Shown here one piece after another: positions 1 through 37,522 of a stretch of DNA of 37,522 nt. Made by a program: the position numbers and the translations under genes. The notes below the pieces were generated by a model. The model was not told where the DNA came from, searched no databases, and worked only from the letters and a program-made list of their open reading frames with translations. The DNA is from Flavobacteriaceae bacterium (GTDB taxonomy: Bacteria > Bacteroidota > Bacteroidia > Flavobacteriales > Weeksellaceae), in the NCBI GenBank assembly GCA_031276535.1, contig JAISMV010000053.1, forward strand, positions 1 to 37,522, read 5' to 3'. How positions within the stretch are numbered: the first letter of the stretch is position 1; each line of letters opens with the position of its first letter.

Positions 1-132
1 TTTTTAAGCTCTTTTGAGCGTCTTTTTCACTTTTTCTTCTTGATTTAGCCCGCTAAATCTTCAAATAAAAAGCAAAAAATCCATCTCAAAAATAGCAATA
101 AAATATAATCGCAATAAAATTTAAACAGGCTC
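1..132. mobile_element. MITE-like element, copy 1 (truncated by window start)
   Basis: Bases 1-132 match 30448-30579 with one mismatch seen by eye (ccatctcaaaaatag vs ccatctctaaaatag). Ends in AATAAAATTTAAACAGGCTC, the inverted repeat of GAGCCTGTTTAAATTTTATT. Confidence 0.8.
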
Positions 133-167
133 TAAGACAGGCATTTCGAACTCAGGTTAAAAATGTT

Positions 168-1628
168 TCATTTGGTAGGAATATTTTCCAGTATTTCTAA
201 AAGATATTTCCAAAATTTCTGTACCGAAGAAATGCTTACTTTTTCTTTAGGGGAATGTGCTCCTTTAATAGTAGGACCGAAAGAGATCATGTCCATACCG
301 GGATATTTCTCCGCAATGATTCCACATTCCAATCCGGCATGACAGGCTATTATCAGAGGTTTTTCACCATTTTGTCTTTCATAAATACTTTCTGCCAGTT
401 TCAGAACCTTTGAATTGGGGTTGGGTTTCCATCCGGGATAAGAACCTGTAAATTCCACTTTCATTTCTGCCAGTTCAAAAGCGGCTTTTAAAGAATTGGC
501 TACCCAAAATTTAGAACTTTCTACAGAGGAACGGGTTAAACATAGAATTTCGGCTTTCCCCTGTTTCACCTCCACTCTGGCAATGTTGTTGGATGCTTCC
601 ACCAGATTTTCAATGTCCGGACTTATGCGGTATACTCCATTGTGTGCCGCCTGTAAGGCTGAGATAAATTTTTTCCCGTCATTGAAATCCATTGCTCTTT
701 CCGCTTTATTTGTCCTGACCATTTCAAGGGTTAAATTCTCCTCCAGAGATGTAAATTCAGCCAAAATATCCTTTTTCAACCGTTGAAATTCACTTTCCAA
801 TTCTTTTTGTCGGGTATTGGAGACGGAAAAAACTGCCTGCGCCTCTCTGGGAATGGCATTTCTTAATCCTCCCCCGTCAAATGAGACCAATTGTATGCCG
901 AAATCCAAGAAGTTATACAAAAACCTGTTTATCAATTTATTAGAATTCCCTAATCCTTTATGAATTTCCATTCCTGAGTGTCCTCCATGCAATCCTTTCA
1001 AAGTCAGAAGGTAGGTTTGAAATCCTTCCGGCATTTCGGTTTCTTTATATTCAGCCGTAGCAGTGACATCCACCCCTCCGGCACAGCCTATGTCGATTTC
1101 ATTATCTTCTTCCGTATCCAGATTCAACAGAATATTTCCGGATAAAATTCCGGGTTTTAATCCGAATGCGCCGGTCATTCCGGTTTCTTCATCAACGGTA
1201 AACAGAGCTTCAATCGCCGGATGTTGTATCTGATCAGAAGCTAAAATACTCATTATTGCAGCTACCCCTATTCCATTATCCGCTCCTAATGTGGTCTCTA
1301 CTGCATGTACCCAGTCTCCGTCTACGACCATCCGGATTCCTTCTGTTTCAAAATCAAAATCAACCTCGTTATTTTTTTGGCAAACCATATCTAAATGAGA
1401 TTGCAACACTACGGTTTTACGGTTTTCAAATCCCCGGACTGCCGGTTTTTTGATTACGATGTTTCCGGTTTCGTCTTCTATTGTTTCCAAATTCAGAGAA
1501 ATTCCGAAATTTTTTATAAAATTTCTTACTTTTTCTTCTTTTTTGGAAGGACGCGGCACTTCATTTAAATCGGCGAAAAAATTCCATATTTTTTCAGGCA
1601 GCAGGTTTCTTATATTTTCATTACTCAT
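168..1628 (-). CDS. pepD: Aminoacyl-histidine dipeptidase / cytosol non-specific dipeptidase (M20 family)
   Basis: 486 aa ORF; M20 motifs such as VVLQSHLDMVCQKN, TLGADNGIGVAA, LFTVDEETGMTGAFGL, GLHGGHSG. Confidence 0.93.
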   Translation of the reverse strand: MSNENIRNLLPEKIWNFFADLNEVPRPSKKEEKVRNFIKNFGISLNLETIEDETGNIVIKKPAVRGFENRKTVVLQSHLDMVCQKNNEVDFDFETEGIRMVVDGDWVHAVETTLGADNGIGVAAIMSILASDQIQHPAIEALFTVDEETGMTGAFGLKPGILSGNILLNLDTEEDNEIDIGCAGGVDVTATAEYKETEMPEGFQTYLLTLKGLHGGHSGMEIHKGLGNSNKLINRFLYNFLDFGIQLVSFDGGGLRNAIPREAQAVFSVSNTRQKELESEFQRLKKDILAEFTSLEENLTLEMVRTNKAERAMDFNDGKKFISALQAAHNGVYRISPDIENLVEASNNIARVEVKQGKAEILCLTRSSVESSKFWVANSLKAAFELAEMKVEFTGSYPGWKPNPNSKVLKLAESIYERQNGEKPLIIACHAGLECGIIAEKYPGMDMISFGPTIKGAHSPKEKVSISSVQKFWKYLLEILENIPTK

Positions 1629-1767
1629 TATTTATCGTATGATTTGAAATTTTGTATGCCAAAGTTCGCTATTTTTTTGAAAGCAATTCACAATCAGGTC
1701 GTTTTTATATTTTTTCCATTATTGAACGTGAAAAAAATTTGAAACCCCTTTCTTTTTTTTAGATTGT

Positions 1768-2079
1768 TTAACTTTTAAAGTTATATTTTTTCAGTTTTAC
1801 GGAATTATTATTAAAAAGAACTCTTTCCTTATCTAAATCATAGGCGGTTTGCATTTTCATCAAATGTTCTGCTGATCCTCCAAATACTTGTTCAATTCTT
1901 AAAGCAACGTTAGTACTTAAAGATATTTTCCCATTCAACAGGTTTGAAACATTCGATCGGGTCATTTTCAGGAGGTCTGCTACTTCCGTTATGGTTAAAC
2001 CTGAATATTCAACTAATTCTCCTTTCAGAATTATTCCCGGATGTACTCGTTTTAATTTTCTTTCTGTAATTTTTTTCAT
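1768..2079 (-). CDS. higA: HigA-like antitoxin, XRE-family HTH
   Basis: 103 aa; VHPGIILKGELVEYSGLTITEVADLLKMTRSNVSNLLNGKISLSTNVALRIEQVFGGSAEHLM is the HigA HTH signature; lies directly downstream of a HigB-like ORF. Confidence 0.9.
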   Translation of the reverse strand: MKKITERKLKRVHPGIILKGELVEYSGLTITEVADLLKMTRSNVSNLLNGKISLSTNVALRIEQVFGGSAEHLMKMQTAYDLDKERVLFNNNSVKLKKYNFKS

Positions 2080-2086
2080 ATTTTTA

Positions 2087-2368
2087 TTAGTGTGGATCTA
2101 AATAATCAACATCATAAACATTCCCTTTTTCAAATCTAAAGAGTATCCGGTAATTTCCGCTAACATCCATACTCCAAACGTTATTTTCTCCTTTGTACGG
2201 ATGTGGTCTGAAGCTCCTGTACAGTTCCAAATCTTTCGGAACTTCCGATAATTGATCTAAAATATCCAAAATAATAGTAATTCTGTTCAAATGAGCCGGA
2301 TTGATTTTACTGCTATCGTTTTGATAAAACATTTTTTTTAATCCTTTATGCTTAAATGTTTTAATCAT
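2087..2368 (-). CDS. higB: HigB-like toxin (RelE/ParE superfamily)
   Basis: 93 aa; FRPHPYKGENNVWSMDVSGNYRILFRFEKGNVYDVDYLDPH is the HigB C-terminal core; toxin-first order with higA. Confidence 0.9.
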   Translation of the reverse strand: MIKTFKHKGLKKMFYQNDSSKINPAHLNRITIILDILDQLSEVPKDLELYRSFRPHPYKGENNVWSMDVSGNYRILFRFEKGNVYDVDYLDPH

Positions 2369-2382
2369 TTTTAATTGTATCG

Positions 2383-2394
2383 TGTAAATTTACA
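2383..2394. promoter_or_regulatory. Candidate HigA operator palindrome
   Basis: Perfect 12-bp palindrome TGTAAATTTACA 14 bp upstream of the higB start codon. Confidence 0.45.
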
Positions 2395-2732
2395 AAATAT
2401 ATTTGAAAAAACAATCGGAAAAATATCCATTAGAAAATAACGTCTAAATAATAGCCTGATTTTTGTCCTTTACTCCTTCAAAAACCAGTTTCCACCTCAC
2501 TCTCTTCATTCATAAGAGCAAAACATACGTAATTATTAACAGAAGAAATACCCGTTTTATCAAACTTAATAAAAACTTCTTTCTTCTTGTTGTACGGTCT
2601 GATTTAAAAGACCTATTTTTACGAATTATTTAAAATTTCGTTGTTAATGAACCTGAAAGGCTGTAACAGCAGTGTTTTAATTGAAATAGAAGTAATTAAC
2701 CTGTTTACTTTCTAATTTAAAATTTTATAGTT

Positions 2733-4088
2733 GTGAGTTTTATAAAAGATGATCCTAAAATAATCAAAGCCTGGACTTTTTACGACTGGGCAAATTCCGT
2801 TTATTCCCTTGTAATCACTTCAACCATCTTCCCTATATATTATTCTATTTTAACTACCGATTTTTATAAAAAGGTATACAATTCTTATCAGGATGTATGG
2901 TTTGAGGTGCCTGTTCATTCCAGAATCAATCTTTTTGGGAATTATTTTGTACCGGATGCTTTATTTAGTTATTCGTTAACCCTTTCGTTTATATTTGTGG
3001 TTTTCACTACTCCCATGTTTTCATCTATTGCGGATGTAACCGGAACTAAAAAAAAGTTTTTAAAATTTTTCTGTTATTTGGGTTCATTGTCCTGTATCGG
3101 TCTTTTCTTTTTCACAGACAAATCTCAAATTCTTTACGGACTGACTCTTAACGTAACCGCCAGTATAGGATTTTGGGGAAGTCTGGTGTTTTACAATTCT
3201 TATCTTCCCGATATTGCCTCTGAAGGTCAGCAAGACCGAATTTCAGCCAAGGGATATATTATGGGATATTCAGGAGCTGTTATTTTATTGGTTTTATGCC
3301 TGTTGTTAATAGAATTAATTGCTTCTCCCGAGAACAAGATATTTTATACCCGAATATGCTTTATCTTAACCGGCTTGTGGTGGTTAGGATTTGCCCAGTA
3401 TACATTTGCCAACCTGCCCGACACCCCTAAAATAACGGGTGTGAATAAACGAAGCGTTATACTTGCCAGCTTTTCAACTTTCAAAAAGGTTCAATCTGAG
3501 CTTTTTAAAGAAAAAAACCTGCGATTGTTTCTGATAAGCTTTTTCTTTTATTCTATCGGGATACAAACTATTTTTCTCATGGCCGCTCTTTTTGGCTCCA
3601 ATGAGATCAATCTGGAAAGTCCCAAATTGATCGTATCTATTCTGCTTACCCAGATAATAGCTATTATCGGAGCGTATTTGTGTTCTGTTCTATCTAAAAA
3701 AACAGGAAATAAAATAGTATTGATCATTTGTATTTGTGTCTGGATCGGAATTTGTCTGGCAGGTTTTCTACTGGATAAAACCAATCCGAATATTGAATAC
3801 TATTTTTATGTAGTTGCAGGGTTGGTAGGGCTGGTTATGGGAGGAATTCAGTCGATTTCCCGTTCTACTTACAGCAAGATGCTTCCTGAAAAAGATAAGA
3901 ACATGACCGCCACTTATTTTGGTTTTTATGATATACTGGAAAAATGCGCCATCATAGTCGGGTCTTTTATTTATGGTTTTCTGATTGATCTAACCGGAAA
4001 TATGAGATATTCGATCCTCGCTATGTCCATAGCATTCATTATCGGACTATTTTTCATACTTTTTGTAAACTCTAAAAAAATAAACTAA
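2733..4088 (+). CDS. MFS transporter, UMF1/Atg22-like
   Basis: 451 aa multi-TM ORF; KAWTFYDWANSVYSLVITSTIFPIYY and GGIQSISRSTYSKMLPE are typical of this family. GTG start. Confidence 0.9.
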   Translation: MSFIKDDPKIIKAWTFYDWANSVYSLVITSTIFPIYYSILTTDFYKKVYNSYQDVWFEVPVHSRINLFGNYFVPDALFSYSLTLSFIFVVFTTPMFSSIADVTGTKKKFLKFFCYLGSLSCIGLFFFTDKSQILYGLTLNVTASIGFWGSLVFYNSYLPDIASEGQQDRISAKGYIMGYSGAVILLVLCLLLIELIASPENKIFYTRICFILTGLWWLGFAQYTFANLPDTPKITGVNKRSVILASFSTFKKVQSELFKEKNLRLFLISFFFYSIGIQTIFLMAALFGSNEINLESPKLIVSILLTQIIAIIGAYLCSVLSKKTGNKIVLIICICVWIGICLAGFLLDKTNPNIEYYFYVVAGLVGLVMGGIQSISRSTYSKMLPEKDKNMTATYFGFYDILEKCAIIVGSFIYGFLIDLTGNMRYSILAMSIAFIIGLFFILFVNSKKIN

Positions 4089-4100
4089 GCATTTATTTTA

Positions 4101-4178
4101 GAGCCTGTTTAAATTTTATTCAACTATTTATTTTTAGGTTCTTATTATAATTTTGCATTCTTTTTAAGCTCTTTTGAG
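4101..4178. mobile_element. MITE-like element, truncated left half
   Basis: GAGCCTGTTTAAATTTTATTCAACTATTTATTTTTAG...TTTTTAAGCTCTTTTGAG parallels 30388-30465; similarity stops after 4178. Confidence 0.75.
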
Positions 4179-4191
4179 AGCATACGCGGTG

Positions 4192-4551
4192 CTATCCGGT
4201 ATATTCTTCGCGTTTCCCTTTAGGTAATTTTTTGATCACTTCATCAACGGAGTGACCTATCAATTCTTTAATCAATTTATCGGGTACATCACTTTCCAAA
4301 TATACAGAGTTCCATAGAAGTGATTTAAACGCGGTTTCCGTAATTCCTTTGTATTTTTCACGCAGTTCGATCGTTTTGTCGGGATGACATTTCAAACAGA
4401 CATTAAACATCCTGTCTTTGGGTTCTAAAGCGATATAAGCGAACATTTTGCCCATTACTTTAAATACTAATATCGTATCATCAACAAAAGGAGTTGATTC
4501 TGAACTTCCTTTGATGGAAATGCAATAATTTCTCAATTCTTCGATGTTCAT
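4192..4551 (-). CDS. MmcQ/YjbR family DNA-binding protein
   Basis: 119 aa; MNIEELRNYCISIKGSSESTPFVDDTILVFKVMGKMFAYI, CLKCHPDKTIELREKY, HWNSVYL-like WNSVYLESDVPD. Confidence 0.9.
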   Translation of the reverse strand: MNIEELRNYCISIKGSSESTPFVDDTILVFKVMGKMFAYIALEPKDRMFNVCLKCHPDKTIELREKYKGITETAFKSLLWNSVYLESDVPDKLIKELIGHSVDEVIKKLPKGKREEYTG

Positions 4552-4618
4552 GACTCGTATTCCCTATGTTCGTTAAATCGTACAAAAATTTATTTAAAAA
4601 CCGATATTCACATATTAA

Positions 4619-4637
4619 GAGCCTATTTAAATTTTAT
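4619..4637. repeat. Solo terminal repeat of the same MITE/IS family
   Basis: GAGCCTATTTAAATTTTAT differs from the TIR GAGCCTGTTTAAATTTTAT at one of 19 positions. Confidence 0.65.
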
Positions 4638-4646
4638 CCACAACAA

Positions 4647-4953
4647 ATGCCTTCGGAAGAGAATATCAGTCATAACAACAAATATACAAAACTTTTAGCA
4701 ATATTTCAAGCTTATTTCAAGGGGGTGTCTCCGCCTTTTTTGTTTATTTATCACCTCTTCGTGTAAAGTACGGATTAACTTACCCAAACTTTCTTTGGGA
4801 TTTGATTCCGATATGCATATATCCGGTAATTACAATCGTATCCAACGTTTTATAACAGAGAGTAAATTTACCCGTGAATGGATTTCAAAATTGATTTTCA
4901 GTTTATTCTCTGAAAAAGATTCTCTTATTTTGGTAACAGAGATCTTCCGGTAA
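4647..4953 (+). pseudogene. Degraded N-terminal fragment of an IS4-like transposase
   Basis: Two frames separated by one shift: MPSEENISHNNKYTKLLAIFQAYFKGVSPPFLFIYHLFV* then KVRINLPKLSLGFDSDMHISGNYNRIQRFITESKFTREWISKLIFSLFSEKDSLILV...*. The R-IQRF pattern resembles the N-terminus of Bacteroidota IS4-type transposases. Confidence 0.55.
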
Positions 4954-5024
4954 TAAAAACCCTTCAGGGAAGTAAACATGTTATGATTTTTTTCGTAACT
5001 TTAGGGTGTTAAAAAATAAAAAAC

Positions 5025-5201
5025 ATGGATATAACGGAAAAAGTATTGCAAGCCATCAAAGGTGCGGGTGAACCTGTCAATGCGGGAAAAGTAACGGAAA
5101 TAACAAAGCTGGATCGTAAGGAGGTAGATAAAGCCATGAAAAAACTCAAAGAAGAAGGGTTGATCGTTTCACCTAAACGTTGTTACTGGGAAGCAAAATA
5201 A
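5025..5201 (+). CDS. Small winged-helix transcriptional regulator-like protein (58 aa)
   Basis: ATG 5025 to TAA 5199-5201; MDITEKVLQAIKGAGEPVNAGKVTEITKLDRKEVDKAMKKLKEEGLIVSPKRCYWEAK. Too short for the supplied ORF track. Confidence 0.8.
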   Translation: MDITEKVLQAIKGAGEPVNAGKVTEITKLDRKEVDKAMKKLKEEGLIVSPKRCYWEAK

Positions 5202-5206
5202 TCGGC

Positions 5207-5668
5207 ATGCCAAAAAAACAAAAAATAGGATCCATTGCTATTGTAGGTATCTCGATAAGAACCCGAAATGGTAATAATGAGGCTTCTATTGATTTGGGAG
5301 TTCTGTGGGAACGGTTTTATCTGGAAAACATCCGGGATCAGATTCCCAACAAAATATCAGAGGACATCTATTGTGTCTATACCGATTATGAATCTGATCA
5401 TACCGGAAGCTATACGGCTATTATCGGTTACAAAGTCCCTTTTTTGGGATTCATTCCCGACGGGTTTACAGGCTGCCTTATTGAAGAGGGAGAATATCTG
5501 AAATATACCGTCAAAGGAAATGTTTTTTCTATTGCAGATACATGGAAAGAAATATGGAATGACGATTTTAAACTAAACAGAAAATACATCACGGATTTCG
5601 ATGTATACAAAGAAAAATCTCAGGACATCGAACATACGGAAATGGAAGTTTACATCGGAGTAAAATAG
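5207..5668 (+). CDS. GyrI-like / AraC effector-binding domain protein
   Basis: ORF track 5180-5668, but M10 (ATG 5207) follows the stop of the upstream small ORF; YCVYTDYESDHTGSYTAIIGYKVP and FSIADTWKEIWNDDFKLNRKYITDFDVY fit the effector-binding fold. Confidence 0.8.
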   Translation: MPKKQKIGSIAIVGISIRTRNGNNEASIDLGVLWERFYLENIRDQIPNKISEDIYCVYTDYESDHTGSYTAIIGYKVPFLGFIPDGFTGCLIEEGEYLKYTVKGNVFSIADTWKEIWNDDFKLNRKYITDFDVYKEKSQDIEHTEMEVYIGVK

Positions 5669-5685
5669 GGCTTCCTTCCGTAGTT

Positions 5686-6552
5686 TTATTTATTCAGCAT
5701 GGGCAGTTTATAGATCAAATGGTATTTTACCAGATTATCAATGGGTTTCTTCACGATATTTTCTATAGTGAGATTATATTCCGATGCGGCTGTTTTTAAA
5801 ATATCTTCATAATAGTGAGCGATGGAGCCGATAAAGTTAATTTCCGCTTCCCGTGCTTCCGGAAAAACCATCACCTGATTTTCAAAGAAAGATTTCATGG
5901 CTTCATAAACAAGATGTTGAATGAACGGTTCTCTTTTATGTTCTACTATAAAACGATTAAATCCTGCTATATAGGAATTGGCTCTTGTTTTTTGGTACAC
6001 ATTTTCCAGCAGTTCATTAATGGTCAGACCGTACCTGTCTTTAAAAGCAATGGATAAATATTTAGGCATTTTATTGGAAAAATAGGCATGCACCAATTTT
6101 TTCCCCAGATAACTTCCGCTGCCTTCATCTCCCAGTATCCATCCCAAAGAAGGAGTTTCCTCCTTTAAAGTCTGTCCGTCAAAATAACAGGCATTTGAAC
6201 CGGTTCCCAAAATACATACAATAGCAGGTTTTCCGAAATAGGCAGAATAAGCAGCCCCCATCATATCATGCTCAATAACAATATTAGCGTTGGGATATAA
6301 TTTCTCAAAGGGAGTTCTCAATACATGTTTCACGTTTTCGGAAGAACAACCCGCACCATAAAAATATAAATGCTCGAGTTGTGGCGCCAAAGATTGCAGT
6401 GCTTCATTTTTCAACAATTCTTCCTCTATGATTTCGGAAGTGACAAACCGGGGATGAAATCCTAAAGACTCCGTTCTTAGAAATTCTTTACCGTCATACC
6501 CTATAATCACCCAGTCACATTTGGTAGAACCTCCGTCTACAATTGCTATCAT
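5686..6552 (-). CDS. BadF/BadG/BcrA/BcrD ATPase family, N-acetylglucosamine kinase-like
   Basis: 288 aa; MIAIVDGGSTKCDWVII phosphate-1 motif, CILGTGSNACYFDG, GWILGDEGSGSYLGK. Confidence 0.88.
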   Translation of the reverse strand: MIAIVDGGSTKCDWVIIGYDGKEFLRTESLGFHPRFVTSEIIEEELLKNEALQSLAPQLEHLYFYGAGCSSENVKHVLRTPFEKLYPNANIVIEHDMMGAAYSAYFGKPAIVCILGTGSNACYFDGQTLKEETPSLGWILGDEGSGSYLGKKLVHAYFSNKMPKYLSIAFKDRYGLTINELLENVYQKTRANSYIAGFNRFIVEHKREPFIQHLVYEAMKSFFENQVMVFPEAREAEINFIGSIAHYYEDILKTAASEYNLTIENIVKKPIDNLVKYHLIYKLPMLNK

Positions 6553-6718
6553 AGTACTTTACTGTTTATTCTGCTAAATTACTTCTAATTCATCTAAGTT
6601 CAAAACTTATTACGGGGCAAATGCAGGCATCAAATGAAACCCGGTTGTTTATTATTTGTCAGGAAAAAATTGAAATATTTTATTTAATCCATAACTCCGC
6701 TTTTTTAAACAAGCAAAG

Positions 6719-8026
6719 CTACGATCGTTTAATCCATATAAATATTTCTTTAAGACTTACTTTTTTTCCATACATTAAGATTCCGATCCTGTATATCTTA
6801 CTGCTTATGTAGATCATAAAGAAAACGGAGCTGATCATTATAACCATAAAGAGAAGCAATTGCCCGAAAGGAATACCATAAAAGGATCTCGTCACCATTG
6901 CCATGGGAGAAGTAAACGGTATTATGCTCAACCAAAAGGCAACCGGTCCTTCGGGATTATTGATGATGCTGATGCAGCCGTATGCGCCCAGTAACAAAGG
7001 AATAACGATGATAGGCATAAATTGCTGGGTTTCCGTATCGCTGTCTACGGCAGCGCCTATCGCGGCAAAAAATGAACTGTAAAATAAGTATCCGAAAAAA
7101 AATGAGAAAAGAAATACAAAGATGATCAACGGATAGTTGAGTCCCAGAAGCATGTCAATGGTATCTTTAACATGAATTTGAGTTTCCACATTCATTATTC
7201 CATGTATGCTGTTTTGTTGGGGAGAAAGCATTAATTCCTGCCCTAAGAACAGATGTCCCGCAATGAGGAGAGTCATAGTCATTGCAATCCAGATGAGAAA
7301 TTGGGTGAGGGCTACCAGAGTAGTTCCCAATATTTTACCCATCATCAGATCAAAAGGTTTTACGGAAGAGATAATGATCTCCACCACCCGATTATTTTTT
7401 TCCTCCATTGTGCTTCTCATCACCCGTGTTCCGTAAATGGTGATAAACATGAGGATCACATACATTAATGAAAGGGAAAGAATATCTTTCAGAGAGGAAT
7501 TACTGTCTGATTTACCATCTTTTATGTTGGTAATCCGCAAAGAGATATTTGAGCTTATTTTTTCAATGTCTGACCGGACAATTCCCAACTGAATTCTTCG
7601 TTTTTCTTCGATTTTTTCATTGATCTTTTTTTCCAAAGCAGACAGAAGGGTTTTATTTATATTTTTATTGGTGTAAAGGTGAATCTGATCTTGCAGATCG
7701 TTCATCAACGTATCACTTGTTTTAGGAATATAAAGTATGCCATCCAGATTTTCCCCCTTAATTAATGACTCTTTTAAAGGTTCCAATTCATTTTCCGTGT
7801 AAAAATTGTAGATATTCTTTTTATCACTTTTAAATTCGGAATAAAACTGATGGGTGGAATCTATTACGGCAAGATTGGAATCGGTTTCGTTCATTTTTAT
7901 CATATAAGCAATTGCGACTCCTGCCAGAATGATTAAAACCGGAGCAAAAATGGTAATGATGATAAAAGATCTTTTTCCGGCCTGAGTGAGAAACTCTCTC
8001 CTCATTACTAAAAATGTGTTCTTCAT
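6719..8026 (-). CDS. ABC transporter permease (NatB/ABC-2 type)
   Basis: 435 aa; N-terminal TM plus C-terminal TM cluster, TMEEKNNRVVEIIISSVKPFDLMMGKILG; 4-nt overlap with the upstream ATPase gene. Confidence 0.88.
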   Translation of the reverse strand: MKNTFLVMRREFLTQAGKRSFIIITIFAPVLIILAGVAIAYMIKMNETDSNLAVIDSTHQFYSEFKSDKKNIYNFYTENELEPLKESLIKGENLDGILYIPKTSDTLMNDLQDQIHLYTNKNINKTLLSALEKKINEKIEEKRRIQLGIVRSDIEKISSNISLRITNIKDGKSDSNSSLKDILSLSLMYVILMFITIYGTRVMRSTMEEKNNRVVEIIISSVKPFDLMMGKILGTTLVALTQFLIWIAMTMTLLIAGHLFLGQELMLSPQQNSIHGIMNVETQIHVKDTIDMLLGLNYPLIIFVFLFSFFFGYLFYSSFFAAIGAAVDSDTETQQFMPIIVIPLLLGAYGCISIINNPEGPVAFWLSIIPFTSPMAMVTRSFYGIPFGQLLLFMVIMISSVFFMIYISSKIYRIGILMYGKKVSLKEIFIWIKRS

Positions 8027-8946
8027 GAATGTTGGGAATTTACTGCATTAATAAATACTTGATTCATACCGGGAATTTCTTCGTAGAAGGATATAATATC
8101 TCCTTTTTCAGAGAGTTCCGCAATTAAGGATTTGGAATTTTCATTATCTGAAATTTTGATCGAAAATGTATATTCATCTCCTTCTCTGAAAATATTTTCT
8201 AATTGTTTCTGCCGGCGGAGATCTTCAATTTCCTGAAATGCTATGTTGGCAATGGTTATTTTGAATTTTCCTTCTTTGAACTTATGTCGGATCTCCTTGA
8301 CGGAACCATCCAGTATTTTTTTGGAGTTATTGATCAAAGCTACATAATCACATAGTTCTTCTACGGATTCCATCCGGTGCGAAGAGAACAAAATAGTTGC
8401 CCCTTTTTCTCTTAATTCGAGTATTTCATCCCGGATCAAATTTGCATTTACAGGGTCGAATCCGCTAAAAGGCTCATCAAAGATCAATAGTTCGGGATCG
8501 TGCAATACGGTAACTATAAACTGGATCTTTTGAGCCATTCCTTTGGATAATTCACTTAGCTTTTTGTTCCACCATTTTTCTATTTTAAGTTTATCAAACC
8601 AATATTCCAGTTTTGATTTGGCTTGTGCCCGGGTCATTCCTTTCAGCTGTGCCAGATAGATAGCCTGTTCCCCTATTTTCATGTTTTTGTATAAACCTCT
8701 TTCTTCCGGCATATATCCTATTCGGGTGATATGTTTAGGCTGTAAAGGTTCTCCATTGAAAAAAATTTTCCCGCTATCGGGTTTGATAATCTGATTGATT
8801 ATTCTTATAAAAGTAGTTTTTCCTGCTCCGTTAGGTCCTAAAATTCCGTAAATGCTTCCTTTAGGAATACTGATGCTGAAATTATTTAATGCTATTTTGT
8901 CTTCATAGGCACGCGTTACGTTTTCAGCCTGGATAAAATAATTCAT
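8023..8946 (-). CDS. ABC transporter ATP-binding protein (NatA-like)
   Basis: 307 aa; Walker A GPNGAGKTTF, signature LSKGMAQKIQF, Walker B LLIFDEPFSGFDP. Confidence 0.93.
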   Translation of the reverse strand: MNYFIQAENVTRAYEDKIALNNFSISIPKGSIYGILGPNGAGKTTFIRIINQIIKPDSGKIFFNGEPLQPKHITRIGYMPEERGLYKNMKIGEQAIYLAQLKGMTRAQAKSKLEYWFDKLKIEKWWNKKLSELSKGMAQKIQFIVTVLHDPELLIFDEPFSGFDPVNANLIRDEILELREKGATILFSSHRMESVEELCDYVALINNSKKILDGSVKEIRHKFKEGKFKITIANIAFQEIEDLRRQKQLENIFREGDEYTFSIKISDNENSKSLIAELSEKGDIISFYEEIPGMNQVFINAVNSQHS

Positions 8947-9083
8947 TGAAACTTTAAAAATTATTGCCTCAAAGTTACTAAAAAGTTAACATATCCTTTT
9001 CGAAATTAAAAGTAAAAGTAAATAGCTTATATTTGTCATCTATTTAATGTTATAGCGGAGTAATCCCTTTTTCTGTTACATTT

Positions 9084-11213
9084 ATGAAAGAAATTCTTAT
9101 TTTTTTTTCGCTTTCGTTACCCTTGTTGTCCTTAGCTCAAAACAGCAGGAAAATGCTTCCTTATGAGAAAAAAAACACAAACCACCCTGTTTTCGAGTTG
9201 CTGAAAAAAATTAAATCCCATGAGAAAAAAAACCATCCCGACAATCTGAAAGCTTATAGTTATTACGTTTATAACAAGTTTTATATTGATGAATACAAAT
9301 ACAACTACTCTCCCGACATAGATTCCCTTACAATTCCCGATCTGAATAATCAGGAATTATTATTGTTGGGGGAAAGGATCACCGAATGTAAATACGATCA
9401 AAAATACGGAAGAAAAAACAAAATCTTAGCTGACCGGATATCCGGATTTAAAGAACCGTATTATGAACTGTTTAATGAGCAGGTACTAAAAGAAGAATTC
9501 CCCAAAGTGCTGAAAAAATATCACTTATACAACTTTAGACTGATTGACAGCATTGACTTTAATCAAAAAAAAACATACGTTCTTGCCTTTGCCTCCCAAA
9601 AGGGTTTGTTGATAAACGGAAGCAGAGGAAGCCTGTATATAGATGCGGAAAGTTATGCCGTAGTGAAATATTCCGGAGAAGAATACGGAAACAGCTATAC
9701 CCGGTATTTTGAATATAACTGGAAACCCTTTCAAGGCATATGGTATCCGGAAAAAAACATTCAGAAGATCCGATTCGGTGCCATAGATCTATTTAAGCTT
9801 ATTTATAGGAAATACCGAAAGGAGAAACTTATTTTTGTTCCCTGGGTAGTCATAGAATCTCATATTTCCCGTTTTTCACCATCCGAAGGTTTTCCCCGTG
9901 ATGATTTCAAAGGATATATGTATGAATTGGAAGAGGAGCATTCCATCAATCCGGATTCTAAGATTTCTCCTTTTCGTCAGAATCCTTTAAACAGCCGGGA
10001 AAAGAAAACCTATGCTTCTACCTCTTCTTTGTTTGATCTATTTCCTGTTGAACGGAACATAAAAACACTCAGAACCATAAAAAAGGGGAAATTCCCCATA
10101 AAACAGGTTAATCTGGATTTGTTAAGCTTGCTCAGTTTCAATGATTACGAGGGATTTCGAATTCAACTGGGAGGGAAAACCAATCCCAAGTTCAGTCAGG
10201 ATTATTCTTTACACGGATATGCCGCTTATGGAAGTAAAGATACGAATTTTAAAGGAGCCGCAGGGATGGATCTTTTCATTAATAAAAAATACGATGGCAT
10301 ATTGAGCATAAATGCATACTCCGATGTAAATCCTTCTTCCAGAGAAATATACCGCACTCCCGAATCCATGGAACAAATAAGAGAACGGCTTAATTATGTC
10401 CAGAATTCATTCTTTTATAGTTATCGGAAAGGTAAAATTTCGTACACACAGGATTTTTTCAAACGATTCACAACTTCCTTTATCGTGGATTATCAGGCAC
10501 AAAGGGCTAATTACGAATATTCATACAAAAATAAAGACCCTCAACATTGGTTCAATCAGTTTACCACTTCGTTGCGAATAAAATATGCTCCTTTTGCAAA
10601 ATATATGCAGACTCCTGAAGGTAAATTGACCATAGAAAACAAACCCGTTTATTTCTACTTTGATTATACCAGAGGATGGAAAGGACTTGATGCCGATTTT
10701 GACTATCATAAGTTTGGATTTTCATCGGATATTTCCGTAAAAAACTTTTTTGGAACCAGTAATTTTATGATCAATTCCGGATATATTTTCGGAGAAACTA
10801 CGCTTTGGAATCTATATGGAAGTTTTGGAAATGCAAAATCGGGAAGTTCTGTATTCAAACGATTTTCGGCAAAAGGATTTCATTCCTTTGAAACCTTATC
10901 ACCGGGTGATTTTTTTGCAGATAAATACGTTGCCTTACATTTCACCCATACTTTTAACGATCTGCCGTTGTGGAACGCAAAAAAAATACAAATTGCACTG
11001 ATATATAACGGTATGATCGGAAATATGGAACATACGAACCTACATTCCATATTGGATTTTCAGACTCCTGACAAGTATTATCAGGAAGCGGGAATAGAAC
11101 TGAATAAATTGGTCTCCTATCTGGGATTAGGACTATACTACAGAATGGGAGCTTATCACCAACAATATTTCGATGATAATTTATTCTTAAAAGTGACATT
11201 TAACTTATTTTAA
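9084..11213 (+). CDS. DUF5686-like outer-membrane-associated protein
   Basis: 709 aa with signal peptide; C-terminal beta-rich region ending in LFLKVTFNLF, overall pattern like flavobacterial DUF5686 proteins. Confidence 0.7.
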   Translation: MKEILIFFSLSLPLLSLAQNSRKMLPYEKKNTNHPVFELLKKIKSHEKKNHPDNLKAYSYYVYNKFYIDEYKYNYSPDIDSLTIPDLNNQELLLLGERITECKYDQKYGRKNKILADRISGFKEPYYELFNEQVLKEEFPKVLKKYHLYNFRLIDSIDFNQKKTYVLAFASQKGLLINGSRGSLYIDAESYAVVKYSGEEYGNSYTRYFEYNWKPFQGIWYPEKNIQKIRFGAIDLFKLIYRKYRKEKLIFVPWVVIESHISRFSPSEGFPRDDFKGYMYELEEEHSINPDSKISPFRQNPLNSREKKTYASTSSLFDLFPVERNIKTLRTIKKGKFPIKQVNLDLLSLLSFNDYEGFRIQLGGKTNPKFSQDYSLHGYAAYGSKDTNFKGAAGMDLFINKKYDGILSINAYSDVNPSSREIYRTPESMEQIRERLNYVQNSFFYSYRKGKISYTQDFFKRFTTSFIVDYQAQRANYEYSYKNKDPQHWFNQFTTSLRIKYAPFAKYMQTPEGKLTIENKPVYFYFDYTRGWKGLDADFDYHKFGFSSDISVKNFFGTSNFMINSGYIFGETTLWNLYGSFGNAKSGSSVFKRFSAKGFHSFETLSPGDFFADKYVALHFTHTFNDLPLWNAKKIQIALIYNGMIGNMEHTNLHSILDFQTPDKYYQEAGIELNKLVSYLGLGLYYRMGAYHQQYFDDNLFLKVTFNLF

Positions 11214-11277
11214 AATGTTATCATTATATTAATCGGAAAGTATTATTTTTGTACCGTAAAATTATTTGATAAAGCAA

Positions 11278-11772
11278 ATGAAAAACTACTTTTTTCTGTT
11301 TATGCTTATTGCCTGCGCTTCGTTTAAAGCACAAAAGGTTATTGTAAAAGTTGATTCGGCAACAGGAGGTAAATTGATCATTGATGCGGAGGAGGGTATA
11401 ATTAAGATGATAGACGAAAAGGAATTGTGTAAGAAAATATCTGTTGCTGCTGCAACTTCACCGGAAAATAAACCGGCGGCTCATCCGTCTGCGCCCAAGA
11501 CCGTTTGCGGAAAACGAAACGACATACCCGGTTTCATGATCAAAGTTGCTGAAACAAAAAGCGAACAGGAAATCAATACCATGATGACCAACTTCAGAAC
11601 CGAATTTCCGGAGCTTCGGGTGGAAAAAAGCTACTTGCGCCCCGATTGGAGGCTGCTGGCAGGAGATTATTTCAAAAAAGAATCCGGTCAGACAGATTTG
11701 AAAAAAGTCAAAAAAAGCTTTCCTACGGCAATGATGATCAACTGGAGAATTTATTGCAACAGGGCAAAATAA
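11278..11772 (+). CDS. SPOR-domain-like secreted protein
   Basis: ATG at 11278 preferred over the TTG start of the ORF track; signal peptide MKNYFFLFMLIACASFKAQ; PGFMIKVAETKSEQEINTMMTNFRTEFPELRVEKSYLRPDWRLLAGDY resembles SPOR repeats. Confidence 0.7.
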   Translation: MKNYFFLFMLIACASFKAQKVIVKVDSATGGKLIIDAEEGIIKMIDEKELCKKISVAAATSPENKPAAHPSAPKTVCGKRNDIPGFMIKVAETKSEQEINTMMTNFRTEFPELRVEKSYLRPDWRLLAGDYFKKESGQTDLKKVKKSFPTAMMINWRIYCNRAK

Positions 11773-11796
11773 GGAAAAAACTTCTTTTATCGGTTT

Positions 11797-13017
11797 TTAC
11801 CGTTTTTCTTTTCCTTCGTCATCGTAATATTCAAATAGAAAATCATTGTAAGGGAATCGTTTGATGTGAATTTCCTTTACCTGATCGTATAGTATCTTCT
11901 TTAACTCATCATAATTCTCTTTAGTCACCGCAGAAATAAAAACGGCAGGATGTTCGGATTTTGCCATCCATGTTTTTTTCCAGTCTTCCAGAGAATAATT
12001 TCGTTTAGTAACGGGAGTTAAATCATCTTCATCCTTTTTTTCATAGGTGAAGTTATCTATTTTGTTGAATAACATGATCGCAGGTTTACCCGCAGAGCTT
12101 ATCTCCGTCAATATGGTATTTACCGAACTGATATGGTCTTCAAAGTCGGGATGGGAAATATCCACTACATGGATCAACAAATCCGCCTCTCTGACCTCGT
12201 CCAGCGTGGATTTGAACGATTCAACCAACTGAGTGGGAAGTTTCCGTATAAAACCTACCGTATCCGTAAGTAAAAAAGGAAGATTCCCAATGACTACTTT
12301 ACGTACGGTAGTATCTAACGTCGCAAATAATTTATCTTCAGCAAAGACATCGGATTTGCTCAGTATATTCATTAATGTAGACTTGCCTACATTGGTGTAT
12401 CCTACCAAAGCCACCCGCACGAGTTTTCCCCGATTGTTTCTTTGAGTGGTCATCTGCTTATCAATAGCTTTGAGTTTTTCTTTAAGAAGAGAAATTCTGT
12501 CACGGATGATACGGCGGTCTGTTTCTATTTCCGTTTCTCCGGGGCCTCTCAGTCCGATTCCTCCTTTTTGACGCTCCAAGTGAGTCCACATACGGGTTAA
12601 ACGAGGAAGTAAATATTCGTACTGAGCCAATTCGACCTGAGTTCTGGCGTAAGAAGTCTGTGCTCTTTGAGCAAATATATCCAGAATAAGATTGGTGCGG
12701 TCAATGATCTTTCTATCCAGTTCTTTTTCCAGATTTTTGAGTTGAGAAGGGGTTAGCTCATCATCAAATATAATTGTATCTATTTCATTTTCACTTGCAT
12801 ATTGATTGATTTCTTCCAGTTTCCCACTTCCGACAAATGTCCGGGAATTAGATTGTTCCAGTTTTTGGGTAAATCTTTTATAAACTTTTGCTCCGGCTGT
12901 ATTAGCAAGAAATTCCAACTCATTCATGTATTCTTCGAGTTTTTCTTCGTCCTGACCGGGGGTAATCAACCCAACAAGAATTGCTCTCTCATAAAGCGCT
13001 TCTTTTTTTTCCAACAT
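11797..13017 (-). CDS. hflX: GTPase HflX
   Basis: 406 aa; RTFVGSGKLEEI, GGIGLRGPGETEIETDRR, G1 GYTNVGKSTLMN, DTVGFIRKLP. Confidence 0.96.
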   Translation of the reverse strand: MLEKKEALYERAILVGLITPGQDEEKLEEYMNELEFLANTAGAKVYKRFTQKLEQSNSRTFVGSGKLEEINQYASENEIDTIIFDDELTPSQLKNLEKELDRKIIDRTNLILDIFAQRAQTSYARTQVELAQYEYLLPRLTRMWTHLERQKGGIGLRGPGETEIETDRRIIRDRISLLKEKLKAIDKQMTTQRNNRGKLVRVALVGYTNVGKSTLMNILSKSDVFAEDKLFATLDTTVRKVVIGNLPFLLTDTVGFIRKLPTQLVESFKSTLDEVREADLLIHVVDISHPDFEDHISSVNTILTEISSAGKPAIMLFNKIDNFTYEKKDEDDLTPVTKRNYSLEDWKKTWMAKSEHPAVFISAVTKENYDELKKILYDQVKEIHIKRFPYNDFLFEYYDDEGKEKR

Positions 13018-13129
13018 AGTATCCGCCTGTTTAAATATTATTTTCTACTTATCTGCAAATTTATAAATTAAAGTGAAATGAATGCGGATGAAAAAAGAGA
13101 TTGAGAAGAAATCGCAAAGAAATGAACTT

Positions 13130-14833
13130 TTACGGAGTTTCGATTTGAGTGTTTGCCTCCGTTGGTTCGGAGTTCTCAGTTTCCTGTTGCTTTTCGGCTT
13201 CTTTCTGTTCCCTAAGGATCTGATCTATGCTTTTTTTGGGTTTGTCCTTGTCGTAAGGAAACACATCGGGAAAAATATCATCCCATTTCCGTAACTGCTC
13301 ATCGTTCCGCCAGTCAAACTCCGTTAAATAACGTTGTCGTTCCGGAATTTTACTTTCCGGATATATTTTGGATTCGGCATTGATCTGACAGGAAACTATA
13401 TCCATTTTCCGGTCGATAAATTCTCCCTGCAATATGCCGCAAACCGATTTGGCAATCCCGATTCGTTCTTTTTTCCGGGTTTTGGAATCTTCTTCCTCCG
13501 CATAAACCATAGATTCGGCATTTCCCCGTAGATCCACCAAATGTAACTCTTCATCCTTAAAATAGGCATGGAGCATTCTTCCTTTAGCCTGATTGAATTC
13601 AAATTTAGGAGACAGGGAATCTACCTTACTTATAACAAAAGCATGTTCTCTGCCATAGATGGAATCTATTACCTGTGTCTTTACGTTCAGGTAGGCAGAA
13701 AGAGTATCGGAAGTAAGCTGCCTTCCGCCCGTTGCCCAAAAAACAGGCTTTTTGTAAAAATCGATCCTTCCTATGGTCTCGTGGTAAACCAGAGAGTCGC
13801 TTTTTCCGGACATATTGGATTTAAAAAGCCTTCCGTTGTGAAATCCCCGAATTATGGATTTTTCATCTTTATCCTTAACGGCAATTATGGTATCCGAATG
13901 GAAAAATAAAGAATCTTTGGTGAATATTTTTACCATGTAGGGTTTTTCCGTAATCATGGCAGAATCTTTAAACCGGTAAACTTCACCATAGCCTCCCAGC
14001 AGGTATCTTTTTTCTTCAGGATCGTCCAGTTTCACGTTTTTAATACCCCTTCCGAATCCGGTAATTTCGTTAAAATACAGATCTTCACCTGACAGTATCT
14101 TTCCCTGATAATAGACCCGTCCGTCGTTTTTCAAATAAGATTCTTTGGTTTGGCTGTGATAGGTTCCCCGGGTTCCGGTAACAAAAACCGTAGGGTCTTT
14201 TTTGTTGGAAATACGGGTAAATTCATTAAAATCGGCAATTCCCGTTTGAGTGGTGTATGTAATACCGGAACCTTCAAGTATATATTCGGGAGATTCTAAC
14301 GTGGAACTTTCACCCAGTTCGATGCGGTTTTGCTTCACATAATATTTTCCGACTTTGGTGTAAGTTATATTAGAACCTCTGTATATGGTTCCCCAGTTGT
14401 CAAAATAAGCAACATCCGTGTTTGCGTCATAGATGAGCTTATCCGTTTCTACCGTCTGATCCGGAGTAACCAGCTTCACATTATCGTAAGCAATGGCTGT
14501 TCTTGTGGAGGCATCATAAGTAAGTATTTTACAGACCAGAGAGGATTGTTTATCTGTGAAATGAACGTTGCCTCTGGCTTCAATGAAATTCTTATCTTGA
14601 AAATAAATTACCGAGTCAGATTCCAACCGGGAAGTCTCATGTTCTGCGACAACATTTCCCGAATACACCATATTCCCTTCAAAAACAAGTTCATTTACCT
14701 CTTCTAAATCTGCATTTACCAGTTTAATCCGTTCAGGTTTAGGATTTTTTTTAGGGTTAGGCGGAGACGGATTTACTTGTGAAAACGTAAATCCACAAAT
14801 AAAAAAAAGAAAAAAGAAAGTTTTAAATTTCAT
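13130..14833 (-). CDS. OstA/LptA-like protein
   Basis: 567 aa with signal peptide; repeated OstA-type beta motifs (VYSGNVVAEHETSRLESDSVIYFQDKNFIEARGNVHFTD). Confidence 0.82.
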   Translation of the reverse strand: MKFKTFFFLFFICGFTFSQVNPSPPNPKKNPKPERIKLVNADLEEVNELVFEGNMVYSGNVVAEHETSRLESDSVIYFQDKNFIEARGNVHFTDKQSSLVCKILTYDASTRTAIAYDNVKLVTPDQTVETDKLIYDANTDVAYFDNWGTIYRGSNITYTKVGKYYVKQNRIELGESSTLESPEYILEGSGITYTTQTGIADFNEFTRISNKKDPTVFVTGTRGTYHSQTKESYLKNDGRVYYQGKILSGEDLYFNEITGFGRGIKNVKLDDPEEKRYLLGGYGEVYRFKDSAMITEKPYMVKIFTKDSLFFHSDTIIAVKDKDEKSIIRGFHNGRLFKSNMSGKSDSLVYHETIGRIDFYKKPVFWATGGRQLTSDTLSAYLNVKTQVIDSIYGREHAFVISKVDSLSPKFEFNQAKGRMLHAYFKDEELHLVDLRGNAESMVYAEEEDSKTRKKERIGIAKSVCGILQGEFIDRKMDIVSCQINAESKIYPESKIPERQRYLTEFDWRNDEQLRKWDDIFPDVFPYDKDKPKKSIDQILREQKEAEKQQETENSEPTEANTQIETP

Positions 14834-14837
14834 TTAT

Positions 14838-15287
14838 TTAATCGTTCTTCCTGGCGTAAAAGTAAAGAGAATGGCTTTCTACTTTTATATTAAAGATTTC
14901 TTCCAAAGAACTTTTGATAGCTTGGATTCTCGGATCACAGAACTCAATTACTTCGCCGCTGTCCAGCATAAGTATATGGTCATGCTGCTTGGCAAAATAC
15001 GATTTTTCATATAAAGCCTGAAGCCCTTCTCCAAACTGATGTTTTCTAACCAACTTAGCAGCCAGAAGAATTTCTATGGTGTTATATATGGTAGCCCTGC
15101 TGACACGATAGTTTTTTTCTTTCATTTTCAGATAAAGCCAGTCAACATTAAAATGTTCGTCTGTAGAATATATCTCCTCTACAATGGCAAACCTTTCCGG
15201 AGTTTTTCTATGTCCTCTTTCTTCTAAATATTTTGCGAAAACGTCTTTTACAATTCCGATGCTCTTATTTGTTGTCTCTGTACTCAT
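14838..15287 (-). CDS. Fur family transcriptional regulator
   Basis: 149 aa; RKTPERFAIVEEIYSTDEHFNVDWLYLKMKEKNYRVSRATIYNTIEILLAAKLV, HDHILMLDSGEVIEFCDPRI. Confidence 0.92.
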   Translation of the reverse strand: MSTETTNKSIGIVKDVFAKYLEERGHRKTPERFAIVEEIYSTDEHFNVDWLYLKMKEKNYRVSRATIYNTIEILLAAKLVRKHQFGEGLQALYEKSYFAKQHDHILMLDSGEVIEFCDPRIQAIKSSLEEIFNIKVESHSLYFYARKND

Positions 15288-15518
15288 AGTTAATCTGTGA
15301 TATTACTGCAAAGATAATAAATTATTTAGCTATATCATAGTTTATATCACAAAATTTATTAATGTTAAAATAAAGGAAATCAATTCATTTTAGTTGTTTT
15401 CTATTAAAAAAAAGATGTAGAAAAAAATAAAAATATCGTAAGATATAGTTTTTAGTATAGTTTTTGTAGTTTTACGCACAGTGAAAAAACAAAGTTTCAA
15501 CTTATCCTACTTGTACTA

Positions 15519-16202
15519 ATGCTAATAGACGTTAAAATAAAAAAAATAGTATTCAAACTAATTTTACTTTTATTTTGTTTTAGCTGCCAAACCAACCAAC
15601 CTCAGGAAAAGATCTCAGATGTTATGAGTGAAAAATTAGAAAAAATCACATTGGGAGGAGGATGTTTCTGGTGCTTAAATCCCTGTTTTGAAATGCTGAA
15701 CGGGGTATATAAAGTTACCAGCGGATATTCGGGAGGAAATTATGAATACCCCACCTATCAACAAGTTTCTACAGGGCTCACCGGTCATGCGGAGGTAGTA
15801 CAGATCGAATATAACCCTGAGGAAATTTCTTTTTCCGAACTGCTGGATGTATTTTGGTATATACACGATCCCACTCAGGTGGACAAGCAGGGCAACGACA
15901 TAGGAACGCAATACCGTTCGGTGATATTTTACAGAACGGAAGAACAGAAGGTATTATCCCGGGAATCCTTAAAAAAATCTCAGGCTACGGATCTATGGAA
16001 AGAAAAATATACGACACTGATCTCTCCGTTTTCAGTGTTTTACCCGGCTGAAGACCATCATCAAAGATACTATCAGGAAAACCCCAATCAGCCTTATTGC
16101 AGAACGGTCATAGCTCCTAAAATTCAAAAGTTTAAGGCGCGTTTCAATTACAAACTAAAACCTGAATTTCAAAAGGAAAATTCAGAGCTTGCCGGCTTTT
16201 GA
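15519..16202 (+). CDS. msrA: Peptide-methionine (S)-S-oxide reductase MsrA, probable lipoprotein
   Basis: 227 aa; GGGCFWC core, SGYSGGNYEYPTYQQVSTGLTGHAEVVQIEY, DPTQVDKQGNDIGTQYRSVIFY; N-terminal lipobox-like LLFCFSC. Confidence 0.92.
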   Translation: MLIDVKIKKIVFKLILLLFCFSCQTNQPQEKISDVMSEKLEKITLGGGCFWCLNPCFEMLNGVYKVTSGYSGGNYEYPTYQQVSTGLTGHAEVVQIEYNPEEISFSELLDVFWYIHDPTQVDKQGNDIGTQYRSVIFYRTEEQKVLSRESLKKSQATDLWKEKYTTLISPFSVFYPAEDHHQRYYQENPNQPYCRTVIAPKIQKFKARFNYKLKPEFQKENSELAGF

Positions 16203-16488
16203 TCTTTTCCCCGAAATTGTTTTTGCTACGCCCGGGTTATAGTGGAATATAACGAAGAGTAAGTTGTAAATTGATTTTAAAAGAATTACGCAAAAAAACA
16301 CGAATCCCTGCCAAAATTACAACACTGACTACCATTCAATATTTTAACAAATTTGTCTTCGGTGGAAATAATTAATCAACAGAATAATGCGCTATGGGTT
16401 AAAAGAAGTTAATTTATAGATAAATTTTTCATAAAATTCTGTTTCAGAATTGTTATTTGACGTACTTTTGTTTGTTAAAGATTATAAT

Positions 16489-17310
16489 ATGAGGCTTTTC
16501 GGCATTTGCTTATTACTACTATTTCCTCTTTTGATCTTTTCTCAGGAGAGAAAATCAATTAAAGGAAAAGTGCATCTGCTGGATGAATATCAGGAATCGG
16601 TTTCCGGAATTTATGTGAAAAACCTGACTACGAATCATACTACCATTACAGATATAACAGGAAACTTCATAATTTCGGCACAAAAAAATGATGTTATTTT
16701 ATTTCAGGCATACAACATACAGAAGAGAACGGTTTCGGTAACTTCGACTATGGAACAAAGAAAACAGATGTTTATACAACTGGACCTCAGGGAAAAACAA
16801 CTGGATGATATATATATTACTCCTTTCAAGACCTATGGAAGTATAGAACTGGATGTAAAGCGGATACCCATGATGAATAAAACTAATGAATTGCTGACCC
16901 GATTGGGAAATTTGTCCCCTGACCGAAAGCTGGACGGCAGCACGGACGTCGATTCTGAAGCTGCAAAACAGGCTGTTATGAAAATAGAAATAGACGACAT
17001 ACTGGATTTGATTTCAGGAGACAATAAGCGAAAGGAACGGCTTGCAGCATATGAAAACCAGATCAAGAATATAAAAAATATCAGAGATTATTTCGGAGAC
17101 GAATATTTTATCGGAATCGGATTGGAAAAAACAGAAATTGATGAGTTTATTTTATATACCTACCTTAATCATGAGGTGAAATTTTTCTATGAATATAATA
17201 ATTATTTTCAGATACTGAATGTTTTCGACAAGACCATACTCGCCTATAAAGCCCTGAAAAAACAACCCTTATTCAAACCCAAAATAGGAGAATCTTATTT
17301 TCCCGATTAA
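16489..17310 (+). CDS. Carboxypeptidase-like regulatory-domain secreted protein
   Basis: Start moved to M14 of the ORF (ATG 16489) giving signal peptide MRLFGICLLLLFPLLIFSQ; IKGKVHLLDEYQESVSGIYVKNLTTNHTTITDITGNFIISAQKND is a CarboxypepD_reg-like fold. Confidence 0.72.
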   Translation: MRLFGICLLLLFPLLIFSQERKSIKGKVHLLDEYQESVSGIYVKNLTTNHTTITDITGNFIISAQKNDVILFQAYNIQKRTVSVTSTMEQRKQMFIQLDLREKQLDDIYITPFKTYGSIELDVKRIPMMNKTNELLTRLGNLSPDRKLDGSTDVDSEAAKQAVMKIEIDDILDLISGDNKRKERLAAYENQIKNIKNIRDYFGDEYFIGIGLEKTEIDEFILYTYLNHEVKFFYEYNNYFQILNVFDKTILAYKALKKQPLFKPKIGESYFPD

Positions 17311-17380
17311 TCTGCAACTTAATGATTAAATTTACAGCGGTTTTCTCAATTTAAGATCACAACACCTATCAGTAACATAA

Positions 17381-17929
17381 ATGTATGCGAAGATGAATAA
17401 AATTCTAAACAGGATTCTTAAACCCTCCACCCTATATAAATATCTTTTTAATTTTTCCCCTATGTACATACGTTCCGCAGGAAGAATCAAATACATGTCT
17501 GAGGATATGTTCAAAGTAATAGTGGAAATTCCGTTATCGTATAAAAACCGGAATTATGTAGGAACTATTTTCGGGGGAAGTTTATTTTCCGCTACGGATC
17601 CTGTTTATATGATGCAATTGATCCATATATTGGGTAATGAATATGTCATCTGGGATAAATCGGCTACCATTCATTATAGAAAACCCGCTACTGAAAAAGC
17701 AATTGCCTTATTTGAATTTAAAAAAGAAGAAATTGAACAGATCATTCAAAATGTAAAAAGACAAAAGGAAATAGCCTGGAAAAAAGAATTGGTAATTACT
17801 AACACGAAAGGGGATATTTTTTGTCTTTTGGAACGGGAGTTGTACATAGCAGACCGCTTTTTTTATCAGGAGAAGATGAGAATAAAAAAAGAATTGGAAA
17901 ACAAACAAAATAAAAAAGAGGTTGTTTAA
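17381..17929 (+). CDS. DUF4442-like (hotdog-fold) protein
   Basis: 182 aa; YVGTIFGGSLFSATDPVYMMQLIHILGNEYVIWDKSATIHYRKPA is characteristic. Confidence 0.78.
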   Translation: MYAKMNKILNRILKPSTLYKYLFNFSPMYIRSAGRIKYMSEDMFKVIVEIPLSYKNRNYVGTIFGGSLFSATDPVYMMQLIHILGNEYVIWDKSATIHYRKPATEKAIALFEFKKEEIEQIIQNVKRQKEIAWKKELVITNTKGDIFCLLERELYIADRFFYQEKMRIKKELENKQNKKEVV

Positions 17930-17979
17930 ACCAAAATTATGTCCGCTAATGAATTAGGTAAAGTAAAAATATTTTTTCG

Positions 17980-17987
17980 TATCTTTG
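17980..17987 (+). promoter_or_regulatory. Bacteroidota-type -7 element (TAnnTTTG)
   Basis: TATCTTTG four bases before the ATG at 17992. Confidence 0.5.
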
Positions 17988-17991
17988 CAAT

Positions 17992-18405
17992 ATGAAGTTG
18001 GTTCAGTCTATACTTTTGATTTGCCTGATCTTATTCGCAAATCTTAATCTCTTTGTATACCAAAACTGGTGTCATGGGGAAAATGTAGGCTATACCGTTA
18101 ACTCAAAAAAATTTAATGCTTCATTACAAACTTCTTCTTCCGCAAAAGAAATTCCATCCTTTAAAAGAGATTTATGCTGCAAGGACGTATTAATAAAGTC
18201 CAATGAAATTTCCGCTTTTTCTTTAGACCCTATTTTTCAGCTATCATTCTATAATTCAATCGGTATATCTTCCGATTTGAGTTGGAATATCCTTGCCTTG
18301 TCTTTTAATCAAAAGGTTGAAATTCCTCTGCTTTACTCCAACCCTCCTCCTTCTCCGATAAAGTTATACCGGATCTATTGCCGCTACACTTACTACTGTT
18401 GTTGA
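17992..18405 (+). CDS. Small secreted Cys-rich protein, HYC_CC_PP-like
   Basis: 137 aa with signal peptide; motifs WCHGENV, LCCKDV, SNPPPSP in the order seen in the HYC_CC_PP family; directly upstream of a TonB-dependent receptor. Confidence 0.6.
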   Translation: MKLVQSILLICLILFANLNLFVYQNWCHGENVGYTVNSKKFNASLQTSSSAKEIPSFKRDLCCKDVLIKSNEISAFSLDPIFQLSFYNSIGISSDLSWNILALSFNQKVEIPLLYSNPPPSPIKLYRIYCRYTYYCC

Positions 18406-18523
18406 TTATATTTTTCATTTACATCACTTCATTCTTTCCAAAAAGGAAATGAATATATCGTGTTACAAGCAATTGGTTGTAACAAAAATTAATCTATAAT
18501 TTTTATCTTAAATTTTACGTAAA

Positions 18524-20923
18524 ATGAAAAAATATATAACCTTATTTTTACTATGTGTGAGCACCTTCATACTCGCACAGCATAAATCAGTAACAGGACG
18601 TTTATTCGTCTTTGCTGAAAAAGAAAACAGCATACCCATACCCGTCAACGGAGCAGATGTTAACTGGAAAGAACATCCGGTAATGAAAACCGTTACCGAC
18701 AGTCTGGGAAATTTCGAACTTATGTATCATGCCGGACTTTATCATATAGAAGTAGCCAAAGAAGGCTTTGTCCCTCAGGAAGTTAAAGTTGAATCCATTG
18801 ACGAGCCCATAGAAATTTATCTGGAACCTGAAATACTTTCTGATGAAAAAGAACTGGATGAAATAATCATCCGGCAGAGAGCAAAAGCCGTAAGCATTAA
18901 ATCCAACTCTGTGGATCTGACGTACAACATTAACAAGACCGAATTATTAAAAGCCGCTTGTTGTAATCTGGCGGAAAGCTTTGAAACCAACCCGACCGTT
19001 GACGTTTCCACCACCAATGCCGTAACCGGATCAAAACAAATCAAAATGTTGGGATTAGACCAAAAATATACTTCCATTACGGTGGAAAATATGCCTGAGG
19101 TGAGAGGATTGACCTCCGCCAACGGAATAAGCTTTTTACCGGGAACCTGGATCAATTCCATTCAATTAACCAAAGGAGGAAGTACTGTCAATAACGGATA
19201 TGAAGCTATTACCGGGCAAATTAATACTGAATTGATAAAATATAAAGACAAAAATTTCACTCATTTCAATTTCTATGCAAACCAAAATGCCCGTCTGGAA
19301 TTCAACACCGTAAATGGCACCCAATTAAAAAATAACTGGAGTAATACTGCTTTATTTCATCTGAACGGAAGATTTGCCAAAGAAGACATGAACCATGATG
19401 GCTTTCTGGATAGTCCTCTTTCCAAACAAATCAACGTTATGAATATTCGTCATTATGATGGAATTCAAAAAAACGGATGGGGCTCTCTGTTTGCAATTCA
19501 AGCCTTGTATGATAAACAAACCGGCGGAGAAACACATCATGGATCTACCCACAATGCAACTCAAAACCATTATGAACCGGGTCCGGGTATAGAAGACCCC
19601 GATCATGGACCTTCCCACAAAGCAGCTCAAAACCATTACAAACTGGGTGTAGAAAACTCCCATAATGAATCTTCCCACAAAGCAACTCATAATAATCATT
19701 ATGAACTGGGTATAGAAAACTACCATCTTGAAATTTGGAATAAGACCGGATATGTGTTCTTAAATAAACCGTATCAAAGCATAGGATTGCAGACTAAATT
19801 CGTCCATCATAGCATCGACAGTTATTTTGGTCAGAGATTATATAACGGAAATCAAAATTCTGTTTTTGCCAACCTGATATTTGAAAGCACCATCGGAAAC
19901 ATCAATAATAAATATACTCTGGGAACCAGTTATTTGTACGATGCTTACAACGAAGATTTTGAAAATACGGCCTATAAAAGAACTGAAAACGTTCCCGGAA
20001 TTTTTGCGGAGTATACAAATACTTCTCTTAAAAATTTTACTGTTGTTGCAGGAATACGCACCGATTTTCACAATCTGGCAGGAACTCAGGTTCTACCCAG
20101 ATTAAACATTAAATACTCCATTCTTCCTAAAACCACATTGCGTCTGGCTGCCGGAAGAGGAATGAGAACCGCTGCTATTTTTGCGGAAAACATGCAGTAT
20201 CTTGCTTCTTCACGTCAGGTGCATATCAAATACGCCGACGGAAACATATACGGATTAGCCCCGGAAATCGCATGGAACTATGGAGCCAGCCTGATTCAGG
20301 ATTTTAGAATAGGAAACATCAAAAACACTTTCACTGTGGATTTTTACAGAACCGATTTTGAGAAACAGGTGCTGGTAGATCTAGAGGAATCGGCGCAGGA
20401 GCTGTGGTTTTATAATCTGGACGGAAAGTCATACTCCAACTCTTTTCAAACTGTTTGGGACGTCTTCCCTGTTTCCAATCTGGAACTTCATTTCGCCTAC
20501 AAATGGTACGATATTAAGGCTGATTATTCGAGAGGAAAAAGACAAGTGCCTTTCACGTCAAAGCATCGGGGATTATTTTCTGCTTCTTATTCCACTCATG
20601 AAACCGAAAGAAAGAGCAAATGGGTTTTTGACTTTACCCTGCAATATGCAGGAAGACAAAAGCTTCCTGATACTTCACAAAATCCGGAAGAATTCCAAAG
20701 AAGTTTATATTCACCTGACTACGCTTTACTGAATGCTCAAATATCCAGACATTTTTCCGACAAATTCAGAACTTATATCGGTGTGGAAAACCTGGGCGGA
20801 TATAAACAGAAAGATCCGGTTATTGATCCTAAAAATCCTTTTGGCACTTACTTTGATACTTCCATAGTATATGCTCCCATCACTCCTGCCATGTTTTATG
20901 TAGGATTTGATTTGAAATTGTAA
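18524..20923 (+). CDS. TonB-dependent receptor with N-terminal carboxypeptidase-like domain
   Basis: 799 aa; signal peptide, KAACCNLAESFETNPTVDVSTTNAVTGSKQIKMLGLDQKYTSITVENMPEVRG plug, beta-barrel C-terminus ending FYVGFDLKL. Confidence 0.92.
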   Translation: MKKYITLFLLCVSTFILAQHKSVTGRLFVFAEKENSIPIPVNGADVNWKEHPVMKTVTDSLGNFELMYHAGLYHIEVAKEGFVPQEVKVESIDEPIEIYLEPEILSDEKELDEIIIRQRAKAVSIKSNSVDLTYNINKTELLKAACCNLAESFETNPTVDVSTTNAVTGSKQIKMLGLDQKYTSITVENMPEVRGLTSANGISFLPGTWINSIQLTKGGSTVNNGYEAITGQINTELIKYKDKNFTHFNFYANQNARLEFNTVNGTQLKNNWSNTALFHLNGRFAKEDMNHDGFLDSPLSKQINVMNIRHYDGIQKNGWGSLFAIQALYDKQTGGETHHGSTHNATQNHYEPGPGIEDPDHGPSHKAAQNHYKLGVENSHNESSHKATHNNHYELGIENYHLEIWNKTGYVFLNKPYQSIGLQTKFVHHSIDSYFGQRLYNGNQNSVFANLIFESTIGNINNKYTLGTSYLYDAYNEDFENTAYKRTENVPGIFAEYTNTSLKNFTVVAGIRTDFHNLAGTQVLPRLNIKYSILPKTTLRLAAGRGMRTAAIFAENMQYLASSRQVHIKYADGNIYGLAPEIAWNYGASLIQDFRIGNIKNTFTVDFYRTDFEKQVLVDLEESAQELWFYNLDGKSYSNSFQTVWDVFPVSNLELHFAYKWYDIKADYSRGKRQVPFTSKHRGLFSASYSTHETERKSKWVFDFTLQYAGRQKLPDTSQNPEEFQRSLYSPDYALLNAQISRHFSDKFRTYIGVENLGGYKQKDPVIDPKNPFGTYFDTSIVYAPITPAMFYVGFDLKL
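19538..19726 (+). repeat. Three tandem ~60-66 bp coding repeats, His-rich
   Basis: Units of 66, 60 and 63 bp, each encoding ...(S/T)HKA.QNHYELG(I/V)EN..H-like sequence inside the TonB receptor. Confidence 0.8.
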
Positions 20924-20946
20924 TGTAAGCTCAGATCATACGCAAT

Positions 20947-20984
20947 AAAAAAGCGGCTGAAAAAATTTTCAGCCGCTTTTTTTT
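20947..20984. terminator. Bidirectional intrinsic terminator
   Basis: AAAAAAGCGGCTGAAAAAATTTTCAGCCGCTTTTTT hairpin between the convergent TonB-receptor and RRM genes. Confidence 0.9.
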
Positions 20985-21010
20985 ACCTTGTCTCTTATTT
21001 AAAACCCCTT

Positions 21011-21301
21011 TTAATAATTTCTTCTAAAACTATTTCTTCCACTACCACCACTAGGTCTTTCTCCTTTAGGTCTAGCTTGGGAGACACTAATTACTTTTCC
21101 GTCTACTTCTTTTTGATTTAATTCATCAATAGCTGTCTTAGCCTCATCATCAGCCATTTCAACAAAACCGAAACCTCTGGAACGTCCTGTTTCCCGGTCT
21201 TGAATTATTTTTGCTGATTCTACTTCTCCATACTCTGAAAATAAGTCTTGTAAATCATCACTTGTTAACCTGTAATTCAGGTTTGAAATAAAAATGTTCA
21301 T
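21011..21301 (-). CDS. RRM-domain RNA-binding protein
   Basis: 96 aa; RNP2 IFISNL, RNP1 RSRGFGFVEM, Gly/Arg-rich tail. Confidence 0.95.
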   Translation of the reverse strand: MNIFISNLNYRLTSDDLQDLFSEYGEVESAKIIQDRETGRSRGFGFVEMADDEAKTAIDELNQKEVDGKVISVSQARPKGERPSGGSGRNSFRRNY

Positions 21302-21630
21302 ATAAAAAATTTAAAATATTGATAAAAGATTATTGAGAAAGAAAATCAGACTAAAAAACTATAATTTAATTTAAAGAATAGAAGAAAGTATAATGTAAAA
21401 TCTCAATGCGCTAATATACATCTTTTTTCAATTATTTTTATATTTTATTAAAATTATGTTTCAATTATTTTTAATTTTATTAATAAATAATTGATAATCA
21501 ATGATTTATATCTTGATTTATGTTGTGTAATTTTCATTAAACAGGCAGTTATATGACCTGATTTACAGCTGTTAATCACCGTCTGTGGCTGAATAAAATT
21601 GAGTAAGAACTGAAAAACGGTATAATTATA

Positions 21631-23634
21631 TTATTTTTTTTCCATCTCATCTTTTAATTCCTGAATTTCATCCCGAATTTTAGCAGCGGTTAAAAAATCT
21701 AAATTTTTAGCTGCTTTTTCCATTTCTTTTTGTTTCAGGGCGATTAAATTATTCAAATCTCCGGACTTATATCGGGAGACCGGCTCCGCTGCTTCTTTAA
21801 CATCTTCTTTTGAAACATAGACTTCTGCTTCCGTTTCGATATTGCCTATGGAGATTGTGGTAATTTTTTTCTTTAACGGCTTGGGAACAACATGATGATC
21901 TATATTGTATTGGTTTTGAATTTCTCTTCTTCGGGCAGTTTCGTCAATGGTTTTTTTCATGCTGTCTGTAATCCTATCGGCATACATGATCACTTTTCCA
22001 TGGATGTTACGGGCAGCCCGTCCTGCGGTCTGAGTCAGCGAACGATGCGAACGGAGAAATCCTTCCTTGTCTGCATCCAATACGGCAACCAGAGAAACCT
22101 CCGGGAGATCCAACCCCTCTCTGAGGAGATTTACTCCAACCAAAACATCAAATTTCCCGATCCTTAAATCCTGCATAATTTCCACTCTTTCCAAGGTGTC
22201 TATGTCAGAATGAATATACCGGGTACGAATCCCGAATTTGGTTAAATACTTGGTAAGCTCTTCCGCCATCCGTTTGGTGAGGGTAGTAACCAATATTCGT
22301 TCGTCTTCTTCTATTCTTTTTTGTATTTCTCCCATTAAATCATCTATCTGATTTAAAGAAGGTCTTATTTCAATTTCGGGATCCAGTAAACCTGTGGGGC
22401 GAATGACCTGTTCGACATATACACCTTCGCACTTTTGCAATTCATAATCTGCCGGAGTGGCGCTTACGTAAATCACCTGATTTTGCATCATTTCGAATTC
22501 CTCAAATTTCAGAGGTCGGTTGTCTAATGCTGCCGGAAGCCGAAAGCCGTATTCCACCAAAGTTTCTTTTCGGCTTCTATCTCCGCCGTACATAGCGTGT
22601 ACCTGCGGCAAAGTGACATGACTCTCATCAACGACCATTAAATAGTCTTTGGGAAAATAATCCAACAGGCAAAAAGGTCGTGCTCCCGGAGGACGTCCAT
22701 CCAAATAACGGGAATAGTTCTCGATTCCGGAACAATATCCAAGCTCTTTTATCATTTCCAGATCAAATTCCGTACGTTCTTTCAGACGATGAGCCTCCAG
22801 ATGTTTCCCTATTTCGTTGTAATATTTTACCTGTTTTCCTAAATCAATCTGAATATTCCGGATAGCCTCATGAAGAGTATCCGGAGAAGTTACAAAAAGA
22901 TTGGCCGGATATATATTAATGCTTTCTACGGAATCAATTACGTTGTTGGAAACATAATCAACATTTTCAATACGATCTATTTCATTTCCAAAGAACTGAA
23001 CCCGGACTCCCGTATCCGAATAAGCAGGAAATATATCAATCACATCTCCTTTTACCCTGAAATTTCCTCTTCCGAAACTGATTTCCGAACGGGAATATAA
23101 GGCTGATACCAAAGATTGCAATAATCGGGTCTTGGTAATTTGCTGCCCTATTTCCAATGAAACCTTATTATTTTTAAATTCCATAGGATTTCCGATACCG
23201 TACAGACAGGAAACCGAAGAAACAACCAGAACATCCCTCCTGCCCGAAAGCAAAGCCGAAGTGGTGCTCAAACGCAGTTTTTCCAGATTATCATTGATGG
23301 ACAGATCTTTTTCAATATACGTATTGGTAGTAGGCATGAATGCTTCCGGCTGATAATAGTCGTAATAGGAAACAAAATATTCTATGGCATTATGGGGGAA
23401 GAATTCTTTAAACTCCATATACAACTGTGCCGCTAATGTCTTATTATGAGCCAAAACAATGGTAGGACACTGAATTTTTTCAACGACTTTGGCAATGGTA
23501 AATGTTTTCCCCGATCCGGTAACCCCCAGCAGGGTTTGGTATTTTTCATCGTCTAAAATCCCTTTAGAAAGCGATTCTATAGCCTGAGGTTGATCACCCG
23601 TAGGGGAAAATGGAGAAACTACCTTAAATTTCAT
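21631..23634 (-). CDS. uvrB: Excinuclease ABC subunit UvrB
   Basis: 667 aa; FSPTGDQPQAIESL, GVTGSGKTFTIA, YVSYYDYYQPEA, C-terminal UVR domain. Confidence 0.98.
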   Translation of the reverse strand: MKFKVVSPFSPTGDQPQAIESLSKGILDDEKYQTLLGVTGSGKTFTIAKVVEKIQCPTIVLAHNKTLAAQLYMEFKEFFPHNAIEYFVSYYDYYQPEAFMPTTNTYIEKDLSINDNLEKLRLSTTSALLSGRRDVLVVSSVSCLYGIGNPMEFKNNKVSLEIGQQITKTRLLQSLVSALYSRSEISFGRGNFRVKGDVIDIFPAYSDTGVRVQFFGNEIDRIENVDYVSNNVIDSVESINIYPANLFVTSPDTLHEAIRNIQIDLGKQVKYYNEIGKHLEAHRLKERTEFDLEMIKELGYCSGIENYSRYLDGRPPGARPFCLLDYFPKDYLMVVDESHVTLPQVHAMYGGDRSRKETLVEYGFRLPAALDNRPLKFEEFEMMQNQVIYVSATPADYELQKCEGVYVEQVIRPTGLLDPEIEIRPSLNQIDDLMGEIQKRIEEDERILVTTLTKRMAEELTKYLTKFGIRTRYIHSDIDTLERVEIMQDLRIGKFDVLVGVNLLREGLDLPEVSLVAVLDADKEGFLRSHRSLTQTAGRAARNIHGKVIMYADRITDSMKKTIDETARRREIQNQYNIDHHVVPKPLKKKITTISIGNIETEAEVYVSKEDVKEAAEPVSRYKSGDLNNLIALKQKEMEKAAKNLDFLTAAKIRDEIQELKDEMEKK

Positions 23635-23868
23635 AATTTGTAAAATACAAAGGTATTACAAAAATAAAACAACTCCTGCCTGAAGATTTTATAAATTTCT
23701 CCCTTTTCGGTTTTACATCGGAAGTACGAAATATCTTTTACTTTATTATAACTTATTGATTTATAGTAGTTAAATAATGGACTCTTCATCCTGATCCAAT
23801 AATTTTATAAAGTTTAAGATAATTTACTCTGTTTTTTTATTACTTTTATCCGATTATTTTTATATCTA

Positions 23869-24954
23869 ATGAATACAGACACTTTATATCTCATCGCTTT
23901 GAAATATTGTCCGAATATAGGAGATTCCATCATAAAAAAATTACTGTCACAATTCGGTTCCGCGGAAAATATCTGGAATGCTCCTTTAAAAAAGTTGACT
24001 TCCGTTTTTAAGATCGGCGAAAAAACCACACAACACATAGGAGATGAAACCATTTTTAAAAAAGCAGAAAGAGAGATTCAATATTGTGCAGACAATCAAA
24101 TCCGGATCACTCATTTATTTGAGGACGATTATCCTTTGTTGTTAAAAGAGTGCAACGATGCTCCCACCCTGCTCTATTCCAAAGGAAATTTCAACTGGAA
24201 TAATCCTTTGATAAGCATTGTAGGTACCCGAAAGATGACCTCGTATGGGAAAAACTTTACAGAAAATTTGGTTGAATGCCTGAAAACTCTGGATATAACC
24301 ATAGTGAGCGGATTGGCTTTAGGAATTGACGGCACTGCTCATAAAAAAGCTGTGGAATTACAGATTCCCACTTTAGGAGTTTTGGCTCACGGATTGAAAA
24401 ACCTGTATCCTTCTCAACACAAATTATTAGCCGCTCAAATGTTACCCAACGGAGGAATCATTTCCGAGTTTTCATTAGATGTGAAACCCGAACGCCCGAA
24501 CTTCATCCAAAGAAACCGGATCATTGCCGGACTTTCTCCCGTCACGATTATTGTTGAATCCGCTTATGGAGGAGGAGCCATTTCCACCGTAAAATTCGCC
24601 AATTCGTATAATCGTGAGGTTTTTGCCTTGCCGGGAAAAATTACAGACGTATCCAGTCAGGGATGTAACCGGATAATTAAAAATCTGGAAGCTCAGATCA
24701 TCACCCGACCCGAAGATATTTTGGAATATTATGGAGAGAAACCCAAAAAAAACATCCAAATTGAACTATTTGCAGAATTGGAGCCTCAGGAACTGGAAAT
24801 CATTAACTTCCTGCAAGAAAAAGGAAAATCCCAGATAGATTTACTTTCTTTGGAATTAAATCTGCCAACCTACCGGTTAATGCCTGCATTACTGAACTTA
24901 GAACTTAAAAATATGATCAAGCCCTTGCCCGGGAAGTTTTTTGAACTAATCTGA
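23869..24954 (+). CDS. dprA: DNA-processing protein DprA
   Basis: 361 aa; SIVGTRKMTSYGKNFTENLV, TIVSGLALGIDGTAHKKAVE, PNFIQRNRIIAGLSPVTIIVES. Confidence 0.97.
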   Translation: MNTDTLYLIALKYCPNIGDSIIKKLLSQFGSAENIWNAPLKKLTSVFKIGEKTTQHIGDETIFKKAEREIQYCADNQIRITHLFEDDYPLLLKECNDAPTLLYSKGNFNWNNPLISIVGTRKMTSYGKNFTENLVECLKTLDITIVSGLALGIDGTAHKKAVELQIPTLGVLAHGLKNLYPSQHKLLAAQMLPNGGIISEFSLDVKPERPNFIQRNRIIAGLSPVTIIVESAYGGGAISTVKFANSYNREVFALPGKITDVSSQGCNRIIKNLEAQIITRPEDILEYYGEKPKKNIQIELFAELEPQELEIINFLQEKGKSQIDLLSLELNLPTYRLMPALLNLELKNMIKPLPGKFFELI

Positions 24955-25204
24955 CACTCTTCATCTGTTTTTACTTTCCAATTGCGTACCAACTCCGGAT
25001 TCAATCAGTAAGTTTACAGTCAAAGCAGAAATACCTCCATGTTATAAGTATACAAAAAAATTTTCCTTTTATCCAAATATTTTTCTCTGTTTTCTTGCGC
25101 TTTTTCTTAATTCTTCCTAAACACAAGGCAAGGTAATTAAATTTAAATGCTTTATTTTCAGCATATTGATTATTGATTGTGAAATTTAAATGACTTTTAT
25201 GTAA

Positions 25205-25738
25205 TCAAATGTTATATGCAATTGTATGAATCTTATGTATTATATCTTTACCGTTTTCACCCAGATCAATATCACCTACTGTCATCAGTATCATAGGATA
25301 GCTTTTTCCGTCCTGATAGTAGGAAGGCTGCCGGTATTCAATATCATCCCAAAGTTTAAAACCTAAACGTTCGTAAAATACTATCCGCCGCTCGGCTATA
25401 CGGGAATCCGGTGGTTCCACTTCCAGAACAATAGGTTTGGTCGTACTTTCCATAAAAAGATTTATGACTTTACTTCCATATCCGCTATCTCTGAAATCTG
25501 AATAAATAGCAAAATGTTCGGCAAAGATAAATTCCCCTAAATCCCAATAAGTAAAAAATCCTATTCTATTATCATCTTGAACCGCTAATAAAATAGAAAA
25601 TATGTCCTTATTTTCCTCATACGTTTTAAACATTCTGTCAACCGGACGCCGCCCTTCTTTAAGAAAGGATTCCGTATAAAGATTTTCCATAAAAGCGACA
25701 TCTCCCTGGTTAAGCAGATTTAATTTTTCAAGTTTCAT
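25205..25738 (-). CDS. GNAT family N-acetyltransferase
   Basis: 177 aa; FAEHFAIYSDFRDSGYGSKVINLFM motif A, YERLGFKLWDD motif B. Confidence 0.85.
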   Translation of the reverse strand: MKLEKLNLLNQGDVAFMENLYTESFLKEGRRPVDRMFKTYEENKDIFSILLAVQDDNRIGFFTYWDLGEFIFAEHFAIYSDFRDSGYGSKVINLFMESTTKPIVLEVEPPDSRIAERRIVFYERLGFKLWDDIEYRQPSYYQDGKSYPMILMTVGDIDLGENGKDIIHKIHTIAYNI

Positions 25739-25816
25739 TTATAATTAGTTTAAAATTAAATATTCGTCCAAATAAGAGAAAAGTAATTATTTGTTTTTCA
25801 AAATAATCCGGGGAGA

Positions 25817-26746
25817 TTACTCTGCACTTTCCACCTCTTCATCTTCCTCTTCCTCTTTTTTTATACCTTTTGCTTCTATATCTTCTATGTTTTCTGTCTC
25901 TTTCGTATTTCCGGTCTCTATATTTTTTAAAGTATCGTTGTTTTTTAAAGTATTGTTTTCCACGCCGGCGGTTTCTTCATCCTTGGAACCGGATTCAGGT
26001 ACTTCATTGGGGATTATTTTTCCTTCCAGAGTATCCATTCTTTGTTCAAAACGTTGAATAACCAGATCCTGAGCCTTGAGTTCTTCCTCTATGGCGATAT
26101 TTCTGTTTTTGAGGGCTTGTAACTCGGACTCGTTGGAAATTATACGCTGTTTGATCTTTTCTAAGTTCAGCTGTTCTTTTTCGGATAGTTCCTGTCCTGA
26201 TTTTAAATCTATTTTCAGCTGGTTATTGCGTGAATTTTTCTCTAAATACATTATCCTGTCAGAATTGCGTATTTTTTCTTTGCTCAGAGTAATGCTGTAG
26301 CTTCTAGACCTGTTGAGATCGTCTAAAGTGCATGATTTCAAAATGTCCATTCGGAATTCTTCTAAAACAGGGAAGGCAACTTCTTTTTCCGGGGATTGAA
26401 AACTCATAAAATCTCCCTGATCGTTTTGAAAGGAAGTAAAAATAGTTATGGTTTCATCATCATTGAAGCCATAAGCAAAATGTCCGCTCCAGAAATCTCC
26501 TGAAGGGGTGAATTTGATGTCTGCACCACTGGCTTTATTTATAATACCTCCGATTACTTTTCCTCCCTGTTTTTTAATGAAATTTTTCCATGTGCTCACC
26601 AATACATCCTTAGTACAAATGGGAATTGAGAAACTTAAAGATTCCAGAATCCTGTCTTTTTCGGTGTATGTAGATTCTTCTAAGTTTTGGGAGTGGAGTA
26701 AAATTCCCGGTATACAACTTAAAATCAAAATTAAATTTTTTCTCAT
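25817..26746 (-). CDS. Hypothetical secreted coiled-coil protein with acidic tail
   Basis: 309 aa; signal peptide MRKNLILILSCIPGILLHSQ; heptad-like KIKQRIISNESELQALKNRNIAIEEEL; C-terminus KKEEEEDEEVESAE; 4-nt overlap with the upstream methyltransferase. Confidence 0.75.
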   Translation of the reverse strand: MRKNLILILSCIPGILLHSQNLEESTYTEKDRILESLSFSIPICTKDVLVSTWKNFIKKQGGKVIGGIINKASGADIKFTPSGDFWSGHFAYGFNDDETITIFTSFQNDQGDFMSFQSPEKEVAFPVLEEFRMDILKSCTLDDLNRSRSYSITLSKEKIRNSDRIMYLEKNSRNNQLKIDLKSGQELSEKEQLNLEKIKQRIISNESELQALKNRNIAIEEELKAQDLVIQRFEQRMDTLEGKIIPNEVPESGSKDEETAGVENNTLKNNDTLKNIETGNTKETENIEDIEAKGIKKEEEEDEEVESAE

Positions 26747-27423
26747 ATTTCTAAGGATTTAATATAATGTGAAGCAATTTCTTCTCCGGAACTTACAGAA
26801 TTCATAGCCCATTTTGTTTTTAGGGTTATTTTTCTTTCTTCCGTAAGTTTCCAGTCCAAATCACTGTTTTTCAATTTATTTCTCATTTCGTGTAAACAGA
26901 TTCCGGCAGCTACGGAAACATTAAGGCTTTCTGTAAAACCTTCCATTGGAATTTTAACGCAGGCATCTGCAAATTTTAGTGTTTCTTCGGACACGCCTTT
27001 AAATTCCGTCCCGAAAATTAATGCTGCAGGACAGCTCAATTTAAAATCCCGAATATCGACAGCTTCTTTTTCCGGAGAAACAACAACCAATTGGTATCCC
27101 TTATCTTTAATTTTCTGCAAAGAATCCCGTCCGGAACGCATATAAATGATGTCGATCCATTTATCCGCACCTCGTGATACGGCAGATTCCGGCTTAAATA
27201 CATTCCGATTTTCCAAAGCATATAAGGATTGAAAACCAAAAGCTTCCATACTTCGTACAATAGCCCCTGCATTTCTGAATTGATAAATATCTTCCAGCAC
27301 AGTAACAACAAAATCTGTCCTGTAATTTATCAGATCTTCAATCTTTTGTGATTTTTCTTTAGAAATAAATTCCTTTAAATATTCGTATAGTTTTAAATTA
27401 TTTTGAAAATCTTTGGAAATCAT
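26743..27423 (-). CDS. TrmH/SpoU family RNA methyltransferase
   Basis: 226 aa; DIYQFRNAGAIVRSMEAFGFQSLY, ALIFGTEFKGVSEE, IPMEGFTESLNVSVAAGICLHE. Confidence 0.93.
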   Translation of the reverse strand: MISKDFQNNLKLYEYLKEFISKEKSQKIEDLINYRTDFVVTVLEDIYQFRNAGAIVRSMEAFGFQSLYALENRNVFKPESAVSRGADKWIDIIYMRSGRDSLQKIKDKGYQLVVVSPEKEAVDIRDFKLSCPAALIFGTEFKGVSEETLKFADACVKIPMEGFTESLNVSVAAGICLHEMRNKLKNSDLDWKLTEERKITLKTKWAMNSVSSGEEIASHYIKSLEI

Positions 27424-27680
27424 GATTCAAAAATACTGATTTTTGTTGTTAATATTTTCATAAATCGAAATCAAAAATGAGGGAAAACATAAAAAAATAG
27501 GAAAAACGATATAATTCACTGATTTACGTCAGGAAATATGTCAAATATCAGGCTATATTTCCTCCTCATAATGAGGGTGTTTTATATAAAAACCCATACA
27601 AACGATTAAAAAAGGGATAGAACGCCCGATATTTTTATTTCTGAAAAATCGAAATTTAACGCGAAAAATCATGTCTTTAT

Positions 27681-27722
27681 AAAACAAAGCATTCCGGACG
27701 ATGTCCGGAATGCTTTGTTTTT
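27681..27722. terminator. Intrinsic terminator
   Basis: AAAACAAAGCATTCCGGAC-GAT-GTCCGGAATGCTTTGTTTT, long perfect stem just downstream of the minus-strand nnrDE gene. Confidence 0.92.
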
Positions 27723-27760
27723 TATCCTGTCAGATTTCTGTTTTGCCGGAGTCTGCTTCT

Positions 27761-29284
27761 TTATATCACCCCGCATTTACAAAATTTTCCCTCTCCTTTT
27801 CTAAGTTCCAAAAATACATCCGAGAGACATTCTATTATATCTTGTGCGGTCATTGCTTCCTGAGAATATTTTTCCGCTGCATAATCCCCTGCTTTTCCTT
27901 GTATGAACACGCCCAACATGGCTGCCAAATCGGGTTCATATCCTTGTGCCAGCAATCCGGTAATAACTCCTGTCAGCACATCTCCACTTCCTCCCTTAGC
28001 CATACCTGCGTTTCCGTTAATATTATAATAACAATCTCCATTCGGAAGCAATACGGTAGTATAATGACCTTTTAAAACAATAATAATTTTATTCTCTTTC
28101 GCTTTTTTTCGGGCAAGCTCACACTGTTCCATCGTAGACGAGGTTTCTCCGAATAATCGTTCAAACTCTTTAGGATGAGGCGTAATAATCGTGTTTTCAG
28201 GAAGAAGCGATAGCATTTCCGGGGTTTCTGCCAGAATATTCAATGCATCCGCATCAATGACCAAAGGTTCACTCGCCTGCTTCAACAAATCTTTCAACAC
28301 TTTTTTAGTCTGATCTTCAGTTCCTAATCCGGTGCCGATTCCTATCTTACAGTCTTTTGACGGCAAATCCGCTTTTTCTATATATTTTTCTCCTCCTGAA
28401 ATAAACATGGCTTCCGGAACCGAATTTTGTAGTATTCCATATCCACATTCGGGCGCTAAAGCATACGTTAATCCGGCGCCTGATTTCAATGCTGCACGGG
28501 TAGAAAGGGTTATGGCTCCTATTTTTCCATAACTGCCTCCGATCAGTACTGCTTTTCCAAAATCGCCTTTGTTGCTAAACGGATCTCTTACCTTAACTTC
28601 CTTTATAAAATCCTTATTGACTATAATATAATTATCCGTCTCTTCTTCCTGAATAAACTCCTCATTCAAACCTATATCCATTATATGAACATTTCCGACA
28701 TATTTTGCTCCTTCCTTATGGAGAAAGGATCTTTTATAAAAGCCGAAACTTAATGTCTCATCAGCATAGAATATAGTTTGATCTTCTTTGGGTAATTCAT
28801 CCGCCAATAAACCGGAAGGTATGTCTATCGCTACTTTTATTGCCTGAATAGAATTAAGTTTGGAAACAATTTTTTCTGCTGCTCCCTGCAAGGGTTTATT
28901 CAACCCGGTGCCAAATAAAGCATCAATAATAACTGTTTTTCCTTCAGGAATTTCAAAATCATCCCCTTCCAGAAAATATACGGATTCAGGGAATCTTTCA
29001 AAATTAATTTGCGTGTCTTCTACGAAATCGGATGATGACTGAATAATAAATACTTCTACTTTATAGTTTTTATTTAACAACATCCGGGCCAGGGCTAATC
29101 CGTCTCCTCCGTTGTTTCCTTTTCCACAAACTATATAAAAAGTATATTCATCTGAATATTTGTTTTGTATCCATTCAAAACAGACTGAAGCAGCCCTTTC
29201 CATTAAATCAATAGAAGAAATTTGCTCATGTTGAATCGTGCATTCATCACATTTCCTAATTTGTACCTTTTTAAATATTTTCAT
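27761..29284 (-). CDS. nnr: Bifunctional NAD(P)H-hydrate epimerase / ADP-dependent dehydratase
   Basis: 507 aa; N-terminal CGKGNNGGDGLALARML, C-terminal GKAVLIGGSYGKIGA, NGNAGMAKGGSGDVLTGVI. Confidence 0.96.
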   Translation of the reverse strand: MKIFKKVQIRKCDECTIQHEQISSIDLMERAASVCFEWIQNKYSDEYTFYIVCGKGNNGGDGLALARMLLNKNYKVEVFIIQSSSDFVEDTQINFERFPESVYFLEGDDFEIPEGKTVIIDALFGTGLNKPLQGAAEKIVSKLNSIQAIKVAIDIPSGLLADELPKEDQTIFYADETLSFGFYKRSFLHKEGAKYVGNVHIMDIGLNEEFIQEEETDNYIIVNKDFIKEVKVRDPFSNKGDFGKAVLIGGSYGKIGAITLSTRAALKSGAGLTYALAPECGYGILQNSVPEAMFISGGEKYIEKADLPSKDCKIGIGTGLGTEDQTKKVLKDLLKQASEPLVIDADALNILAETPEMLSLLPENTIITPHPKEFERLFGETSSTMEQCELARKKAKENKIIIVLKGHYTTVLLPNGDCYYNINGNAGMAKGGSGDVLTGVITGLLAQGYEPDLAAMLGVFIQGKAGDYAAEKYSQEAMTAQDIIECLSDVFLELRKGEGKFCKCGVI

Positions 29285-29303
29285 TAGATTTAGTTATAGT
29301 TTC

Positions 29304-29852
29304 TTATTTTTTCATTATAAACCTCCAAGGTTTATTTTTCCACACTTCTCCTGCGTAATCAACTCCAATTCTGGAAGTTGTTTTAAAATCGGGAGTTATT
29401 CCCGAATTTTCCACCCATATTCTCTTCGAGAGAGCTAAGTCCTCCCCGTAAAAATCTTTATTAAGCTGAAGCAGCTTCCCTACTCTTCCCGGACCTTCAC
29501 ATTTTTCCACGCTTCTTATCAGAACCGCCTGAGGATGATTTTCAGTTCCGGTTACAAAATTCAGCATCCAATACATTCCATATATCAAATATACATAGAC
29601 TTTTCCTCCTTCATGGTATAAAATTTCTGTTCTGGTAGTTCTTCCTTTACTGGCATGACATGCCAGATCCTCCTCTCCCAAGTAGGCTTCTGTTTCCGTA
29701 ATAATGTGTTGGGTTAGTTCACCCTTGTCAAAAACTCGTATTAAGATTTTGCCCAGTAATTCCTGTGCTACAGTCAGGGCATCTTGTTGAAAAAATTTAG
29801 TATTAATTCTTGTTTTATCCACTTCTATAAAAATAAACTTTTTTCGAATCAT
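29304..29852 (-). CDS. 3-methyladenine DNA glycosylase (Aag/MPG family)
   Basis: 182 aa; ELLGKILIR, ITETEAYLGEEDLACHASKGRTTRTE, VYLIYGMYWMLNFVTG, GPGRVGKLL. Confidence 0.95.
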   Translation of the reverse strand: MIRKKFIFIEVDKTRINTKFFQQDALTVAQELLGKILIRVFDKGELTQHIITETEAYLGEEDLACHASKGRTTRTEILYHEGGKVYVYLIYGMYWMLNFVTGTENHPQAVLIRSVEKCEGPGRVGKLLQLNKDFYGEDLALSKRIWVENSGITPDFKTTSRIGVDYAGEVWKNKPWRFIMKK

Positions 29853-30331
29853 TACCTAATAAAAGCAAGGCTCAATCCGGAAAATTTTCACACACTCTAT
29901 CCTCTTAAAAAGAGATTTCACAAATAACCTCATGTCTGTCCTTACCTCTTCATTCAACAAATTTACTACATTTTTCAACACTTTTGACATTTCTTTTAAA
30001 ATATATTTTCAGTTACTTCTTCCCTTTATTCATTCCCATTCTCATAAAACGACACCCTCAAAATCAAAAACTAGAATAAAATGGGTGTTTTACCATAGAA
30101 TACCTATAAAATATAACGAAATAAATAATTATAAAAATTGAAAAAATAATTGACTTTTTTATAATATTAACATCATGAAACCCTCAAAAGTTTTAGGATT
30201 GAATTATAATACGATTAACTGTTATCTCAAAACTCCCAATGAACTGATCTGGTCTTTTTTCCGGTAAAACAGGTCATTATCCAGAGATTATTCGTAAGTA
30301 AAAAATGTATGTTACTAGAAATAAGCAAAAA

Positions 30332-30376
30332 AAAAAGGAAAAGGCGGAAAGATCATCCTTTCGCCTTTTCCTTTTT
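30332..30376. terminator. Intrinsic terminator-like hairpin
   Basis: AAAAAGGAAAAGGCG ... CGCCTTTTCCTTTTT, 15-bp perfect stem. Confidence 0.75.
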
Positions 30377-30387
30377 ATGTTATACCT

Positions 30388-30579
30388 TGAGCCTGTTTAA
30401 ATTTTATTCAAATATTTATTTTTAGATTCTAATTATATTTTGCATTCTTTTTAAGCTCTTTTGAGCGTCTTTTTCACTTTTTCTTCTTGATTTAGCCCGC
30501 TAAATCTTCAAATAAAAAGCAAAAAATCCATCTCTAAAATAGCAATAAAATATAATCGCAATAAAATTTAAACAGGCTC
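30388..30579. mobile_element. MITE-like element, complete 192-bp copy
   Basis: Bounded by GAGCCTGTTTAAATTTTATT and its exact inverse AATAAAATTTAAACAGGCTC; no ORF; internal palindromes GCTCTTTTGAGC and GATTTAGCCCGCTAAATC. Confidence 0.85.
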
Positions 30580-30582
30580 TAA

Positions 30583-30614
30583 AAAGAGGAATTCTTTAAA
30601 AAAAATTCCTCTTT
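30583..30614. terminator. Terminator-like hairpin next to the MITE
   Basis: AAAGAGGAATT ... AATTCCTCTTT, 11-bp stem. Confidence 0.55.
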
Positions 30615-30774
30615 ATTTATCAAAGTTCTTATTTTATGTTTTTCTGTAAAAGTAGTATTTTTCAACATCGTTGAAATACACAAGCGATAAAACCGACTTT
30701 TTTTAATTTATAATTCTGTCGTATTTTAAAACCAGAATCTACAAATATATTTTATTTAAATAGGGGCTATCGCT

Positions 30775-31839
30775 CTATTTCGCTTTGATAAGCTCTACTT
30801 TAAATACCAGCCATGCATTAGGGGGGATAATTCCTCCTCCGGCTCCTTGTGCGCCATATCCTAAAGCAGGCGGAATTAAAAAGGTAGCTTTATCTCCTTC
30901 ATGCAGCAACGAAATGCCTTCTTCCCATCCTTTGATAACCATTCCTCTACCTAAAGGAAATTCAATAGGTTCATTTCTGGCAAAAGAAGAATCGAATACA
31001 TTTCCGTTAGTTAATGCCCCTTCATAGTGTACGGATACCGTATCTCCGGATTTAGCCTGAGCACCGGTTCCTTTTTCTGTTATTTTGTAAAATAGCCCTG
31101 TGGATGTCTGGGTCATTTCCGCTTTGAGTTCTTCCAATTTAGCAGCGGCTGATTTCTCTTTTTCTTCCAGATATTTTTTGTTTCTTTCTGAGATTAAATT
31201 CTTGTTTTCTTCAAAAAATTTAGCTGCATCATAATCTTTATATTCTTCCCCTTTAGCAATGATAGATACTTTTTCCATAATAACCGGCTCTACGGGTTTA
31301 TCCTGAGCTCCTGTTTGTACACCGGCAATAGTATCAATTATTTCCAACCCTTTAACCACTTTTCCGAATATGGTATGTCGTCCGTCTAACCAAGGCGTAG
31401 GTACTTCTGTTATAAAAAATTGGCTTCCGTTTGTGTTAGGTCCTGAATTCGCCATTGACAAGATTCCTGCACCTGTATGTTTCAGGTCGTTTTTTTCATC
31501 TTCAAACCTGTAACCAGGGCCTCCCATTCCGGTTCCCTGAGGATCGCCGGTTTGAATCATGAAGTTCTTAATCACCCGGTGAAAGATAATTCCGTCATAA
31601 AAAGGAGTTCCGCTTTTTTTTGCGTCATTAGGAATTTTTCCTTCTGCAAGCCCGATAAAATTGGCTACCGTAACAGGAGATTCATGATCAAAAAATTTAA
31701 CTAACAGGTCACCTTTAGTAGTTTTGATGTTTGCATATAGCCCGTTTTCAAGGCTATCGTACGTTTGTTTGTCTATTTCCAATGTTTTACAATTTATTAA
31801 AGTTAATATTAAACTAAAAAATGCGATTTTTCTAATCAT
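30775..31839 (-). CDS. Peptidylprolyl isomerase: cyclophilin-FKBP fusion lipoprotein
   Basis: 354 aa; lipobox-like LTLINC; N-terminal cyclophilin (FHRVIKNFMIQTGDPQGTGMGGPGYRFEDE, GSQFFIT); C-terminal FKBP (VSVHYEGALTNGNVFDSS, VIKGWEEGI, PPALGYGAQG). Confidence 0.95.
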   Translation of the reverse strand: MIRKIAFFSLILTLINCKTLEIDKQTYDSLENGLYANIKTTKGDLLVKFFDHESPVTVANFIGLAEGKIPNDAKKSGTPFYDGIIFHRVIKNFMIQTGDPQGTGMGGPGYRFEDEKNDLKHTGAGILSMANSGPNTNGSQFFITEVPTPWLDGRHTIFGKVVKGLEIIDTIAGVQTGAQDKPVEPVIMEKVSIIAKGEEYKDYDAAKFFEENKNLISERNKKYLEEKEKSAAAKLEELKAEMTQTSTGLFYKITEKGTGAQAKSGDTVSVHYEGALTNGNVFDSSFARNEPIEFPLGRGMVIKGWEEGISLLHEGDKATFLIPPALGYGAQGAGGGIIPPNAWLVFKVELIKAK

Positions 31840-32035
31840 AATAAGGGTTGTTACTAATAAATTCCAAATTTACTAAATTAAAAACTATTTTATGTTAAAA
31901 TTTATGCATTTATCGGATGAAATCCCATCTCGTCTTAACCGTTTTGATTCAATTACTTTCGGGATACAAACAGTGTTTTTAGTCTGATCAGAGAGCGATA
32001 GTTAGCAAAAGCAGAATCGGGCAATCATTGCCTAT

Positions 32036-35000
32036 ATCCACAATAGTAGAAATTATAATGAGTCGTTAGACCACTAGTCTACAAAATGAAGAATCTGAAT
32101 CTACAATAGTAGAAATTATAATGAGTCATTAGACGTTTCTTTCCCGTTTGAAGTTGTCCGGAATCTACAATAGTAGAAATTATAATGAGTCGTTAGACCT
32201 TGTTTTTTTTAAACAGTTTTTGCGCTATCTACAATAGTAGAAATTATAATGAGTCGTTAGACTTCACACGAACGCCACGAAATACCCCTTCATCTACAAT
32301 AGTAGAAATTATAATGAGTCATTAGACGACCTACATAGACACATTAACAGACGATATCTACAATAGTAGAAATTATAATGAGTCATTAGACTCGCTACAC
32401 CAGAAGACATTGTAGAGGACGTATCTACAATAGTAGAAATTATAATGAGTCATTAGACTACCAACATTATAGCGGTCGGTGAACTCATCTACAATAGTAG
32501 AAATTATAATGAGTCATTAGACTTTCTAAATTAATCATGGTTATTTTTTTATCTACAATAGTAGAAATTATAATGAGTCATTAGACGATGTGTCCGGGAA
32601 GTTTAGCTGTGAATCTACAATAGTAGAAATTATAATGAGTCATTAGACCCCCGTCAGCGGATTCAAACTCCAGTTCGATCTACAATAGTAGAAATTATAA
32701 TGAGTCATTAGACCTTCGTTCAGTTCGCATCAAAAACAGATATCTACAATAGTAGAAATTATAATGAGTCATTAGACTGTTGCAATTGCAAACATTTGAT
32801 AGTGATCTACAATAGTAGAAATTATAATGAGTCATTAGACTTACAAGCAGAAATCGATGCTAGCAATATCTACAATAGTAGAAATTATAATGAGTCATTA
32901 GACGTTCTTGAAGAATGGCAGGATGGTGATGAATCTACAATAGTAGAAATTATAATGAGTCATTAGACGTCTAGTGTACAGTACAGGGTCGGACTTGAAT
33001 CTACAATAGTAGAAATTATAATGAGTCATTAGACATTTTTATTTTTCTTGTTATTTTCATCTATCTACAATAGTAGAAATTATAATGAGTCATTAGACAC
33101 GTGCGTTGCGACCCATTCGGAATTGATCTACAATAGTAGAAATTATAATGAGTCATTAGACGTCAAAAAGGAGGCGGATTTTTATATCATTCAATCTACA
33201 ATAGTAGAAATTATAATGAGTCATTAGACCTTTGTAAGGCGGAATTAGTTTGGGCGCAATATCTACAATAGTAGAAATTATAATGAGTCATTAGACGTGC
33301 GGATTCATTCGATTGAGGATTCCGATCTACAATAGTAGAAATTATAATGAGTCATTAGACCCTGCAAAAACAGATGCACCGCCAATTATCTACAATAGTA
33401 GAAATTATAATGAGTCATTAGACATGGAACATATACCCATACTTGCCAAAGATCTACAATAGTAGAAATTATAATGAGTCATTAGACAAATTGTACTAAT
33501 TAACGAATCCCTGTTATCTACAATAGTAGAAATTATAATGAGTCATTAGACGTTCTGAAATTCATACTGACAGATTTGGATCTACAATAGTAGAAATTAT
33601 AATGAGTCATTAGACCCACAATGCGGAGTACCCTCCGTCGCTACCGTATCTACAATAGTAGAAATTATAATGAGTCATTAGACATCTGAAAATTCGATGT
33701 ATGGCCTGAATATCTACAATAGTAGAAATTATAATGAGTCATTAGACGTGCGGTTGGTCATCATCGCCTATTTATCTACAATAGTAGAAATTATAATGAG
33801 TCATTAGACATGCTTCATATTTTGTTCATGATTTTAATCTACAATAGTAGAAATTATAATGAGTCATTAGACATCAGTATTCATCAAACCGGAGAAATTA
33901 ATCTACAATAGTAGAAATTATAATGAGTCATTAGACATCTGTATGGCGGGGGTGTGTTCGTGGATCTACAATAGTAGAAATTATAATGAGTCATTAGACA
34001 TCGGAAGAGGTGCGGGAGCAGATGATATCTACAATAGTAGAAATTATAATGAGTCATTAGACTGGTTGAATATCGAAAGAACATTGAAAAATCTACAATA
34101 GTAGAAATTATAATGAGTCATTAGACCTTTACATTAATAAAAATCAAACATCATATCTACAATAGTAGAAATTATAATGAGTCATTAGACCTAAATGAAT
34201 AATTTCAGCTCTCAACCGGATCTACAATAGTAGAAATTATAATGAGTCATTAGACGCGCACCCCCCAACGCCCCCGCCATAGATCTACAATAGTAGAAAT
34301 TATAATGAGTCATTAGACTAGAAGATGTACTTAGTGTAAGGCTTTTATATCTACAATAGTAGAAATTATAATGAGTCATTAGACTAAATTTACATCTTCA
34401 TAGGTGAGAGTAAATCTACAATAGTAGAAATTATAATGAGTCATTAGACGGTATTTTCGGCGGATCAATCAACAGATCTACAATAGTAGAAATTATAATG
34501 AGTCATTAGACCAGCAATTCAACTGTTCGAGACGGACGAATCTACAATAGTAGAAATTATAATGAGTCATTAGACTCTATCTCATTAGATAGTTCAATAG
34601 CAATATCTACAATAGTAGAAATTATAATGAGTCATTAGACAAAGAGTTTCTTCTCCTACAACTGGTAATCTACAATAGTAGAAATTATAATGAGTCATTA
34701 GACTGAGAAGGCTTTCGCAGAATTTTTCGAATCTACAATAGTAGAAATTATAATGAGTCATTAGACTTTTAATGATAAAGAAATTGCCAAAAAACATCTA
34801 CAATAGTAGAAATTATAATGAGTCATTAGACCTAGGGAAGTTGCACCCTGCGTGGTTAATCTACAATAGTAGAAATTATAATGAGTCATTAGACAAAAAT
34901 CACTTGAGGGGTTAACTTTAGCTATCTACAATAGTAGAAATTATAATGAGTCATTAGACATAATGGCTGTGTCAGGCTGTCGCTGTCATCTACAATAGTA

Positions 35001-35598
35001 GAAATTATAATGAGTCATTAGACTTTTTTTTCATACTAATGACGGCGATAAATCTACAATAGTAGAAATTATAATGAGTCATTAGACGTATTCCTCGTTG
35101 GTCGGATTCTCTTCATCTACAATAGTAGAAATTATAATGAGTCATTAGACAGAATAGAACCCCTATGGAGGATATAACGGATCTACAATAGTAGAAATTA
35201 TAATGAGTCATTAGACCCGAAAATGATAGATAACGCACAACTAAATCTACAATAGTAGAAATTATAATGAGTCATTAGACGATCAAAAACACCTATAACT
35301 CTTTCTAAATCTACAATAGTAGAAATTATAATGAGTCATTAGACAAAATTTCAAACAAAAAGAAACTAATCATCTACAATAGTAGAAATTATAATGAGTC
35401 ATTAGACATCCCATTGTAACAACTTAAAAAATAGATCTACAATAGTAGAAATTATAATGAGTCATTAGACTACAAAAGAGCTACTTGGGTAGGCGCACCT
35501 ATCTACAATAGTAGAAATTATAATGAGTCATTAGACTGCCGACTTACCGGCATGAGCGAAGAATCTACAATAGTAGAAATTATAATGAGTCATTAGAC
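32036..35598 (-). CRISPR. Type V-A CRISPR array, 56 repeats / 55 spacers, transcribed on the minus strand
   Basis: 36-nt repeat (+ strand ATCTACAATAGTAGAAATTATAATGAGTCATTAGAC; crRNA sense GTCTAATGACTCATTATAATTTCTACTATTGTAGAT); spacers 26-32 nt, all different by eye; adjacent cas2-cas1-cas4; variant repeats only at the cas-distal end. Confidence 0.98.
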
Positions 35599-35779
35599 TC
35601 TAATCTTTTTTATTACTACAAAGGTAGTTGTTTTTCAGGATATTTGCAACTTTTCCTGAAAATTATTTTTCTCCCCCCTATATCATTATTTTTTTTATCC
35701 AGAAATTTCAAAGAACTTATTATAAACACTTTACACTTAAAACCCTACCATATCCTCAAAAAATAGAGACCGGGGTTTG
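35599..35779 (-). other. CRISPR leader region
   Basis: A/T-rich non-coding 181 bp between the first leader-proximal repeat and the cas2 stop. Confidence 0.8.
35619..35649 (-). promoter_or_regulatory. Predicted pre-crRNA promoter
   Basis: Minus strand TTG (35649-35647), 20-nt spacer, TACCTTTG (35626-35619): fits the Bacteroidota TTG / TAnnTTTG architecture, pointing into the array. Confidence 0.7.
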
Positions 35780-36055
35780 TCAGGTAAAATAAAGCAAATC
35801 TTGGTCGCGATGGATGGCATTACCGTATTTTACTGCTTTCTTCTCATCTGTTTCAAAAATAAAAACACTGTCGCCCCCACCGAAACGTTTGGCAAAGACC
35901 GATTCAATCTTTATCTTTAAAATATCTTGTACCCTTTTTGTATTATTGATCTCGAAAACAGAATACTGCAACCTTATACCTCCCTGTTTCACAAGCATCT
36001 TGGAAAAACGGGTTCGTAATTTATTATCAGATATATCGTAACTTACTACAAGCAT
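35780..36055 (-). CDS. cas2: CRISPR-associated endonuclease Cas2
   Basis: Start placed at M23 of the ORF track: MLVVSYDISDNKLRTRFSKMLVKQGGIRLQYSVFEI...; SYDISD catalytic motif; 11 nt after the cas1 stop. Confidence 0.95.
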   Translation of the reverse strand: MLVVSYDISDNKLRTRFSKMLVKQGGIRLQYSVFEINNTKRVQDILKIKIESVFAKRFGGGDSVFIFETDEKKAVKYGNAIHRDQDLLYFT

Positions 36056-36066
36056 ATTGTTTTTTA

Positions 36067-37038
36067 TTATTTGATTAAAAACCGTGGATAATTTACCGCA
36101 TCTTTTTGTTGCATAAAACAACGATAATATGTTTGTATATACTTAAAAACAGTTGACTTTTGTTCAATCAGCACATCATAAAACATTTTAGTATAATCTT
36201 TATTTTTTTCGTACTTCAAGACATATTCATTTTTGATAAGGTTAAAATCTTCTATTTTGCATTGCTGAAGATTAAAGGCTTTTCGCACCTGCTGGTCGAT
36301 TAGACAACGAAAGGGCTCCACCAGATCGCATATCAGCGACTTACGCTTGAACCATAGTTGATGATAGACTCCCCTATAGGGATCAAAGCCGAATAAACGG
36401 ACAAATGCCTCAATGTAATTGAATAAAAGAGTATATCCTATGTCGAGCGTGGAATTTATAGGGTCGGTTTTCACCCGCGGACAACGGGCTCTCCACGAAA
36501 ACGACTCAAAGTAGGAAGAGAAAAAAGCTGTTGATGCCTTCCCCTCTATCCCCATCACCGAATCATAAGTAGAAGCACAAGGAAGCATAAGCAATAAACC
36601 GTTGCACAGCTTTTTAGCATTTTCCATAGACTCCGATTTCAAGCGGGTTTTTTCCAATAACCGAATTTGATTTCTGATCTTGTTTTCTACCAATACTTTA
36701 GGGATTTGTAAATTCTCCTTTTCGTATTCATATTGTTTCTTTCGTAATAAAAAATTGGCTTCCGCCGTGATGGAAAAGAAAAATACAGGACGAAAATTAG
36801 GCTTCATCACAACCAAAGGAATACCATATCGGGTGCATTTATCTATCAATGGCGTGGTTATGGTAACATGTCCGATAACAAACAACGCCAGTATCTTCTG
36901 AAAGGGTAATTTAGTCAGAGTTTTCTTTTCTGCCGTATCTTCCAGCAAAAGCTCACCGCTCATCACTCGTAACGATCTGTTTTCGATACAATTAATAACG
37001 AATACAGACCTATATTCTATGTCTTTATGTGTAAACAT
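36067..37038 (-). CDS. cas1: CRISPR-associated endonuclease Cas1 (type V-A-like)
   Basis: 323 aa; MGIEGKASTAFFSSYF, GFDPYRGVYHQLWFKRKSLICDLVEPFR contain the expected Glu/His/Asp metal-site residues. Confidence 0.97.
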   Translation of the reverse strand: MFTHKDIEYRSVFVINCIENRSLRVMSGELLLEDTAEKKTLTKLPFQKILALFVIGHVTITTPLIDKCTRYGIPLVVMKPNFRPVFFFSITAEANFLLRKKQYEYEKENLQIPKVLVENKIRNQIRLLEKTRLKSESMENAKKLCNGLLLMLPCASTYDSVMGIEGKASTAFFSSYFESFSWRARCPRVKTDPINSTLDIGYTLLFNYIEAFVRLFGFDPYRGVYHQLWFKRKSLICDLVEPFRCLIDQQVRKAFNLQQCKIEDFNLIKNEYVLKYEKNKDYTKMFYDVLIEQKSTVFKYIQTYYRCFMQQKDAVNYPRFLIK

Positions 37039-37522
37039 TTTCTATTTCTGTTTTGTCGCACAAGCTGCAGTAGATACAGTGCCTGCATTTATTTTCATTC
37101 GTAAATATGGCAGCTTCCGGATTGAACTGTTTAAATTTCAGAATAAGTCTCACCAACTCGGCTTTTCCCTCTTCTGCAGGTATTTTAACAGGAAACGTCT
37201 TATTGGTTGCAATAGCGTAAAAAGCCAGCTTTTCAATTTCATATCCCATCTCAATCATGCAAAAATACTGCGCCCAGAGTTGGTAGATCTGCCCCTGATA
37301 AATAGTGTTTAACTGATATTTTCGTTCTATCAGCAATTTCTCCTTTACCTTGTAAATATCTATTTTCCCTGCAATGCCCAATTCGTCGCAATACACCGAC
37401 AACCCTGTGATCTCATCTTTCCGACTGCTATATTTCTTCTCATCAATTGCCGCATGGGCAGCTTTCCCCCGTGTTTGGGGAAAAGCATGAACCAAATCCT
37501 CATCACCTCCCGCATACACATT
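37025..37522 (-). CDS. cas4: CRISPR-associated exonuclease Cas4, 5' end outside the window
   Basis: TRGKAAHAAIDEKKYSSRKDEITGLSVYCDELGIAGKIDIYKVKEKLLIERKYQ...QIYQLWAQYFCMIEMGY; C-terminal CRHCIYCSLC; 14-nt overlap with cas1. The N-terminal portion is missing. Confidence 0.93.
   Translation of the reverse strand, partial: NVYAGGDEDLVHAFPQTRGKAAHAAIDEKKYSSRKDEITGLSVYCDELGIAGKIDIYKVKEKLLIERKYQLNTIYQGQIYQLWAQYFCMIEMGYEIEKLAFYAIATNKTFPVKIPAEEGKAELVRLILKFKQFNPEAAIFTNENKCRHCIYCSLCDKTEIENVYT

What the first reader, a model, noticed from the sequence alone, without database searches (positions are those of the whole stretch)
32036..35598. Large type V-A (Cas12a-type) CRISPR array with 55 unique spacers
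I count 56 36-nt repeats. In the sense of the cas genes each ends in AATTTCTACTATTGTAGAT, the conserved Cas12a 5' handle with a UAUU loop. Near-perfect repeat conservation, spacers of 26-32 nt and an intact leader suggest a recently active memory bank of unusual depth. The middle section of the repeat (GACTCATTATAA) may define a variant not catalogued for commonly used Cas12a orthologs; that part is unverified.
Basis: partly seen in the sequence, partly recalled or inferred. Interest (0 to 1): 0.8.

Follow-up and report, generated by a model that had tools for sequence, protein, structure and literature searches.

The report
Ordinary Cas12a-type CRISPR memory array
This is a real, long and well-kept bacterial CRISPR memory of the Cas12a kind (56 repeats, 55 different spacers); it is an ordinary member of a known family whose cutting enzyme lies beyond the end of the contig, and the one mildly unusual thing is a lone repeat-plus-guide gene elsewhere in the same genome.

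Summary
Window 32036-35598 has 56 direct repeats of 36 nt (53 identical) and 55 different spacers of 26-32 nt. Read on the minus strand, each repeat ends in AATTTCTACTATTGTAGAT; the most distal copy has one change in the handle. Next to the array lie a leader with a Bacteroidota-type promoter, intact cas2 and cas1 (PREFRAN, i.e. V-A), and a cas4 cut by the contig end. This is a type V-A adaptive-immunity locus, a new member of a known kind. The repeat's middle part varies freely among related V-A loci, and arrays of 50-56 repeats occur in three of them, so neither repeat variant nor depth is special. The effector is in none of the 152 contigs. Relatives carry Cas12a, or Cas12a plus Cas12a2 in tandem, so which nuclease uses this array is open. 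No protospacer was found, so PAM and targets are unknown. Outside the window, the same genome has one solitary repeat (contig C94:2835-2870) with an intact handle, a 23-30 nt guide and a strong terminator, far from the cas genes. It looks like a crRNA-like regulatory RNA (CreR). Four related loci carry such a solo repeat beside cas12a, with a seed match in the cas12a promoter. Here the target could not be shown.

The parts
32036..35598 (-). CRISPR array, 56 repeats of 36 nt and 55 unique spacers of 26-32 nt; newest end at 35598, oldest end with decayed repeats at 32036
35599..35779 (-). leader; Bacteroidota-type -7 box TACCTTTG at 35619-35626 with TTG 20 nt upstream of it (35647-35649)
   Evidence: sequence; motif scan; the promoter role is inferred from consensus
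35780..36055 (-). cas2 (91 aa; mechanical ORF reaches 36121, but the Cas2 domain begins at residue 23)
   Evidence: PADLOC Cas2 51.7 bits
36067..37038 (-). cas1, subtype PREFRAN (V-A), 323 aa, intact; nearest relative L003 at 81% identity over full length
   Evidence: (418 bits)
37025..37522 (-). cas4, subtype PREFRAN, N-terminal ~19 residues lost at the contig end; the effector gene would follow beyond 37522
   Evidence: 216 bits, profile 20-178 of 178; contig length

Best explanation
A type V-A CRISPR-Cas locus of a Flavobacteriales-like bacterium (order inferred, no name is given by the tools), probably gained by horizontal transfer. Cas4-Cas1-Cas2 add new spacers at the leader end (35598). 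The array is transcribed from the leader on the minus strand and cut before AAUUUCUAC into about 42-nt crRNAs by its own effector (Cas12a, possibly with or replaced by Cas12a2). The effector then cuts invading DNA, or for Cas12a2 is set off by invading RNA. Shown here: anatomy, orientation, gene identities, absence of the effector from the assembly. Inferred from the family: transcription, processing, interference.
For: Array statistics. cas1, cas4 and cas2 identities. Repeat fold with the 5-bp UCUAC/GUAGA stem. Same gene order and 3' handle in dozens of relatives. Relatives' effectors are Cas12a (TIGR04330), some with Cas12a2 (8d49, E 4e-237). Decayed repeats at the leader-distal end and identical repeats elsewhere fit polarised growth. 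Horizontal gain: Cas12a above the cut-off in only 1 of 325 genomes of the family and in none of the other genomes of the genus, while the Cas1 groups mostly with Bacteroidales and other MAGs.
Against: No effector in the 93.5% complete assembly, so present activity is not shown. No protospacer found in phages, plasmids, 325 family genomes, or by exact scans of seven spacers in viral contigs.
Confidence: 0.93

Rival explanations
1. The locus is an orphan: the effector gene was really lost, and array plus cas4-cas1-cas2 are remnants.
For: Neither Cas12a nor Cas12a2 in the assembly.
Against: The contig ends inside cas4, just where the effector begins in relatives, and the assembly is in 152 pieces and 93.5% complete. 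Repeats and cas genes show almost no decay, unlike a long-dead locus.
Confidence: 0.06
2. The effector that reads this array is Cas12a2, alone or beside Cas12a, so the memory acts by RNA-triggered abortive infection rather than, or besides, DNA cutting.
For: L025, L010 and L037 have Cas12a followed by a Cas12a2-type gene directly before cas4. Cas12a2 uses the same 3' repeat end, and tandem pairs sharing an array are published (PMC9811890). L025's Cas1 is among the nearest to the window's.
Against: The nearest relatives by Cas1, L003 and L030, have Cas12a, and most relatives have one effector ORF only.
Confidence: 0.25
3. The solitary repeat on contig C94 of the same genome is a trans-encoded CreR: a one-guide crRNA gene that lets the effector repress its own promoter.
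For: Repeat 33/36 identical to the array repeat with perfect handle, guide, then a 12-bp terminator stem and T-run; fold z -3.8. Four relatives have a solo repeat near cas12a whose guide seed recurs after TTTA in the cas12a promoter: L005 9 nt, L010 8 nt, L053 7 nt, L009 8 of 9. CreRs for V-A are published (PMC13131331, PMC12737573).
Against: The cas12a promoter of this organism is not in the assembly, so the target is untested. The guide's seed matches in the genome are at chance level (5 against 5; 39 against 37). The other regulatory-looking solos found sit beside cas12a.
Confidence: 0.5
4. The solitary repeat on C94 is only a leftover repeat of a decayed or misplaced array, without function.
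For: Absent from the loci recovered around the hmuY-like gene in other genomes of the genus. No clear Bacteroidota promoter: TAAATTTTG is one base off consensus. No target found.
Against: The handle is perfect while three bases in the dispensable middle changed, and a strong terminator follows at crRNA length. That terminator could also belong to the convergent hmuY-like gene.
Confidence: 0.35

Closest known systems
Type V-A (Cas12a/Cpf1, PREFRAN) CRISPR-Cas loci of Bacteroidota (L003, L025, L030 and others)
   Same: cas1, cas4, cas2 identities, gene order, 36-nt repeats mostly with a GTCTA start and the AATTTCTACTATTGTAGAT end, spacers of 26-32 nt
   Different: Effector not visible here because the contig ends; middle of the repeat differs, as it does between nearly all members
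Cas12a2 loci (type V nuclease, PMC9811890)
   Same: Shares the 3' repeat handle; occurs in tandem with Cas12a before cas4 in relatives
   Different: No Cas12a2 gene found in this assembly
CreR, crRNA-like cas-regulating RNA (for the solo repeat on C94 only)
   Same: Single repeat, guide, terminator; related loci show the promoter seed match
   Different: Not adjacent to cas genes; target not demonstrated
Racr, RNA anti-CRISPR of phages (PMC10651486; for the solo repeat only)
   Same: Solitary repeat unit
   Different: C94 neighbours are chromosomal (symporter, HmuY-like, TonB receptor, CobN), not phage genes

Membership tests
Type V-A CRISPR-Cas | Regular array with repeats ending in the V-A handle | tested here: met
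Type V-A CRISPR-Cas | cas1 and cas4 of the PREFRAN subtype, and cas2, beside the array | tested here: met
Type V-A CRISPR-Cas | Cas12a effector gene in the locus | tested here: inconclusive
   Contig ends inside cas4; no Cas12a in the rest of the assembly; present in most relatives
Type V-A CRISPR-Cas | Spacers match mobile elements next to a TTTV PAM | tested here: inconclusive
   No protospacers found
Type V-A CRISPR-Cas | crRNA processing at the handle | not testable with these tools
   Needs RNA data
CreR (solo repeat on C94) | Single handle plus guide outside the array, with a transcript end | tested here: met
   (terminator by sequence; transcription not shown)
CreR (solo repeat on C94) | Guide partly matches the cas promoter after a PAM | tested here: inconclusive
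   The promoter is missing from the assembly; met in relatives L005, L009, L010, L053
CreTA / CrePA (solo repeat on C94) | Guide targets the promoter of a neighbouring toxin gene | tested here: not met
   Best local seed no better than shuffled guides; no toxin-like small ORF

The most novel reading that the evidence does not exclude
The solitary repeat on C94 is a trans-encoded, stand-alone crRNA gene through which the V-A effector regulates a chromosomal gene rather than cas12a. One candidate is the class I/II aminotransferase at L109:1563-2744, whose -7 box lies just downstream of a TTTC plus 9-nt seed match.
Probability: 0.08. Interest if true: 0.6.

Novelty: new member of a known kind. 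Interest (0 to 1): 0.3.

Why it matters
The array adds a well-preserved V-A locus in a bacterial family where Cas12a is rare, with a Cas1 close to those of Bacteroidales MAGs. The solo repeat gives a testable case of a crRNA-like regulator encoded far from its cas genes.

Tried and rejected
The NUC-domain family (PF18510) rang nowhere, so it is uninformative. Spacer targets: array against 325 family genomes, phages and plasmids gave only chance-level pieces. The best, s48 with 3 mismatches in L069, has no TTTV PAM and is low-complexity. Exact 20-25-mers of seven spacers in viral contigs gave nothing. The solo/array repeat core in viral contigs gave nothing. Solo-guide targets in the own genome are at chance level, and no local target was found. 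Similarity of the solo's upstream to the array leader is weak (4% of random stretches score as well). In the Cas1 tree the row L068_G020 was a wrong ORF picked by my script and is to be ignored. One attempted Cas4 comparison failed on coordinates.

Full report
Observation. The array is real. Window 32036-35598 holds 56 repeats of 36 nt and 55 spacers, all different, 26-32 nt long with a mode of 28. Fifty-three repeats are identical to GTCTAATGACTCATTATAATTTCTACTATTGTAGAT (minus strand). The three that differ all lie among the four at the low-coordinate end, and the terminal copy also has a change inside the handle, as expected of the oldest end of an array. The handle pattern occurs 55 times in the window contig and once elsewhere in the whole assembly, with none for the reversed control.

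Surroundings. At the other end lies the leader, with TTG, 20 nt, then TACCTTTG, a Bacteroidota-type promoter by consensus (function inferred). Then follow cas2 (35780-36055), cas1 (36067-37038) and cas4 (37025 to the contig end), all on the minus strand. Cas1 and Cas4 score best against the PREFRAN (V-A) models at 418 and 216 bits. Cas4 lacks about 19 N-terminal residues because the contig ends at 37522. The rest of the window is ordinary chromosome (UvrB, DprA, peptidyl-prolyl isomerase, OstA/LptD_N-domain protein and others).

Effector. Relatives found by Cas1 keep the order effector, cas4, cas1, cas2, array. Their effectors are Cas12a (TIGR04330). L025, L010 and L037 have a second effector directly before cas4. 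In L025 it is Cas12a2 (best solved structure 8d49, E 4e-237), and those of L010 and L037 align with it at 20-25% identity. Neither Cas12a (the same family search found it in G020 and G044) nor Cas12a2 (no positive control) is in the assembly.

Is it special? The middle of the repeat differs between nearly all V-A loci compared, while the 5' GTCTA (in most) and the 3' handle stay. Arrays of 50 (L026), 51 (L007) and at least 56 repeats (L016, cut by its contig end) occur among relatives. Depth and repeat variant are therefore unremarkable. What is uncommon is the host: over-threshold Cas12a was found in 1 of 325 genomes of the window's family and in no other genome of its genus, while the Cas1 groups with Bacteroidales and other MAGs. 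Horizontal gain is the natural inference.

Spacer targets. None were found in family genomes, phages or plasmids, or by exact scans of seven spacers in viral contigs. PAM and targets remain unknown.

A lead outside the window. The one extra handle lies on contig C94 (L001:2835-2870). It is a solitary repeat, 33/36 identical to the array repeat, with an intact handle, followed by GAAAAAATAAGCACCAGAAAAGACTT and a 12-bp terminator stem with a T-run. Neighbours are a dicarboxylate-type symporter, HmuY-like and TonB-receptor genes, not phage genes. The loci recovered around the hmuY-like gene in other genomes of the genus lack it. Four relatives have a solo repeat near cas12a whose guide seed recurs after TTTA in the cas12a promoter (L005, L009, L010, L053), the design published as CreR for V-A (PMC13131331, PMC12737573). 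So the C94 element is probably a CreR-like RNA encoded in trans, but its target cannot be tested, because the effector promoter is missing and genome-wide seed matches are at chance level. A neighbouring-toxin (CreTA-like) arrangement was tested and not found.

Verdict. Confirmed, ordinary in kind: a new member of type V-A. The solo repeat is the part worth a follow-up.

Noticed in passing
G000:C94:2835-2931 (L001): Solitary V-A repeat with guide and strong terminator, far from the cas genes; probably a CreR-like regulatory RNA, possibly a relic.
   Followed up: partly
L025:2203-9443, L010:2165-9415, L037:830-8350 (also two large ORFs in L038): Tandem Cas12a plus Cas12a2 (or similar second effector) before cas4 in relatives' V-A loci.
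   Followed up: partly
L005:5162-5210, L009:5489-5535, L010:1551-1600, L053:1380-1440: Solo repeats near cas12a whose guide seeds recur after TTTA in the cas12a promoter (CreR design).
   Followed up: yes
L082 around 1501 (G351:C26:10752-10770): Exact 19-nt V-A handle AATTTCTACTGTTGTAGAT near the start of a gene just after a phage capsid gene, in a genome with V-A arrays; a phage solitary repeat (Racr) or an in-frame coincidence (LISTVVDE).
   Followed up: no
L001:2424-2672; copies on C109, C112, C8, C69, C61, C82 and others: Interspersed non-coding repeat family beside the solo repeat, many copies across this genome.
   Followed up: no
L005, L006, L009, L012, L015, L046: Closely related Cas1 in MAGs labelled Campylobacteraceae, Planctomycetaceae and Ignavibacteria: horizontal transfer or misbinned contigs.
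   Followed up: no

What the first reader, a model, noticed from the sequence alone, without database searches (positions are those of the whole stretch)
35780..37522. Complete V-A adaptation module; the effector should lie just outside the window
Minus-strand order cas4-cas1-cas2-leader-array matches the usual cas12a-cas4-cas1-cas2-array layout. cas4/cas1 overlap by 14 nt and cas1/cas2 are 11 nt apart, suggesting one transcript. The Cas4 sequence is truncated at the window edge, so an undescribed Cas12a ortholog probably starts upstream (beyond 37522).
Basis: partly seen in the sequence, partly recalled or inferred. Interest (0 to 1): 0.75.

Follow-up and report, generated by a model that had tools for sequence, protein, structure and literature searches.

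The report
Type V-A CRISPR locus, effector missing
The contig carries the spacer-acquisition genes and a 56-repeat array of a recognisable Cas12a-type (V-A) CRISPR system; it ends 23 codons inside cas4, and the cutting enzyme that normally sits next door is not in any contig of this draft genome, so which enzyme it uses cannot be read here.

Summary
Confirmed: minus-strand cas4 (3' part), cas1, cas2, leader and a 56-repeat array form a typical type V-A adaptation module and array (Cas4_PREFRAN, Cas1_PREFRAN, Cas2, all above cut-off; no conserved Cas1 residue lost). "Complete" is wrong: cas4 lacks its first ~23 codons, because the window is the whole contig (G000:C128). The proposed extension is impossible: no Cas12a, Cas12a2 or Cas12a3 is found on any of the 152 contigs, though the same searches find them in relatives' genomes. 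In 43 of 45 decidable cas1 relatives an effector lies upstream of cas4, so an unassembled neighbour is the best explanation. In the nearest Cas1 clade (MAGs from several phyla) similar modules sit beside standard Cas12a, a ~29%-identical Cas12a lineage, Cas12a plus Cas12a2, Cas12a plus Cas12a3, or (Planctomycetaceae) no effector; one of those genomes has cas12a with its own array on another contig. The gene touching cas4 is often RhuM, Cas12a2 or Cas12a3, so a 5-kb extension could miss Cas12a. A new member of a known kind; modest interest. Side leads: a lone repeat on C94, a degraded Cas12a2, the split Planctomycete layout.

The parts
37025..37522 (-). cas4, 3' part (165 codons); about 23 N-terminal codons missing at the contig end
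   Evidence: TIGR04328 216 bits, profile positions 20-178; relatives begin with about 23 further residues containing the FCPYS cysteine
36067..37038 (-). cas1 (323 aa), intact
   Evidence: TIGR04329 cas1_PREFRAN 418 bits over cut-off 300; all residues conserved in at least 95% of 41 relatives are kept
35780..36055 (-). cas2 (91 aa from the ATG)
   Evidence: TIGR01573 37.4 bits, PF09827 50.8 bits; most relatives' cas2 are 89-93 aa
35599..35779 (-). leader, with a TAnnTTTG promoter box at 35619-35626
32036..35598 (-). CRISPR array: 56 repeats GTCTAATGACTCATTATAATTTCTACTATTGTAGAT, 55 spacers; repeats 53, 54 and 56 are variant (distal end)

Best explanation
This is the acquisition half and the array of an ordinary type V-A CRISPR-Cas system whose effector region was lost at a contig break. 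Cas4-Cas1-Cas2 trim and insert spacers of about 28 bp at the leader end. The array is transcribed from the leader promoter. A Cas12a-family nuclease encoded upstream of cas4 would cut the pre-crRNA at the UCUAC hairpin and use the guides. The most likely missing genes are cas12a, alone or in tandem with cas12a2 or cas12a3, with or without a rhuM gene. Shown here: the genes, their family, the array, its polarity and a leader promoter motif. Inferred: acquisition and transcription activity, the existence, identity and position of the effector, and interference.
For: PREFRAN Cas4 and Cas1 models over cut-off. No loss of conserved Cas1 residues. 56-repeat array with Cas12a-type handle and consistent polarity. 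In 43 of 45 decidable relatives an effector of the Cas12a/a2/a3 group lies upstream of cas4 (classes confirmed for examples by NCBIfam, and PDB matches). The contig ends inside cas4 and its last 223 bp occur nowhere else in the assembly, consistent with a break rather than a natural end.
Against: No effector in the 93.5%-complete assembly by query types that do find effectors in relatives' genomes. Some close relatives have the module without an adjacent effector. No spacer could be matched to a phage or virus, so activity is not supported independently.
Confidence: 0.85

Rival explanations
1. Split system: the cas4-cas1-cas2 module with its array stands alone and a Cas12a-family effector sits at another locus, as in the Planctomycetaceae relatives.
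For: L016 and L022 have housekeeping genes (phosphoglucomutase; S41 peptidase) instead of an effector upstream of cas4, and L022 and L056 have no array after cas2; genome G100 has cas12a with an 18-repeat array on another contig.
Against: In the window the array is still attached to cas2, unlike L022 and L056; no effector was found on any other contig of this genome; all decidable Bacteroidota relatives have the effector upstream.
Confidence: 0.06
2. The effector has been lost: a relic module, possibly serving the type II Cas9 system seen on contig C122 of the same genome, or not used at all.
For: No Cas12a-group effector in the assembly; a cas9-like gene and a separate cas1 exist on C122.
Against: cas1 and cas2 are intact and cas1 is fully conserved; the 52 leader-proximal repeats are identical; the Cas12a-type hairpin differs from type II repeats (established knowledge); the contig break explains the absence more simply.
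Confidence: 0.05
3. An RNA-targeting effector alone (Cas12a2 or Cas12a3 without cas12a) lies upstream.
For: L031 and L055 have Cas12a3 and L044 has Cas12a2 as the only effector seen upstream.
Against: No member of the window's own Cas1 clade shows this; where Cas12a2 or Cas12a3 occurs there, cas12a is also present (L013, L020, L035).
Confidence: 0.04

Closest known systems
Type V-A CRISPR-Cas (cas12a-cas4-cas1-cas2-array; PREFRAN models)
   Same: Gene order, Cas4_PREFRAN, Cas1_PREFRAN, Cas2, repeat hairpin, spacer size, leader position
   Different: Effector and cas4 start not in the assembly
Tandem Cas12a + Cas12a2 loci with a shared array (PMC9811890)
   Same: The two nearest Cas1 relatives, L013 (81%) and L035 (79%), are of this kind; L013's cas12a2 is a deleted remnant
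   Different: Not observable in the window
Cas12a3 loci (PMC12851939)
   Same: L020 (75% Cas1) has Cas12a followed by Cas12a3 next to cas4
   Different: Not observable in the window

Membership tests
Type V-A CRISPR-Cas | Cas12a effector in or near the locus | tested here: inconclusive
   Contig ends in cas4; TIGR04330, a Cas12a protein, a Cas12a2 protein and a Cas12a2/a3 profile find nothing in the 152 contigs, while TIGR04330 and the profile find effectors in relatives' genomes
Type V-A CRISPR-Cas | Cas1 of the V-A (PREFRAN) subfamily | tested here: met
   TIGR04329 418 bits, cut-off 300
Type V-A CRISPR-Cas | Cas4 of the V-A (PREFRAN) subfamily | tested here: met
   TIGR04328 216 bits, cut-off 70, N-terminus cut
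Type V-A CRISPR-Cas | cas2 downstream of cas1 | tested here: met
   TIGR01573 37.4 bits, cut-off 24.5
Type V-A CRISPR-Cas | Repeat ending in a UCUAC-loop-GUAGA hairpin | tested here: met
   AATTTCTACTATTGTAGAT in the repeats; fold pairs UCUAC with GUAGA
Type V-A CRISPR-Cas | Protospacers with a 5' T-rich PAM | tested here: inconclusive
   No significant match of the spacers to phages; six spacers had no exact match in viral contigs
Cas12a + Cas12a2 tandem system | cas12a2 gene present | tested here: inconclusive
   None in the assembly; region upstream of cas4 not assembled

The most novel reading that the evidence does not exclude
The locus belongs to a pool of adaptation modules exchanged between gut bacteria of different phyla, in which cas4-cas1-cas2 stays similar while the effector is swapped (Cas12a, distant Cas12a, Cas12a2, Cas12a3) or uncoupled to another site. 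The window's effector would then be a swapped or detached one, and the lone repeat on contig C94 would be a free-standing crRNA gene that directs this effector to a regulatory target.
Probability: 0.1. Interest if true: 0.55.

Novelty: new member of a known kind. Interest (0 to 1): 0.3.

Why it matters
On its own this is one more V-A locus with its effector missing. The comparison is more useful: within one Cas1 clade (about 71-81% identity to the window) at least four effector arrangements and apparent uncoupling occur across several phyla, so Cas1/Cas4 similarity does not predict which nuclease is used. Searches that extend only a few kb from cas4 would miss cas12a in tandem loci.

Tried and rejected
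Effector elsewhere in the genome: no hit with TIGR04330, P0001, the L035 Cas12a2, or a nine-member Cas12a2/a3 profile. A close relative with the full locus: none in 99 relatives or 398 order members; the best were 43-55% identical. Spacer targets: nothing significant in the own genome or in phages; six spacers and the repeat had no exact match in viral contigs. The second Cas1 hit in the genome (C122) is a neighbour of a cas9-like gene, not a second V-A module. The 1635-aa ORF downstream of cas2 in L056 was suspected to be an effector but is a flagellin. Target of the C94 lone repeat: only chance-level matches in C94 and the window. Papers: no report linking RhuM with Cas12a loci, nor of termite-gut Cas12a systems, came up in the held library under the terms used.

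Full report
Check of the observation. The three genes are real and are named by curated models: Cas4_PREFRAN (216 bits), Cas1_PREFRAN (418 bits) and Cas2 (37 bits), all above cut-off. The stated spacings are right (14-nt overlap, 11-nt gap, with the cas2 ATG at 36055). Cas1 keeps every residue that is conserved in at least 95% of 41 relatives. The array has 56 repeats and 55 spacers, mostly 27-29 bp. Repeats 1-52 and 55 are identical; repeats 53, 54 and 56 carry changes, so the old end is the low-coordinate end and the leader faces cas2. A TAnnTTTG promoter box lies 21-28 nt before the first repeat, as in most Bacteroidota relatives checked. The module is not complete: relatives' Cas4 has about 23 further N-terminal residues including a cysteine.

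Where the effector is. The window is the entire contig C128 of a 152-contig, 93.5%-complete assembly. TIGR04330, the Cas12a of the nearest relative, the Cas12a2 of L035 and a Cas12a2/a3 profile all find nothing in this genome. Two of these queries ring in relatives' genomes in the same runs, so the absence from the assembly is real. The last 223 bp occur nowhere else in the assembly. The effector is therefore either on unassembled or unbinned DNA next to cas4, or absent.

What relatives show. A cas1 scan of one genome per species gave 49 loci. Forty-three have an effector of the Cas12a group upstream of cas4. Two (L016, L022) have about 3 kb upstream and none. Four are cut too short (L017, L056, L057, L060). 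Effector classes: standard Cas12a; a lineage about 27-31% identical to L013's Cas12a (L014, L015, L029, L040, L041, L045), of which L014's scores 539 bits in TIGR04330, cut-off 300; Cas12a2 (L035 matches PDB 8d49 at 793 bits); and Cas12a3 (L020 matches 9hlx at 1268 bits). PMC9811890 describes tandem Cas12a/Cas12a2 with a shared array, and PMC12851939 describes Cas12a3.

The window's own clade. A Cas1 tree (quick method) puts the window in a 13-row group of moderate support (85) with Bacteroidales, Campylobacteraceae, Planctomycetaceae and Ignavibacteria MAGs. Many carry isolate names of one MAG series that I take to be from termite guts; that is my reading of the names, not a record field. Within this group the effector arrangement is Cas12a (L019, L025), distant Cas12a (L014, L015, L040), Cas12a + Cas12a2 (L035; L013 with a deleted 439-aa Cas12a2), Cas12a + Cas12a3 (L020), none (L016, L022), or cut (L017, L056). 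Over the whole tree all labels together need 16 changes against a shuffled mean of 17.4, so they are hardly clustered, and the module and the effector appear to change partners; incomplete loci and modest support limit this. Between L013 and L035 a stretch of cas4 is 93-98% identical at the DNA level while neighbouring windows are 72-87%, which suggests recent exchange within cas4.

Gene next to cas4. It is Cas12a in L015, L019, L025 and L040; RhuM (PF13310) in L013 and L014, and a RhuM-like ORF at the contig edge in L017; Cas12a2 in L035; Cas12a3 in L020.

Split systems. In the Planctomycetaceae relatives the module lies beside housekeeping genes, and L022 and L056 show no V-A array after cas2. 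The genome of L022 has a 1426-aa Cas12a followed by an 18-repeat array on another contig, and a second Cas12a on a third.

Mechanism and verdict. Most likely an ordinary V-A system: Cas4-Cas1-Cas2 acquire spacers at the leader, the leader promoter drives the pre-crRNA, and an upstream Cas12a (perhaps with a tandem RNA-triggered effector) processes and uses it. Acquisition, expression and interference are inferred. No spacer target was found. The module is rare in the window's own order (one other genome in 398 at E <= 1e-110) and absent from eight genus members, so it was probably acquired horizontally (inference).

Noticed in passing
G000:C94:2834-2902 (L012): A single V-A repeat (33 of 36 bases as in the window's array) followed by 32 nt and a terminator-like hairpin, in an intergenic region not conserved in the genus; a candidate free-standing crRNA gene. 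No target found in C94 or the window.
   Followed up: partly
L015:3163-3181 and L019:3490-3508: Lone repeat handles upstream of cas12a. The L015 guide has a 9-nt seed match behind TTTA in the cas12a promoter region (3274); L019 has a weaker one. They resemble CreR regulators, reported for type V-A in the review PMC12737573.
   Followed up: partly
L016, L022, L056; L091 (G100:C56): Planctomycetaceae with cas4-cas1-cas2 detached from effector and array; L091 has cas12a plus an 18-repeat array without acquisition genes. In L056 a short ORF that looks like the start of an IS66-type transposase lies against a truncated cas4 at the contig edge.
   Followed up: partly
L013:5494-6813: Remnant Cas12a2 (439 aa) joining parts equivalent to residues 284-578 and 1099-1207 of the L035 protein, between cas12a and rhuM.
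   Followed up: yes
L058:1286-5059: 1257-aa effector-like protein with only about 185 bits to Cas12a3 structures and no NCBIfam match; could be a divergent or unnamed clade (Cas12a4 not available for comparison).
   Followed up: partly
L013:6815-7444, L014:3934-5010, L017:2-943, L055:6367-7395: RhuM-like genes between the effector and cas4 (PF13310 matched in L013, L014 and L055; L017 judged by sequence likeness to L014); no paper in the held library was found that links them.
   Followed up: partly
G000:C122 (L003): Same genome also has a 1685-aa Cas9-like protein, a 107-aa ORF and a cas1 fragment cut by the contig end, probably a type II system.
   Followed up: no
L044:2580-6797: Cas12a2-like gene (1405 aa) on the strand opposite to cas4-cas1-cas2.
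   Followed up: no
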